From the NCBI RefSeq assembly GCF_003944835.1, contig NZ_RWIV01000001.1:3072530-3136529 (forward strand): a DNA stretch of 64,000 nt. The letters run 5' to 3'. The notes under the pieces were generated by a model that saw only the letters and a list, made by a program, of their open reading frames with translations, made no database searches and was not told the DNA's origin. The first letter of the stretch is position 1; each line of letters opens with the position of its first letter. This DNA comes from Bacillus sp. HMF5848. GTDB taxonomy: Bacteria > Bacillota > Bacilli > Bacillales > HMF5848. This document shows positions 1 through 64,000 of the stretch, piece by piece. A program made the position numbers and the translations under genes.

Positions 1-583
1 TAAAAGCGAAGCGAAGGCTTTCCATATCGTTGTATGGCACTGTTATCGTGTTTTGCGCTACACCTTCAGGGACCCCAGGACTGTCTGGTAACCCCAAAGT
101 AGCAACCCCAGAGCCAGCCTTTATAAGTAAACTATCTCCATGTCCGTGATAGCAGCCTTCGAATTTGACAATCTTATTTCTTCCTGTAAATCCACGTGCT
201 AACCGTAACGCACTCATAGTAGCTTCAGTACCCGAACTTACCATGCGTACCATTTCAATTGATGGTACGCGGTCAATTACAAGTTTTGCTAACTCATTTT
301 CTACTTTTGTAGGCGCGCCAAAGCTTGTTCCACGCTCCGTTACTTCTCTTATTGCTTCAACAACTTTGTCATTGACATGTCCTAAAATAAGTGGTCCCCA
401 TGAAAGCACGTAATCAATGTACTCATTTCCATCGACATCATATATTTTTGAGCCTTTTCCGCGCTCCATCACAATTGGGTCCATGTTAACCGATTTAAAA
501 GCACGAACAGGACTGTTTACCCCACCAGGCATTAACGTAACAGCTTCTTTAAATACTTGTTTCGACATTTCATAATTGCGCAT
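1..583 (-). CDS. hemL: Glutamate-1-semialdehyde 2,1-aminomutase, N-terminal part
   Basis: This PLP enzyme converts glutamate-1-semialdehyde to 5-aminolevulinate, the last step of the C5 route to haem precursors. The visible 194 codons carry the class III aminotransferase N-terminus: [21 protein letters not shown], and the [15 protein letters not shown] cofactor-phosphate motif. The frame runs off the left edge, so the catalytic lysine is not in view. The ATG at 583 follows AAGGAGTG at good spacing. It is the last gene visible in the hemAXCDBL cluster, 19 bases after hemB. Note the C5 pathway splits here: HemA makes the substrate and HemL completes it at the opposite end of the operon, as in B. 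subtilis. Confidence 0.96.
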
Positions 584-602
584 AGCGTTCGTTCACTCCT
601 TA

Positions 603-1574
603 TTAATTGTTATCATGTAACCAGCGTGCGACATCCTTTGCAAAATATGTAAGAATTAAATCTACACCTGCGCGCTTCATACTTGTTAACATTTCTAGCA
701 CAACTGCCTTCTCATCAATCCAACCATTTTGTGCTGCCGCTTTAACCATTGAATATTCACCACTAACATTATAAGCAACAATCGGTACATTGAAGTTGTT
801 TTTCACATCACGAATAATATCAAGATACGATAAAGCAGGTTTAACTATTAAGAAGTCCGCACCTTCAGCAATATCAGACTCTGCTTCTCTCATTGCCTCT
901 AAACGATTGGCAGGGTCCATTTGATACGTTTTACGGTCTCCGAACTGCGGTGAGCTGTGCGCTGCATCGCGGAATGGGCCGTAAAAGCTAGATGCATACT
1001 TAATACCATATGACATGATCGGAATATTAACAAAACCGGCTTCATCCAATCCCGCACGAATAGCCGCGACAAAACCATCCATCATATTTGACGGAGCAAT
1101 AACATCAGCACCAGCTTTAGCTTGACTTACTGCTGTTTGTACTAATAACTCTAATGACGCATCATTTACTACATATCCATCCTCAATCACTCCACAGTGA
1201 CCATGTGACGTATATTGACATAAGCAAGTGTCTGCAATAACTACTAACTCAGGATGATTTTGTTTAATCTGACGAATGGCCTGCTGCACTATACCTGAAT
1301 CACAGTACGCCTGCGAGCCAACCTCGTCTTTTTCAGCCGGCACCCCGAATACAATGACAGACTTGATTCCTAGCTCAACAATTTCCCGCATTTCCTCTTC
1401 TAAACAATCTAAAGTCATTTGATACACACCCGGCATAGATGCGACAGGATTTTTTTTACCTTCGCCTTCTATAGCAAACACAGGATAAATTAAATCTTCA
1501 ACGTGCAAATGAGTTTCACGTACGAGTGCTCGTAAATTGGTTGTGTTACGTAAACGTCTGTGTCTTGTAAACAT
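603..1574 (-). CDS. hemB: Delta-aminolevulinic acid dehydratase (porphobilinogen synthase)
   Basis: This cytosolic enzyme condenses two 5-aminolevulinate molecules to porphobilinogen. The 323-residue length is normal for the family. Visible signatures are the metal-binding cysteine cluster [13 protein letters not shown], the first active-site lysine in [19 protein letters not shown], and the Schiff-base lysine in [11 protein letters not shown]. The cysteine cluster indicates the zinc-dependent type. It sits between hemD (16-base gap) and hemL (19-base gap) on the same strand, so it is almost certainly co-transcribed in the haem operon. Nothing appears truncated or unusual. Confidence 0.97.
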
Positions 1575-1590
1575 TGATTATCTTCCCCTT

Positions 1591-2358
1591 TTATGAAAAA
1601 TAGCTTTCTAATTCATCCATGAGCGCATCAATAGTATGCGTTTCCGGACAAATTGTTACATGTAGCCCTTTTTGTTCAGCAGCATGCTTTGTAATGGGCC
1701 CAATACAAGCTATCAGGACATTACTCACCTCATTCAGCTGATTCTCAAGAATATCAACAAAATTATTAACGGTTGACGGACTAGTAAAAGTTATAACATC
1801 TATATCTTTAGCTTGTATGAGCCTAATTAATTCTGACTTCACTTCCATATTTGCTACATTTTCATATACCACTAAATCAGAACAAGCTATATTTCTTCTA
1901 TGTAATTCCTCGATGAGCACACCTCTAGCTAAATTCCCACGAACGAACAGTACGCGATCATTTAAATCAACTCGGCTGACAAGCTCTGCTGTGAGGTCTT
2001 CTTGAACAAACTTCTTTGGTACGAGTGTGGGCTCGTAACCATATTGTTGTAGTACTTGTTTTGTTTTCTTACCGACAACAGCTATGTTAGGGAGATCTTC
2101 ATTATAATTCACTTTGTCTAGATATTGAAAAAAATAATGTACTCCGTTAGCGCTTGTGAATATTATCCATGTAAACGTATGTAAGTATTGTATAGTTGAA
2201 ATGATTGTATGTTCGTTGTGTGTTGCTTCTTGAATGGAGATAAGAGGGATTTCAATTGAAACCCCTCCCCTCGCACGGATTTTTTCAGTGAATGATTGTG
2301 CCTGTTCAACTGAACGAGTGACAAGGATTCTTTTGCCACGTAATCCGCTTATTATCAT
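1591..2358 (-). CDS. hemD: Uroporphyrinogen-III synthase
   Basis: This enzyme cyclises hydroxymethylbilane with inversion of ring D to give uroporphyrinogen III. The family is poorly conserved; the call rests on length (255 aa), the start [16 protein letters not shown], the [15 protein letters not shown] motif, the [16 protein letters not shown] motif and the operon position. The start codon overlaps the hemC stop in an ATGA arrangement, indicating translational coupling. The product of HemC is unstable, so coupled synthesis with HemD is biologically sensible (inference). Confidence 0.93.
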
Positions 2359-3293
2359 GATTCATCAAGCTCTGTCTTAATTTTATCGATAAGTGCTTTG
2401 GCACCTAATGTTTCTAATCGACGTGCCGCTTCAACTCCCACTTCATAAGAATCATGTCCTACAACAGTTTCTTTATAAATGACACTAGCATCTGGTGCAC
2501 CAACAAGAACAGTCAAAGATATTTCATCTTTTTCTGTTAGTGTTGCATGACCAGCAATAGGCACCTGACAGCCTCCCTCCATTTTGTGAAGGAATACTCT
2601 TTCAGCTCGAACTGTCCGTTCCGTTATTTTATCATTTAATAGCTGTAAAGCTTGTAAAAGCTCAGCATCATCGTCCCTACATTCTATTGCTAATGCACCT
2701 TGGCCGACTGCTGGTACACAATTGTCTTCGGGTAAATATTCGGTTACTACATCACCGGACCAGCCCATTCTTTTCAGCCCAGCAGCTGCTAAAATGATCG
2801 CATCATATTCTTCTGTATCAAGCTTCGCAATACGCGAGTCAATATTACCTCGAATCCACTTAATCGTAACATCAGGACGGAGACCTAAGATTTGCGCGGA
2901 ACGACGTAAGCTACTCGTTCCAATAACAGCACCAGCTGGTAACTCTGCTAGGGGGGCTTTAGATTTGCTTATTAACACATCACGGAAATCTTCACGTGCT
3001 GGCACACAACCAATCGTTAATCCATCTGGAAGGACGGCAGGCATATCTTTCATACTATGAACCGCCATATCAATCTCACCGTCAAACATAGCTTGTTCTA
3101 TCTCTTTGACAAACAAGCCTTTTCCTCCTACCTTTGATAGAGTCACATCAAGGATTTTGTCACCCTTTGTAACAATCTCTTTTACTTCAAATTCAAATGG
3201 TGCACCTAGCTTTTTTAGCTGATCTATTACCCAATTAGTTTGCGTTAATGCCAATTTACTTCTTCTAGACCCAACAATTATTTTCCTCAACAC
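2355..3293 (-). CDS. hemC: Hydroxymethylbilane synthase (porphobilinogen deaminase)
   Basis: This enzyme polymerises four porphobilinogens to hydroxymethylbilane. Signatures are [12 protein letters not shown] at the N-terminus, SSLRRSAQ, and the dipyrromethane-cofactor cysteine in [12 protein letters not shown] start it at GTG 3293 (312 aa) because AGGGGG lies just upstream and this matches the usual N-terminus; the open frame extends 7 codons further to a TTG that would overlap hemX. The stop overlaps the hemD start by 4 bases. It lies 8 bases downstream of hemX. Confidence 0.96.
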
Positions 3294-3301
3294 AAAACCC
3301 C

Positions 3302-4135
3302 CTATGAATACCAAAAATGAAATCGAGATAAACTTCCAAATAAAAAGAAATTAATTAGTAACACAAAAAAAGCAGCAATATTCCAAAGCGCAAGCTTTTT
3401 ACCATGAACATTTAAGGAAACTCTTAAATATAAATAAACGCAATAGACAGCTAGAACAGTAAAGGACCCTGTAACCTTTGCATCATACCACTGAAAGTGA
3501 GGAACTTTAACATAAGCCCAAATTATACCTAGCAGTAGTGCAAGCAACAAAGTCGCCACACCATGCACTACAAACAAATACGCCACATGTTCTAGTTTAG
3601 AAAGGTCGTTAATTCTTAGTAAACGCTTACCCCACTTTTTCTGCTTTAGCAAATTGTACTGAATAACGTATAAAACCGTCAAAACAAATGACACTGTAAG
3701 GGCACCGTACGAAAGCAATGCCATAGTAATATGAATAATTAATAGTTCACTAACTAATTGTTGTGCTACAACAGCCGATTCGTGCTGAGCAGGTGCAAAT
3801 GTATGCAGAGCCATTATAAAAAAGCCTAACAAATTAGTGAAAAAGACAAGAAAATCAACCTTCAATAAACGGTTGATCACGAGCGATAACGATATAAGAA
3901 CCCACGCATAAAAATACAAGCCTTCAAAAACTGTTAGTATAGGAAGTCTGCCAGTTTTAATCATTTGAATGACTAAAAAAGTTGACTGCAGAAGCCATAC
4001 AATAGAAAGTAACCAGAAGGCGACGCGGTTTGCCTTCCGGTTATGTTGTAGAAAATCTATAAAATATAGCAAGACGCTACTAGCATATAAGATTATTGTT
4101 AACTCATAAAGCCTTGTCACAGACATATCAAGCAT
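3302..4135 (-). CDS. hemX: HemX, CcsA-like integral membrane protein
   Basis: This is a polytopic membrane protein of about eight predicted helices related to the CcsA/ResC cytochrome c assembly family. In B. subtilis HemX lowers the cellular level of HemA; the mechanism is not something the sequence shows. The 277 residues contain long hydrophobic runs and end with [13 protein letters not shown]. The ATG at 4135 has GAGGAG about 8 bases upstream. It is the second gene of the haem operon, between hemA (41-base gap) and hemC. Confidence 0.92.
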
Positions 4136-4176
4136 AATTGAAACTCCTCGTTCCCAAAAGGAGAAGTAGCTAGCTG

Positions 4177-5520
4177 TTACTGCGCTTCAGCAAGAACAAA
4201 TTCAGCTACTGTTTTCTTATGTTTTTCCTTTTGAACCTCAATTTCTTGTTGCACATCGGCTTCAATACCAAAAATCTTTACAAAAGCATCCAATGATTTA
4301 TCGGCATGCTTTTCACCTGATAATTCCTTTGCGTATAAAATAGGATCGCGAAGCAGTTGATTAATAATGCTCTTAGTATGCTTATTAAGCACCTTCCGTT
4401 CACGTTCAGTTAAATTTGGTAGCTTACGCTCAATACTCTGCATTGTTTCTTCTTGAATAGAAAAGCCCTTATTACGAAGCGCCGCTATAACTGGAACTAT
4501 ATCAAGAGTATTGAGCCAATCGTTGAAGGCAACTATTTGTTCTTCGATTAAAATCTCTATTTGTTCTGCAGCTTTCTTTCGTTCAAGTAAATTAGCTTCA
4601 ACAATACCTTGTAAGTCATCTATATCATATAAAAATACTGAATCCAGGTCACCGATAGCAGGATCCAAGTCACGTGGAACTGCAATATCTACCATGAAAA
4701 TGGGGCGTCCTTTACGCATCTTTTCCACATGCTGCATGCTATCCTTTGTAATCACATAATCTTTTGCTCCAGTTGAGCTAATTAAGATGTCAGCATCTAG
4801 CAAAGCACATTGTAGTTCTTCTATTTGCTTCGCTCTTCCAGCAAAACGTTCTGCAAGAGTTAGAGCTTTCTCATACGTACGATTAATAACAGTAATCTTC
4901 TTTGCACCGCTACCATGTAAATTCTCAGCGGCCAATTCACCCATTTTTCCGGCACCTAAAATAAGCACATGCTTATCCTTGAGGTCACCAAAAATCTTTT
5001 TTGCTAATTCTACAGCTGCGTAACTAACCGAAACAGCATTAGAAGCAATGTCCGTCTCACTTTGCGCACGTTTTGCTACTGTTACAGCTTGTTTGAATAG
5101 GTAGTTAAACAACGTGCCAATAGTATCATTTTGTTGTGCCTTTAGGAAACTTGTACGCACTTGTCCGAGAATTTGTGTTTCTCCGAGGATCATCGAGTCA
5201 AGCCCACATGTAACTCTAAATAAATGTTCAACCGCACTCTCATTCTCATAAATAGTTAAATATGGCGTAAAGTCTGATTTATTTAAGCGAAACCATTCTG
5301 AAAGAAAGTGTTTAATATAATACCTACCTGTATGAAGTTGATCAACAACAGCATATATCTCAGTACGATTACAAGTTGAAATAATGACGTTCTCTAGAAT
5401 GCTTTTGCTATTTTTCAATTGTGTCATCGCATCAGTTAGCTCAGAACCATCAAATGAAAACTTCTCCCGAATTTCCACAGGGGCCGATTTATAGTTTAGT
5501 CCGACCATTACGATTTGCAT
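4177..5520 (-). CDS. hemA: Glutamyl-tRNA reductase
   Basis: HemA reduces Glu-tRNA(Glu) with NADPH to glutamate-1-semialdehyde, the committed step of tetrapyrrole synthesis. At 447 aa it is of normal size. The catalytic cysteine is Cys50 in [11 protein letters not shown], the nucleotide-binding loop is [15 protein letters not shown], and the region around [16 protein letters not shown] is typical. A GGGGGTG sequence precedes the ATG. It is the first gene of hemAXCDBL. A TATAAT element lies about 40 bases upstream of the start, but I find no convincing -35 partner, so the promoter is not annotated separately. Confidence 0.97.
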
Positions 5521-5830
5521 AATTACAATGACACCCCCTTTGAGTGTTAGGACACAGTTATCTAGTCTATATTATAACATTACGTTTCTGAAAAATTGTG
5601 AACATAATATGAACACATTATGGTAAGATGATACATATAAAAAGCGCAATGCGCTATTATTTAATAAAAATTTAATTAGGATAAGACACTAGAAGATGCC
5701 GTTCTTTTTTGAGACATATTATTTTAATCGTCACTGTTTGTCTATGTGTCTTTTTTCTCTTACTTCTAGTACAATAACAAAATCGGCCAATTTTTTCAAG
5801 AAGTGTCTCTTTCCAGTGGAGGTAGTAATT
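5521..5830. other. Divergent intergenic region between hemA and a membrane protein gene
   Basis: This 310-base AT-rich spacer separates two divergent transcription units. It holds a TATAAT about 50 bases upstream of hemA on the minus strand and a short palindrome AGCGCAATGCGCT near 5643. An open frame on the plus strand starts at 5696, but it lacks a ribosome site, so I do not treat the upstream portion as coding. No known riboswitch pattern was seen. Confidence 0.5.
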
Positions 5831-6319
5831 ATGAAGAAGCATGTTGTTTACACCGGAATCTTACTAGTAGGGATAGGTGTATTCCTATTACTTCAGCAAT
5901 TTGCAACACCAATACCAAAAGAGTTTTTATCATGGCCTACTATTCTCATTATTATTGGTTTCGCATTTCTTGTACAAGCATATAAGGTTAATGAAGTACC
6001 AATGCTTATACCAGGTTACATTTTAATTGGACTTGGTAGCTATTTTATTTTAGATAATTATATACCTTACCTTGCTTCTAATCGAAGTGGTGTTATTCTA
6101 ATTATCGTTGGTATTAGTCTTTTTTTAAAGTATACAAAAACCAAGTCAGGTTTGTCTCACGCTTTGCTTACACTTGCCATTGCAGCAATCTTTTTCTTTT
6201 ACAAGGAAATCTTTAGCATTTTCGATACGTTAGGAAATACACTAACAAATATATGGAGATTTTGGCCAGCTCTATTGGTTGTTATCGGACTTTCCTTATT
6301 ATTTAGAAAAAAAAGGTAG
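5831..6319 (+). CDS. Four-helix membrane protein of the LiaI/LiaF transmembrane type
   Basis: This 162-residue protein has a hydrophobic N-terminal helix (YTGILLVGIGVFLLLQQF) followed by further predicted helices and a short basic C-terminal tail (FRKKR). The alternation of 'GI/GLG' helices with WP motifs resembles the transmembrane module seen in LiaI, LiaF and related envelope-stress proteins; this is family resemblance, not proof of function. The ATG at 5831 has GGAGGT 7 bases upstream, so the 45 codons further upstream in the open frame are excluded. It is the only plus-strand gene in the first 42 kb and ends before a shared terminator. Confidence 0.7.
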   Translation: MKKHVVYTGILLVGIGVFLLLQQFATPIPKEFLSWPTILIIIGFAFLVQAYKVNEVPMLIPGYILIGLGSYFILDNYIPYLASNRSGVILIIVGISLFLKYTKTKSGLSHALLTLAIAAIFFFYKEIFSIFDTLGNTLTNIWRFWPALLVVIGLSLLFRKKR

Positions 6320-6406
6320 AATATACATAGAAACGAAAAAGCGCCCATCTAGAGAAGCTTATTCAAGTGAACTTGCTGTCGCCTGGATTCAACGTTAACT
6401 TGTAAT

Positions 6407-6443
6407 AAAAAAAGAATGAAGCAAAAAGCTTCATTCTTTTTTT
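6407..6443. terminator. Bidirectional terminator between the membrane protein gene and engB
   Basis: A perfect 16-bp stem with a 5-base loop is flanked by A7 on the left and T7 on the right. It can therefore end transcription from both converging units. It overlaps the engB stop codon by two bases. Confidence 0.9.
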
Positions 6444-7026
6444 ATTTTATAGCTTTTTTTAAAAGACCCCATAATTCGTCTTTGCCTTTACCTGTTTCAG
6501 ATGAAAACAACACAACTTGGTCTTCTTTTACCATATCTAATGTTTTTCGAACACGCGCTTCATGCTGCGTCCATTTACCTTTAGGTATTTTATCAGCTTT
6601 TGTAGCAACAACAATAGTTGGTAAGCCGAAATGCTTCAAGTAGTTGTACATTATACAATCATCTTCTGTTGGTTCATGGCGCAAATCGACAAGCAAGCAT
6701 GTAACCTTTAACTGGTCACGTTCTGTTAAATATGTCTCAATCATTTCACCAAATTTTTCACGCTCTCGCTTAGATACTTTAGCATAACCATAACCTGGTA
6801 CATCCACAAAATAAAACGATTCATTAATTAAATAAAAGTTCAATGTTTGTGTTTTGCCTGGTTTAGATGAGATTCTTGCTAGACTTTTTCTTCCAAGGAG
6901 CGTATTAATGAGCGATGATTTTCCGACATTGGATCGTCCAGACAAAACAATCTCTGGTAAATTATCACCCGGGTATTGTGCGGGACTTACCGCACTCATG
7001 ACTATTTCTGCAGTTTTTATTATCAT
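6442..7026 (-). CDS. engB: Ribosome biogenesis GTPase EngB/YsxC
   Basis: This essential TRAFAC-class GTPase acts in maturation of the large ribosomal subunit. G motifs are visible: G1 [11 protein letters not shown]3 [10 protein letters not shown], and G4 ATKADK. Length 194 aa is typical. Its ATG overlaps the lonA stop by 4 bases, so it is probably translated from the lonA transcript. The order lonA-ysxC upstream of the hem operon is conserved in Bacillus. Confidence 0.97.
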
Positions 7027-9347
7027 TTTGAATCCTCTCGTAACGCATGTTTAAGCACTTCATCCAAATGTGAAACAAGCACAAACGTTAAGTCCTTCTT
7101 CACGCTATCTGGTATATCTTCTAAATCTTTTTCATTGTCTCTTGGCAATAGAATTTTTTTCAAGCCTGCTCTATGCGCACTTAATGATTTCTCCTTTAAA
7201 CCCCCTATTGGTAGTACACGGCCTCGTAACGTGATTTCACCTGTCATTCCTACTTCTTTATGAACAGGTCTTCCAGTCAAGGCGGAGATAAGAGCTGTTG
7301 CCATTGTAATTCCAGCTGACGGACCGTCCTTAGGAACCGCTCCTTCAGGCACATGAATATGAATGTCATTTTTTTCGTGGAAGTCAGGATCAATATGAAG
7401 CTCTTCTGCTCGTGAGCGAATATAGCTAAATGCCGCTTGCGCAGATTCCTTCATGACATCCCCCAATTTCCCTGTTAACACAAGCTTTCCTTTTCCTGGA
7501 GATAGTGACACCTCTATAGATAAAGTATCCCCTCCAACAGTTGTATAGGCTAAACCAGTTGCCACACCAACTTGATCTTCTAGCTCAGCTTGACCATAGC
7601 GATACATAGGCTTACCAAGAAACTCTTCAATATTGTTCTCTGTGAACACAATACGCTTGCGATCTCCAGTTACAATAATCTTCGCGGCTTTTCGGCAAAG
7701 CTTTGCAATCTGGCGTTCTAGTGAACGGACACCGGCCTCGCGTGTATAATAACGAATAAGCTTTATCATAGCATCGTCTCGAATTTGCATTTTACCTTTT
7801 TCAAGGCCATGCTCCTTAAGCTGCTTATGTAACAAATGATCCTTTGCAATATGAAGCTTTTCTTCTTCTGTATAACCTGATAATTGGATAATTTCCATTC
7901 GATCTCGAAGAGGCCCTGGTATAGTTGCCAAACTATTTGCTGTTGCAATAAACATTACCTTCGACAAGTCATACGGTTCTTCAATATAGTGATCACTAAA
8001 ATTGAAATTTTGCTCAGGATCCAATACTTCTAACAGCGCAGCAGACGGATCACCGCGGAAATCATTTGACATTTTATCTATTTCATCTAATAGAAATACA
8101 GGATTAATTGTTCCAGCCTTCTTCATTCCTTGAATGATACGTCCAGGCATAGCTCCAACGTATGTTCGACGATGTCCACGAATCTCTGATTCATCACGTA
8201 CTCCTCCTAATGATGCACGGACGAAGTTTCTATTCATAGACTCAGCTATAGAGCGCGCAAGTGACGTTTTACCAACACCTGGAGGGCCAGCTAGACAAAG
8301 GATTGGTCCTTTTAATGAGTTCGTTAGCATTTGCACGGCTAAAAATTCTAATACACGTTCCTTTACTTTTTCAAGACCATAATGCTCTTCGTCCAAGATT
8401 CGCTCAGCTCGAGATACATCAATTTTGTCGTCAGTGGCTTTTTGCCATGGCAACGCTAATAACCAATCAATGTATGTACGAATAACAGAGCTTTCTGCTG
8501 ATGATGCTGGAATCTTCTCATAACGGTCCAGCTCCTTTAACGCAACGTCGTAAACATTCTTTGGCATACCAGCTTTTTCAACGCGTGATTTTAAGTCTTC
8601 AACCTCACCTGTTTTGCCTTCTTTATCACCTAGTTCTTTTTGAATGGCCTTCATTTGTTCACGTAAATAATATTCTTTTTGCGTGCGTTCCATAGAACGT
8701 TTTACTCGTTGACCTATTTTCTTTTCTAGATGAAGAACTTCTTTTTCATTATGAATCAATGAAATGACTTGATGAAGTCGCTCTTTTACGTCAATAATAG
8801 CAAGAATGTCTTGCTTTTCTTTTATCTTTAATGGCAAGTGGGATGTGATGATATCCGCCATTCGCCCTGGTTCTTCAATGTCTGACACTGTAGCATATGT
8901 TTCAGCTGAGATTTTTTTCGATAGTTTTATGTATTGCTCAAAATATTGCAAAGCTGAACGCATTAACGCTTCAATTTCAGCATCTTGCTCCTCATCATCT
9001 TCATATGTTTTTAATGTTACAGCGAAATAATCGTCTTCATCGTAAAAATTGACAATTTCACCACGACATATTCCTTCAACAAGTACACGAATGGTCCCAT
9101 TTGGAAGCTTAAGCATTTGTTTAACCTTCGTTAAAGTACCAATAGGAAAAATATCTGTTTCAGTTGGATCTTCAGTTGAAACTTCCTTTTGACTTGTTAA
9201 AAAAATATAATGGTCTTCCACCATCGATTTTTCTAAGGCATTTACTGATTTATCTCTGCCTACATCAAGGTGCAACACCATTGTTGGATACACAAGTAAA
9301 CCTCTAAGCGGTAAAAGAGGGACTTTTTTATTTTTCAAGTTAACCAT
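7023..9347 (-). CDS. lonA: ATP-dependent protease La (LonA)
   Basis: LonA is a hexameric AAA+ serine protease that degrades damaged and regulatory proteins in the cytosol. At 774 aa it has the full N-terminal substrate domain ([21 protein letters not shown]), a Walker A motif [12 protein letters not shown], Walker [11 protein letters not shown], and the Ser-Lys dyad in [15 protein letters not shown] and [24 protein letters not shown] precedes the ATG. A sigma-A promoter lies at 9398-9426. No CtsR box or CIRCE element was seen upstream. Confidence 0.98.
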
Positions 9348-9397
9348 AGATAGTCACCTCATAGGGATTATTTTTTTTACTACATGACTATTCATAC

Positions 9398-9426
9398 ATT
9401 TTATATTATTTGCGCTAATGTATCAA
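9398..9426 (-). promoter_or_regulatory. Sigma-A-type promoter of lonA
   Basis: Reading the minus strand, the -35 is TTGATA (9426-9421) and the -10 is TAAAAT (9403-9398) with a 17-base spacer. A slightly offset TATAAA overlaps the -10. It lies about 50 bases upstream of the lonA start. Confidence 0.65.
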
Positions 9427-9621
9427 ATATGAAGTCCAAGTTATGCTTATTGAACTGATTAACTCCATTGTCTTCGTCCGGATGCTAAAGGTGGTTTGAA
9501 GTATTTTAATATTTCCGTATACCACTAACATTGCAGAAGAGATTGCACTAAACGGCATTTCGTCAACTCAACAATCGATTATATACGGGTAACATTATTA
9601 GCGCTATTAGTATCAAAAGGT

Positions 9622-9745
9622 AAGGGGCTGTCCAAAAAGCTAAGTGCGAGGCCCCCATACTACACAATACGCAGAATTTACGAGATCGTCATTTCTACAT
9701 ATTGTAGTAGTGAATGGGAGCCAGGCATTTATTGGACAGCCCCTT
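9622..9745. repeat. 124-bp palindromic element (MITE-like or large terminator) after lonB
   Basis: The ends are perfect 14-base inverted repeats, AAGGGGCTGTCCAA at 9622-9635 and its complement at 9732-9745. The inner arms are also imperfectly complementary (CCCATACTACACAATA against TATTGTAGTAGTGAATGGG), so the whole unit folds into one long hairpin. GGGGCTGTCC ends recall the terminal repeats of some IS1182-type elements (knowledge from memory). No clear target duplication is visible. It begins right after the lonB stop and could also end lonB transcription. Confidence 0.7.
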
Positions 9746-9767
9746 TTAATTTTATGCTCCCAGTGTT

Positions 9768-11444
9768 CTACATTGATTCCGTGTGTGAAATGTTCATAGG
9801 CTGAGAAATACTAGTATTAATTTCTATTGGTTTATTATCAAGTAACGCTATTGATAGCACCTGTGAAACATGTTTAACAGGTATGACTTCAATTCCTTCG
9901 ACTTGTTGCATAATCATTTGCATATTTTCATGTGGCACAATTACCTTTTTGCATCCTGCTTGCTTCGCCGCTTTAATCTTCGGCACAATTCCACCAACAG
10001 GCTTTACATTTCCGTGAATACTCATTTCACCTGTCATCGCAATTGTATTATCTATCGCAACATTATGAATGGCGGAGTATATACCTGTGGCCATAGCAAT
10101 ACCTGCTGACGGACCATCAACTGGAATACCTCCTGGAAAGTTCACATGAATATCAAATTGGGCGGATGGTACACCAATGGATTTTAGTACAGTTAAGACA
10201 TTCTCTATAGAACCTTTTGCCATACTTTTTCTACGAATAGATTTAGAGTTGTTACCAATACTCTCTTCTTCAGCTATGCCTGTTATGTTAATGGTTCCTT
10301 TATCGTCACTAGCTGGTATGACAGTAACCTCTATTTCTAAAAGTGAACCTGTATTCGGTCCAAATACAGCGAGTCCGTTGACAAGCCCCACTTTTGGCTT
10401 AGCATGGATTTTTCTATCAAGCCGTGGCGTTAACTGACTAGCATGAATTACCCACTCAATATCCTCATCGCGGATTGTATCGCGATCTTCCGAAATAGCT
10501 AATCCTGCTGCAATTTGCGTCATGTTAACAACTTCACGACCATTGCGAGCGTAGCTTGATAACGTATCAATTGCTTTTTTAGATATGGATAAATTAACTT
10601 TGCTTACAGCGTTCTCAGCTACCACTGCTAATTCATCGCGGTCCAACTCTCGGAAAAATACTTCAAGGCAACGAGAACGAATAGCTGGCGGGATTTCATT
10701 CGGTGTTCTTGTTGTTGCTCCTACGAGACGAAAGTCTGCAGGAAACCCATTTTGAAAAATATCATGAACGTGCTTTGGTATTTGATTATTTTCTTCACTA
10801 TAATAAGCACTTTCTAAAAATACTTTGCGATCTTCCAAAACTTTTAATAGCTTGTTCATTTGAATCGGATGAAGCTCGCCTATTTCATCAATAAACAATA
10901 TTCCACCATGTGCATTCGTAACAGCCCCTTGTTTTGGCTGCGGAATACCTGCTTGCCCCATCGCCCCTGCTCCTTGATATATTGGATCATGAACAGAGCC
11001 AATTAGTGGATCGGCTATACCTCGTTCATCAAAACGGGCCGTTGTGGCATCTAACTCGATAAATACAGCTTGTTGTTTAAACGGGGATTTAGCATTTTTC
11101 TTAGCCTCTTCAAGCACGAGTCGTGCTGCGGCAGTTTTCCCAACACCTGGTGGCCCATAAATGATAACGTGCTGTGGATTAGGTCCACATAACGCTGCTT
11201 TTAAAGATTTAATTCCATCCTCTTGACCGACAATCTCTGAAAAATTAGATGGTCTTACTTTTTCTGCTAACGGCTCCGTTAAGGTTATTGCACGCATTTT
11301 GCGTAGCTGTTCCATTTCTTTTCTTGATTCACGATCTATTGTTACCTTTTGTGAACGTTGATTTCTCAGTAAATTCCAGAAATACATTCCAATGATAACA
11401 CCAAAAAACAACTGGATAAATAACGCTATTCCTGTCCAACTCAT
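9768..11444 (-). CDS. lonB: ATP-dependent protease LonB (sporulation-associated)
   Basis: LonB is a Lon-type protease with an N-terminal membrane helix. The protein starts MSWTGIALFIQLFFGVIIG, then has an AAA+ domain (Walker [15 protein letters not shown], Walker B ILFIDEIGELH) and a C-terminal Lon protease domain with the catalytic Ser in PVDGPSAGIAMATG and Lys in VGGIVPKIKAAKQ. I start it at ATG 11444 (558 aa), behind AGGAGGAG; 41 further upstream codons are not family-like. In B. subtilis lonB is made in the forespore under sigma-F, and a matching promoter is visible here at 11480-11509. Confidence 0.96.
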   Translation of the reverse strand: MSWTGIALFIQLFFGVIIGMYFWNLLRNQRSQKVTIDRESRKEMEQLRKMRAITLTEPLAEKVRPSNFSEIVGQEDGIKSLKAALCGPNPQHVIIYGPPGVGKTAAARLVLEEAKKNAKSPFKQQAVFIELDATTARFDERGIADPLIGSVHDPIYQGAGAMGQAGIPQPKQGAVTNAHGGILFIDEIGELHPIQMNKLLKVLEDRKVFLESAYYSEENNQIPKHVHDIFQNGFPADFRLVGATTRTPNEIPPAIRSRCLEVFFRELDRDELAVVAENAVSKVNLSISKKAIDTLSSYARNGREVVNMTQIAAGLAISEDRDTIRDEDIEWVIHASQLTPRLDRKIHAKPKVGLVNGLAVFGPNTGSLLEIEVTVIPASDDKGTINITGIAEEESIGNNSKSIRRKSMAKGSIENVLTVLKSIGVPSAQFDIHVNFPGGIPVDGPSAGIAMATGIYSAIHNVAIDNTIAMTGEMSIHGNVKPVGGIVPKIKAAKQAGCKKVIVPHENMQMIMQQVEGIEVIPVKHVSQVLSIALLDNKPIEINTSISQPMNISHTESM

Positions 11445-11479
11445 ATGACTCCTCCTACACGTTGATCCTGGTTTTCTTC

Positions 11480-11509
11480 TATTATCTCCGTGTGCTGACT
11501 CATATAAAC
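11480..11509 (-). promoter_or_regulatory. Forespore (sigma-F/sigma-G type) promoter of lonB
   Basis: On the minus strand GTTTA (11509-11505) and GGAGATAATA (11489-11480) are separated by 15 bases. This matches the sigma-F/sigma-G consensus as I know it (GYWTA, then GGNNANAHTA) at every fixed position. It lies about 35 bases upstream of the LonB start, and lonB is a known sigma-F target in B. subtilis. Confidence 0.75.
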
Positions 11510-11640
11510 AAGTTTTACCTAGGAAAAATATACTGCAAATATTTCCATGTGTTTGTGAGGAGATCATTTGCCTTTAAAATAGGGACTTACTTTAATTTGA
11601 CTAAAATTTTTAATTTATTGATGCTGTTGCTCGAAACAGA

Positions 11641-11671
11641 AAAAAAACGCTACTACTAAGTAATAGCGTTT
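11641..11671 (-). terminator. Intrinsic terminator of clpX
   Basis: On the minus strand an AAACGCTA...TAGCGTTT hairpin with inner TACT/AGTA pairing is followed by a T-run. It begins 9 bases after the clpX stop. Confidence 0.85.
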
Positions 11672-11679
11672 GTAAAAAT

Positions 11680-12939
11680 TTATGCAGATTTTTCATCATT
11701 TTTTAGCAATGAACCGTCTTTCAAAAACAACTTTGGTGTTGTGTTCTCAAGAACTGTCTCTGGCGTGATGACACATTTAACAACATCATCACGAGAAGGT
11801 AGTTCGAACATTACATCAAGCATAATACCTTCGATGATTGAACGAAGACCACGAGCTCCTGTTTTACGTTCCATCGCTTTTTTTGCAATTTCACGTAATG
11901 CGTCTTCCTCGAACTCAAGTTCAACATCATCAAGATCAAGCATTTTTTGGAACTGCTTAACGAGAGCATTTTTCGGTTTTGTTAAAATTTCTACTAATGC
12001 TGCTTCATCAAGCTGTTGTAAGCTTGCAATAACAGGTAGACGCCCGATGAATTCAGGGATTAAGCCGAAGCGAAGTAAATCTTCAGGTAAAACCTTCAAT
12101 AGTAAGTTGTCTTCATTTACCTCTTGCTTACTTTCTGCGCCAAAACCTATTACTTTTTTACCTAAACGACGTTTAATGATTTGTTCAATACCATCGAACG
12201 CCCCACCACAAATAAATAGTATGTTTGTTGTATCAATTTGAATAAATTCTTGATGCGGGTGCTTACGTCCGCCTTGTGGAGGTACACTTGCGACAGTCCC
12301 CTCAAGAATTTTAAGTAAGGCTTGCTGCACACCTTCACCTGAAACATCACGTGTAATAGATGGATTTTCAGACTTGCGTGCAATTTTGTCGATTTCATCA
12401 ATGTAAATAATACCTTTTTCAGCACGTTCTACATCGTAATCAGCTGCTTGGATAAGCTTAAGTAAGATATTTTCAACATCCTCGCCAACGTATCCCGCTT
12501 CTGTTAATGAAGTCGCATCTGCAATAGCAAACGGCACATTCAAAATACGAGCTAAAGTTTGTGCTAATAACGTTTTACCACTACCTGTCGGTCCAATCAT
12601 AGCAATATTACTTTTAGAAAGCTCAACGTCATCTATCTTACTATTTGAGTTGATCCGCTTATAATGATTATAAACAGCAACAGCTAATGATTTTTTTGCA
12701 GCATCTTGGCCGATGACATATTCCTCGAGAATATTTTGAATTTCCTTAGGCTTTGGAACATCTTTAAATTCAACTTCTTCTTCTGTGCCTAATTCTTCTT
12801 CAACAATTTCTGTACATAGTTCTATACACTCATCGCATATATATACGCCGGGACCTGCTACAAGCTTACGAACTTGGTCTTGTGTCTTTCCACAGAAGGA
12901 GCACTTTAATTGACCTTTTTCATCATTAAATTTAAACAT
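11680..12939 (-). CDS. clpX: ATP-dependent Clp protease ATP-binding subunit ClpX
   Basis: ClpX is the AAA+ unfoldase that feeds substrates to ClpP. The N-terminal zinc-binding domain shows the four cysteines in CSFCGKTQ and CDECIELC. Walker A is [15 protein letters not shown] and Walker B is [11 protein letters not shown]; the pore region GYVGEDVE and the R-finger region are present. I start at ATG 12939 (419 aa), behind AAGGGGTG; the open frame continues 22 codons upstream without family support. It follows tig, with a hairpin between them. Confidence 0.98.
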
Positions 12940-13138
12940 TGTTTCACCCCTTAAAATTATTCTCTCTATATTCCTTGCTAAACATAAGCAATGCATTCGA
13001 CCCAAAAAAGGTTATGTATTTCATCGTAACACAAAAAGTGGTTGTACTACTAACTGTAACACTTGTTCCTTGCTATTATGTACAAAAAAGTGGCGGGTCC
13101 ATGCATTATAAAATAGTGTTCCCCAAATAATTGGGTAT

Positions 13139-13170
13139 AAAACAAGGCACGAGCATGTCGCGCCTTGTTT
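13139..13170 (-). terminator. Hairpin terminator after tig
   Basis: The AAACAAGGC/GCCTTGTTT stem with a 13-base loop lies 17 bases past the tig stop. The T-run on the minus strand is short, so termination may be partial and clpX may be read through in part. Confidence 0.65.
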
Positions 13171-13186
13171 GTAGTTTATATTATTA

Positions 13187-14473
13187 TTATGCAACAGTTT
13201 TGCTATTTTCTACAAGTAATTCGACTGCTTTTTGAATTTTTAAATCTTCTTTTAGTCCTTCAATTGAACCAAGAAGCTTTTTAATCTCATCTGCAGGGCG
13301 TTGGTACATTTCTGCTAGCTTATCGATTTCAGCTTGAACATCTTCATCTGTTACTTCGATATTCTCAGCTGAAGCAATAGCTTCCAGCACTAAGTTAGCT
13401 TTTACGCGAGTTTGTGCATCTGCTTTCATTTGCTCGCGTAGAGCTTCCTCATCTTGACCTGAGAACTGGTAGTATAACTCAAGGTTTAAACCTTGTTGAC
13501 TTAAACGTTGCTCGAATTGTTGAAGCATTTGCTCAATTTCAGTATTAATCATAGCTTCTGGAATATCAACTGTTGCGTTTTCAGTAGCCTTTTCTACTAA
13601 TGCGTCACGAAGCTGGTTATCAGCATCTTGTTTCTTTTGTGACTCTAAACGCTCACGAGTTTTTGTTTTTAATTCTTCTAACGTTTCAACGCTATCATCG
13701 ATGTCTTTTGCTAGCTCATCATCAAGCTCAGGAAGAGTTTTCGTTTTGATTTCATGGATTTTCACTTTAAATACAGCAGGTTTACCAGCAAGTTCCTCAG
13801 AGTGGTACTCTTCAGGGAACGTTACTTCTACTTCCTTCTCGTCACCAGTCGCAAGTCCAACTAATTGGTCTTCAAAACCTGGGATGAATTGACCTGAACC
13901 GATTTCTAATGAATAGTTTTCAGATGCTCCACCTTCAAACGCTTCACCATCTACAAATCCTTCAAAATCCATAACTACTGTATCGCCAGTCTCTACAGCA
14001 CCTTCTTCTCTAACAACTAACTCTGCTTGACGCTCTTGGAAGCCTTTAAGCTCATTATCAACATCTTCATCAGTTACAGTTGTATCGATAGCTTCTACTT
14101 CAAGACCTTTGTAATCACCTAAAGCTACTTCAGGCTTCACAATTACTTTTGCTGTAAAAATAAGGTTTTTACCTGATTCCATTTGCTCAATATCAATCTC
14201 CGGACGATCTACTGGGAAGATACCAGTCTCTTGTACAGCATTTGAATAAGCTTCTGGTAAAATAAAATCAAGTGCATCTTGGTATAAAGATTCTACACCA
14301 AAGCGTTTTTCAAAGATTGGTCTAGGCATTTTACCTTTACGGAATCCTGGAACATTCACTTGTTTTACTACTTTTTTGAAAGCTTTATCTAATCCTTCGT
14401 TTACTATGCTAGCGTCAACTTCAATCGTTAAAACACCTTCATTACCTTCAAGCTTTTCCCATTTTGCAGTCAT
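13187..14473 (-). CDS. tig: Trigger factor (ribosome-associated chaperone and prolyl isomerase)
   Basis: Trigger factor binds the ribosomal exit tunnel through its N-terminal domain and folds nascent chains. The ribosome-binding signature is [17 protein letters not shown] near residue 45. The FKBP-like domain follows ([20 protein letters not shown]), then the long helical C-terminal arms. Length is 428 aa. ATG 14473 has GGAGGG upstream; seven extra codons in the open frame are excluded. A strong sigma-A promoter sits at 14580-14607. Confidence 0.98.
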
Positions 14474-14579
14474 TTGCTTATTTCCCTCCAACATCTATTT
14501 GTGTTTCTACATTTCTCAACTATATTATTGAAAATGAGTTAGTTCAAACATATGTACTATACATATATACAACCACTAC

Positions 14580-14607
14580 ATTATAGCATACAACGTTTTT
14601 GTTTCAA
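14580..14607 (-). promoter_or_regulatory. Sigma-A promoter with extended -10, upstream of tig
   Basis: Minus strand: -35 TTGAAA (14607-14602), 16-base spacer, -10 TATAAT (14585-14580) preceded by TGC. It lies about 110 bases upstream of the tig start and just beyond the ysoA stop. Confidence 0.75.
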
Positions 14608-14621
14608 ACAATTAGTCGATT

Positions 14622-15632
14622 TTATACAAATGAAATTTTTTCTATCATCTCTATTTGTTCACAAGCTCTTTCTAAATCTTCTTGAGATAGTGAGGTATAT
14701 CTTTTGTGCGCTAAAGTGTCACCAAACATCTTAGCTCCTACTATATGTAACGCGGCAGACCATATCTCTGGCTCGTCAGGATCAGGCTTAAAAGGAAAGA
14801 TTACATATTGGAAACGAATCCACAGCTCCTTTAGGGCTTCAAATAAAGTCGGATTGTCTTGTCCAATTTCACTATCGAGACATTCTAGTATTTTGTTAGT
14901 GAATTCCTCACTCTCTATCTCATTTATCGCACTTGGTACAATGGTGGTTTCTTTATCAAATTTCACAACCTTTATTGGTTTAGTAATGTTGTGCTCCATT
15001 AACACATGTACTGCTAGACTTTTTAAAACAGGATGACGATCACCTTTTAACAGAAACTCCTCTAATACAGAAAGATGAGGCTGTATATTACGGTGCTTTA
15101 ATGTTTGTAACGCCGACCACTGTTCTTTAAGATCATTATGGTGAAGAAGTTCCTTTACATTTGCCTGCGGGGAAGAGGATATATCAATTTTTTGATTTTC
15201 CTCCTCCTGTGAATCATTAAATGTACGCATTCTTTTAGAAAACTCTAGCATTTTAAATAGATTGTCTCTATTAACTAATGGGACATTCTGCTCCTCCAAA
15301 AGACCTTCAACAGCGGAAATAAGTTCGTTATATTCGTGTAACTGAAGCAATATAGTAGCGTATATTTGGAAGATTTGAAAGTAATCACCTTCACCCTTTT
15401 TTAATAATTCCTTACATCGTACTTTTGCTTCTTTTAATTCTCCAAGCTCTATTAAGCATATAATAATTCCAATTTCAGCATCGATTGATGTCTCATCAAA
15501 TGTTTTCACTTGTAAAAGCAGTGGATAAGCATCTCTATACTTCTTATTTTCAACCGCTTCTAATCCTTGTTTTAACAATCTATCTACTAATCCAGGTATC
15601 GGAACAACCTTATCTTTTTGCTTCCTTTTCAT
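14622..15632 (-). CDS. ysoA: Tetratricopeptide-like protein YsoA
   Basis: This 336-residue soluble protein has helical-repeat character in its first 150 residues (LLKQGLEAVENKKYRDAYPLL and similar units). Position between leuD and tig matches ysoA of B. subtilis, whose function is not established. There is no signal peptide or membrane helix. ATG 15632 follows GAAGGA at about 9 bases; earlier in-frame starts lie on top of that site. Its stop is only 15 bases from the tig promoter -35. Confidence 0.8.
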   Translation of the reverse strand: MKRKQKDKVVPIPGLVDRLLKQGLEAVENKKYRDAYPLLLQVKTFDETSIDAEIGIIICLIELGELKEAKVRCKELLKKGEGDYFQIFQIYATILLQLHEYNELISAVEGLLEEQNVPLVNRDNLFKMLEFSKRMRTFNDSQEEENQKIDISSSPQANVKELLHHNDLKEQWSALQTLKHRNIQPHLSVLEEFLLKGDRHPVLKSLAVHVLMEHNITKPIKVVKFDKETTIVPSAINEIESEEFTNKILECLDSEIGQDNPTLFEALKELWIRFQYVIFPFKPDPDEPEIWSAALHIVGAKMFGDTLAHKRYTSLSQEDLERACEQIEMIEKISFV

Positions 15633-15876
15633 ACACATCATTCCTTCAATCAATTAACAAAAGTTTAGCAATGATTCCCAAATAAAACAAGGTTTTGCCT
15701 AAAAAGAGGAATTCCGTTCCAAAAACAATATCTTATCAAAAAGAATAGCCAATCCTTTTATGCTATAAACTATTTTTATTTTAAATTATGTTACTTCCTT
15801 CTCTCTCTCACCTTACTTCGGCTTGATTAGTATTAAAAATAAATTGAGTTTACAACCTTTTAATGATAGATTCCAC

Positions 15877-15901
15877 AAAAAAAGCCGGAAATACCGGCTT
15901 T
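15877..15901 (-). terminator. Terminator of the ilv-leu operon
   Basis: An AAAGCCGG stem with a 5-base loop is followed on the minus strand by T7. It begins at the leuD stop codon, so leuD is the last gene of the operon. Confidence 0.9.
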
Positions 15902-16481
15902 AATGCTGTAGTTCATATTCATTTATGAATGCATCATATTTCAGCGTAACATCGATCTCATCCCAGCCATTTACGAGCATTCCCTTCCAGTAGTTATCAA
16001 TTTCAAATGTACAACTAAAGCCTTGCTCATCTTGAACTGTCTGCTGTGGCAGATCAACTACTAACTCATAATCAGCGTTCTTTGCCTTTTCTAGCAACTC
16101 ATTCACCGCTTCTTTTGACAAGCGAATGGGTAATAAACCATTTTTCAAGCAGTTGCTGTAAAAAATATCAGCGAAGCTTGGAGCTATTACAACTTTAAAG
16201 CCATAGTCATATAAAGCCCAAGGTGCATGCTCCCTTGACGATCCACAACCGAAATTATCATTTGCTATCAGTATACTAGAACCAGCATTCTCAGGTCGAT
16301 TTAATTCGAAATCTTCATTTATAACATCCTCTTGTTTATAGCGCCAGTCATAAAATAAAAACTGTCCGAAGCCTGTACGTTCAATTCTTTTTAAAAACTG
16401 CTTCGGAATAATTTGATCGGTATCAACATTAACACGGTCTAATCCTGCTACTTTTCCTTTGTATTTACGAAATGGCTGCAT
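15900..16481 (-). CDS. leuD: 3-isopropylmalate dehydratase small subunit
   Basis: LeuD is the swivel domain of isopropylmalate isomerase, which with LeuC converts 2- to 3-isopropylmalate in leucine synthesis. Signatures are VDTDQIIPKQFLKR and NFGCGSSREHAPWAL. Length 193 aa is typical for the leuD1 type of Bacillus. It lies 15 bases after leuC and ends at the operon terminator. Confidence 0.98.
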   Translation of the reverse strand: MQPFRKYKGKVAGLDRVNVDTDQIIPKQFLKRIERTGFGQFLFYDWRYKQEDVINEDFELNRPENAGSSILIANDNFGCGSSREHAPWALYDYGFKVVIAPSFADIFYSNCLKNGLLPIRLSKEAVNELLEKAKNADYELVVDLPQQTVQDEQGFSCTFEIDNYWKGMLVNGWDEIDVTLKYDAFINEYELQH

Positions 16482-16496
16482 CGTAAGCCTCCTTCC

Positions 16497-17924
16497 TTAT
16501 GATTGTGTAGCTCCTACATAGCTTTGTATCTTTCTCACATCTACAAAATACCCATGAATGGCTGCCGCCGCCGCCATAGCTGGACTCACCAAATGTGTCC
16601 TTGCACCTCTACCTTGACGCCCTTCAAAGTTTCTATTAGAAGTGGATGCACAACGTTCTCCTTCAGGTACACGGTCTGGGTTCATACTTAAACACATACT
16701 GCAGCCTGCCTCACGCCATTCAAATCCTGCCTCTATAAAAATACGAGCTAGCCCCTCCTCTTCAGCTTGTTTTCGTACGTTCTGAGAACCCGGTACTACC
16801 AGCGCTCGAACTCCATTGGCTACCTTTTGTCCTTGTACAATGTGGGCTGCTTCCCGTAAATCAGAAATTCTAGAATTCGTACAAGAACCAATAAATACAT
16901 GTTGTATAGGAATGTCTGTTATCTTTGTACCTGGCTGTAAGCCCATGTATTGTAATGCTTGTTCAGCTGCTCTTCTACTAGTTTCCATTGTAAAACTTTC
17001 AACATACGGAACAACCTCATCCACACCTACACTCATGCCTGGATTAGTTCCCCAAGTAACTGTCGGAACAATCTCCTCGCCATTTAGAACAACAGATTTA
17101 TCGTAAACAGATCCTTCATCAGTTGCCAACTGACGCCATTTAGCTACCGCTTGCTGAAATTTCTCACCTTGTGGAACGTGTTTTCTCCCTTGCAAGTACG
17201 CAAATGTTGTGTCATCCGGACTAACTAATCCAGCACGCGCTCCTGCTTCAATAGACATATTACAAATTGTCATTCGTTCCTCCATACTCATATTGCGAAT
17301 GACCTCTCCTGTATATTCAATGACGTAGCCCGTACCAAAATCAACACCATATTTTCGGATGAAAGCCAAAATTACGTCTTTAGCAGTTACTCCCGGTGCA
17401 AGGGTACCTGTAACTCTAACCTCCAACGTTTTAGGACGATGCTGCCACAACGTTTGAGTCGCTAGTACATGTTCTACTTCACTCGTACCAATGCCGAATG
17501 CTAACGCACCAAACGCACCGTGTGTAGACGTATGGCTATCACCACATACAATCGTCTTTCCTGGTTGAGTTAAACCTAGCTCAGGGCCTATAACATGCAC
17601 AATTCCTTGGTGCTCACTATTTAAATCGGCTAACTCAATATCAAATTGCTGACAATTATCAGCTAACGTCGTAAGCTGCTTTTTAGCAATCTCATCATGA
17701 ATGTTAAAGCGGTCCACAGTTGGTACGTTGTGGTCCATTGTAGCAAAAGTCAAATCTGGTCTTCTAACTGTACGATTCTTCAAACGTATGCCTTCAAATG
17801 CTTGTGGAGATGTAACCTCATGGACTAAATGTAAATCAATGTATAAAAGATCTGGCTTCCCCTCATCACGGTACACAATGTGCTGTTCCCATATTTTTTC
17901 GATAATAGTTTTTTTATTTGTCAT
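16497..17924 (-). CDS. leuC: 3-isopropylmalate dehydratase large subunit
   Basis: This aconitase-family subunit carries the 4Fe-4S cluster of isopropylmalate isomerase. Motifs are [36 protein letters not shown] (first cluster cysteine), and [11 protein letters not shown] (remaining two cysteines). I start it at ATG 17924 (475 aa) behind AAGGTGG. A 182-base gap with a terminator-like hairpin separates it from leuB, which is unusual inside this operon. Confidence 0.97.
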
Positions 17925-18056
17925 CAGCTGTCCACCTTTCATTAACAAATAATAGAAGACGTAATTACTGCAATTGTAAGGGCTATTCTTGTAATTTATA
18001 CTCGCGTAATTCCAAGCCCTTTCGAGTAACTTGGATCGGCTGTAATATAATAGTTT

Positions 18057-18090
18057 AAAAAAACGGAAAGGAAGAGTTTACTTCCTTTCC
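18057..18090 (-). terminator. Internal terminator-like hairpin between leuB and leuC
   Basis: The 10-bp stem GGAAAGGAAG/CTTCCTTTCC with a 6-base loop is followed on the minus strand by G then T7. It lies 16 bases past leuB and 130 bases before leuC. It should reduce transcription of leuC and leuD relative to upstream genes unless a promoter lies in the gap; I could not identify one with confidence. Confidence 0.8.
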
Positions 18091-18106
18091 TTCTGTTGAG
18101 TTTGTT

Positions 18107-19216
18107 TTATGCATAAATAGCCATTATGCTGGAAATCATACCTGTTCCTGCTATCTCCGCTTTTATCTCATGAATCATTTCATTTGTTGTAATACATTTT
18201 TCTCCATCTGCTATATCAGCTGTACGGAAACCCGCATCAAGTACATCATTGACAGCCCTCTCAACAGCCTCAGCCTCTTTATCCATGTTAAAAGACATTC
18301 GAAGCATCATCGCGACAGACAAAATCGTTGCTATCGGATTAGCCTTGCCCGCTCCAGCGATATCTGGAGCTGAACCATGTATTGGCTCATACAAGTGCAA
18401 ACCAGACATAGATAAGCTTGCAGATGGCAGCATACCCAATGAACCTGTCAGCATAGAAGCTTCATCGCTTAATATATCACCAAACATATTTTCTGTAACA
18501 ACCACATCAAATTGTTTAGGGTCTCGTATTAACTGCATGGCAGCATTATCCACGAGCATATGCTCTAGCTTTACATCAGGGAACTCCTTACTTACATTTT
18601 CTGCTACTTCCCGCCACATTCGACTTGATTCCAACACATTCGCTTTATCAACTGAGGTAACCTTCTTGCTCCTACTCTGTGCTAGTTCAAATGCTTTTTT
18701 AACGATACGTTCCATCTCAGATTTTTCATAAAATAACGTATCAACAGCCGTTTCCACACCATTTTGAATAGATCGCCCTTTCGGAGTGCCAAAATACAGT
18801 CCACCAGTTAATTCACGCACAATCATTAAATCAACGTCTTGAATAAGATCTGCACGAATAGGTGACGCATCTCGTAAGCTCTTAAACACTTGCACGGGAC
18901 GTAGATTTGCATACAACTCTAGTTTTTTTCTAAGCTGTAATAAACCTGTTTCCGGACGAAGATGACTTTGATTTTTATCCCACTTCGGGCCTCCCACTGC
19001 TCCTAGCAAAATAGCATCGCTTTTTTTACATATGTTTAATGTTTCCTCAGGGAGTGGTGTGCCTGTTTGATCAATTGCAGCACCACCTATCAGCCCTTGA
19101 TGAAATTCAAATTTGTGCCCATAGCGCTCGCCAACAACTTTTAATACTTCGATAGCACCTCTTGTAATTTCCGGACCAATTCCATCCCCTGCTAATACCG
19201 CAATCGATTTATTCAC
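18107..19216 (-). CDS. leuB: 3-isopropylmalate dehydrogenase
   Basis: LeuB oxidises and decarboxylates 3-isopropylmalate with NAD+ to 2-oxoisocaproate. Motifs are LAGDGIGPEITRGAIEVL, VRELTGGLYFG, and GSAPDIAGAGKANPIAT. The GTG at 19216 is the best start (369 aa): GGAGGGG lies 6 bases upstream, and the longer frame would place the Shine-Dalgarno inside the coding region. The C-terminus is a few residues longer than usual (ends MISSIMAIYA). Confidence 0.97.
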   Translation of the reverse strand: MNKSIAVLAGDGIGPEITRGAIEVLKVVGERYGHKFEFHQGLIGGAAIDQTGTPLPEETLNICKKSDAILLGAVGGPKWDKNQSHLRPETGLLQLRKKLELYANLRPVQVFKSLRDASPIRADLIQDVDLMIVRELTGGLYFGTPKGRSIQNGVETAVDTLFYEKSEMERIVKKAFELAQSRSKKVTSVDKANVLESSRMWREVAENVSKEFPDVKLEHMLVDNAAMQLIRDPKQFDVVVTENMFGDILSDEASMLTGSLGMLPSASLSMSGLHLYEPIHGSAPDIAGAGKANPIATILSVAMMLRMSFNMDKEAEAVERAVNDVLDAGFRTADIADGEKCITTNEMIHEIKAEIAGTGMISSIMAIYA

Positions 19217-19288
19217 CAACGTCCCCTCCATTTTTTTAGTTTTCCCCTTCGCAGCTAAAGCTCGCTTAGAACACCCTCTTATGGGGTT

Positions 19289-21866
<2,578 letters not shown>

Positions 21867-21905
21867 TTATATTTTTGAGTTTCTTCATAAATACTTTCCT
21901 ACTAT

Positions 21906-22424
21906 TTACAAAATAGATATGTTCTTCATTTGCGAAATGGCCTTTTGTGAACCACGAGTAAAAGCGATCGTACCTGTTCTTGCAATCTCACGTATGCCAT
22001 ACGGTTTTAAAAGTTCTATAAGAGCCTCTACCTTATCAGATTGACCAGTTACTTGAATAACTAAGCTGTCTTTGCTTACATCAATAATAGATGCCCGAAA
22101 AGGTTCAATTAAGCCGTTAATTTCGTTTCGAGTCGCCGGTGCTGACACAACCTTTATTAACGCTAACTCCCGCTCTACGGTTGATTGATCTGTAATATCA
22201 TTAACTTTTAGTACATCTATTTGCTTGTTTAATTGTTTAGTAATTTGTTCGATCGTACTTAAATCTTCCACGTTCACAACAAACGTCATACGTGATACTC
22301 CTTCAAACTCTGAATGACCTACGGAAATACTTTCTATATTGTAATTGCGTTTTGTGAATAAACCGGTGATTCTATTTAAAACACCTGGTCTATTGTGAAC
22401 TGTCATATTTATAATTCTTTTCAC
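21906..22424 (-). CDS. ilvH: Acetolactate synthase small (regulatory) subunit
   Basis: The N-terminal ACT domain ([31 protein letters not shown]) binds valine for feedback control of IlvB. The C-terminal half is the activation domain. Length 172 aa matches Bacillus IlvH. Its start overlaps the ilvB stop by 4 bases, consistent with 1:1 translation of the two subunits. Confidence 0.97.
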
Positions 22425-24145
22425 GGCTTAACACCCACCATTTCATGTAACCCCTTGCCAGGTGCTACCATCGGATATACATTTTCATTTGATGTTACTA
22501 CAATATTTAATAAGGTTGGACCTGGATGAGCAAAAGCTTCTGCTAAAGCTGCTTGAAGCTCAGATTCAGTTTTCGCTTCAAATCCCCTAATTCTGTAAGC
22601 CTCCGCTAGCTTTAGATAATCAGGCTGATTAGTTAAAATAGACTGTGAGTATCTTTCCTTATAAAATATTTCTTGCCACTGTCGGACCATTCCTAATGAT
22701 TGGTTATTCAAGATTACGATTTTAATAGGTAAATTTAACTCTTGAATGACTGAAAGCTCTTGTAGCGTCATTTGAAAGCCTGCATCCCCTATAATAGATA
22801 CAACAGTCGCTTTTGGTTCCGCTAACTGAGCTCCAATCGCTGCAGGAAGGCCAAAGCCCATCGTTCCTAGTCCTCCTGACGTTACCCAGCGATTAGGTTT
22901 GTTTAATTTGTAATACTGCGCTGCCCACATTTGATGCTGACCAACATCTGTAGTTACAACCGCATCACCATCTGTCACTTCATGTAGAGCTTCTACTAAT
23001 CTCTGTGGCTTTATATCTGTAGCTTCCCCCTTCGAATACGCTAACGGATATTCTTCCTTCCAATTATCCAACTGATCGTGCCACTCTTCTGTATCGCCTG
23101 CCTTGCCGTTTTGATGCAATAATGCTTGCATTGCTTCCTTAGCGTCACTAACAACTGGAATATGAGTCTGAATGTTTTTTCCAATTTCAGCTGGATCAAT
23201 ATCTATATGTGCAACAGTAGCTTTTTTAGCAAAGTGAGCTAAGTTGCCTGTAACCCTATCATCAAATCTCGCTCCCACACTAATGAGCAAGTCACACTCA
23301 TATAAAGCCATATTGGCTGCATAACAACCATGCATGCCTGCCATACCTAAAAATAAAGGGTGATTAGCAGGCATTGCACCCAGGCCCAACAATGTATGAA
23401 TAACCGGGATTTTCTGTTGTTCACTGTAGGCTATCAGTTCGTTATGAGCTTTCGCATGTAATACGCCCGCGCCTGCTAAAATCACAGGCTTCTTAGCTTT
23501 ACTAACTGCCTCCACTAGCTTGCGAATTTGCAAATGATTCGGTTGCACTGTCGGCTGATATCCTGGCAGATTAACCTCTTGCTCATAATCAAATGCCGCT
23601 TCCGCAACCGCCATGTCTTTTGGTATATCTATTAACACCGGACCAGGTCGACCAGTAGTAGCAATATGAAAGGCTTCCTTAATGATCCTTGGTAAATCTG
23701 CTACATCTCGCACTTGATAACTGTGCTTTGTGATAGGCATAGTTATTCCCATCACATCTGCCTCTTGAAAGGCATCTGACCCAATGACTGAGGTAGCCAC
23801 TTGCCCAGTGAACACTACGAGTGGAAGAGAATCAATCATAGCATCTGCTAAACCAGTCACAATATTTGTGGCCCCAGGGCCACTCGTGACAATAACAACA
23901 CCCGGCTTCCCTGACACTCGAGCATACCCTTCTGCTGCATGGATGCCACCCTGTTCATGTCTTGTTAATACATGTTGAATGCCAAAATCATAAATTTCGT
24001 TGTAAATCGGAAGAACTGCTCCTCCTGGGTAACCAAAAATCACTTCAACTCCTTCTCGCTTCAATGCTTCTAATAGCATTCTTGCTCCGCTCATCTTTTC
24101 GTTGCTTTTCAAAGCTTCCTTTCCAAGCTTGAGTTTGGCCTCCAT
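22421..24145 (-). CDS. ilvB: Acetolactate synthase large (catalytic) subunit
   Basis: This ThDP/FAD enzyme condenses pyruvate with pyruvate or 2-oxobutyrate. Motifs are [16 protein letters not shown], the catalytic-glutamate region [16 protein letters not shown], and the ThDP motif [15 protein letters not shown]...NN. Length 574 aa equals B. subtilis IlvB. GAAGGAGG precedes ATG 24145. It is the first gene behind the T-box leader. Confidence 0.98.
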
Positions 24146-24284
24146 TTTGGTCCTCCTTCATATTTTTCTTGTAATTAATAGCATTCAAGTATAACAGGCG
24201 CTTTACTCTTTTTAGGTCCTTGACTTCGTAACGCCTGAAACTAATCACTTACCAAGGTAGAAACGATTAAAAATCTTATACAGT

Positions 24285-24580
24285 AAAAAAAGTCCTCCCA
24301 CCCCTACATTCAACCCAAATAACTCATAGGTTGAAGGGGTGAAAAGACTTTACTCACTTTTCACGGTACCACCCTTCTTCATGATGCCATTATCTAGCAT
24401 CACCTCAGGAACGTTTAGTTACGTTCGTTTTAATAACGAGTGCATAATATGTACACCCGGTTTGCTTTACTTAAGTTCAAGCAAACACTCAGAGAGGAGT
24501 TCATTTACGATAATACCACCGGCTTCCAGCAACCCGGCTCTCTGTAGATATCGCGATCGTAAACTACTTGTTCTCGTCAA
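24285..24580 (-). promoter_or_regulatory. T-box leader (leucine type) of the ilvB operon
   Basis: Minus strand, 5' to 3': a Stem I region with the CAGAGAG/CTCTCTG pairing and the GGTTGCTGGAAGCC distal motif; a specifier-loop segment AATGAACTCC in which CTC (24499-24497) is the likely leucine specifier codon; the canonical T-box AAGGGTGGTACCG (24375-24363); then a long terminator stem (about 24349-24291) followed by T7. Uncharged tRNA-Leu should favour the antiterminator. CUC is also the specifier in B. subtilis ilvB. No clear promoter was found between 24580 and ilvE. Confidence 0.93.
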
Positions 24581-24630
24581 TGTTTTTTGATTATTCAGTT
24601 TTTTAATTACACTAATAGACTTAGTTGTTG

Positions 24631-25536
24631 TTACACAGCATTCGACTGCTCTCTGTCATACACTTGCACACCATCCATACACACACGCTTGCGGAATTCT
24701 TTTAATAGGATTTGTGTATATTTACCTGGAACTCCTTCACCAATTCCACGACCATCAACCTTTACAACGGCTATAACCTCTGCAGCTGTACCTGTTAAAA
24801 ATACTTCGTCTGCCGTGTAAACATCGTATCTAGTAAATGGTTCCTCCTTTACATCGAATCCAAGATCCATGGCCATTTCTATGATTGCATTGCGAGTAAT
24901 ACCCTCTAGTGCTCCAACATAAGTAGGCGGCGTAATAAGCTGCTCTCCTTTGACTATGAACACATTGTCAGCAGACCCCTCGGCAACGTAACCTTGATCA
25001 TTCAACATTAACGCTTCGTTCACGTTTGCAAGGTGAGCCTCAATTTTAACAAGTACGTTATTTAAGTAATTAAGTGATTTTATTTTTGGACTTAATACAT
25101 CAGGTCGATTCCGCCTTGTCGCAACGGTTACAATATCAATGCCCGTTTCGTACAAATGCTTTGGAAAGATCGCTAACTGTTCAACGATAATAATTACTTG
25201 CGCTTTTTTGCAATTATAAGGATCTAACCCTAAATCCCCCACCCCACGTGATACAACGACACGTATATATGCATCTTCGTAGTTGTTTCTGCGAACGGCT
25301 TCAATAATCAACTCAGTCATTTCATCTTTTGAAAAAGGAATGGTAAGCAAAATCGCTTTGGCTGAATGGTATAATCGTTCTATATGATCTTGCATTTTAT
25401 ACACATTCCCGCTATATACACGTATACCTTCAAACACACCATCACCGTATAGAAACCCATGATCATATACGGATATTTTGGCATCCTCTTTTCGAACAAA
25501 TGAATCATTTACATACACCCATTGTTCATTGTTCAT
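24631..25536 (-). CDS. ilvE: Branched-chain amino acid aminotransferase
   Basis: This fold-type IV PLP transaminase performs the last step of valine, leucine and isoleucine synthesis. Motifs are ISVYDHGFLYGDGVFEGIRVY, the PLP lysine region SLNYLNNVLVKIEA, and EGSADNVFIVK. I start it at ATG 25536 (301 aa), directly behind AAGGGGAGTG; the 27 codons upstream are not family-like. It precedes the T-box leader, so it is probably transcribed ahead of and partly independently of ilvB. Its immediate upstream region (25537-26014) has no T-box. Confidence 0.95.
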   Translation of the reverse strand: MNNEQWVYVNDSFVRKEDAKISVYDHGFLYGDGVFEGIRVYSGNVYKMQDHIERLYHSAKAILLTIPFSKDEMTELIIEAVRRNNYEDAYIRVVVSRGVGDLGLDPYNCKKAQVIIIVEQLAIFPKHLYETGIDIVTVATRRNRPDVLSPKIKSLNYLNNVLVKIEAHLANVNEALMLNDQGYVAEGSADNVFIVKGEQLITPPTYVGALEGITRNAIIEMAMDLGFDVKEEPFTRYDVYTADEVFLTGTAAEVIAVVKVDGRGIGEGVPGKYTQILLKEFRKRVCMDGVQVYDREQSNAV

Positions 25537-26014
25537 TAATACACTCCCCTTTTCTTTAACCATAAAAAGCTTTAAACGGTTAAAAAGCAAACGTATAAAA
25601 AATTGCAAACCATTCACATGTCTTTGTGTTTTGGATGTATGTTTATGGTATCTAGTATTTAAGTTCTAGTTAGTGGAAACTCCCTCCTACACAAGCTCTC
25701 GTCTTTTTTTATTTGAAGATTATCTTACGCTTATTTCCATTAACAGTCAATACTATTTATTAGAATTATTTGACTATTTTGATTAATCGAACATATTGTA
25801 TCCGCTTACAATATTGCTATGACAACGTATATTGTTTTTTAAAAATTTTTGAATTTTTTCATGACACGTTAGGCTTCAGTGGAAGTGAAATTATAACCCT
25901 TCATTCACTAGTTACACCCACATGCTCACAATGAGGGTTTCATTATCCTTACTGCTATATCGACATCTTGTTTCATGATAAAAAGTCCGTTTAGTCACAT
26001 TGTTTTTCTAACAC
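25537..26014. other. Gene-free region upstream of ilvE
   Basis: AT-rich sequence of about 480 bases. I see no gene, T-box or riboswitch motif. An AAATTTTTGAATTTTT stretch near 25850 is only partly similar to a CodY box, so it is not called. The promoter of ilvE presumably lies here. Confidence 0.4.
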
Positions 26015-26052
26015 AAAAAACCTCCTAAGACATATAAGTGTCTTAGAAGGTT
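26015..26052 (-). terminator. Terminator beside the degenerate tRNA-Arg copy
   Basis: Stem CCTTCTAAGACA/TGTCTTAGGAGG (one G-U pair) with a 6-base loop, followed on the minus strand by T6. Its ends (CCTTCTA...TAGGAGGTTTTTT) match those of the structure behind the intact tRNA-Arg at 33309-33405. Confidence 0.8.
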
Positions 26053-26082
26053 TTAGTTACCGGGTTTTGCAACCCATATTCG

Positions 26083-26158
26083 GTAACAAAAGAGATTCGA
26101 ACTGCCAAAAATACGCTTAGAAGACCGTTGCTCTATTAACTTGTATGACGAATGTTAC
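26083..26158 (-). pseudogene. Degenerate tRNA-Arg(UCU) copy
   Basis: From about 26090 to 26136 the plus-strand view (GAGATTCGAACT ... CGCTTAGAAG.CCGTTGCTCTAT) matches the intact tRNA-Arg at 33438-33511, including the TCT anticodon loop and the T-loop. The anticodon stem has lost a base, the T-stem has a mismatch and the D-stem no longer pairs. The acceptor ends differ from the intact gene yet still pair with each other (GTAACA with TGTTAC, 6 bp, 76 nt overall). It is best seen as a tRNA relic; function is unlikely. Confidence 0.75.
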
Positions 26159-26273
26159 GATTTAGTATAACAGTCACATGTCTATCTCAAAAATACATAG
26201 TCTAATCGTATAAATACTTATAATCCATTATTTATTATTATCCAATATCATTTTTTAATAAATGATAATAAGT

Positions 26274-29200
26274 TTAGTGTAAAAACACTTCTACCTTTAT
26301 ATAACTACCATTTCTAACACCATAAGCATCTTCTCCACGAATTTTGTGGTCTTCCACTTTCTTCTTACACCCATCATGGTCATGTAAAATGTAGAAATTA
26401 ACTTTCGGTTCACCAATTCCGTATGTGTTCGTTCTTTTTTCATTATGATAAACTACTTTTGTATGTCCAAGAAATTTAAAAGTTAACATACCATCTTCAT
26501 TAAATAACCATCCAGGAAGAATTGGTGCAAATGACAGAGTTAGCAAACCATCTTCCACTTTGAAAGGCTGTTTACCAATCATCATATACGTCCACATGCT
26601 TAAAAATTCAGCCGTTGAACCACTTAATCGAGCAACATATCCCCTTCCATGAGTAGACGGGTCAGGATTGACGGAACTTGCGATAAAAGATGAATTTTCA
26701 AGAACACTTCTTCCATACATGTCTGGGTCAATAAACGGAACGAGTGATGTTTTCATTTCATGAAAGAATTCATCGTGTAAGCCCGATTTTAACAGACTTA
26801 GTAAATATTTATATGACATGTGCAAAAAGACTGATTCCCGTTCTAGCCATCCTGGGGTAAAAGCCTTTATTCTACCTATTTCAAATGATTGACTCTCTAA
26901 GCTTACAGATGTTTTATACATGCTAATTTTTTTATCATATAAATCAGATTCTTTTATAGCTTTATATTGTTCTCTTGCACTTTCAATGTCTTGACTTGTT
27001 TTAAAGAAGCGGGCAGGCCCCTCTAAAAAATAAGGAAGTACAGTAGCATTAAATTCTTTTATCTTTACTTTTGGTAAGCCATAATGACTTATTACTTGAT
27101 TTCCATGTTCATCATTTACTACCTCATATTTTACGGCTTCATAAGAAAAGTAAGTAGGATAAAGTCCATTTCCCAGTTCTTTTGCCTTTTCTATTCCAAT
27201 ATTCAATTTCCAAAGGAGCTTTTCAAGTAAATCCTTTATTTCACTTAGAGTAGCTTGTTCTTCTCTTCCATCGATACCAAACCTTATATGCTCTCGGTAT
27301 GATTCTCTCGCATAGGAAATAGCATCCCAATAATCAAAATCGCTGATTTTACCATTACTAAATTCATTTATAATTTCGTTTATTTTATTCATAAAAGTGT
27401 GAATTTCGCCAGGAAGGTCAACAGTTTGATTTTTTACCTGATCAATCGCAGAAAGGATAAATTTAACAATCCTTTTCAACTCAAACGTCTCACTCATTCC
27501 TGATCCAAATATTCCAGGGAGACCATTCATTGCATCATTCCAACCTGGTTTATTAGCTTCCATTTCAATACCCATTCCAAACGGATCTAACGTAGCAAAT
27601 TTGTTTAAAGACAATGATAGTAATTTAACGAATAAATTAGTTTCATATATGTTGCCTAATCTATCTTTTAGCCAATTAGTATCATTTAATGATATGCCTA
27701 GCTTCTGCATTTTCTCCTCATCTTCAAGTATCGAGCCATATTGTCTAACTTTCCCTTTTGAAAGTACATACTTTTCACTTCTTGGTAATACATAAACAGG
27801 ACTATCAAAGAACCTATAACTCTTATCTTGAAACAGAAAATCTTCAAGCTTTTCAGGATATATATCCAAATAACTTTCCACTAAATCTAAGTTATATGTC
27901 CAATGATCAATCCAAAAGCCCTCTCCAAAACCAGCTTCAATATTTTGCTCTGAGAGCTTTAACACTTCAGTTAGAAATTCATCTTCGCTTATCGTCACTT
28001 GTACGTTTTCGTTAGATAAAAAATTAACTATTTTTCCTGGCGTAAATTTCGATTGTAGCATTTGGGCAATTTCAGACTTATTACTTTTCACATAGCGTTC
28101 GATTAGTTTTGTTACTTCCGCTTCATTCCCATTCTTAGTAGAGAAGGAGCATCCTTCTACAGATAACGGGTTATAACCGTCTGCTTGAATTAAACTCATA
28201 AACATCTTAACATTAAAACTACCCACTTTTGGATTGAAGTAAATATCATTTCTTCTGTTTTGATTGGCATCGCGGAAATTACCATTACCTTGTGAATAGT
28301 ATTCAGGAGCAATGGAGAAAAAGTTATAATCTCTCTCTAAATCTCCATGCTTTCTTGAGAATAGATGATAAACAAAGCCATCCCCTCCATTCTCCAAAAT
28401 CACAGGATAGCCACCACGTAGTAAATTATCAAGATAACTTTGACGAGAATATTCATCAAATATGACAGATGACGTCGAGGTTTCAATTGTATTAGTTAAA
28501 TCTCTAATTAACTCGTTGGCTAGTTTTTGTTTTTCGTTAATATACGTCATTTGAGTAATCTTTTCTATTTGGTTATGAATTTGTTCAATGTCAGATACAT
28601 GTCCAATAATAGTATTAATGGTAATCGTTTCATTAGCACGTATGGTACGACTAGTTGGTGTAAAACCACATGGTACTTTATTAGCAGTTACTTGAGGCAA
28701 CTCTGTTATTTCTTCTAGGGAATAATTCATAAAGTATTCAGGGTTTTGTAGAGATTGGTCATCTCCAAATATTAATTCAGCATCAACTATAGGGGTAACT
28801 CGTTTACCCTCATCTGTAAAAGATAAGTAGAAGTGCCCACTCGTAACCTCACTAACCTCCGCCTCATCTCCGATACTTGATCGAACACGATAGTATGGAA
28901 TTTGATTATCTAGGTTATACACTTCCATCCAGCTTCTTAATAGGTTACCAACTTCTTTATAGGCTGCGTTTTCCACACCATAAGGTAAGATTTCTGGCAT
29001 CCCATCAATCACTTCAACCTCTCTATCCTCACCTGTCATGTTCGTTATTTCCACTTTGCGTACTAACCCAGCAAAATTCGCTTCAGGTACGTTAAAATAA
29101 TCAACGGTCACTTTAAGATTTTCTACTTCGTTTACCTCTTCAATCGTCAATTGATTCGCACTAACATACATCGTTCTTTTAATCTTTGTGTTAAGAGGCG

Positions 29201-29501
29201 ATGGCGAAAATGGTTCAATGACCCGGTTTTCATTCTTTAATTTAATAAACGTTCGAAAGCCACTTACTGACACATTTTTATATGTGATATTGGCAGGTGA
29301 AAATTCCATAATGGGTGAGTTCTTATCCTTTACACCAAAGCTACAGATCCCTTGTCCACGGTTCACGTAAAATGTCCACATAGGAATTCCTTTCACACCT
29401 GCAATACCTGGTAAAAAGCTGGAGAAAGTCTTCGCCTTATCATAGTCTTCTATAACAAATCTTTTATTATGATCGAATGAGTATTTTTTATCAGCCATCA
29501 T
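26274..29501 (-). CDS. Glycoside phosphorylase of the GH94-type clan (cellobiose phosphorylase-like)
   Basis: At 1075 residues this is a large cytosolic protein (no signal peptide) of the cellobiose/chitobiose phosphorylase superfamily. An N-terminal beta-sandwich region (about residues 1-320) precedes an alpha-barrel catalytic domain with GEGFWIDHWTYNLDLVESY (near 530) and ANKPGWNDAMNGLPGIFGSG (near 660). These enzymes split oligosaccharides with phosphate to a sugar-1-phosphate. The size suggests the GH149/GH161 branch, which acts on beta-1,3-glucan oligomers, rather than classic 800-aa cellobiose phosphorylase; this assignment is inference. It follows an ABC sugar transporter and a GH1 remnant on the same strand. 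Two adjacent ATGs (29501, 29498) are possible; AAGGTGG is upstream of both. Confidence 0.8.
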   Translation of the reverse strand: MMADKKYSFDHNKRFVIEDYDKAKTFSSFLPGIAGVKGIPMWTFYVNRGQGICSFGVKDKNSPIMEFSPANITYKNVSVSGFRTFIKLKNENRVIEPFSPSPLNTKIKRTMYVSANQLTIEEVNEVENLKVTVDYFNVPEANFAGLVRKVEITNMTGEDREVEVIDGMPEILPYGVENAAYKEVGNLLRSWMEVYNLDNQIPYYRVRSSIGDEAEVSEVTSGHFYLSFTDEGKRVTPIVDAELIFGDDQSLQNPEYFMNYSLEEITELPQVTANKVPCGFTPTSRTIRANETITINTIIGHVSDIEQIHNQIEKITQMTYINEKQKLANELIRDLTNTIETSTSSVIFDEYSRQSYLDNLLRGGYPVILENGGDGFVYHLFSRKHGDLERDYNFFSIAPEYYSQGNGNFRDANQNRRNDIYFNPKVGSFNVKMFMSLIQADGYNPLSVEGCSFSTKNGNEAEVTKLIERYVKSNKSEIAQMLQSKFTPGKIVNFLSNENVQVTISEDEFLTEVLKLSEQNIEAGFGEGFWIDHWTYNLDLVESYLDIYPEKLEDFLFQDKSYRFFDSPVYVLPRSEKYVLSKGKVRQYGSILEDEEKMQKLGISLNDTNWLKDRLGNIYETNLFVKLLSLSLNKFATLDPFGMGIEMEANKPGWNDAMNGLPGIFGSGMSETFELKRIVKFILSAIDQVKNQTVDLPGEIHTFMNKINEIINEFSNGKISDFDYWDAISYARESYREHIRFGIDGREEQATLSEIKDLLEKLLWKLNIGIEKAKELGNGLYPTYFSYEAVKYEVVNDEHGNQVISHYGLPKVKIKEFNATVLPYFLEGPARFFKTSQDIESAREQYKAIKESDLYDKKISMYKTSVSLESQSFEIGRIKAFTPGWLERESVFLHMSYKYLLSLLKSGLHDEFFHEMKTSLVPFIDPDMYGRSVLENSSFIASSVNPDPSTHGRGYVARLSGSTAEFLSMWTYMMIGKQPFKVEDGLLTLSFAPILPGWLFNEDGMLTFKFLGHTKVVYHNEKRTNTYGIGEPKVNFYILHDHDGCKKKVEDHKIRGEDAYGVRNGSYIKVEVFLH

Positions 29502-29599
29502 TTATTCCACCTTTTTGAACATTTTAACTAATAAGGTGAAGATCGCAATCAACCTTCACCTTAAATAATTTGAATCAATTTGTTATTTTGCAAATAAAA

Positions 29600-29820
<221 letters not shown>

Positions 29821-29840
29821 CATTCACACATTCCTTTTTA

Positions 29841-30671
29841 CTAACCTTTGACCGATCCCGCTGAAATACTACTTATAATATATTTAGAGAAAATTAAGAA
29901 CGCGATCATAATAGGAACGACAGAAATGGCAATTCCCAGATACAAAGCACCTAGATTTTGTGCGACTTGTGATCCTTTTAAGAAACCCATCAATACTGGC
30001 AACGTATATTTTTCTGGTGAAAATAACACGACTAACGGTAAAATATAGTTATTCCACGAACCAATGAATGTAAAAATCGACATTGTTGCCACTGCTGGCA
30101 TCATCATTGGCAAAGCTATGGAATGAAAGATTTTCAATTCACTGGCTCCATCCATTCTCGCTGCTTCTATTAATGATGGATGCAAGGTAGATGCAAGATA
30201 CTGTCTTATGAAGAACACAACAAATGGACTGGCTATGGTAGGAACGATTAAAGGAATAAAAGAATCTAGCGTTCCTAGCGCTTTATTTAATTCATAAAAG
30301 CCAATTAAACCAAGTTGGCCAGGCACCATCATCATTAATAGCATAAAAAGAAATAGTTGATTTTTACCCTTAAAATTGTAAACTGCAAACCCAAAGGCTG
30401 TTAACGCTGAAAAGTAGCCACTTAATAAAGTTACAGATACAGATACAATTAAACTATTCTTAAAACCATTCCAAATGTTTACATAGCTGATCATTGTATT
30501 ATAGTTCTCAAGTAATTGATTACCCGGCAAAAAAGAAAATCCCATTAAGATTTCTTTATTGTCCCGAGTCGCATTTATTAACATCATATAAAAAGGAATA
30601 ATGCTAATTATCGCTAAAAGGATTAAGAGACTATATATGATTATTAGACTAAAGCTTTTTTTTTCGGTCAT
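29841..30671 (-). CDS. Carbohydrate ABC transporter permease, MalG type
   Basis: This 276-residue inner membrane permease has six predicted helices and the EAA loop EAARMDGASELKIFHSIALPMMMP that contacts the ATPase. N-terminal IIYSLLILLAIISIIPFYMM and C-terminal YIISSISAGSVKG are typical of the MalG group in CUT1 sugar importers. ATG 30671 has GTGAGG 9 bases upstream, 11 bases after the stop of the partner permease. No ATPase gene lies in the cluster; in Bacillus such systems usually share MsmX, encoded elsewhere (established for B. subtilis). Confidence 0.92.
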   Translation of the reverse strand: MTEKKSFSLIIIYSLLILLAIISIIPFYMMLINATRDNKEILMGFSFLPGNQLLENYNTMISYVNIWNGFKNSLIVSVSVTLLSGYFSALTAFGFAVYNFKGKNQLFLFMLLMMMVPGQLGLIGFYELNKALGTLDSFIPLIVPTIASPFVVFFIRQYLASTLHPSLIEAARMDGASELKIFHSIALPMMMPAVATMSIFTFIGSWNNYILPLVVLFSPEKYTLPVLMGFLKGSQVAQNLGALYLGIAISVVPIMIAFLIFSKYIISSISAGSVKG

Positions 30672-30682
30672 AACATAAAACC

Positions 30683-31576
30683 TCACTTTTTTGTGACTTT
30701 TGCTTCTCGATACATTGATTTAAATGTGATGGCTGAGAAAACAACCGTTATTAAAAATAACATATAGGCGATTGTTGCAGCGTAACCATAGTTGTTGTAT
30801 CTAAATGCTTGATTATAAAGATAAAGCACCATTGTATTTAAAGACCCTTCAGGTGCCCCGAGACCATCTGTGATAAGCATCGGTAAGTCAAACAATTGGA
30901 GTCCACCAATTAAAGATGTAATCATGACATATAACATAATCGGCTTCAGTAAAGGCAACGTAATATAAATAAATGTTTGCCACCTAGTTGCCCCATCAAT
31001 TAATGCCGCTTCATAATACTCTTCAGATATACCAGATACTCCTGCCATTAAGACGATAAATGTATAACCAAACCACATCCACGTTAAAATTAACGCAACC
31101 GCCACTTGTGCGCTGAAAGGCTGGTTTAGCCAATTAATAGGCTCTGATATAAGACCGATTTTCAGTAAAAATTGATTAATTGTTCCATAATGCCAATCCA
31201 ACATAATGTTAAAGAGAATAGCAACAGAGCTAATAGTAATCAGGTTCGGCAAGTAAAAAATGGACCTAAAAAATCCTAGACCCTTTATTTTGAACCGAAG
31301 ATCGGCAAATAAAGACGCTAAAAGTAGAGCTATTCCTAACTGAAGGATAAAATTTAAGCCCCAAATTTTCCACGTATTGAAAAATGCCTCTAAAAAATAA
31401 CCGTCTGTTAATATTCGACTGTAGTTTGCAAACCCAATAAGTTCAGGCTTTCCGTATCCTTCGTAATTAGTAAACGTGTAATAAAAGGTCAATAGTATTG
31501 GATAAATGTTAAACACAAGAAAGATTATAAAAAAGGGAGTTATAAAATAATATCCTTTATAATCTAGTTTCTTCAT
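30683..31576 (-). CDS. Carbohydrate ABC transporter permease, MalF type
   Basis: This 297-residue permease pairs with the downstream MalG-type protein. It begins KGYYFITPFFIIFLVFNIYP and carries the EAA motif EAALIDGATRWQTFIYITLPLLKPI. Six helices are predicted. The start at 31576 is behind AAAGGGGTG; eight upstream codons of the open frame are dropped. A strong hairpin lies between this gene and the binding-protein gene, as expected when the binding protein is made in excess. Confidence 0.92.
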   Translation of the reverse strand: MKKLDYKGYYFITPFFIIFLVFNIYPILLTFYYTFTNYEGYGKPELIGFANYSRILTDGYFLEAFFNTWKIWGLNFILQLGIALLLASLFADLRFKIKGLGFFRSIFYLPNLITISSVAILFNIMLDWHYGTINQFLLKIGLISEPINWLNQPFSAQVAVALILTWMWFGYTFIVLMAGVSGISEEYYEAALIDGATRWQTFIYITLPLLKPIMLYVMITSLIGGLQLFDLPMLITDGLGAPEGSLNTMVLYLYNQAFRYNNYGYAATIAYMLFLITVVFSAITFKSMYREAKVTKK

Positions 31577-31601
31577 AAAGCACCCCTTCTTTCTTAGCAC
31601 T

Positions 31602-31638
31602 AAAAAAAAAGGGATAGAAATGCGAAAGTTCCTATCCC
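31602..31638 (-). terminator. Attenuating terminator between binding protein and permease genes
   Basis: On the minus strand GGGATAG...CTATCCC is followed by T9. It lies 23 bases past the binding-protein stop and should lower permease mRNA relative to the binding protein. Confidence 0.85.
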
Positions 31639-31660
31639 ATTCTGTATTAAATCTATTTGT

Positions 31661-32998
31661 TTACTCAGGTGTTTTAATATTTGGATATGCATTTTTTACA
31701 GCTTTATAAAACTCATCAATAGCTTCTTCTTTCGTTAACTTTCCATCTACATAGTCAAGAACTTTTGTACCTAATAATGTATCAATTTGCTGATCGTATT
31801 TTGTTACAATTCCTGGCTCGATTTTTTTTGCTTGTTCTAAGAAAAACGTGTAATTATTTTGTCCACCTAAGAAAGGTTCACTGAAATCGTCTTTAATTTC
31901 ATTCGTAACAGGAAGATATGATAGAACATCACCCGTTTCTAATGACCACTGTTTTAAAAACTCTTCATCATGAGTCATCATCTTTACAAATTCCCAAGCC
32001 AATTCCTTATTTTCAGATCCACTATAGATGCCTAACCAAGTTCCACCCCAAAAATAAGGTGCCGGACCCGTTGTTACAGCCCAATCTCCAGCAGTATCTT
32101 CAGCGTTTAACTTAAGCACACTGTGTAATCCCCATGTCGGTAATGCATAAGAGAATACTTCTGTTTTGTTCGCAGCATCTTCCTTCACTTCTTCCCAACC
32201 TGCATTATAAGCAATTGGACCATTCATTGAAGCAAACCATGATGGTGACCATTCTGGAGCAAATGCTGTATAATCTTTTTCACGTAGTGTCTTTGCATGA
32301 TCAAAATAATCTAGCTTCGCTTGCGTCATAACTAACTCATTATTCTCATTCACCCAAGGTTGTGGATCTTCACTTTTTGCAAACCAACGAATCGCCCCTT
32401 CATCTGGGAATAAACGATAACCATTTTGCTTTAATTTCTCTCCTACCTCAAACATTCCATCCCAAGTAGATATCAGCTCTCCTACTTCAGCTGGATCATC
32501 TGTACCAAGAACATCCTTTGCAATACTGCGACGATAGAAAATACCACCTGGCGTTGTTTGCCAAGATAGCGCCTTAACATTTCCTTCAGAATCTTTCCCT
32601 AAATCAAATACATAAGGAATATATTCGTCGCTCCACTCATCTACGTTATACGGTTCTTCTGAAAGGTTTACCCAATAATCACGATCTGTCCACTGCTTTA
32701 GGAAAGCAATTTCACCTGTAAATACGTCTGGTGCACCCACGCCACTTTCAAGAGCTGGCTTAAGTTTCGTAGGATAGTCCGCAATGGGAACAATCGTTAA
32801 CTCAACTTTCACACCGTTTCTTTCTTCGAAAGTTGTGATAGGATCTTTTAACTCATCTGTGAAAGACCAAATTTTCAGTGTTTTACCTGTGTTGTTATCG
32901 TTATCTTTATTAGTATCTGATGTGTTGTCTGTTGCACAACCAGCCACTAATCCAACCATTAACATAAGAATCAAAATGACACTTAGCAATTTCTTCAT
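31661..32998 (-). CDS. Extracellular sugar-binding lipoprotein of an ABC transporter
   Basis: This 445-residue family 1 solute-binding protein has a lipoprotein signal (LMLMVGLVAGCATDN; cysteine at about residue 21) and a low-complexity Asn/Asp linker. The MalE-like body includes TIVPIADYPTKLKPALESG and GAPDVFTGEIAFLKQW. It delivers an oligosaccharide to the two permeases downstream. Substrate cannot be read from sequence; the neighbouring GH1 remnant and phosphorylase suggest a beta-glucan oligosaccharide (inference). A cre box and a sigma-A-like promoter lie upstream. Confidence 0.92.
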   Translation of the reverse strand: MKKLLSVILILMLMVGLVAGCATDNTSDTNKDNDNNTGKTLKIWSFTDELKDPITTFEERNGVKVELTIVPIADYPTKLKPALESGVGAPDVFTGEIAFLKQWTDRDYWVNLSEEPYNVDEWSDEYIPYVFDLGKDSEGNVKALSWQTTPGGIFYRRSIAKDVLGTDDPAEVGELISTWDGMFEVGEKLKQNGYRLFPDEGAIRWFAKSEDPQPWVNENNELVMTQAKLDYFDHAKTLREKDYTAFAPEWSPSWFASMNGPIAYNAGWEEVKEDAANKTEVFSYALPTWGLHSVLKLNAEDTAGDWAVTTGPAPYFWGGTWLGIYSGSENKELAWEFVKMMTHDEEFLKQWSLETGDVLSYLPVTNEIKDDFSEPFLGGQNNYTFFLEQAKKIEPGIVTKYDQQIDTLLGTKVLDYVDGKLTKEEAIDEFYKAVKNAYPNIKTPE

Positions 32999-33053
32999 TA
33001 TTTAAACCTCCATACATTTTATAAATGTATTTTTAGAGAAATCTTAATAACTT

Positions 33054-33081
33054 ATACTAACGTTTTACAAAATAAACACAA
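33054..33081 (-). promoter_or_regulatory. Possible sigma-A promoter of the sugar operon
   Basis: Minus strand: TTGTGT (33081-33076), 16-base spacer, TAGTAT (33059-33054). Both boxes are imperfect. Position fits the cre box just upstream and leaves a leader of about 45 bases with GGAGG before the start codon. Confidence 0.45.
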
Positions 33082-33087
33082 ATTACG

Positions 33088-33101
33088 AGAAAACGCTTTC
33101 A
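33088..33101 (-). promoter_or_regulatory. cre box (CcpA site) upstream of the sugar operon
   Basis: TGAAAGCGTTTTCT on the minus strand matches the cre consensus TGWAANCGNTNWCA at all but the last position. It lies 6 bases upstream of the proposed -35, about 90 bases before the binding-protein start, implying carbon catabolite control. Confidence 0.7.
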
Positions 33102-33308
33102 TTTTTGCTTTGAAATTACCTTGATAGTTAGGCTTTTATGCTTCACTCTTTCTTAATAGGGAAATATGTAAAAATGGAAAATAAAATTATTGAATTGTAA
33201 GTCTTCTCTTTAATCTAGTTGGCGAGGACTGATAGAGGCTTGAAGATTAACATTGAATTATAATGTGTTTTGCTGTTTGTAATCTTACATATACTTTCTG
33301 ATACATAC

Positions 33309-33405
33309 AAAAAAACCTCCTACATCGAAAGTGAGTAAGTCGACAACGGTGTAATTTCTTACATGACCGTTATACTGACCATTTCACTAAACGATATAGA
33401 AGGTT
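33309..33405 (-). terminator. Long palindromic structure behind tRNA-Arg
   Basis: Outer arms CCTTCTATATCG/CGATGTAGGAGG pair (two G-U) and are followed on the minus strand by T7. Inner segments (GTGA, GTC, AACGGT) continue the pairing, so about 95 bases fold into one imperfect hairpin. It probably ends tRNA transcription. The large arms also resemble a small insertion element. Confidence 0.65.
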
Positions 33406-33437
33406 GATTTGACGGGCTGTGCACCCAATTTAGTGTA

Positions 33438-33511
<74 letters not shown>

Positions 33512-33594
33512 ATATTTATAATATTTTTTAATATCTCGTTTGAGACAATTGTTATTATATCGAGATATCAAGGTAAAGTCAACAGGTTTTTATG

Positions 33595-33631
33595 AAGTCG
33601 GTGTAAATATTGTTTTTTACACCGACTTTTT
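33595..33631 (+). terminator. Hairpin with plus-strand T-run beside ysnB
   Basis: A 12-bp stem (AGTCGGTGTAAA with its complement) is followed by T5 on the plus strand. On the minus strand, where ysnB ends 3 bases away, the T-run is poor, so the hairpin may act mainly as an mRNA 3'-end stabiliser or insulate against plus-strand transcription. Confidence 0.6.
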
Positions 33632-33633
33632 CA

Positions 33634-34140
33634 TTATAGCGTGTATGTAGCTCGAAGGGAAGCAACTTCTACACCATTTAGTTGATAAAAGCGAACTGTC
33701 ACGCTATTTGCCACCACTTCAAGTATAGCATACGTTTCTTCTTGACGTTTTCTAGGTAAACGAATACTTCCAGGGTTGATAAACAGAACATTATCAATCA
33801 TCTCACTGCCAGCTATATGAGAATGGCCAAAGCATACAATTTTTGCACCAGTTTCTTGTGCACGGTACAATAAGTTTTGCAAAGACATCTTAACATTATA
33901 TAAGTGTCCATGCGTAACGTAAATTTTATATCCAGCAAATTCCGTAATCAAATCATTTGGAAAACCAGAATCATAATCGCAATTCCCTCGCACAACCTGG
34001 TAGCCAACTAATTCATCTGTATCAGCCGCTAACTCAGAGTCTCCACAATGAATCAGATCAGTTACATCTTCATGGTTTTTTTTAATATCAAGTAATTGTT
34101 TCTGCCAACCATGACTATCACTTGTTATCAAAAGCTTCAT
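33634..34140 (-). CDS. ysnB: YfcE/MJ0936-family metallophosphoesterase YsnB
   Basis: This 168-residue calcineurin-like phosphodiesterase has the metal-binding motifs SDSHGWQKQL (D-x-H), HCGDSE (GD), VVRGNCDYD (GNCD) and THGHLYNV...CFGHSHIAG (GHSH). The physiological substrate of YsnB is unknown. It follows rdgB (44-base gap) in the rph-rdgB-ysnB order found in Bacillus. Confidence 0.9.
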   Translation of the reverse strand: MKLLITSDSHGWQKQLLDIKKNHEDVTDLIHCGDSELAADTDELVGYQVVRGNCDYDSGFPNDLITEFAGYKIYVTHGHLYNVKMSLQNLLYRAQETGAKIVCFGHSHIAGSEMIDNVLFINPGSIRLPRKRQEETYAILEVVANSVTVRFYQLNGVEVASLRATYTL

Positions 34141-34184
34141 ACGAATCCCCTCTTACTCTTTAATTGCTAAAGTACCTCTTAAAA

Positions 34185-34781
34185 TTAACTTATTTCAGTC
34201 CAAGTTTGTTGTAGCTTTCTTAGTGCATCTGCTCGATGACTTATAGAGTTCTTCTCTTCTTTTGTTAATTGTGCCATCGTTCTTCCTAATTTTCCAATGA
34301 AAAATATCGGATCATATCCGAATCCGTTACTCCCCACTGGCTTTTCTGTAATAATTCCTTCACAAGCACCTTCAACGATAATGGTTTTATCTTGTTCAGG
34401 TTCATATACAGCAAGAGCGCACTTGAATCTTGCCGATCTGTTAGGAAGCGACACACCTTCTAGTCGCTGTAGTACTTTATGTATGTTTGCCTCATCATTT
34501 TTCCCTTCACCAGCATATCTAGCTGAATAAACACCTGGCTCTCCATTAAGTGCATCAACTTCAAGACCAGAATCATCTGCTAATACAGGTACTTGCAATA
34601 GCTTTGCTATCGTTTTTGCTTTTAATACTGCATTTTCCACAAATGTCGATCCTGTCTCTTCGACATCTATTTTTTCATCTAGGTCAAGTAACGACGTAAC
34701 TTTTATACCTGTTGACTCTAAAATAGCTGCGATCTCTCTTACTTTTCCCGCATTCGTTGTGGCAACCATTAACTTTTTCAT
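34185..34781 (-). CDS. rdgB: dITP/XTP pyrophosphatase (RdgB/HAM1 family)
   Basis: This house-cleaning enzyme hydrolyses non-canonical purine triphosphates such as XTP and dITP. Motifs: ATTNAGKVREIAAIL, VLADDSGLEVDALNGEPGVYSARYAG, and the C-terminal SHRADALRKL. I start at ATG 34781 (198 aa) behind GAGGAGAG; the open frame extends 7 codons upstream. The B. subtilis counterpart is YsnA. It lies 21 bases after rph. Confidence 0.95.
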   Translation of the reverse strand: MKKLMVATTNAGKVREIAAILESTGIKVTSLLDLDEKIDVEETGSTFVENAVLKAKTIAKLLQVPVLADDSGLEVDALNGEPGVYSARYAGEGKNDEANIHKVLQRLEGVSLPNRSARFKCALAVYEPEQDKTIIVEGACEGIITEKPVGSNGFGYDPIFFIGKLGRTMAQLTKEEKNSISHRADALRKLQQTWTEIS

Positions 34782-34802
34782 TTTCTCTCCTCGTTTACAC
34801 AC

Positions 34803-35543
34803 TTATTTTCCTATTTTTTTAGCTATTTCTCCTAAAGCACTATGCTGAAGCTCGATTAAATCATGAATACCTTTTTCAGCTAAATCTAGTAGTGTATTGA
34901 ATTGTTCGCGAGAAAAAGTCGCTTCTTCACCAGTACCTTGTATTTCTACTAATTCACTTTTACCTGTCATAACTACATTCATATCAACAAGGGCAGCAGA
35001 GTCCTCCACATAATTCAAGTCAAGTACTTCTCCTGTTCCCTCTAACAAACCAACAGAAGTTGCTGCTAAAAAATCCGTTACTGGAAATTTAGACATATTA
35101 TGATTCTTAGCATGTTTATCAATTGCTTCTACCATCGCTACAAAGGCACCTGTAATTGATGCAGTTCGTGTACCTCCATCAGCCTGGATAACATCGCAAT
35201 CAATCCAGATTGTTCGTTCGCCAATGGCTGATAAATCAACAATAGAACGTAATGCCCGTCCAATTAATCGTTGAATTTCCATCGTACGTCCAGACACTTT
35301 TCCTTTTGATGATTCACGAATATTACGTGTATTTGTAGCTCTAGGGAGCATAGAATATTCGGCTGTGATCCAACCTCTACCTTCTCCTCTCATAAAAGGG
35401 GGGACTTTATCTTCAATAGTAGCTGTACATATTACCTTTGTATCTCCTACCGAAATTAACACAGAGCCTTCAGGATGTTTTAAATAATTAGTTTCAATTG
35501 TAATTGGTCTTACTTGATCCTTTTCGCGACCATCTACTCTCAT
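34803..35543 (-). CDS. rph: Ribonuclease PH
   Basis: RNase PH trims tRNA 3' ends by phosphorolysis. Length is 246 aa with [19 protein letters not shown], the conserved [15 protein letters not shown] and the arginine-rich [14 protein letters not shown], then [19 protein letters not shown]. It heads the rph-rdgB-ysnB group and is preceded by a hairpin separating it from gerM. Confidence 0.97.
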
Positions 35544-35644
35544 CTTTTTATTCCTCCTTCATATAAAAGCAAAGCTTACCGATGGCTACTTTCACAATAA
35601 GTAGCATCAATCTCACTCTCTTTAAACAAATTGTTACAAGAAAT

Positions 35645-35671
35645 AAGAGGTAGATTATATATCTACCTCTT
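35645..35671 (-). terminator. Hairpin between gerM and rph
   Basis: Stem AAGAGGTAGAT with its exact complement around a 5-base loop lies 36 bases past the gerM stop. The T-run on the minus strand is weak (TTATTTC). Confidence 0.6.
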
Positions 35672-35706
35672 TTCGTTACATTATATAGTATATCAAAAAT
35701 GTTCCA

Positions 35707-36807
35707 TTAAAAACTAACTGGGTTAATTTTTTCCGGACGACCTACTGGTTCTGTTAACAACTGACCGTTTTCTCCCACTAAATCTTGTGAAGACCCGTTC
35801 ACTTGAAGTGAGACTTGCTCAATGCCCATTTGGCCTATTAGTGATAAAGCAATTGTATCAATAACTGAATTAGCTAAGATGCTCTCACCGAAGCTACCAT
35901 AAATGGACTCGTCAAAATTCAATGTAAGTGTCCCATTCTCATAAGAAGGGTCTGAAAGTAACTTCGCACGTTCATTCATTTCTGTTAAAAGTCCAGATCC
36001 GTAAGCAGGGCCATTTATTAGCTCACTAACGATAGCTGTATACAAATTCTCCTCATTCGCCTGCACTCTTTTAGTAACAGGTACATAATAGATAGAGCCT
36101 TCATTTTGACCTAAATAATACACGGTCACTGCCTTTGAATTCGTAATATCTGCTACAAGTGATGAATCAAGGTTTATTCCATTAGCTCTGCTATAGCTCT
36201 CTCCAATTGGAGTTTGGTTAACTGGCATTACATTTTGTTCATATCCATTTATTTGAATTTGCACTTTATCTACTTGTTCAAACTGTGTTAATGTCCATGT
36301 TAAGGCCTCTAAAATACGCTTTTCATCTTCTGGTGCATAGTCAGTAAATTCTTTTGAAAAATCTACAACTAACGTACCATCCTCCTCCATGTTAACACCA
36401 TTTATAACGGTGTCAGGAGGTAAAACAGCTCTGAATCCATTCGGTAGTAATTCTTGAACCGGCCCATTCGCAACAAGGTACTCTAACGCTTGTTTAGCGA
36501 CACCTTCTACTTTAGGAAGCTCAAATGTTTGAGGAACAACATATCCATTTTTATCAATTAAATACAGCTCACGAAGGTATGTGCTTGCTTCTTCTACTGC
36601 AGCATCACCACCATCTGTACCTTCTACATTATTGGCAGTACCTTCTTCTGATGTAACAGGGAGCCCTTCTTCTAAATACGTAACGTCTTGTGGTGGATCT
36701 ATCTCCTGCATTGTCTCTTGCTGATCTTTACCAAAAAGACCACACCCTGCTAAGAGAAATACTAGAAATACTAACATTGTGATAAGCTTGAATCGCATTT
36801 TCTGCAT
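35707..36807 (-). CDS. gerM: Spore germination lipoprotein GerM
   Basis: GerM is a sporulation and germination protein. The 366-residue protein starts with a lipoprotein signal (LVFLVFLLAGCGLFG; cysteine near residue 22) and contains two GerMN domains (about 75-200 and 215-345), each with a VTVYYLG/ELYLIDK-like strand pattern. ATG 36807 has AGGAGGG upstream; the 23 upstream codons are excluded. It lies downstream of racE, separated by a terminator that overlaps the racE 3' end. Confidence 0.9.
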   Translation of the reverse strand: MQKMRFKLITMLVFLVFLLAGCGLFGKDQQETMQEIDPPQDVTYLEEGLPVTSEEGTANNVEGTDGGDAAVEEASTYLRELYLIDKNGYVVPQTFELPKVEGVAKQALEYLVANGPVQELLPNGFRAVLPPDTVINGVNMEEDGTLVVDFSKEFTDYAPEDEKRILEALTWTLTQFEQVDKVQIQINGYEQNVMPVNQTPIGESYSRANGINLDSSLVADITNSKAVTVYYLGQNEGSIYYVPVTKRVQANEENLYTAIVSELINGPAYGSGLLTEMNERAKLLSDPSYENGTLTLNFDESIYGSFGESILANSVIDTIALSLIGQMGIEQVSLQVNGSSQDLVGENGQLLTEPVGRPEKINPVSF

Positions 36808-36876
36808 GCTTTTCCCTCCTAAGGTAGTTTGTACTACTATGTATACGAGCCTTTTTTTAAAAATAGACCACAACAA

Positions 36877-36907
36877 TAAAAAAACCTTCAGCTAGTTTGC
36901 TGAAGGT
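36877..36907 (-). terminator. Terminator overlapping the 3' end of racE
   Basis: The ACCTTCAGC/GCTGAAGGT stem with a 6-base loop is followed on the minus strand by T8. The last five racE codons and its stop lie inside the hairpin. Confidence 0.88.
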
Positions 36908-37698
36908 AATACAATGGACTCTATTCGATCTACAGGCTTTTCAAACCATTTAGTAGCGATTTTTTGAAAAATCTCTTTTGGACCAGTTGTCAAAAACAAG
37001 TGTTGCTCTCGTTTTTTAGCTTTGTTTAATAGATTATTGTGATATAGAATTGTGCTGACTTCACGAGCTGTTTCATCTCCAGAACAAATAAGTGTCACAT
37101 TAGGTCCAATATCGGCTTGTATCAGTGATCTAATAATCGGATAATGAGTGCACCCTAAAATTAAAGAGTCTATTCCTGAATGCCTAATCGGCTGAAGAGA
37201 TTCTTGAACAATATGCTGTGCGTAATCCCCTTCAAAATCTCCGCTTTCGACTAAAGGTACAAATAATGGACACGCAAGAGCTTCTACTACAACATTAGGG
37301 TTAATGGACGTAAGAGCCTTCTCGTATGCCCCACTTTTCACTGTACCCACTGTTCCAATTACGCCTATATGATGATTTTTCGTTGTTTTTAAAGCTGTTC
37401 TGGCACCAGGGTGAACAACACCAATGACTGGGATTGATAATTCATTTTGTATTTCATCTAATACAGCTGCAGTTGCTGTATTACACGCTATCACAAGCAT
37501 TTTAATATCAAAAGACAATAAATAGTTCGTCATTTCCCAAGTGAATTGACGAACTTCTTCTGTACTTCTAGGTCCATACGGACATCTAGCCGTATCACCT
37601 AAGTATATAATTTGCTCTTTAGGCAGTTGACGTATTATTTCTTTTGCAACAGTTAACCCGCCCACACCAGAATCGATGACTCCTATAGGTTTTTTCAA
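36892..37698 (-). CDS. racE: Glutamate racemase
   Basis: RacE supplies D-glutamate for peptidoglycan. The two catalytic cysteines are in [12 protein letters not shown] and [12 protein letters not shown]. Length 268 aa; the N-terminus [18 protein letters not shown] is classic. It lies 9 bases after ysmB, and the ysmB-racE-gerM order is that of B. subtilis. Confidence 0.97.
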
Positions 37699-37707
37699 GC
37701 AATCGCC

Positions 37708-38151
37708 TCATTCTTTGTTCATTTCTCGATGTAATCTATCTAAGTTTTGTTGAAGCAAAAGAATCTCTTCACTTGAAAATTGAATCAAAGTTTTTTCCAG
37801 ATAATCTTGTCGCTTCTCTATTACTTCTTCAATAATTCGCGCACCTTCCTCTAACAAATGGATTCGCACAACGCGACGGTCATTCGTGTCTTTAACACGC
37901 ATAACTAATTCACTCTTTTCCATTCGGTCAACAAGGTCTGTGGTGGTGCTACAAGCTAAAAACATTTTGTTAGATAGCTCACCTATTGTCATATCTCCTT
38001 CTTCAAGAAGCCACTGTAACGCAACAAACTGCGGAGGTGTAATTGTATAATTACTAAGAATTTCTCGACCCTTTTGTTTAATAATATGCGCAATATATCG
38101 TAATGATTTCTCTATTTCAGCAACGGTTTGTCGATTGCTAGGGGTAGTCAT
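37708..38151 (-). CDS. ysmB: MarR-family transcriptional regulator YsmB
   Basis: A 147-residue winged-helix regulator with the MarR pattern: YTITPPQFVALQWLLEEGDMTIGELSNKM, then the recognition helix STTTDLVDRMEKSELV and the wing VKDTNDRRVVRIHLLEEG. Its targets are not known from the sequence. ATG 38151 follows AGGAGGT. It is immediately upstream of racE and probably co-transcribed. Confidence 0.9.
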   Translation of the reverse strand: MTTPSNRQTVAEIEKSLRYIAHIIKQKGREILSNYTITPPQFVALQWLLEEGDMTIGELSNKMFLACSTTTDLVDRMEKSELVMRVKDTNDRRVVRIHLLEEGARIIEEVIEKRQDYLEKTLIQFSSEEILLLQQNLDRLHREMNKE

Positions 38152-38362
38152 GTAAGTACCTCCTAATCTTATAGGCATTAATACTACTATTTTCTATGTT
38201 TTCGACGAAAAATGCAACAATTTTTAACTAAAAGTACTTTTTCTTATATATGGGTATATTCATTAATTAGATCAATCACTTTTAGAAAGACAGCTTTCTA
38301 GGTCATTTACCTACTTTTAAAGCATTATGTATTAAAATATAAAATGTTGGTGAAGCAACAAT

Positions 38363-38395
38363 AACCAGCTATCCTTTTGAGTCGGATAGCTGGTT
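38363..38395 (-). terminator. Terminator of gerE
   Basis: Perfect 12-bp stem AACCAGCTATCC with its complement and a 9-base loop, 6 bases past the gerE stop. The following minus-strand run is TTATTGTTG, a weak T-tract. Confidence 0.75.
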
Positions 38396-38400
38396 TACTT

Positions 38401-38625
38401 TTAAAGCTCGAGTTCTCCCATGCGTAATAATTCGACAACAGCCTGAGAACGCCCCTTTACACCGAGCTTTTGCATTGCATTCGATATGTGATTGCGTACT
38501 GTCTTCTCACTTATAAACAGTTCACCTGCAATTTCCTTGGTAGTCTTATCCTGTACCAACAGTTCGAATACTTCTCTTTCTCTTTTCGTGAGTAATGGCT
38601 TAGGTTGAAATTGTTTGTCCTTCAA
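38401..38625 (-). CDS. gerE: Late mother-cell transcription regulator GerE
   Basis: GerE is a minimal LuxR-type helix-turn-helix protein of 74 residues that controls spore coat genes late in sporulation. The whole protein is the [23 protein letters not shown] followed by [25 protein letters not shown] lies upstream of the start. A sigma-K-like promoter is visible at 38684-38711, in line with sigma-K control in B. subtilis. Confidence 0.96.
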
Positions 38626-38683
38626 GTATTGTAACCCTCCTTGCTAGGTGGAGCTGACATTCGACGGGTATATATAGTCACAA

Positions 38684-38711
38684 TATAGTATGTAAGAAGG
38701 GGTAGGGCTGT
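38684..38711 (-). promoter_or_regulatory. Sigma-K-type promoter of gerE
   Basis: Minus strand: AC (38711-38710), 17-base spacer, CATACTATA (38692-38684), an exact match to CATANNNTA. It lies about 60 bases upstream of the gerE start. Sigma-K transcribes gerE in B. subtilis. Confidence 0.65.
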
Positions 38712-38748
38712 TACTTATAAAAAAAAAATAGCCTTTAAACTATAAATG

Positions 38749-39018
38749 AGGTGCAAACTGCTGCATATGACGCTGAGAGCGATAACCTCAAACTAGCTCT
38801 AGAGCAACCTTTCAGATTGAATCTGTAAAAAGCGTAACGGCCGACATGCTGTGGCATTTTTAGTACATACTAAACCTATTATTACTAAGGCAAACACCTA
38901 TACAACAACATTGCACCATCATAAATCTAAAAACCACCGTGGGATATTCAGATAAAGACCAATAAGGAAAACTCGCAGCTTGGGAAGACTTGGCGAAGAC
39001 CGAGGCGTAGTTGCACTT
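38749..39018 (+). other. Candidate structured non-coding region between gerE and sdhB
   Basis: No gene is found in this gap. The ends pair: AGGTGCAA plus CTGC (38749-38761) with GTAG plus TTGCACTT (39007-39018), including G-U pairs that hold only if the plus strand is the RNA. Perfect local hairpins lie inside: CGCTgagAGCG (38771), CAGATtgaATCTG (38813), ATGCtgtgGCAT and TTTAGTacatACTAAA (about 38855-38876). It does not match the T-box, lysine, cobalamin, M-box, tmRNA, RNase P or 6S patterns I know. B. subtilis has ysmA at this spot; no ysmA remnant is visible. It could instead be an interspersed repeat. Confidence 0.4.
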
Positions 39019-39069
39019 ATGTGATAGGACAGTATGAATTTTAAAATAATTATTTGCTTTCCTATAGCC

Positions 39070-39107
39070 AAAAAATCCCCTGACGACATATCGTCAGAGG
39101 ATTTTTT
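39070..39107 (-). terminator. Terminator of the sdh operon (bidirectional)
   Basis: CTGACGA/TCGTCAG stem extended by GGATTTTTT and its complement on the two sides, so T-runs exist on both strands. It starts 8 bases after the sdhB stop. Confidence 0.9.
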
Positions 39108-39114
39108 ATATCAT

Positions 39115-39876
39115 TTATACTTGGTCACTACCAAATAGATTACGGAATGACTGTATCGTTACATCTCTGTTTAAAGCTGCAATTGAAGTTGTTAATGGTA
39201 TTCCTTTTGGACAAGATTGCACACAGTTTTGCGAGTTACCACAGTTTGTAAGTCCACCATCACCCATAATGGCTTCAAGTCTTTCCCCTTTATTCATCGC
39301 ACCTGTTGGATGAGCGTTGAACAAACGAACTTGTGATAGTGGTGCAGGTCCAATGAAATCAGCTTTACTGTTAACATTCGGACATGCCTCTAAGCATACT
39401 CCACATGTCATACATTTAGAAAGTTCATAAGCCCATTGTCTCTTTTTTTCTGGCATACGTGGTCCAGGCCCTAAATCATACGTACCATCAATAGGAATCC
39501 ACGCTTTTACCTTTTTAAGCGAATCAAACATACGGCTTCTATCAACCTGTAAGTCTCTCACAACTGGGAATGTGCGCATTGGTTCAAGACGAATTGGTTG
39601 TTCTAATTGGTCAATAAGAGCTGAACATGACTGACGCGGCTTCCCATTAATCACCATAGAACAGGCACCACAAACCTCTTCAAGACAACCCATTTCCCAT
39701 GTAATAGGAGTTGTTTTATTACCATTAACCTCTACAGGGTTTCTACGAATTTCCATTAATGCCGAGATAACGTTCATATTCGGACGATATGGGATTTCAA
39801 ATTCTTGCTCATATGGAGCAGAGTCAGGTTTGTCTTGGCGTGTGATAATTAAGCGAATGACTTTTTTATCACTCAT
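39115..39876 (-). CDS. sdhB: Succinate dehydrogenase iron-sulfur subunit
   Basis: SdhB passes electrons from the FAD of SdhA to the membrane anchor. The plant-type 2Fe-2S site is MGCLEEVCGACSMVING...C, and the ferredoxin-type sites are SKCMTCGVCLEACPNV and GNSQNCVQSCPKGIP. Length 253 aa. Its start overlaps the sdhA stop by 4 bases. It is the last gene of sdhCAB. Confidence 0.98.
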   Translation of the reverse strand: MSDKKVIRLIITRQDKPDSAPYEQEFEIPYRPNMNVISALMEIRRNPVEVNGNKTTPITWEMGCLEEVCGACSMVINGKPRQSCSALIDQLEQPIRLEPMRTFPVVRDLQVDRSRMFDSLKKVKAWIPIDGTYDLGPGPRMPEKKRQWAYELSKCMTCGVCLEACPNVNSKADFIGPAPLSQVRLFNAHPTGAMNKGERLEAIMGDGGLTNCGNSQNCVQSCPKGIPLTTSIAALNRDVTIQSFRNLFGSDQV

Positions 39877-41684
39877 GCTTTAACACTCCCTTCTGCTTGT
39901 TTGTTTTCCTGCTTTGCTTCTGCTTTTTTTTCATTTTTCTTCTTCGTATAATCGCGTAGACGAGGCTTAATTAATGACACATCTACTTCCTCGTAATGGA
40001 ATACTGGTTGATTATTCGCCTTATCGTAGCTAGCCATAGTTGTTTTTAACCAATCCTCATCATTACGATCAGGGAATTCAGGCTTATAATGTGCACCGCG
40101 ACTTTCATTACGGTTATAAGCACCTATTGTAATGACACGTGCTAACTGAATCATGTTGTATAACTGTCTTGTAAATGTTGCCCCTTGGTTACTCCAAGTT
40201 GCAGTATCATTAATATTAATGTTCTTATAACGTTCAAGAAGCTCTTGAAGCTTTTCATCTGTTTTTAATAATCGGTCGTTTTCACGTACAACCGTCACGT
40301 TATCTGTCATCCACTCACCTAACTCTTTGTGAAGAACGTATGCATTTTCAGTACCATTCATAGATAGAATGTCATCCCATTTTTGCTGTTCTTCCTTCAC
40401 AAATGTTTCGAATAGCTCTGAAGGTAAGTCTTCTGCATGACTATCCAAGCCTTTAATATATTCAATAGCTTTTGGACCAGCAACCATACCACCATAAATA
40501 GCCGATAATAATGAGTTGGCACCTAAGCGGTTTGCTCCGTGCTGAGAATAATCACACTCACCTGCTGCAAATAAGCCAGGTATGTTAGTCATTTGATCGT
40601 AATCAACCCATAATCCACCCATCGAGTAATGGACAGCTGGGAAAATCTTCATTGGAACTTTACGTGGGTCATCACCCATGAATTTCTCATAAATCTCCAT
40701 AATCCCACCAAGCTTAATATCTAGCTCTTTAGGGTCTTTATGTGATAAATCAAGGTAAACCATGTTTTCACCATTGATCCCAAGCTTCAAGTCAACACAA
40801 ACATGGAATATTTCACGCGTAGCGATATCACGTGGAACTAAGTTCCCGTATGCAGGGTACTTTTCTTCTAAGAAGTACCATGGCTTCCCATCTTTATATG
40901 TCCAAACACGTCCGCCTTCACCGCGAGCTGATTCACTCATTAAGCGAAGCTTGTCATCGCCTGGGATCGCTGTTGGATGAATTTGAATAAACTCACCGTT
41001 TGCGTAATAAGCGCCTTGTTGATATACAATAGCAGCGGCGGATCCCGTGTTTATAACTGAGTTTGTTGATTTACCAAAAATAATACCTGGGCCACCGGTT
41101 GCTAAAATAACTGCATCTGCACGGAATGATTGTATTTCACTTGACGTTAAGTCTTGTGCGACTATTCCACGACACACTCTTTCATCATCTAAAACAGCAC
41201 CGAGGAATTCCCAGCCTTCATATTTTGTTACAAGACCCGCTACTTCATGGCGACGAACTTGTTCATCTAATGCGTATAATAACTGTTGACCTGTCGTAGC
41301 TCCTGCGAACGCAGTGCGGTGATGTTGTGTACCACCAAAACGACGGAAGTCTAATAAACCTTCAGGTGTACGGTTAAACATAACACCCATACGATCCAAT
41401 AAATGAATGATACCAGGAGCGGCATCACACATTGCTTTTACTGGTGGCTGATTTGCTAGGAAGTCTCCTCCATACACCGTATCATCAAAATGCTCCCACG
41501 GAGAATCTCCTTCCCCTTTTGTATTTACAGCACCATTTATACCACCTTGTGCACATACGGAATGAGAACGTTTTACAGGCACAAGGGAAAATAATTCAAC
41601 TTGATAGCCAGCTTCAGCTGCTTTAATTGTTGCCATAAGACCAGCTAAGCCGCCTCCGACAACTATGACTTTAGATTTACTCAA
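39873..41684 (-). CDS. sdhA: Succinate dehydrogenase flavoprotein subunit
   Basis: SdhA oxidises succinate to fumarate with covalently bound FAD. The nucleotide-binding start is VIVVGGGLAGLMATIKAAEAG, the FAD-linking histidine lies in KRSHSVCAQGGINGAV, and catalytic residues are in HPTAIPG and SARGEGGRVW. At 603 aa it is a little longer than B. subtilis SdhA because of a charged, Lys/Glu-rich C-terminal tail. A 118-base gap separates it from sdhC. Confidence 0.98.
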   Translation of the reverse strand: MSKSKVIVVGGGLAGLMATIKAAEAGYQVELFSLVPVKRSHSVCAQGGINGAVNTKGEGDSPWEHFDDTVYGGDFLANQPPVKAMCDAAPGIIHLLDRMGVMFNRTPEGLLDFRRFGGTQHHRTAFAGATTGQQLLYALDEQVRRHEVAGLVTKYEGWEFLGAVLDDERVCRGIVAQDLTSSEIQSFRADAVILATGGPGIIFGKSTNSVINTGSAAAIVYQQGAYYANGEFIQIHPTAIPGDDKLRLMSESARGEGGRVWTYKDGKPWYFLEEKYPAYGNLVPRDIATREIFHVCVDLKLGINGENMVYLDLSHKDPKELDIKLGGIMEIYEKFMGDDPRKVPMKIFPAVHYSMGGLWVDYDQMTNIPGLFAAGECDYSQHGANRLGANSLLSAIYGGMVAGPKAIEYIKGLDSHAEDLPSELFETFVKEEQQKWDDILSMNGTENAYVLHKELGEWMTDNVTVVRENDRLLKTDEKLQELLERYKNININDTATWSNQGATFTRQLYNMIQLARVITIGAYNRNESRGAHYKPEFPDRNDEDWLKTTMASYDKANNQPVFHYEEVDVSLIKPRLRDYTKKKNEKKAEAKQENKQAEGSVKA

Positions 41685-41802
41685 TCCAATTCACTCCCTT
41701 ACTGAGGATACAAGCTATCTACACTTTTTAAAAGCATTTGAGTAAGTTTACAATCGTACTTAATCTACACGTTTAGTTTAGAGCATAATCTATATTTCAT
41801 TC

Positions 41803-42414
41803 TTAAGAGACAAATGCAAAAATTGCACGCAATCCCACGAAAGACAATCCAAAGAATATAGCCATTGTTACATATGTTGCAATTTGTTGAGAACGCGGTG
41901 TTACCGTTAATCCCCAGCTTACGAAGAATGACCATAAACCGTTAGCAAAGTGGAATACTGAAGCTAGAATACCAGCTATATAGAATGCTAGCATGAATGG
42001 ATTATCTACTATGTTCGCCATCATATCAAAGTTAACCTCTGCACCGAATGCTGCTTGAACTCTCGTTTGCCAAACATGCCATACAACGAAAATTAACGTA
42101 AGAACACCCGTAATTCGTTGCAACAAAAACATCCAGTTACGGAAGTAGTTGTATTTGCTTACATTGTTCTTTGCTGTAAAAGCTATATACAGGCCGTAAA
42201 CAGCATGAAAGATCAAAGGTATGAAAATAACAAAAAGTTCAAGTAAAATACGAAATGGTAAATAATGCATGACTTTTGCAGCTTGATTGTATGCTTCTGG
42301 ACTTATTGTTGCATAATAGTTTACCGTTAAGTGTACGATTAAAAACACACCTACTGGAATAACCCCCAACAATGAATGAAGCCTACGATTCAAAAATTCT
42401 CGATTGCTTGCCAT
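41803..42414 (-). CDS. sdhC: Succinate dehydrogenase cytochrome b558 subunit
   Basis: SdhC is the di-haem membrane anchor of the Bacillus menaquinone-reducing complex II. The 203-residue protein has five predicted helices with histidines in LHSLLGVIPVGVFLIVHLTVNYY, FHAVYGLY, VVWHVWQTRV and VFHFANGLW positioned as haem ligands. GAGGGGGG precedes the ATG. It is the first gene of sdhCAB, divergent from yslB. Confidence 0.96.
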   Translation of the reverse strand: MASNREFLNRRLHSLLGVIPVGVFLIVHLTVNYYATISPEAYNQAAKVMHYLPFRILLELFVIFIPLIFHAVYGLYIAFTAKNNVSKYNYFRNWMFLLQRITGVLTLIFVVWHVWQTRVQAAFGAEVNFDMMANIVDNPFMLAFYIAGILASVFHFANGLWSFFVSWGLTVTPRSQQIATYVTMAIFFGLSFVGLRAIFAFVS

Positions 42415-42817
42415 TAGTAACCCCCCTCAAAAATTAGATACATAGATTGTAAAACCCACCCCATTTGTTAGTCGCAATACCATTTACTACATTCTTCACA
42501 TTTTTCCAAAAATACAAAATGCAAAGGTTTTCAAAAAAATGTAACAGAATTGTGACAAGTTCATTTTACCCTCATCTACAAGTACCGTCAAGAAACCATC
42601 TTTTTTTTCGACACATTCACCTTGTTAACAAACTTTACCATCACCTATAAAATAAGTATGTCAAACCTTGCTAGTATCCTATATGTATATAATAAACTTA
42701 TATAAATATCCTATCATTTTTAGTAAATAATTACAGTATATGTCACTATTTTTTCTTAATTTTGTTTTTTTATGGCGCAATTGTATTATAATAATGCAGA
42801 GAAAGCGGGGAATTTTT
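42415..42817. other. Divergent control region between sdhC and yslB
   Basis: About 400 AT-rich bases hold the promoters of both units. A TATAAT at 42787-42792 fits yslB. For sdhC a TTGCGA near 42472 is a possible -35 but the -10 is weak. A long open frame on the plus strand upstream of yslB has no ribosome site and is not coding. No riboswitch pattern was seen. Confidence 0.4.
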
Positions 42818-43261
42818 GTGAAAACTGAAAAGACATTATTACTTGATGAATTAACAGTTTCAGCGTTTGCTGTCGAGTTATTGCGTCATGACTTATTAGA
42901 TGAAATTTTAGGTAAAGAAAAGGACTTTATTCTCTATTGTGCGGGTAAACGAATAGCAGACAAATATCCTCTATACTCCATAGAAGAAATGGTCCAGTTT
43001 TTTAATAGTGCTGGATGGGGTATATTGCAGCTTGAGAAAGAAAAGAACGATGAACTTCAATTTTCACTAACAGGAAGCCTCATTACATTTCGTCTACAAC
43101 AAAAAGCAACTTTTCAGTTAGAAGCAGGCTTTTTAGCCGCCCAAATACAAAGACAAAAAAAGCTCATAGCCGAATGCCACGAGCAGACAAATAACAGACG
43201 TGAAAAAGTAACCTTTACTGTACGCTGGGACATAAAGGACAGTGTGGAGAATAATTTATAA
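42818..43261 (+). CDS. yslB: YslB family protein (DUF2507)
   Basis: A 147-residue protein of a Firmicute family with no established function; in B. subtilis yslB lies next to sdhC. It resembles the V4R/heme-NO-binding-like fold group: ILYCAGKRIADKYPLYSIEEMVQFF followed by a beta-rich region and LEAGFLAAQIQ. The start is GTG 42818 behind GCGGGGA; 26 upstream codons lack support. It is transcribed towards uvrC. The lysC gene found here in B. subtilis is absent. Confidence 0.82.
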   Translation: MKTEKTLLLDELTVSAFAVELLRHDLLDEILGKEKDFILYCAGKRIADKYPLYSIEEMVQFFNSAGWGILQLEKEKNDELQFSLTGSLITFRLQQKATFQLEAGFLAAQIQRQKKLIAECHEQTNNRREKVTFTVRWDIKDSVENNL

Positions 43262-43321
43262 TTTTAAAGACGCAATAGCTAAAGCTAAACACTCCAATCC
43301 AAACTACACCTTTATGCTTCT

Positions 43322-43374
43322 GACACTCCCACACCTGAAGGAGATGGGCTTTCTCATTCGAGATGTTCTGTAAA
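43322..43374. repeat. Dispersed repeat, copy A (IS200/IS605-end-like)
   Basis: About 51 bases (starting GACACTCCCACACCTGAAGG) match 52998-53050 at roughly 43 positions; nearly all differences are transitions. On the minus strand it reads GAGAAAGCCCA...GGTGTGGGAGTGTC, with a small CCCA/TGGG hairpin, which resembles the right ends that follow tnpB in IS200/IS605-type elements. No transposase gene remains. Confidence 0.6.
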
Positions 43375-43407
43375 TACACCAATGCCGTGTCCTTGTCGTC
43401 GAGCCAA

Positions 43408-43443
43408 ATAAAAAGCACTCCATTAACATGGGTGCTTTTTATT
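43408..43443. terminator. Bidirectional terminator between yslB and uvrC
   Basis: AATAAAAAGCAC and GTGCTTTTTATT form the stem, with A- and T-runs for both directions. It abuts the uvrC stop. Confidence 0.85.
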
Positions 43444-45224
43444 CATTCATTTTCTTGTTCATGAAGCTTATCATATATAGCTTTCGCTACATTTTCTGGC
43501 ATGCCCACTGCCATAATTTCTTCAAAAGTTGCTTCTCGAAGCTTTTTCACAGAACCAAACGCTCTAAGCAGTTGTTTTCTTCGCTTTTCCCCTACGCCCG
43601 GTACATCATCTAAAATAGATGTAAATAAGTTTTTCCCCCTTAGTTGTCTATGGAACGTAATAGCAAAACGGTGCACCTCATCTTGAATTCGTTGTAATAA
43701 ATAAAACTCTTGACTATTTCGTTGAAAAGGGACTTTATTTGCTAATTCACCGAAAAGTAAATCAGAGGTTTTATGTTTATCATCCTTTGCTAAACCTGCA
43801 AGTGGTATTACCAACCCTAATTCATTCTCTAACACATCGCGAACAGCGGTCATATGACCTTTTCCACCATCAACTATAATTAAGTCTGGTAGAGGTAATT
43901 GTTCTTTTAGAACCCTTTTGTATCGTCTTCTTACTACTTCTCGCATCGACTCATAATCATCTGGGCCTTGTACTGTTTTAATTTTATATTTTCGATATTC
44001 ATTTTTTGCTGGTTTGCCATCAACAAAGACAATCATTGCTGATACCGCATCTGTACCATGAATATTTGAGTTATCGAACGCTTCAATTCGATGTGGTGTA
44101 TATATATTTAGAGCTTTGCCGATGTTTTCAATAGCTACGATTGTTCGCTCCTCGTTACGTTCAATCATCGAAAACTTTTCCTTAAGAGCAATCTCAGCAT
44201 TTTTAGCAGCTAATTCAACTAAGTCTTTTTTCTTTCCGCGTTTCGGTTGATGTGTATTTACGTCTAACAGTGCAGCAATTATATCTGCATCAACAGATGT
44301 CGGTACAAAAATTTCTTTCGGTTTAACGTGATTAGATTTCCCATAAAATTGGCCAATATATGTGAGAAACTCCTCTTCAGGCTCATTGTAAATTGAGAAA
44401 ATAGATACATCCCGCTCAATTAGCTTCCCTTGTCGTACAAAGAATACCTGCACACACATCCAGCCTTTGTCTACAGAATACCCAAATACATCTCGGTCAA
44501 CAAAGTCGGTTAGCGCCATCTTTTGTTTCTCCATTGTAGCTTCTATGTGAGCAATTTTGTCTCGATATTCCTTTGCTCTCTCAAAATCTAAGTCTTCTGA
44601 CGCTTTGTACATTTTTTCTGTTAGCTCATGCTTTATTTCTTTATACCCACCATTTAAGAATCTAGCAATATCTTCAACGATTTGTTGGTTAGTTTCATCG
44701 CTCACGTTTTTTACGCAAGGTGCCAAGCACTGCCCCATATGATAGTACAAACAAACTCGGTCTGGTAAAGTCGAGCATTTACGCAGAGGGTAAATTCGAT
44801 CTAGAAGCTTTTTCGTTTCATTTGCTGCTTGTACATTAGGATATGGACCAAAATACTTCCCCTTATCCTTTTTCACTTGACGTGTAATAAGAAGTCTAGG
44901 CTGTTTGTCCGCGGTAATTTTTATATATGGATAACTTTTATCATCCTTTAGCATCACGTTGTACTTTGGATCATACTTCTTAATTAAGTTAAGCTCAAGA
45001 ATTAGAGCCTCCATGTTTGACGATGTTACAATATATTCAAAGTCTACAATTTCATTAACGAGACGCATTGTTTTTATATCATGTGAACCTGTGAAGTAAG
45101 AACGTACACGGTTTTTAAGAATTTTAGCTTTTCCTACATAAATGACAGTACCTTGTCTATCTTTCATTAAATAACAACCAGGCTGATCGGGTAACAAAGC
45201 CAATTTCTCTTTTATAGTTGTCAT
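43443..45224 (-). CDS. uvrC: Excinuclease ABC subunit C
   Basis: UvrC makes the dual incisions in nucleotide excision repair. The N-terminal GIY-YIG domain shows [20 protein letters not shown], the middle UVR motif is [18 protein letters not shown], the RNase H-like domain has [16 protein letters not shown] and [10 protein letters not shown], and the C-terminal HhH pair is [19 protein letters not shown] 45224 (593 aa) follows GAGGGGTGG. Confidence 0.98.
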
Positions 45225-45628
45225 TCGGCCACCCCTCTCCATTTATATAACTCGTCACGACCATATACGGGGCCTTTTAGTTCACTATATCGTAAGCTCT
45301 TTACTTTGGTAAATGAAGCTATATTAACACCTTGTGCTTTAAATCCTAGTCATATCTTATTTGTAACATATATTGTAGCATGCTTGTATGCTTTTTGTTC
45401 ATGTAAAAAGTTGTCATAAGAACGTAGTTTTTAATTTAGAAAGCTCACGTCTTTATACTGTATAATACGCTTCTCTCATATAAAAACTACAATGTGTTTT
45501 GGCTGCGTCTGAAAGGTAGTTTACAAATTGGTGTATGTAGCTGTAAGTGATTCGCTATGAACAGCGGACTATTTTTGCATATAAAAAAGCTTATAGGATT
45601 ACCTACAAGCTTTGTTCACAGATTAAAA
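45225..45628. other. Intergenic region between trxA and uvrC
   Basis: About 400 bases with the trxA terminator at the right and the uvrC upstream region at the left. I see no gene; TATAAT-like sequences occur near 45460 but no strong promoter pair was found. Confidence 0.4.
45583..45613 (-). terminator. Terminator of trxA
   Basis: Stem AAAGCTTGTAGG/CCTATAAGCTTT with a 4-base loop and a T-run on the minus strand. Confidence 0.9.
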
Positions 45629-45943
45629 TTATACATGTTTAGCTAAAACATTAGCTAGAGCTTCTTTCGGTTGGAAGCCAACAACTTTGTCAACAACTTC
45701 ACCGTCTTTGAAAACAAGTAAAGTCGGAATGCTCATCACTTGATATTTACCAGCTGTCTCTTGATTCTCATCAACATCTAACTTAACGATTTTCACTTTA
45801 TCTCCCATTTCACTATCAAGCTCTTCTAGAACAGGAGCAATCATTTTACAAGGTCCACACCAAGGTGCCCAAAAATCTGCTAACACAACTCCTGAAGAAG
45901 TTTCATTTGTAAAGGTTTGATCTGTTACATTTGTAATTGCCAT
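45629..45943 (-). CDS. trxA: Thioredoxin
   Basis: TrxA is the main cytosolic disulfide reductase. Its active site is [16 protein letters not shown], and the cis-proline loop is [16 protein letters not shown] 45943 (104 aa) has AGGAGG upstream; the 20 extra codons of the open frame are hydrophobic by chance and not family-like. It follows etfA at a distance of about 550 bases. Confidence 0.98.
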
Positions 45944-46164
45944 TGTAATTCCTCCTAAAAGTAAAACTAATCTCAATACTAACGCAAGTATATCACTTAA
46001 CAAAATGAGATGCCATTTTTATGCTTCAAAAGTAATGTTACCCAAAACCACTACAACCATACTCATTTTAGCTTTCCCTATTATAATTTAATTGACAATC
46101 TGTTGCATGTTTTGTTTGCTATTCATTTAGAAAATTAGCTCCGTTAAACTTCAATGTGGATTTT

Positions 46165-46325
46165 CATTCCACTTCTTTCCGCGGGTGTTCGCTACAATCA
46201 AAAAATAATTAAAAATCTTTAACAAAGACATCCATGATAATGAAAATTCACACCATTGAAAATGAAAAATGTAACTTATAGCTAAGTAAGAATGAGCGGA
46301 CATCCACGACACTCCTGCGGAGAAA
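46165..46325. repeat. Fragments of a Bacillaceae interspersed repeat
   Basis: CATTCCACTTCTTTCCGCGGG near 46165-46185 and CGACACTCCTGCGG near 46307-46320 are typical pieces of a non-coding repeat common in Bacillaceae genomes (TTTCCGCGGGC ... ACTCCTGCGGG; recognised from memory). The two pieces are separated by unrelated AT-rich sequence. A related piece occurs at 60634-60648. Confidence 0.45.
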
Positions 46326-46439
46326 CAATCAAACAAAATCCCACACGGTGAAAACCGATGAGGTTTGGCTGATTGCCCGAGGAAAGGGAGTGAATGGGAG
46401 TGAATCGAAAATCAATAAAAGTTATTTACAGGGTAGCCA

Positions 46440-46477
46440 AAAAATTAAAACACCTCAACTACAATGTCGAGGTGTTT
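46440..46477 (-). terminator. Terminator of the fadR-fadB-etfB-etfA unit
   Basis: AAACACCTC/GAGGTGTTT stem with a 12-base loop, followed on the minus strand by TTTAATTTTTT, 12 bases past the etfA stop. Confidence 0.85.
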
Positions 46478-46489
46478 GCTGATTAATAT

Positions 46490-47467
46490 TTACGAATGAA
46501 CCTTTAATTTTTTAAATTCCTCTGTTAAGAGTGGGACTACTTCAAATAAGTCACCAACAATACCGTAATCAGCCACTTTAAAGATGTTAGCTTCAGGATC
46601 TTTATTAATCGCAACAATAACTTTGGAATTTGACATACCGGCTAAATGCTGAATAGCGCCAGAAATACCGCAAGCAATATATAAATCAGGAGTTACTACT
46701 TTACCTGTTTGACCAATTTGCCATGAGTAGTCGCAATAATCAGCATCACACGCACCACGAGAAGCTCCTACAGCTCCCCCAAGAACGTCAGCAAGCTCTT
46801 TTAAAGGAGCAAAACCATCAGCGCTTTTCACACCACGTCCACCAGCAATAATAACCTTAGCTTCACTTAAATCAACGCCCTCTGTTGCTTTACGTAAAAC
46901 TTCCTTCACAACAGTTCGTAAATCTTTAATATCCACTGCTAATGATGACACGTCACCAGAGCGGGAATCATCTTTATCAAGCATTGGGATATTGTTAGGA
47001 CGTATAGTAACAAAGATTACTCCATCAGTAACAATTTTCTTTTCAAATGCTTTTCCTGAATAGATAGGGCGTGTGCAAACAACATTTCCACCGGCAACCT
47101 CTACAGCCGTTGCATCTGAAATAAGTCCTGATTCTAGTTTAGCAGCAATTTTTGCTGATAGGTCTTTTCCTAGTGATGTATGCCCAAATACAATGCCTTC
47201 TGGTTGTTCAGAATCTATAACAGCCATCGTAGCTTGCCCGAATCCATCTGGTGTATATGCTTGAAGCTTTTCATCTTCTACTGTAACGACGCGGTCAGCA
47301 CCGTATGCTATCATATCATTTGCTAAACTAGCAACAGAATCTCCTAATAAAGCAGCAACAACTTCGCCACCTTCTGCTATAACTTTAGCCGCTGCAATCG
47401 CTTCGAACGACACGTTACGTAATACGCCATCTCTTGCTTCACCTAAAACAAGTACTTTTCTAGACAT
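46490..47467 (-). CDS. etfA: Electron transfer flavoprotein alpha subunit
   Basis: EtfA with EtfB accepts electrons from acyl-CoA dehydrogenases. The C-terminal FAD domain is clear: IIAGGRGVKSADGF, GGAVGASRGACDADY, SWQIGQTGKVVTPDLYIACGISGAIQHLAGM and VAINKDPEANIFKVADYGIVGDL. Length 325 aa. It is the last gene of the unit and is followed by a terminator. Confidence 0.98.
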   Translation of the reverse strand: MSRKVLVLGEARDGVLRNVSFEAIAAAKVIAEGGEVVAALLGDSVASLANDMIAYGADRVVTVEDEKLQAYTPDGFGQATMAVIDSEQPEGIVFGHTSLGKDLSAKIAAKLESGLISDATAVEVAGGNVVCTRPIYSGKAFEKKIVTDGVIFVTIRPNNIPMLDKDDSRSGDVSSLAVDIKDLRTVVKEVLRKATEGVDLSEAKVIIAGGRGVKSADGFAPLKELADVLGGAVGASRGACDADYCDYSWQIGQTGKVVTPDLYIACGISGAIQHLAGMSNSKVIVAINKDPEANIFKVADYGIVGDLFEVVPLLTEEFKKLKVHS

Positions 47468-47532
47468 ATCTAAACCCCCTGTGAACTAAGTTTTTAGCTT
47501 TATGAAAAAATCGTTCGCGTACTTTGTACCCC

Positions 47533-48306
47533 TTATACTACCTTTGCTTCAGAATGCAATAACGAAACAAGTTCTTTAACTTGATCTTCAATCTCACCTG
47601 ACAACACTTTTCCAGCCTCTTTTGCTGGTGGCAAATAGAGTTCAATAGTTTTTGTTTTTTGCTCAACATCATCTTCATCTAAATCAAGGTCATCTAATTC
47701 TAACTCATCTAATGGTTTCTTCTTTGCTTTCATAATCCCTGGTAGAGATGGGTAACGAGGATCATTTAGTCCTTGTTGAGCAGTAACAAGAAGAGGTAGA
47801 GATGCTTCAATAATTTCAGAGTCTCCCTCTACATCACGAACAACCTTTACTGTTGAGCCATCAATCTCAAGTTTAGTTATAGTTGTAACATACGCAATAT
47901 CAAGAAGTTCAGCAACTCTAGGCCCTACTTGCCCAGACCCACCATCAATTGCGACGTTACCTGCAATTATTAAGTCGACATCTTGCTCTTTTAAATATGT
48001 TGCCAAAATTGTTGCTGTTGTAAATTGGTCACTGTCATCAAGATCATCTTCTGTATTAATAAGCACAGCTTTATCTGCTCCCATAGCTAAAGCTGTACGT
48101 AACTCCTTCTCAGCCTCTTCACTTCCTACTGTTACAACAGTAACCTCACCACCGTGAGCATCACGTACTTGGATAGCTTCTTCAACTGCATACTCATCGT
48201 ATGGATTGATAATAAACTCTGCGCCATCCTCTTGAATGCTACCGCCTTGAATGACAATCTTTTCTTCTGTATCAAATGTACGTTTTAATAACACATAAAT
48301 GTTCAT
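47533..48306 (-). CDS. etfB: Electron transfer flavoprotein beta subunit
   Basis: EtfB is the AMP-binding partner of EtfA. Typical features: NPYDEYAVEEAIQVRDAHGGEVTVV, ALAMGADKAVLI, AGNVAIDGGSGQVGPRVAELL and the recognition loop around LPLLVTAQQGLNDPRYPSLPGIMKAKKKPL. Length 257 aa. It lies between fadB (70-base gap) and etfA (65-base gap). Confidence 0.97.
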   Translation of the reverse strand: MNIYVLLKRTFDTEEKIVIQGGSIQEDGAEFIINPYDEYAVEEAIQVRDAHGGEVTVVTVGSEEAEKELRTALAMGADKAVLINTEDDLDDSDQFTTATILATYLKEQDVDLIIAGNVAIDGGSGQVGPRVAELLDIAYVTTITKLEIDGSTVKVVRDVEGDSEIIEASLPLLVTAQQGLNDPRYPSLPGIMKAKKKPLDELELDDLDLDEDDVEQKTKTIELYLPPAKEAGKVLSGEIEDQVKELVSLLHSEAKVV

Positions 48307-48376
48307 GCACCGAACCTCCTAATATTAGTTTGTCAACTTACTAGATTATATGGTTGTACAGCATAATGTATCCGTA

Positions 48377-49150
48377 TTATTTACCTGTAAATGTTGGTTG
48401 GCGTTTTTCAATAAAAGCCATGACACCTTCCTTTGCATCACTTGAGGTAAAGATGTCACCAAATAGCTCAGCCTCGCGCTCCACACCATCATAATAAGAC
48501 TGATGTTTAGCAAAGTTAACAAGCTCAATTACAGCTTCTGTAGTAAGCGGACTCTTTTTAGCCATTTTTTTAGCTATGGCAGTAACCTCTGAAACTAGAG
48601 TCTCTTCTGGGAATGCTTTTGTCGCGAGTCCCATTTGAACTGCCTCTATTCCACTAATGGGCTCACTTGTCAACATCATTTCTAGTGCTTTTGCAGTCCC
48701 CACATATTTTGTTAACCTCTGTGTACCTGCAAATCCGGGAATAATACCGAGTTGTAGTTCTGGTAAGCCTAACTTTGCATCTTCAGTAACATAGCGAATG
48801 TGACATGCCATCGCTAGTTCTAGTCCACCACCAAGTGCTGCACCATGAATAGTAGCAATAATCGGTTTAGGAAACGCTTCCACTTCTTCAAACAATTGCT
48901 GCCCTCGTTTGGATAAATTGGCATACGATTTAGCACCTTGTAAAGCTGTAAATTCTTTAATATCAGCACCTGCTGAGAAAAATTTCCCCTCGCCTCGTAA
49001 CAAAACAACACGAACATCTTCACGCAACTTTAACTCGTCAAGTACATGCTGAAGCTCTAATAACACCCCTGATGCTAAAGCATTTGCTGGCGGACGTTGC
49101 AGTGTTACTGTAGCGACGTTTTCATCGACTGAAATTTGAAAAAATTCCAA
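48377..49150 (-). CDS. fadB: Enoyl-CoA hydratase
   Basis: This crotonase-family enzyme hydrates trans-2-enoyl-CoA in beta-oxidation. The oxyanion-hole segments are GKFFSAGADIKEFTAL and IHGAALGGGLELAMACHIRY, and the catalytic glutamate region is LPELQLGIIPGFAGTQRL. At 257 aa it matches B. subtilis FadB (YsiB). It follows fadR by 40 bases. Confidence 0.95.
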   Translation of the reverse strand: MEFFQISVDENVATVTLQRPPANALASGVLLELQHVLDELKLREDVRVVLLRGEGKFFSAGADIKEFTALQGAKSYANLSKRGQQLFEEVEAFPKPIIATIHGAALGGGLELAMACHIRYVTEDAKLGLPELQLGIIPGFAGTQRLTKYVGTAKALEMMLTSEPISGIEAVQMGLATKAFPEETLVSEVTAIAKKMAKKSPLTTEAVIELVNFAKHQSYYDGVEREAELFGDIFTSSDAKEGVMAFIEKRQPTFTGK

Positions 49151-49190
49151 TGATACTCCCCCATCTCTTGTTTATTTACAGGTTGTAGAG

Positions 49191-49775
49191 CTAATTAGCT
49201 CTACAACCGTTAATAAGCAACTTATGAACACGTTCTGCAAGGTCTGTTAGACTGTATTTTTGCTCATTCATAACCCATGTTGTAACTGTTTCATCAATCG
49301 TACCAAATACAAGTTGTCTCGCTAGTCTAATGTCTAAATCTGGGTCAAACTCTCCGTTTTCTTTTCCTACCTGGAGAATTTGATCAACAATTCGTAAATA
49401 CCCCTTTAGCACTTCATTAATTTTGTACCTAAGATCCTTTTGTGATTGTCTCAATTCTAATTGCGTTACAATTGCAAGGTGATGATCATCGGCAAGTAAA
49501 GCAAAATGTTTTTGCACTAATAACAATAACTTCTCTGTTGCTTTCTCTAATCCTGCTATTTCCCCCTCAATCTTTTCGACAAATGTACCCATTTTTTCCT
49601 GAAAAAGGGAAATCAGAATATCTTCCTTATTTTTAAAATATAAGTATATAGTGCCGTCTGCGACGCCTGCTTGTTTAGCAATCTTTGAAACTTGCGCCTG
49701 ATGATATCCATTTTCAGCAATAACAATAACAGCAGCATCTATTATTTGTTTGTACTTTGGTCGATTTTTTTTCAT
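49191..49775 (-). CDS. fadR: TetR-family fatty-acid degradation regulator FadR
   Basis: This 194-residue TetR repressor has an N-terminal HTH, KQIIDAAVIVIAENGYHQAQVSKIAKQAGVADGTIYLYFKNKEDIL, and a ligand domain that in B. subtilis FadR (YsiA) senses long-chain acyl-CoA. Gene order fadR-fadB-etfB-etfA and a perfect FadR operator 124 bases upstream support the identity. Unlike B. subtilis, lcfA does not precede it: an 8-kb block separates them. Confidence 0.93.
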   Translation of the reverse strand: MKKNRPKYKQIIDAAVIVIAENGYHQAQVSKIAKQAGVADGTIYLYFKNKEDILISLFQEKMGTFVEKIEGEIAGLEKATEKLLLLVQKHFALLADDHHLAIVTQLELRQSQKDLRYKINEVLKGYLRIVDQILQVGKENGEFDPDLDIRLARQLVFGTIDETVTTWVMNEQKYSLTDLAERVHKLLINGCRAN

Positions 49776-49898
49776 ATGGCATTCTCCTAACTCTCGCTGA
49801 TGTGAAGTGAATTATCTCTTCACATCCTATACCAAATCGAGGGGAATGAAAAGCAGTCATAAGAGCTGTTCATTAAAAGTATTTAGTATTACACGAAA

Positions 49899-49918
49899 AT
49901 GAATGACTATTCATTCAT
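49899..49918. promoter_or_regulatory. FadR operator
   Basis: ATGAATGACTATTCATTCAT is a near-perfect palindrome that fits the B. subtilis FadR consensus TGAATGAMTANTCATTCA at every position. It lies 124 bases upstream of fadR, implying autoregulation and acyl-CoA induction of the unit. Confidence 0.88.
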
Positions 49919-50096
49919 TTAAGCCTATGATAAAACAGTCCAAGAGATTCGTCAAGAATTAGTTACTACCGTTTACACATTTAAATCGCTATCGCCCAAA
50001 GCTTTTACTACCAAGGTTAAAGCTTTGAATTTGCTACTCTTAGCGCTTAACAAATAATATATAGTAAGAAACCTCAGATATTTTAACACATTAATA

Positions 50097-50129
50097 AAGG
50101 GCTAAGCGTAATTATATAGCTTAGCCCTT
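50097..50129 (-). terminator. Terminator of the amino-acid ABC transporter operon
   Basis: An AAGGGCTAAGC stem with its complement and an 11-base loop, 9 bases past the ATPase stop. The minus-strand T-run is short. Confidence 0.8.
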
Positions 50130-50137
50130 CCCAATTA

Positions 50138-50875
50138 TTATAAAACTGAATCTAAAAACTCTTTTGTGCGTTGCTCTTTTGGCTGCTCAAAGATTTGATC
50201 CGGGTGACCAACCTCAACAATTTTTCCGTCGTGCATGTATACAACCCAGTCTGCTACTTCACGAGCAAATCCCATTTCATGTGTTACAACGACCATTGTC
50301 ATTCCTTCTTCAGCTAGTTCCTTCATAGTGGATAATACTTCACCAACTAATTCTGGATCTAATGCTGATGTCGGCTCATCAAACAACATGATATCTGGCT
50401 TCATGGCTAACGATCGAGCAATAGCAACACGTTGTTTTTGTCCTCCTGATAATTTGGAAGGATACACATTCTCTTTATCTTCAAGTCCGACCTTTGCAAG
50501 TAATTCACGCGCCTCTTGCTTTGCTTTTGGTTTAGAGAGTTTTTTGACTTGTATAGGTGCTTCCATAACATTTTCAATTACAGTTTTATGTGGAAAAAGG
50601 TTAAAATGCTGAAACACCATACCGACTTTTTGTCGAATTTCGTTTAGATTATGTGTTTCTTTTTCAACTTCTTCTCCCTCAATTATGATCTTTCCACTAT
50701 TTTTAATCTCTAAATAGTTAAGGCACCGAAGAAGTGTACTTTTTCCTGATCCACTCGCTCCAATTAAAACGACCACATCGCTTTCTTTTACGGTCATATC
50801 TATGTCCTTTAAAACATGTAAATCTCCGAACGATTTATTTAATTTTTCTACTGATATCATTATTTTCTCATTCAC
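50138..50875 (-). CDS. Polar amino-acid ABC transporter ATP-binding protein
   Basis: A 245-residue ATPase of the GlnQ/HisP group. Walker A is [20 protein letters not shown], the signature is [16 protein letters not shown], and Walker B is [20 protein letters not shown]. It powers uptake together with the permease 14 bases upstream and the binding lipoprotein before that. Which amino acid is carried cannot be decided from sequence alone. Confidence 0.95.
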
Positions 50876-50889
50876 GATAGTATCCCCTC

Positions 50890-51549
50890 CTAGTCGCTAG
50901 CAGCAAGCTTCTTCTCTAATCGATTTACGATAATTGTTAAAATCAACACAAGTATTAAATACCAAACCGCCACAATAAGTAAGTTCGTCATATAATCGAA
51001 GGTTTGTGATCCAAGTGTCGTTGCAACACCAAATAATTCTGGCATACCGATGAAGGATGCTAGTGAGGAATCTTTCAAACCAATGATAAATTGGTTTCCT
51101 AGTGGAGGTAAGGCACGACGAAATGCCTGTGGTAAAACGATTCGTCTCATCGATAATGTACGACTCATCCCAAGTGAGCGACCTGCTTCCATTTGCCCAC
51201 GGTCAATAGATTGAATAGCACCACGAAAAATCTCAGCAATGTAAGCACCGTTGTGGAATGCTAGCCCGAGAACAACAGCCCAAAACTGTGATATATGCAG
51301 TGTTGTTAAGCCGTAGTAAAAAATAAATATTTGCGCGATAAGTGGTGTTCCACGCACAATAAAGATGTACCCATCCGCTAACCACTCTAGAAAGCGAATT
51401 CGTGAAATCTTTAACAAAGCAAAAAACAACCCTATGAATATAGCAATTACAATAGATATAGCTGTTAATTGTAACGTAATTAGAGCACCATACCAAAAAT
51501 AATCTGCAGATGCGATTAGTTGTTCAAAAAAATGTCCAAAACTCGGCAA
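50890..51549 (-). CDS. Polar amino-acid ABC transporter permease
   Basis: A 219-residue HisM-type permease with about five helices, the N-terminal [22 protein letters not shown] and the conserved [29 protein letters not shown] loop that docks the ATPase. Only one permease gene is present, so the channel is presumably a homodimer. Two hairpins separate it from the binding-protein gene. Confidence 0.94.
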
Positions 51550-51570
51550 GAAATCCCACTCCTTTTTTAA

Positions 51571-51649
51571 AAGCCTAGAGTTACTAATATCTATGTCACT
51601 CTAGGCTTAGCTAATTAAACAGAGAATGTGCGTTATATTTAACGCACAT
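51571..51649 (-). terminator. Tandem attenuating hairpins between binding protein and permease genes
   Basis: Two stems follow the binding-protein gene on the minus strand: ATGTGCGTTA with its complement (51649-51626), then AAGCCTAGAGT with its complement (51608-51571) and a short T-run. They should lower permease and ATPase expression relative to the binding protein. Confidence 0.75.
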
Positions 51650-51669
51650 CCCGCAAAAAGTCTTTATTA

Positions 51670-52458
51670 CTATTTTTCAGGGTCAGCTGTGATGTCTTCC
51701 CCAAAATATTTCACACTAATTGCTTTTAATGTGCCATCCTCACGAAGCTCTTGTAGAGCCTCGTTGACTTTATTTAATAGCTCTGTGTTGTCTTTCGCAA
51801 TAGCAATTGCCTGTTCACTACGACCTAGCAGTTCGCGTCCCTCGATACTCATGCCAGCTCCGATTGCTTCTTTCCCAGTGATAAAATCAGTGATAACAGC
51901 ATCATGTCTGCCCTTACTTAAAGCTTCAAGTGCCGTAACATCACTATCGTATTGAATTATGTTGTCTGTTACTTCAGCAGCTGTTTCCGCGTATGTAGAA
52001 CCTTTTGAAACAGCGATTTCTAGACCTTCTAAATCAGCTAGCGTTTCAACTGAGCTATCGCCTCTTACAAAGATTTGTGGACCTGAATAATAGTACGGAG
52101 TAGAAAAGTCTACCTGCTCAAGTCGTTTATCAGTAATTGTGTGACTTGCAATAGCTGCGTCAAAGCGACCTGTTTTTACACCTTCAACAATTCCGGCAAA
52201 TTTAAACTTCTTTTGCACTGGTTCAAGTCCAAGCTTTTCAGCGACAGCTTCTCCAACTTCAATATCAAAGCCTGACATAACACCTTTTGGATCTGTCACA
52301 CTGAAAGGCTTAAATTCACCGGAAGCGGCAAAGGTAAACTTTCCATCTTCAACTAAGGTATAACCTGCAGCATCATTACTAGTATTCTCTGATGAACCAC
52401 AGGCAGCTAGTACACCCGTTAGCATCACTGCTATAAGTATTCCTATAAACTTTTTCAC
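51670..52458 (-). CDS. Amino-acid-binding lipoprotein of an ABC transporter
   Basis: A 262-residue family 3 solute-binding protein. The lipoprotein signal is AVMLTGVLAACGSSEN (cysteine 20). The body shows FKPFSVTDPKGVMSGFDIEVGEAVAEKLGL and the typical segment DAAIASHTITDKRLEQVDFSTPYYYSG. It is the first gene of the operon; no T-box or S-box leader is visible upstream, so sulfur- or tRNA-linked control of that type is unlikely. Confidence 0.94.
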   Translation of the reverse strand: MKKFIGILIAVMLTGVLAACGSSENTSNDAAGYTLVEDGKFTFAASGEFKPFSVTDPKGVMSGFDIEVGEAVAEKLGLEPVQKKFKFAGIVEGVKTGRFDAAIASHTITDKRLEQVDFSTPYYYSGPQIFVRGDSSVETLADLEGLEIAVSKGSTYAETAAEVTDNIIQYDSDVTALEALSKGRHDAVITDFITGKEAIGAGMSIEGRELLGRSEQAIAIAKDNTELLNKVNEALQELREDGTLKAISVKYFGEDITADPEK

Positions 52459-53185
52459 GTCTAAAAACTCCCCCTCTTTTTATTCTTACCCTTATTATGT
52501 TAACAAGATTTTTTGGAGAGGTGCAAAACGCAAATAGTATGAAAATTTACGATATATGTATATTACATGTGATTATTATCACTAGAGACATAGTTTCCAT
52601 ACAAATACCTTCATTTCCTTTCATATCCTTTCAATTCTTCCTTTTTCAACATATACCGATAAAACTTTCACAAGCATAAACCTTTATTACACTAGCTTTT
52701 ATTATTAATTATTCTTTGAAAAATTAGTTTTCTTATATATCAATAGTTTTAATCGTAAGAATAGTAGTTTTAGTTTGTTGTTAATCGCTAGATTATATAA
52801 GCCAACTAAAAACTCTCAGAATTAGACAAGTCGTCCGGGAGCAGCAAGTTCAGAAAAAGCGAAGAAGACAATGGTTCACAAGAAACGAACGGGGTTTTGA
52901 ATGACGTAAGTAGTTACAGATCATTACAACAAAAAAAAGAAACAGATTTAATTGCTCTGTTTGTGTACTGCTTATTAATTACATTCACATAGCCCTTACA
53001 CTCCCACACCTAAAGGAGATAGGCTTTCCTGTTTGAGAAGTTCTGCAAGAGATTGTTCATTCTTTTCACGTTCTATTCATCAGTCTTCCTTCTACATCTA
53101 TATTCACTTTGTGTTGTATTTTTAAGGATATTTACTTAAAAATTACATAAGTTAGTAATGCAATAAATTGAAGAGAGGTTGTATT
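52459..53185. other. Gene-poor region upstream of the CopZ-like gene
   Basis: About 730 bases without a supported gene. It includes the promoter side of the ABC operon, an AAACAGA/TCTGTTT hairpin near 52940-52965, and repeat copy B at 52998-53050. A degenerate mobile-element insertion is plausible. Confidence 0.5.
52998..53050. repeat. Dispersed repeat, copy B (IS200/IS605-end-like)
   Basis: The second copy of the repeat at 43322-43374 (TACACTCCCACACCTAAAGG start). Both copies have the same orientation in the window. On the minus strand each keeps a short open reading L-Q-N-[I/F]-S-N-x-K-A-[H/Y]-L-L, suggesting that both descend from the end of the same mobile element. Confidence 0.6.
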
Positions 53186-53398
53186 ATGGCAATTGTAGAA
53201 GAGAAATTAAATGTTAACGGTATGGAGTGTCAAAGCTGCGTCAATAAAGTAGAGAAATCGTTATTGTCTGTTGACGGTGTACAACGTGCATTAGCGAGTC
53301 TAGACGATAACAAAGTACATATTGAGTATGACGATGGTACGACAAATCTGTCAACTATTCATGATGTAATTAAAAATGTTGGCTATGCTGTCGAATAG
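53186..53398 (+). CDS. CopZ-like heavy-metal-associated (HMA) domain protein
   Basis: A 70-residue single-domain ferredoxin-like metallochaperone. The metal site is NGMECQSCVNKVEKSL (M-x-C-x-x-C), followed by the usual VDGVQRALASLDDNKVHIEYDDG and IKNVGYAVE. ATG 53186 follows GAGAGGTTG. There is no CopA ATPase or CsoR repressor beside it, so the metal (copper or other) is not fixed by context. It is the gene immediately upstream of the candidate selenoprotein. Confidence 0.88.
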   Translation: MAIVEEKLNVNGMECQSCVNKVEKSLLSVDGVQRALASLDDNKVHIEYDDGTTNLSTIHDVIKNVGYAVE

Positions 53399-53518
53399 TT
53401 GAACATAGTGTGGCAATTAAACATGTTTTTCGTTATGACTAAATGGTTTCACTTTCCTTTTTATACTTACAGGGGTATAATAAAGAGTAGAAACAGATCT
53501 AAAGGAAGGTGAACAACA

Positions 53519-53830
53519 TTGTTAAAAGTAACAGCAGCGGCCACATCTCAATTAAAAGAAGAGCTGGCACGTATGCAGGCACGTGTAGAGGATGTATTTA
53601 TTCGTGTGTCACTCGCTGCCGGCTGAGGTGGCCCACAATTAAGAATGGCTCTGGAAGAGTCAGCATTAGATAATGACGAAATAACAGAAAAAGATGGATT
53701 ACGCTTTTTGGTTAATGAGTACCAGAAAACATATTTTGAAAATATTGCGATTGATTATGAAAGCTCTTGGTTTGGTCGTGGATTTACACTCGTTTCCGCA
53801 GATGGTAACAAAATTAACGGAAATTGTTAA
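53519..53830 (+). CDS. HesB/IscA-like protein with in-frame UGA (candidate selenoprotein)
   Basis: The frame opens at TTG 53519 behind AAGGAAGGTG (9-base spacing) and runs 103 codons to TAA, with a single TGA at 53624-53626 (codon 36). Protein before: LKVTAAATSQLKEEL...VFIRVSLAAG; after: GGPQLRMALEESALDND...NIAIDYESSWFGRGFTLVSA and the end NGNC. The IscA/HesB fold has a cysteine where the TGA stands (GC-S/G-G). A HesB-like selenoprotein family with Sec at this site is known in bacteria. Coding character is equal on both sides of TGA, and a fitting hairpin follows. Alternatives are a recent Cys-to-stop mutation or a sequencing error. Sec genes (selA, selB, selC, selD) are not in the window. 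Function presumably relates to Fe-S or redox chemistry. Confidence 0.75.
53646..53662 (+). promoter_or_regulatory. Candidate bacterial SECIS hairpin
   Basis: TGGCTC pairs with GAGTCA (one G-U) around the loop TGGAA. The loop begins 25 bases after the TGA codon and has G as its second base. Published bacterial SECIS rules (short stem-loop, loop about 16-37 nt past UGA, G among the first two loop bases) are met. Confidence 0.6.
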
Positions 53831-53850
53831 AAGGTAACAAGCAACAAAAA

Positions 53851-53887
53851 CAACAGCATGGCAACTTGCCGTGCTGGTGTTTTTTAT
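53851..53887 (+). terminator. Terminator of the HesB-like gene
   Basis: CAGCATGGC/GCCGTGCTG stem with a 5-base loop and T6 on the plus strand, 20 bases past the TAA. Its position confirms that the transcript extends through the TGA to the distal stop. Confidence 0.88.
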
Positions 53888-53901
53888 TTTATTTAAAATT
53901 C

Positions 53902-54333
53902 TTATACATCTTTAGAAGTTTTAATGTATTTTTTGTAATCTCGTTTTATATACCAAAACATCAACATCCCAAACAGCGTGCCTCCTAAAAGCATGACACC
54001 AAATATAGTAGGAAAGAACACAGATGGCTTATATCCATCCCCTAAGCCTAAGAATATTCCCATTGGGACGCCATAAAGTAAGATTCCATACACAAGCGTA
54101 TAATGCCACATTCCCTTTTTAAGTGTTTTTGCTTGCTTTTCTCGTGCTTGCTCTATTGTTTTATTTTTATTTTTATAAATACTTGGTAAGCCACATATCA
54201 TAACAACAAATATAACCCAAAAGTGTGCCTCAATTAGGCCTGTTACTAAAAAGATAAATAATAACGCTATCGCTATAACAAATACCCAAAACATTATATT
54301 CATCTGTTTTTTATATTGTTCAGTTGTTTGCAT
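53902..54333 (-). CDS. Hypothetical four-helix membrane protein
   Basis: A 143-residue protein with four predicted helices (MFWVFVIAIALLFIFLVTGL, FWVIFVVMICGLPSIY, YTLVYGILLYGVPMGIFLGL, VFFPTIFGVMLLGGTLFGML) and a charged loop NKTIEQAREKQAKTLKK between helices 2 and 3. I do not recognise the family. ATG 54333 follows AGGAGTGG. It lies 21 bases after recQ on the same strand, so it is probably co-transcribed. Confidence 0.7.
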   Translation of the reverse strand: MQTTEQYKKQMNIMFWVFVIAIALLFIFLVTGLIEAHFWVIFVVMICGLPSIYKNKNKTIEQAREKQAKTLKKGMWHYTLVYGILLYGVPMGIFLGLGDGYKPSVFFPTIFGVMLLGGTLFGMLMFWYIKRDYKKYIKTSKDV

Positions 54334-54354
54334 GGACACCACTCCTATTAGCTT

Positions 54355-56508
54355 CTACCCTTTATTAAGTAGATTAGGGGTTAATTCCCACTTTTTTAAT
54401 ACAGCCTTAATCTCAAAATATGGTACTCCCTCTGGTAGAGCTTCTTTCAATTCTTTTAGTTTAGTTGTGTTAAGCTGCTGTGCTAGTTCAATAATTAAAG
54501 GCTCATGCACGGGGTCAATTATTCTCGACCAGTCCAATTTGTAACCTTCTTCTGCTGCCCGTAAAATGTGGCTCTCAACTGTCGTAATAGCGCAGTCACG
54601 AATCTCAGCAATATCCCGTAAACTCTTTCCGTCTTCAAACAATTCAAATGATTCCAAGTAGCTAGGCTGATTATTTGTACTTCTTTGGCTTATAATTGAT
54701 TCTACTGCTTGAGGCTGCTGTTTTTGCCTTTCTTGTCTTCCCTGATTCTTCATATAGTCGGCAATTACTTCTACAAATTCAACACCATAACGCTCCCATT
54801 TCGTTTGTGCCACACCTTTTACAGATAACATTCCTGTTTCATCAATAGGACACTTCGCAGACATGTCTCGCAAGGTGCTATCAGAAAATACGATATAAGG
54901 TGGAACCTTTTCACGGTCTGCAATCTCTTTACGAACAGCCCGAAGTAATTCAAATAGCTCATCATCTGTTGCAGCTTGTTTAACAATAACGGATTCTTTT
55001 TTAAACACATTTTGCTGTCCTTTTAAAACTGGTATAACAGACTCAGTTAACATGACAACCGGGTATTGACTTTGTGTTAACACGCAATAACCTTCTGCTA
55101 CAAGAAAGTCAATCATATTTGTTATTTCTTGTTCCGTCCTATTTTTAAGTAAGCCATACGTTGATAACGAATTGAACCCCATTTGTAACACACGCTTTGA
55201 TCGTGATCCTTTTAACACTTGAGCTACGAGTGTTTTCCCAAATTTCTCATCCATGCGCTTAATACAGGAGAAAATCATTTGCGCTTCCTTTGTTATATCA
55301 ACCTTTTCACGAGTGTCGGTACAATTCAAGCACTTGCCACACGTCTTTTTCTCGTACTTCGCTCCAAAATATTCAACAATATAACGCTGTAAGCAAAGCT
55401 CAGTATGACAGTAATCAATCATACGTTGAAGCTTCTCGTATTCTGCCTGCTTATCTTCCAATGAGGATTGTTCAAGAAGAAACTTTTGCAATTGAATATC
55501 ATACGGAGAAAACAAAAGTGTACATTCACTTTCCTCTCCGTCTCTCCCAGCACGACCCGCTTCTTGATAATATGACTCTATATTTTTAGGTAGACTATAG
55601 TGAAGTACATAGCGGACGTTTGATTTATCAATACCCATTCCAAAAGCATTAGTGGCCACCATCACATCAATCTCATCAAATAAGAATTGATCCTGTGCCT
55701 CACTTCGCTCTTGCTCTGACAAGCCTGCATGATACTTTCCTACTTTTATATCGTTTTTACGCAAATACTCAAACAGCTCGTCCACATCTTTACGTGTAGA
55801 AGCATAAATAATACCTGCATTAAGACTTTGGCTTTTCAAGTACTTCATAAGGTACTGTCGTTTGTCCTGTCCTTTGATTACTGAAAAGCGCAAATTATTT
55901 CGTTCAAAGCCTGTAACAATAGTGTTATCCTGAGGGATATGTAACTGTCCACAAATATCATCTATTACTTTTGGCGTAGCCGTTGCAGTCAATGCGATCA
56001 CAATTGGTTTTTTTGGTAAATCTGTTATCATCTGATTTATATACCGATAGCTCGGCCGAAAGTCATGCCCCCACTGCGAAATACAGTGAGCCTCGTCAAT
56101 CGCCACGATGGAAATAGGTATATCCTGTAATATTCTTCTAAACTGTTGAGACTCTATACGTTCTGGCGCCACATACACAATTTTATACATCCCAATTTGA
56201 ATATCTTGCAATCTATGCTTCATTTCTTTAGCATCGAGACTACTGTTAATATAAGTCGCTGATATCCCTACTTGGTGTAAGCTATCAACCTGGTCTTTCA
56301 TTAAAGAGATTAATGGAGAAATGACAATTGTAATGCCTTCAACAACAAGTGCTGGAATTTGATAACATATTGACTTCCCTCCACCTGTTGGAAGCACCCC
56401 CAATGTATCATGGTTATTTAATACTTTTTCAACGATTTGTTGTTGTCCAGGCCTGAAAGCTGTGTATCCAAAAAACTTTTTTAAAACTCTCTGTGCTTCT
56501 TGAAGCAT
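54355..56508 (-). CDS. recQ: ATP-dependent DNA helicase RecQ
   Basis: A 3'-5' superfamily 2 helicase for recombination and fork repair. Motifs: GVLPTGGGKSICYQIPAL (I), AIDEAHCISQWGHDFRPSY (II plus aromatic loop), ALTATAT (III), and QEAGRAGRDGEESECTLL (VI). The RQC zinc site has CLQRY...CGKCLNC, the HRDC domain spans about residues 515-590, and a C-terminal helix-turn-helix (HTH_40) domain follows. ATG 56508 (717 aa) has GAGGTGA upstream; the 18 upstream codons are excluded. Confidence 0.96.
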   Translation of the reverse strand: MLQEAQRVLKKFFGYTAFRPGQQQIVEKVLNNHDTLGVLPTGGGKSICYQIPALVVEGITIVISPLISLMKDQVDSLHQVGISATYINSSLDAKEMKHRLQDIQIGMYKIVYVAPERIESQQFRRILQDIPISIVAIDEAHCISQWGHDFRPSYRYINQMITDLPKKPIVIALTATATPKVIDDICGQLHIPQDNTIVTGFERNNLRFSVIKGQDKRQYLMKYLKSQSLNAGIIYASTRKDVDELFEYLRKNDIKVGKYHAGLSEQERSEAQDQFLFDEIDVMVATNAFGMGIDKSNVRYVLHYSLPKNIESYYQEAGRAGRDGEESECTLLFSPYDIQLQKFLLEQSSLEDKQAEYEKLQRMIDYCHTELCLQRYIVEYFGAKYEKKTCGKCLNCTDTREKVDITKEAQMIFSCIKRMDEKFGKTLVAQVLKGSRSKRVLQMGFNSLSTYGLLKNRTEQEITNMIDFLVAEGYCVLTQSQYPVVMLTESVIPVLKGQQNVFKKESVIVKQAATDDELFELLRAVRKEIADREKVPPYIVFSDSTLRDMSAKCPIDETGMLSVKGVAQTKWERYGVEFVEVIADYMKNQGRQERQKQQPQAVESIISQRSTNNQPSYLESFELFEDGKSLRDIAEIRDCAITTVESHILRAAEEGYKLDWSRIIDPVHEPLIIELAQQLNTTKLKELKEALPEGVPYFEIKAVLKKWELTPNLLNKG

Positions 56509-56647
56509 AAATGAAATCACCTCTTTTGACATTGTAGCAAATAAAAGAGGGATGTTCTTCAATCTTCATAAAATATTTCTAGTTGTAAAAAATTTCACAT
56601 TTAAACAGTGAAATATTAGTTAATTCGAAATATTTCCATTGAAAATG

Positions 56648-56677
56648 TTACAAATTTGTGAACTTTCTTGCTATACT
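56648..56677 (+). promoter_or_regulatory. Sigma-A promoter of the small membrane protein gene
   Basis: TTACAA (56648-56653), 18-base spacer, TATACT (56672-56677) with TGC just before, an extended -10. It lies 37 bases upstream of the ATG. Confidence 0.65.
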
Positions 56678-56714
56678 CATAAGTAAGCGCTTACCAAAAA
56701 AAGGGGGACTTATA

Positions 56715-56972
56715 ATGGATATTTTCGTTGCCTATATGATTCTAGCAAGTTTAACACCTATTATTCTTTGGAAAACTTACAAAAAAATATTGTGTATTTG
56801 CCAAATCCCATTTGTAATCTTAATGTGGCATTCATTTATGCTATATTCAAATGGCGCTAATTACTCACTGCTACTGTTGTATGCAAACATTGTATATAGT
56901 CATATAGCCATTGTTATAATTCTCTTACAGACATTTTCTAATAATACGAATACTTTCATAAGAGTGAAATAA
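56715..56972 (+). CDS. Hypothetical small membrane protein
   Basis: An 85-residue hydrophobic protein with two or three predicted helices (IFVAYMILASLTPIILW, CQIPFVILMWHSFMLY, LLLYANIVYSHIAIVIILL). AAGGGGGA precedes ATG 56715 and a good promoter lies upstream, so it is probably real. I do not recognise the family. It is transcribed divergently from recQ and convergently with the VanW-type gene. Confidence 0.65.
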   Translation: MDIFVAYMILASLTPIILWKTYKKILCICQIPFVILMWHSFMLYSNGANYSLLLLYANIVYSHIAIVIILLQTFSNNTNTFIRVK

Positions 56973-57114
56973 ACGATACTTTTTATACGTATTATTGTCA
57001 CTATTTTTCATGTTAATAATATTCTACTTAGACTACATACTGACTGATGCCATAAACGGAACTTATTTTTTTCACAGGAATATTAGGAATTCTCCTAATC
57101 TAGCTAGGAACTTG

Positions 57115-57151
57115 GCTCCTTCGAATAACAAGTTTAGGGGGAGCCTTTTTG
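57115..57151 (+). terminator. Terminator after the small membrane protein gene
   Basis: A GGCTCC/GGAGCC stem with a 20-base loop is followed by T5 on the plus strand. The short stem makes it moderate. Confidence 0.6.
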
Positions 57152-57170
57152 TAATTTAAACTAAAAACGA

Positions 57171-58028
57171 TTAAGACCCGCTTCGAGGCCTATAATCAAT
57201 ATCATCTGCTGAAAATACTCTAATTAGCATTTTCCCATCAATAGCTCTAGCACGTATAAGTATCGGATGACTATACTTATTTTTAAAAACAAAGTCTGGT
57301 CCATACCAACTTACTGTTGCATCACGACCAGGTGGCACGTAAGGTACACTACGGCTATGCGAATAGCGCTGTACAATGTGAACACCTGCTCTATCGACCG
57401 CGTTATATAAAGTCGAGGATACTTGACAAATCCCTCCTCCTATCCCTTCAGATAGCTCGCCCTTCACTATTACTGGTGCAGGTAAATACCCCTTCTCTTT
57501 TGTACGTTTACCCACTACTTTATTAAAAGAAAACGTCTCTCCAGGAAAAACTACCGTATTATTTATCGCTTGTGTTGCAATTGTAATATTATTAGTTCGT
57601 TCCTTGTTACGACTATTAAAGAAAGTTACATATACGGATAACTGCCTTGTTTTTATATTAGACAAAAGTTCACTGTCGACTTTAGGATAAATAGGTCTAA
57701 TCGGTAGTTCTATTGTAGCGGGACCTAAACCAAAAAAATAATCACTAAACAACTCTCTAAATTTTTCTTTATGTAAGGAGTGCCCAAGCTTTTCAGTTAC
57801 AATATTGCCATAGTCATCAAGCTTTGCATTCTCAGGGGCTTTACGAATCTGAGCATCAAGTTTATTTGTTAATTCAGCATATGGGATTGTATTTATAACA
57901 GGTATGTCTAAGAGTGGAACACTATATTCTGATCGTGTAACATGTCCGATTTTCTCCCCTTGGAATTTCAAATGTAGTTCTTCATTAATTGGCATCGCTA
58001 TGACTAACAACATAATTATTTGCAGCAT
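57171..58028 (-). CDS. VanW-family exported protein
   Basis: A 285-residue protein with an N-terminal hydrophobic export signal (LQIIMLLVIAMPINEELH). The VanW domain spans about residues 125-270: NNTVVFPGETFSFNKVVGKRT, then SEGIGGGICQVSSTLYNAVDRAG, the strongest family motif, and HSRSVPYVPPGRDATVSW. The family is common in spore formers and often paired with peptidoglycan-binding domains; its biochemical role is not established. GGAGGG lies upstream. It is divergent from the small gene at 58115. Confidence 0.88.
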   Translation of the reverse strand: MLQIIMLLVIAMPINEELHLKFQGEKIGHVTRSEYSVPLLDIPVINTIPYAELTNKLDAQIRKAPENAKLDDYGNIVTEKLGHSLHKEKFRELFSDYFFGLGPATIELPIRPIYPKVDSELLSNIKTRQLSVYVTFFNSRNKERTNNITIATQAINNTVVFPGETFSFNKVVGKRTKEKGYLPAPVIVKGELSEGIGGGICQVSSTLYNAVDRAGVHIVQRYSHSRSVPYVPPGRDATVSWYGPDFVFKNKYSHPILIRARAIDGKMLIRVFSADDIDYRPRSGS

Positions 58029-58114
58029 ATTCCTTCCCTCCTAATTTTAGTATGTATATACATGTATGAACTTATGAATATTTCGCACACTATTAGCGAA
58101 AGGAGGAATACATA

Positions 58115-58306
58115 ATGAAAAAAAATGCACGCGGATATGTTCAAGAGTCTTGTTCAGCATTAGAAAATGCACGCGATAGTTTACAACAAGCGCTACAAAC
58201 GGTGGAAAAAGGGAGCAACGCTGAACGAATAGAGCAATCGTTACAATCTGTTGAACAAGCTTTACAGCAATGTAGCCAAACATCAAATGTTCTTGAACAA
58301 GTCTAA
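58115..58306 (+). CDS. Small helical protein, unknown function
   Basis: A 63-residue soluble protein with a strong ribosome site (AAAGGAGG, 8 bases before ATG). The sequence is mainly glutamine-rich amphipathic helix with heptad-like spacing (ALENARDSLQQALQTVE, then RIEQSLQSVEQALQQCSQ), so a two-helix coiled coil is likely. Two cysteines are present. I do not recognise it. The protein ends 55 bases before the lcfA terminator. Confidence 0.7.
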   Translation: MKKNARGYVQESCSALENARDSLQQALQTVEKGSNAERIEQSLQSVEQALQQCSQTSNVLEQV

Positions 58307-58353
58307 TTTTATTGGTCTATACTACTTGTCTGTCCTGATGCAAGGACAAATAA

Positions 58354-58387
58354 AAGAAAAAATACGAGTATGCACTAGCATACTCGT
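58354..58387 (-). terminator. Terminator of lcfA
   Basis: Perfect 10-bp stem ACGAGTATGC with its complement and a 4-base loop, followed on the minus strand by ATTTTTTCTTTT. It starts 13 bases past the lcfA stop. Confidence 0.9.
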
Positions 58388-58399
58388 AATTTATTGTGT

Positions 58400-60088
58400 T
58401 TATTTTACCTTTTCTAGTTTTGTACGCTCTTCTTCCACAAGCGTACGACGTAGAATTTTACCGACTGCAGTCTTTGGCAGCTCCTTTCGGAATTCATACA
58501 CACGTGGAACTTTATATGCTGCTAAATATTTTCTTGCAAAGGCATCAAGCTCTTCTTCTGTAACTTGAGCTCTTTCTTTTAATACTATATATGCCTTTAC
58601 TGTTTCACCACGATATTCGTCAGGTACACCTGCCACAACGGCTTCTTGGATTTTCTCATGTTCATATAACACTTCTTCAATTTCACGTGGATAAATATTA
58701 AAACCACCCGCTATAATCATATCCTTCTTCCGGTCAACAATATAAAAGAAGCCGTCTTCATCCATGTACCCTAAGTCGCCTGTAGCTAACCAGCCATCCT
58801 TTATAGTAGCTGCGGTTTCTTCCGGCTTATTCCAGTAGCCTTTCATAACCTGCGGACCACGAATATAAACTTCTCCAATTTCTTTCGGTTCAACAGGCTC
58901 ACCCGTATCAAGGGTTAAAATTTTCGCATCTGTATCAGGCCAAGGTACACCTATGCTTCCATTTTTTCGTTTTGTCCATAAGAAGTTAGAATGCGTGACA
59001 GGGGATGCTTCAGATAATCCATAGCCTTCTACAACCTTCCCACCTGTTACAGCTTCGAATTGCTCCTGAACCTCTACAGGAAGAGGAGCGGATCCACTAA
59101 TACATGAATCAATAGAAGAAAGATCGTAACTTGATATTTCAGGGTGATTTAGTAAAGCGATATAAATAGTTGGTGCTCCTGGGAATAGGGTTGGCTTTTG
59201 CTTTTCAATTGTTTTCAAGGCATCTGTAGCATCAAACTTAGGTAACAAAATCATTTTAAATCCTTGCATGATTGATAGATTCATAACAGTTGTCATGCCA
59301 TAAACATGGAAGAAAGGAATAATGCCCATAACTGATTCCTTTCCTTTTTCACATTTATACATCCAAGCCTTACTCATTAATGTATTAGACACAAGATTTT
59401 TATGTGTTAGCATAACGCCCTTGGGGAATCCCGTTGTTCCACCAGTATATTGTAATACAGCTACATCTTCCTCAGGATCAATCTCAACTTTTGGTGGTAT
59501 TGGTTCAGTTGTTTGAATGATCTTCGTAAATAAATGGTTCGAACCAGCATGCTCTACTTTAACAGCAACCTGCTGCTGCTTTTTCTGTACGAAAGGGTAC
59601 AATAAATTTTTAGGAAACGGTAAGTAGTCTTTTATACTTGTAACAATGATGTGTTTTAACTTTGTTAACGCTTTCACTTTTGAAACACGAGGAAATAACA
59701 AGTCTAATGCAATAATGATATCTGCACCTGAATCATTTAGTTGATACTCAAGTTCACGTTCAGTATATAGTGGGTTTGTTTGCACAACAATGCCACCAGC
59801 CATCAAAATAGCATAATAGCTTATAACAGCTTGCGGACAATTAGGAAGCATAATGGAAACCCTATCTCCCTTTTTCAACCCTAACTCTACTAAGTAATTA
59901 GATAGGCGAACTGTTTGCTCGTACAACTGTTTAAATGAAATTTCTTTACCTAAAAAATGAATAACGGTCTGGTTGGGATACATATCGGCAGATTGTTCTA
60001 AAAACTGGTGCAGTGGTGAAATTTCATAGTCTAGTGTGTGCGGAATTTCTTCGGGGTAATGCTCCAACCATGGCCTTTGGATTTCCAT
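58400..60088 (-). CDS. lcfA: Long-chain-fatty-acid-CoA ligase
   Basis: LcfA activates fatty acids to acyl-CoA for beta-oxidation. The adenylation motif is LQYTGGTTGFPKGVMLTHKN; VEGYGLSEASPVTH, WLATGDLGYMDEDGFFYIVDRKKDMI and the C-terminal lysine region PKTAVGKILRRTL complete the ANL superfamily pattern. ATG 60088 (562 aa) follows GAGGAGG; 31 hydrophobic upstream codons are dropped. It lies next to yshE-mutS2 as in B. subtilis, but fadR-fadB-etfB-etfA are displaced about 8 kb. No FadR box was seen in front of it. Confidence 0.96.
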   Translation of the reverse strand: MEIQRPWLEHYPEEIPHTLDYEISPLHQFLEQSADMYPNQTVIHFLGKEISFKQLYEQTVRLSNYLVELGLKKGDRVSIMLPNCPQAVISYYAILMAGGIVVQTNPLYTERELEYQLNDSGADIIIALDLLFPRVSKVKALTKLKHIIVTSIKDYLPFPKNLLYPFVQKKQQQVAVKVEHAGSNHLFTKIIQTTEPIPPKVEIDPEEDVAVLQYTGGTTGFPKGVMLTHKNLVSNTLMSKAWMYKCEKGKESVMGIIPFFHVYGMTTVMNLSIMQGFKMILLPKFDATDALKTIEKQKPTLFPGAPTIYIALLNHPEISSYDLSSIDSCISGSAPLPVEVQEQFEAVTGGKVVEGYGLSEASPVTHSNFLWTKRKNGSIGVPWPDTDAKILTLDTGEPVEPKEIGEVYIRGPQVMKGYWNKPEETAATIKDGWLATGDLGYMDEDGFFYIVDRKKDMIIAGGFNIYPREIEEVLYEHEKIQEAVVAGVPDEYRGETVKAYIVLKERAQVTEEELDAFARKYLAAYKVPRVYEFRKELPKTAVGKILRRTLVEEERTKLEKVK

Positions 60089-60704
60089 AGTATAATTCCT
60101 CCTCTTTTTTTCTAAAAATTCACTATTTTTAAATATTATAATACAGCTTGATATCATTTTACAAATAATAACAAGTGACAAACTTACAAATATAGATAAT
60201 TTTTACAAATAACTTTTGTGTTTTCCTATAATTCTAAGAATCAATAAGTTTTGACTTGGCATACAGTAAAAGAGATTGGCTACATAGAAATGTGTGAATA
60301 GACTCTAAAAAAATCATATTACTTTTCCTTATGTCACCTTTATCTTGTTTTTAAGTGCTTTTCGTCCTCTGCACATGACATTTATACTATTCAAAATCTT
60401 ATTTGTCCGAAAATTGATGAAGCCCCTACCCCATTAAATACATTAGAAAATTATTTAAACATCAGCATACATTTTGATGAGGACATACTAATATATATTC
60501 CTTCAAATAGTTATTTAGTTCTTATATTTAATAAAATATTTCTCCTATCTGTAAACTTTTATTAATCTAGTTACTTGTGTATGATTCTTCTTCACAGTTT
60601 TCCGGGAATATTACTGAAGGAGGGATCTGATGGCCCGCGGAAAGCGAGCGCAACGAAGCGGAAGTCAACGCTTAGAAGCACGACTGTGTTAGTTGTGCCG
60701 CCCA
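60089..60704. other. Intergenic region between yshE unit and lcfA
   Basis: About 600 AT-rich bases. It includes an 88-codon open frame on the plus strand (60302-60565) without any start codon or ribosome site, and a repeat fragment at 60634-60648 (CCCGCGGAAAGCGAG) related to the one at 46165. No supported gene; the lcfA promoter should be near 60100-60250. Confidence 0.4.
60634..60648. repeat. Fragment of a Bacillaceae interspersed repeat
   Basis: CCCGCGGAAAGCGAG is the complement of the CTCGCTTTCCGCGGG piece typical of the Bacillaceae repeat also seen in part at 46175-46185. It is short, so the identification is tentative. Confidence 0.35.
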
Positions 60705-60741
60705 AGAAAAAAAAAACATAGCACCCAATTGGGGTGCTATG
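60705..60741 (-). terminator. Terminator of the mutS2-yshE unit
   Basis: CATAGCACCC/GGGTGCTATG stem with a 5-base loop and a run of about ten T on the minus strand. The upstream arm contains the stop codon of the 27-aa peptide gene. Confidence 0.9.
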
Positions 60742-60820
60742 CTTTTATAAACCAATATATTATTCCTATAATAAAAAACAACACACAACAAAAAATTAAT
60801 ATTTTCGCTAGCTTTTCCAT
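60737..60820 (-). CDS. 27-residue membrane peptide downstream of yshE
   Basis: ATG 60820 opens a 27-codon frame behind GAGGAG at about 8 bases. The peptide is a short basic N-terminus (MEKLAK), a continuous hydrophobic helix (ILIFCCVLFFIIGIIYWF) and IKA. It begins 16 bases after the yshE stop, and its TAG lies inside the terminator stem. It is too short for routine gene calling. Similar single-helix peptides occur in Bacillus operons; function unknown. Confidence 0.6.
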   Translation of the reverse strand: MEKLAKILIFCCVLFFIIGIIYWFIKA

Positions 60821-60835
60821 CAATCTTACTCCTCT

Positions 60836-61243
60836 TTAAACAATAGTTGCTCCAATAACAAATGATAATCCAATCGAAATCAACATGGAGATAAGACCTA
60901 CTGCTCGATTATCTTTTGAAATTTCAAGATCAATATTAAATTTTGGTGTTAAAAATTCAAAAATAAAATATCCAGTCATTAATAAGATAAAACCAAATAT
61001 TCCCCATATAAGCATTGTTATTAAGGAGTCATGGTGTTGTATAGAAAAGTGAAAAATAATAGCTAGCCCAAAAATTTTCCCACCTGTAGCCATTGCAACT
61101 GCCAAATTTCCTTTTTGAATCTCTTCCCAGTTATTATACCTAGTCACTACCTCAAAAATTGATAAAAAAACAATAATGCTAAGTACAACAACACTATAAT
61201 AAGCCGCTGTCTCTACATATGGATTATGCCAAAAGCTAGCCAT
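60836..61243 (-). CDS. yshE: DUF350-type membrane protein YshE
   Basis: A 135-residue membrane protein with four predicted helices. Segments such as KGNLAVAMATGGKIFGLAIIFHFS and DNRAVGLISMLISIGLSFVIGA show the two internally similar units of DUF350. The role is unknown. It lies 24 bases after mutS2, matching the mutS2-yshE-lcfA order of B. subtilis. Confidence 0.88.
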   Translation of the reverse strand: MASFWHNPYVETAAYYSVVVLSIIVFLSIFEVVTRYNNWEEIQKGNLAVAMATGGKIFGLAIIFHFSIQHHDSLITMLIWGIFGFILLMTGYFIFEFLTPKFNIDLEISKDNRAVGLISMLISIGLSFVIGATIV

Positions 61244-61267
61244 ATTCTACACTCTCCTTATACACCT

Positions 61268-63625
61268 CTATTTAAATTCGACAATTGTCACGCCTGTTCC
61301 GCCTTCACCGGCTTCTCCATAGCGAATTCCCTTAACAGAACGATGCTGTTCAAGGTACTCTCGCACCCCTTTTCGTAAAGCGCCTGTTCCTTTTCCATGA
61401 ATAATCGAAACGCGCGGATATCCAGCTAATAGAGCGTCATCAATATATTTTTCAACCTTTAATAAGGCGTCTTCATAGCGCTCTCCTCGTAAATCAAGCT
61501 CTAAGCTAACATGGTATTGCTTACCCTTTACCGCAGCAAGTGGTTTTGTTTCAACAGGGGTAGGACTACTAATAAATTCCATGTCCTTTTCTTTTACCTT
61601 CATTTTCATAATACCCATCTGTACTTGCCATTCACGATCATTTACTTTTTCTATTAAATGACCTTTTTGATTGAAAGATAGTACCTTTACTTCATCTCCA
61701 GCGGTCAACGTACGCTTTTGTTGGGCCGGTGATGGGGACTTAGGTATCTTTTTTGATAAAGTTGGAGCAGCTGATTCTAAACGTTTCCTTGCGTCAATAA
61801 GTTCATGCTCTTTAATTTGTGCATGTGATCTCATCCGTTTTAACTCTTTTATGATTGATTCAGCTTCGGCTTGTGCCTCTTCAACTGCATTTTTTGCTTT
61901 TTTCTCCGCCTTCTCCAACAATTTATTTCGATTTTCATTTAACTCTATTATTTGTTGCTGTAATTCACGGTGCAGCTCCTCCGCTTGCTTTCTAATCGTT
62001 TCTGCTTCTTGTAATTCTTCTTCCGCTTTACGACGATTATCCTCTAAAGCTGCAATCATATTTTCAACCGTATTTGTATCCGTATCTATGAGGCCTTTTG
62101 CTCGGTTAATAACATGATCTCCTAATCCAAGTCGTCTTGAAATTTCAAATGCATTGCTTCGTCCAGGCACACCGATTAACAGCCTATAGGTTGGGCGTAA
62201 CGATTCTATATCAAATTCAACACTAGCGTTAATAACACCATCCCGATTGTATCCATATGCTTTCAATTCAGGGTAGTGTGTAGTTGCAATGACACGCGCC
62301 CCACGATTATGAACTTCATCTAATATAGAAATAGCCAGCGCAGCACCTTCTTGTGGGTCTGTACCCGCACCTAGTTCATCAAACAAAACTAAGCTGTCAC
62401 TTGATGCTTGCTTAAGTATGTCAACAATGTTGACCATATGGGAAGAAAATGTGGATAAGCTTTGCTCAATTGATTGTTCATCACCAATATCGGCGTATAC
62501 GTTATCAAACACTGTCATTTCCGAGCCATCTTCAGCAGGAATTTGTAACCCTGCTTGTGCCATTAATGTAAATAATCCAGCTGTTTTTAATGTAACTGTT
62601 TTACCCCCTGTATTTGGCCCCGTAATTACAATCGTGGAGAATTCTTCTCCGCCAATTTCGATGTCGTTTGGAACAACTTCCTTTGGTTCAAGAAGTGGGT
62701 GACGAGCTTTAAACACTTTTATATGGCCATAATTATTTATTTTTGGCTTTGTGGCTTTTATTTTCTTGGCATACGCTGCTTTCGCAAACATAAAGTCAAA
62801 TTCAGTTAGCAAAAGTACATTTTCTCTTAATACATCAACGTGCTCAGCTACTTGTTCAGACAATTCTATTAAGATTCGTTCAATTTCTTGTTTCTCGCGA
62901 ACACGCGCTTCCTGCAACGTATTGTTTAAATCCACAATCACTTGTGGCTCTATGAATAACGTAGCTCCAGAAGATGATTGGTCGTGTACAATTCCTCCAT
63001 ATGCACTACGGTACTCTTGTTTAACAGGAAGTACATAGCGGTCATTTCGTATCGTAATAATTGCATCAGAAAGCATTTTTGTTGCTTGCGATGAACGAAC
63101 CATGCTTTCTAATTTTTCGCGTATACGTGACTCTGCTGTTCGTAATTGCTGGCGAATGGACCGCAATTTATCACTAGCACCATCCATAACGCCACCGTAT
63201 TCATCTATGCAATGATTAATATTTTGCTCAAGCTGAGATGGTGGATTAAGCTGGTCAGCATACTCCTCAATTATAGGAATGTCTATCTCCGCATCTACCA
63301 TTTCTTCAACAAACTGTTTTATTTGCCGGCTCGCATACACAGTCCCTGCAATATGTAACAACTCGTTTGGTGAGAGCATACCGCCTATACTTGCTCTCTT
63401 AATATGGGGACGAATATCAGTTATACCACCTAACGGAAACTGTCCCTTCAATCGTAACACTTTCGCTGCTTCATCTGTCTCTAGCTGCCAACGCATGACA
63501 TCTTCATAGCTTGAAGATGGCATTAGATTCGTTGCTTTCTCTCTTCCAAGAGACGAAGAAACGTGTTGTGATAGCTGTTCAATAACTTTATCATATTCTA
63601 ATACTTTTAAAGCTCTCTTTTGCAA
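61268..63625 (-). CDS. mutS2: Endonuclease MutS2
   Basis: MutS2 is a MutS paralogue linked to suppression of recombination and rescue of collided ribosomes rather than mismatch repair. The 785-residue protein has the ATPase core ([56 protein letters not shown]), a long coiled coil at about residues 515-620, a KOW-like segment and the C-terminal Smr nuclease domain ([32 protein letters not shown]). The start is TTG 63625, behind AAAGGAGTGA. Confidence 0.97.
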
Positions 63626-63700
63626 AATGGAGTCACTCCTTTGCTGTCAAAACGACAACCACATATTCAATTATTTGGACCTCTGTCAAAGTCCACCCTT

Positions 63701-64000
63701 TTATTTTGTGTTATTTCTATTTAAGAAGCTTATTAGCCTATCTAAATCCCACGTGTTAATAACTGTTTCTTTGCGTAACCAGCCTTTACGTGCTGTTGCA
63801 ACACCTATGGCCATATCATCAAGCATGTCTAAATGATGGGCATCTGTATTAACTGTAATTTTAACACCAGCGTCTTGCGCTTTTCGAACATATTCTGCTG
63901 ATAAATCTAACCGGTGAGGATTTGCATTCAACTCTAATACCGTGTCAGTTTCAAGAGCTAACTCTATTAGCATGTCCACATCTACGTCGTAACCGCTTCG
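63701..64000 (-). CDS. polX: DNA polymerase X, C-terminal part of the PHP domain
   Basis: The frame enters from the right edge and covers the last 99 residues. ELNANPHRLDLSAEYVRKAQ and KITVNTDAHHLDMLDDMAIGVATARKGWL are typical of the C-terminal PHP phosphoesterase domain of bacterial family X polymerases (YshC in B. subtilis), which act in gap filling and base excision repair. The histidines and aspartate of NTDAH are metal ligands. It lies upstream of mutS2, as in B. subtilis. Confidence 0.92.
   Translation of the reverse strand, partial: RSGYDVDVDMLIELALETDTVLELNANPHRLDLSAEYVRKAQDAGVKITVNTDAHHLDMLDDMAIGVATARKGWLRKETVINTWDLDRLISFLNRNNTK

Follow-up and report, generated by a model that had tools for sequence, protein, structure and literature searches.

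Both bacteria and archaea are known to have HesB-like selenoproteins (PMC1794560, PMC5029168), which, with 90 proteins in 86 organisms, are among the commoner bacterial selenoproteins (PMC5029168). Those covered by the model TIGR01911 (HesB_rel_seleno) belong to the IscA/HesB fold family, with a UGA-encoded selenocysteine (Sec) at the first conserved cysteine position and a U-x-G-P motif (PMC13188914). A HesB-like selenoprotein of Methanococcus maripaludis was labeled with 75Se, its function being unclear (PMC11097638), and the literature searched assigns no function to HesB-like selenoproteins. The A-type carriers IscA, SufA, and ErpA are of the same fold and carry three conserved cysteines, including a C-terminal C-G-C pair. 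DsrR of Allochromatium vinosum also has an IscA-like fold and is encoded together with DsrE/TusA-type sulfur trafficking genes. It is encoded in the dsr sulfur-oxidation locus of a proteobacterial sulfur oxidizer, is not described as a selenoprotein and, to judge by the title of a paper by Grimm et al. (2010, cited in PMC11406059), does not bind iron or Fe-S clusters. On the regulatory side, the CstR-controlled cst-type persulfide operons of Firmicutes combine a CsoR-family regulator with rhodanese, TusA, persulfide dioxygenase, and TauE. A selenoprotein as a member of such an operon or regulon is undescribed in the literature searched, in which we also found no paper joining selenoprotein, persulfide, and HesB.

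We analyzed a HesB/IscA-like gene in a 64,000-nucleotide stretch of DNA from Bacillus sp. HMF5848, called the window below and numbered from its first letter. The gene almost certainly encodes a selenoprotein, and it is probable that it both does so and belongs to a persulfide-responsive regulon. The features discussed are listed here.

53186-53398, + strand: gene for a CopZ-like heavy-metal-associated domain protein with a GMECQSC motif (PF00403, 53 bits), for which a shared functional unit with the next gene is uncertain
53463-53478, + strand: candidate CsoR/CstR-like operator ATACTTACAGGGGTAT, overlapping a -10-like TATAAT at 53476-53481
about 53501-53512, + strand: ribosome binding site AAAGGAAGGTGA, by direct reading of the sequence
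53519..53830, + strand: predicted HesB/IscA-like selenoprotein gene, 103 codons, TTG start, TAA stop (PF01521, AlphaFold2 model)
53624..53626, + strand: in-frame TGA at codon 36, predicted to be read as selenocysteine, invariant in alignments A1 and A2
53646..53662, + strand: putative SECIS hairpin UGGCUCU-GGA-AGAGUCA with a 7-bp stem and the GGA loop at 53653-53655, 26 nt past the UGA
53854-53876, + strand: strong intrinsic terminator CAGCATGGCAACTTGCCGTGCTG of 10 pairs, followed by a T run

The UGA-containing gene and its family

Translation of 53519-53830 meets a single internal stop, the TGA, in the context A-A-G-[TGA]-G-G-P, and a good ribosome site lies 5' of the TTG start. Mechanical ORF calling returns a 61-aa C-terminal piece alone, beginning at 53645. 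The family PF01521 (Fe-S_biosyn / HesB-IscA) matches the protein at 31.9 bits, over its gathering cut-off of 26.3, and this match spans the TGA. These results bear out the sequence-only reading, which had proposed a 103-codon gene with one in-frame TGA at codon 36, its own ribosome site and terminator, family character on both sides of A-G-[TGA]-G-G-P, and a C-terminal part that gene callers would report by itself. Its statement that HesB-like selenoproteins had already been described agrees with the cited papers (PMC1794560, PMC5029168, PMC13188914).

AlphaFold2 predicted an IscA-type fold for the window protein (pLDDT 92). The top Foldseek matches of this model are IscA and SufA structures (1r94, 2d2a, and 1x0g; E about 1e-5), and DsrR is a weaker match (2k4z, E 7.8e-4), the likeness to DsrR being one of fold, without shown orthology. 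Judged by alignment, the predicted Sec36 occupies the position of the first conserved cysteine of IscA. The only cysteine besides it is C103, the last residue. The window protein shares the fold and the first-cysteine position with IscA, SufA, and ErpA, but it has Sec in place of the first cysteine and lacks the C-terminal C-G-C.

The U-x-G-P motif of TIGR01911 is present as U-G-G-P and is invariant in alignment A2, whereas the window protein scores only 26 bits against the TIGR01911 cut-off of 66.35. The best NCBIfam match, with a full-length alignment, is NF038090 (IscA_HesB_Se), whose name suggests a selenium-containing IscA/HesB group; the window protein scores 52.3-54.7 bits against its cut-off of 85 and so falls outside the curated membership. 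No Bacillaceae representative that we tested reached the cut-off of either model. A tree of 120 distinct proteins resolved a large clade at the yneP-yneQ-yneR-plsY locus, a sulfur-operon clade, and two further groups, of which one is TIGR01911-like and lies near tungstate-transport-like genes, and the other is small and contains the window protein (the clade names are our own). Most members of the yneR-plsY and sulfur-operon clades have Sec and no Cys, and the Bacillaceae clades differ from the TIGR01911 family in mostly lacking C-terminal cysteines. The HesB-like selenoprotein family is known, and what is new is its radiation in Bacillaceae, which is large, lies below the annotation cut-offs where tested, and mostly has Sec without Cys. 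Members of this kind would be simple models for what selenium does better than sulfur. The gene, here called HesB-Sec, was unannotated in both public plasmid records that we checked: in the Cytobacillus megaplasmid record (L185, NZ_CP085393.1 171820-172083) the neighbors, a persulfide operon, are annotated, and so are those on the Mesobacillus plasmid, whose gene table is, however, incomplete.

Conservation and decoding of the UGA

The window's own genome and 60 relatives were compared. In these 61 genomes, the top protein matches each carry exactly one TGA; the stop-free matches, which are ordinary A-type proteins, score at most 40 bits, compared with at least 50 for the main TGA group. Every sequence in the alignments has TGA in this column, and its context is nearly always G-U-G-G-P. 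A search of 397 genomes of the order that left the codon at this site free yielded 62 matches, 61 with TGA and one with TGC (G181). When about 85,000 species genomes were scanned for the motif, at least 120 TGA-bearing places were located, almost all in Bacillaceae. The Cys form of the motif, scanned over about 85,000 species genomes as well, found no relatives, which argues for Sec-only inheritance. Of the 133 places examined, nearly all keep the reading frame open beyond the TGA for some 55-70 codons, which together with the invariant TGA column puts the reading far above chance. Between close pairs of relatives, differences after the TGA fall mostly at third codon positions; before the TGA, the same bias is seen in most close pairs and is less clear in more diverged ones.

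A plain nonsense mutation or a sequencing error in a dying gene would also place a TGA here. Standard gene callers do see a truncated ORF, and the second HesB-Sec copy of one relative (G268, L178 near 5436, - strand) is truly broken by a stop and a frameshift, yet it lies within a sulfur operon. Against this stand the TGA at the same codon in more than 100 species, which makes sequencing error very unlikely, the open frames and purifying selection, and the presence of Sec machinery in the genome. Instead of disabling mutations, the relatives keep the TGA with clean frames. We rejected a pseudogene or sequencing error on this conservation of TGA and frame, and such an origin is barely conceivable.

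The hairpin after the UGA was compared with the constraints given for bSECIS elements, which are an apical loop of 3-9 nt, an upper stem of 4-16 bp, a G in the first two loop positions, and a spacing of 16-37 nt from the UGA to the loop (PMC13188914). It lies within all of these limits (PMC13188914). Codon choice was counted over 114 distinct sequences. The leucine codon of the stem is CTG in 113/113, compared with 120/804 leucine codons (15%) elsewhere in the genes, and the second glutamate codon is GAG in 114/114, compared with 180/699 (26%) elsewhere. The glutamate codon lying between these frozen ones is GAA or GAG in 83 and 31 sequences, respectively, like the background, and the GGA loop is kept in 114/114. 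The core of the element is nearly invariant, and the outer pairs vary, with two-sided pairing-preserving changes at some loci and broken pairs at others, as judged from raw pair counts. Shuffled sequences fold about as stably as the hairpin (z about 0); since free energy is uninformative here, the case for a SECIS rests on the codon constraint and the fit to the model.

The window's genome (4.55 Mb in two contigs, rated 100% complete) contains selA, selB, selC, and selD. The tRNA-Sec gene (selC; C1:2041128-2041220) has a UCA anticodon, scores 54 bits against a 47-bit cut-off, and is adjoined by selB (633 aa) and selA (462 aa), the latter two lying in one 6-kb cluster. Also adjacent is selD (L013:13846-14898, - strand), whose frame has its own in-frame TGA in the context AG-U-GCK, and SelD is very probably itself a selenoprotein.

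Between selD and selA we observed a second small and apparently separate TGA gene, of the SelW type (L013:14996-15235, + strand; G000 C1 about 2044995-2045234). It contains the motif FCMQU (CxxU) and passes the TIGR02174 cut-off with the TGA read as Cys. The predicted selenoprotein genes of the genome thus number at least three; its formate dehydrogenase-like matches showed no in-frame stop.

The central claim of the sequence-only reading, that the gene encodes a selenoprotein, is strongly supported by the Sec machinery and the conservation of the TGA. Its remark that Sec is uncommon in the group of the host did not hold, as SelB exceeds the cut-off in 179/397 genomes of the order. HesB-Sec may help to explain why Sec machinery is kept in many Bacillales, including the window's genome. 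Of the 50 TGA-bearing genomes, 47 have a SelB over the cut-off (P about 6e-15 in a hypergeometric test that makes no correction for phylogeny), and G202, with a partial SelB match and a tRNA-Sec, brings the number of genomes with SelB evidence to 48.

The remaining two genomes, G268 and G342, bear on whether the UGA could be read as another amino acid, for example as Trp or through near-cognate decoding. Both are at least 99% complete, and no selA, selB, or tRNA-Sec was detected in either, yet both hold intact TGA-bearing HesB genes with a conserved SECIS (L177 near 4779 in G268 and L179 near 4840 in G342). These copies look like stranded genes whose hosts lost the machinery or never had it; either that or unusual decoding could account for the intact copies, so a UGA copy is no proof of its use in every host. 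Reading as an amino acid other than Sec is nevertheless very improbable, since gene presence tracks SelB in 48 of the 50 genomes, the site aligns with a catalytic or ligand cysteine, and a SECIS-like hairpin with frozen codons follows it.

A candidate persulfide operator and the sulfur operons of relatives

The 16-bp element ATAC-N6-GGGTAT lies upstream of the window gene and of its four closest orthologs (L016, L017, L079, and L098), and the copy at 53463 is the only one within the window. Its form and its recurrence before sulfur genes are our grounds for calling it a CsoR/CstR-like operator. The promoter region showed no convincing -35 box. The window's genome has 14 copies of the operator, some of them inside ORFs, compared with 5 for a reversed control. 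These copies precede genes for TusA, two rhodanese-like proteins, a glutaredoxin (Grx), a CoADR-like protein, and several transporters, as well as the window gene. As in a CstR-type regulon, the operator is common to the window gene and to sulfur-handling genes of the same genome; in G268 it precedes genes for TusA, DsrE, persulfide dioxygenase, and a CoADR-like protein. Because the window gene is not itself within a sulfur operon, its link to sulfur rests on this operator, from which it appears likely to belong to a persulfide regulon. Candidate regulators in the window's genome are a single-domain CsoR-like protein (L201) and a tandem two-domain CsoR-family protein of 171 aa (L202:1216-1731, - strand). 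The latter is an unusual fused form that resembles the sulfur-operon regulators in sequence and may be a persulfide sensor.

Gene neighborhoods of the relatives point the same way. In the flanks of 27 sulfur-clade loci we found genes for rhodanese, TauE, persulfide dioxygenase, DsrE, or a CsoR-family protein, and in those of about 80 other loci we found none of them (counts use the fetched flanks, with L127 and L129 being duplicates of sulfur-clade proteins). In the yneR-plsY clade, which is the largest, neither the operator nor sulfur neighbors were seen. On the Cytobacillus plasmid, HesB-Sec belongs to a run of genes on one strand, of which the first encodes a CsoR-family regulator. The 5' part encodes DsrE, two rhodaneses, TusA-rhodanese, Grx, DsrE, metallo-beta-lactamase-rhodanese (PDO), TusA, and TauE, and the 3' part encodes DsrE, a DsrE-like protein, HesB-Sec, rhodanese, a hypothetical protein, CcdA, and a redoxin. 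The regulator, rhodanese, TusA, persulfide dioxygenase, and TauE of this run are those of the cst-type operons, whereas the selenoprotein is an addition to the described set.

The operator and these operons suggest a new link between HesB-Sec and the handling of sulfane (persulfide) sulfur. The earlier selenoprotein assignment stands, and no function had been given with it; the operator and the gene neighborhoods now point to persulfide handling. Membership in a persulfide-responsive regulon is a functional lead for HesB-like selenoproteins.

Possible function and the metal-handling alternative

A possible scheme is as follows. SelB and tRNA-Sec would decode the UGA at codon 36 in vivo, aided by the downstream SECIS hairpin, to give a 103-residue protein with Sec at the first conserved cysteine position of IscA. 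Transcription would most likely be under a persulfide-sensing, CsoR-family (CstR-like) repressor that is predicted to bind the operator, and the TusA, rhodanese, and glutaredoxin genes elsewhere in the same genome would be co-regulated. The Sec selenolate would most likely accept, hold, or reduce sulfane sulfur through a Se-S intermediate, the sulfur being handed to or from TusA/DsrE/rhodanese-type partners. The sulfur-carrier chemistry, taken on its own, seems evenly balanced to us. A more tentative proposal is that HesB-Sec serves the bacterial persulfide response as a dedicated, selenol-based carrier or reductase of sulfane sulfur. Equally tentatively, such a protein, forming the Se-S intermediate with a single Sec and often no Cys, might represent a new functional class. 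If the carrier reading is true, this would be the first function for the HesB-like selenoprotein family.

The main competing explanation is a selenoprotein for the handling of Fe-S clusters or of a metal such as copper, in which Sec would be a metal ligand and the linkage to sulfur operons would reflect the repair of Fe-S or copper sites under sulfide stress. The IscA fold and the location of Sec at a metal-ligand cysteine are compatible with this idea. So are the CopZ-like gene directly 5' of the selenoprotein gene, one relative near copZ-copA on the Mesobacillus plasmid, and the type of the operator, as members of the CsoR family also sense copper. However, the protein lacks the CxC ligands that A-type carriers have, and most Bacillaceae relatives have Sec without Cys, so that a single chain cannot form the usual site with three ligands. 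In addition, the operator is found before sulfur genes, and we saw no copper ATPase among its 14 matches in the window's genome. We therefore regard metal handling as unlikely, though clearly worth weighing. For want of the C-G-C pair and, in most relatives, of any Cys, a single chain is unlikely to hold a classical A-type cluster site, and a classical Fe-S scaffold role for HesB-Sec is less likely than sulfane-sulfur handling.

Elsewhere in the window, a T-box leader was recognized at 24332-24589 on the - strand (107.9 bits).
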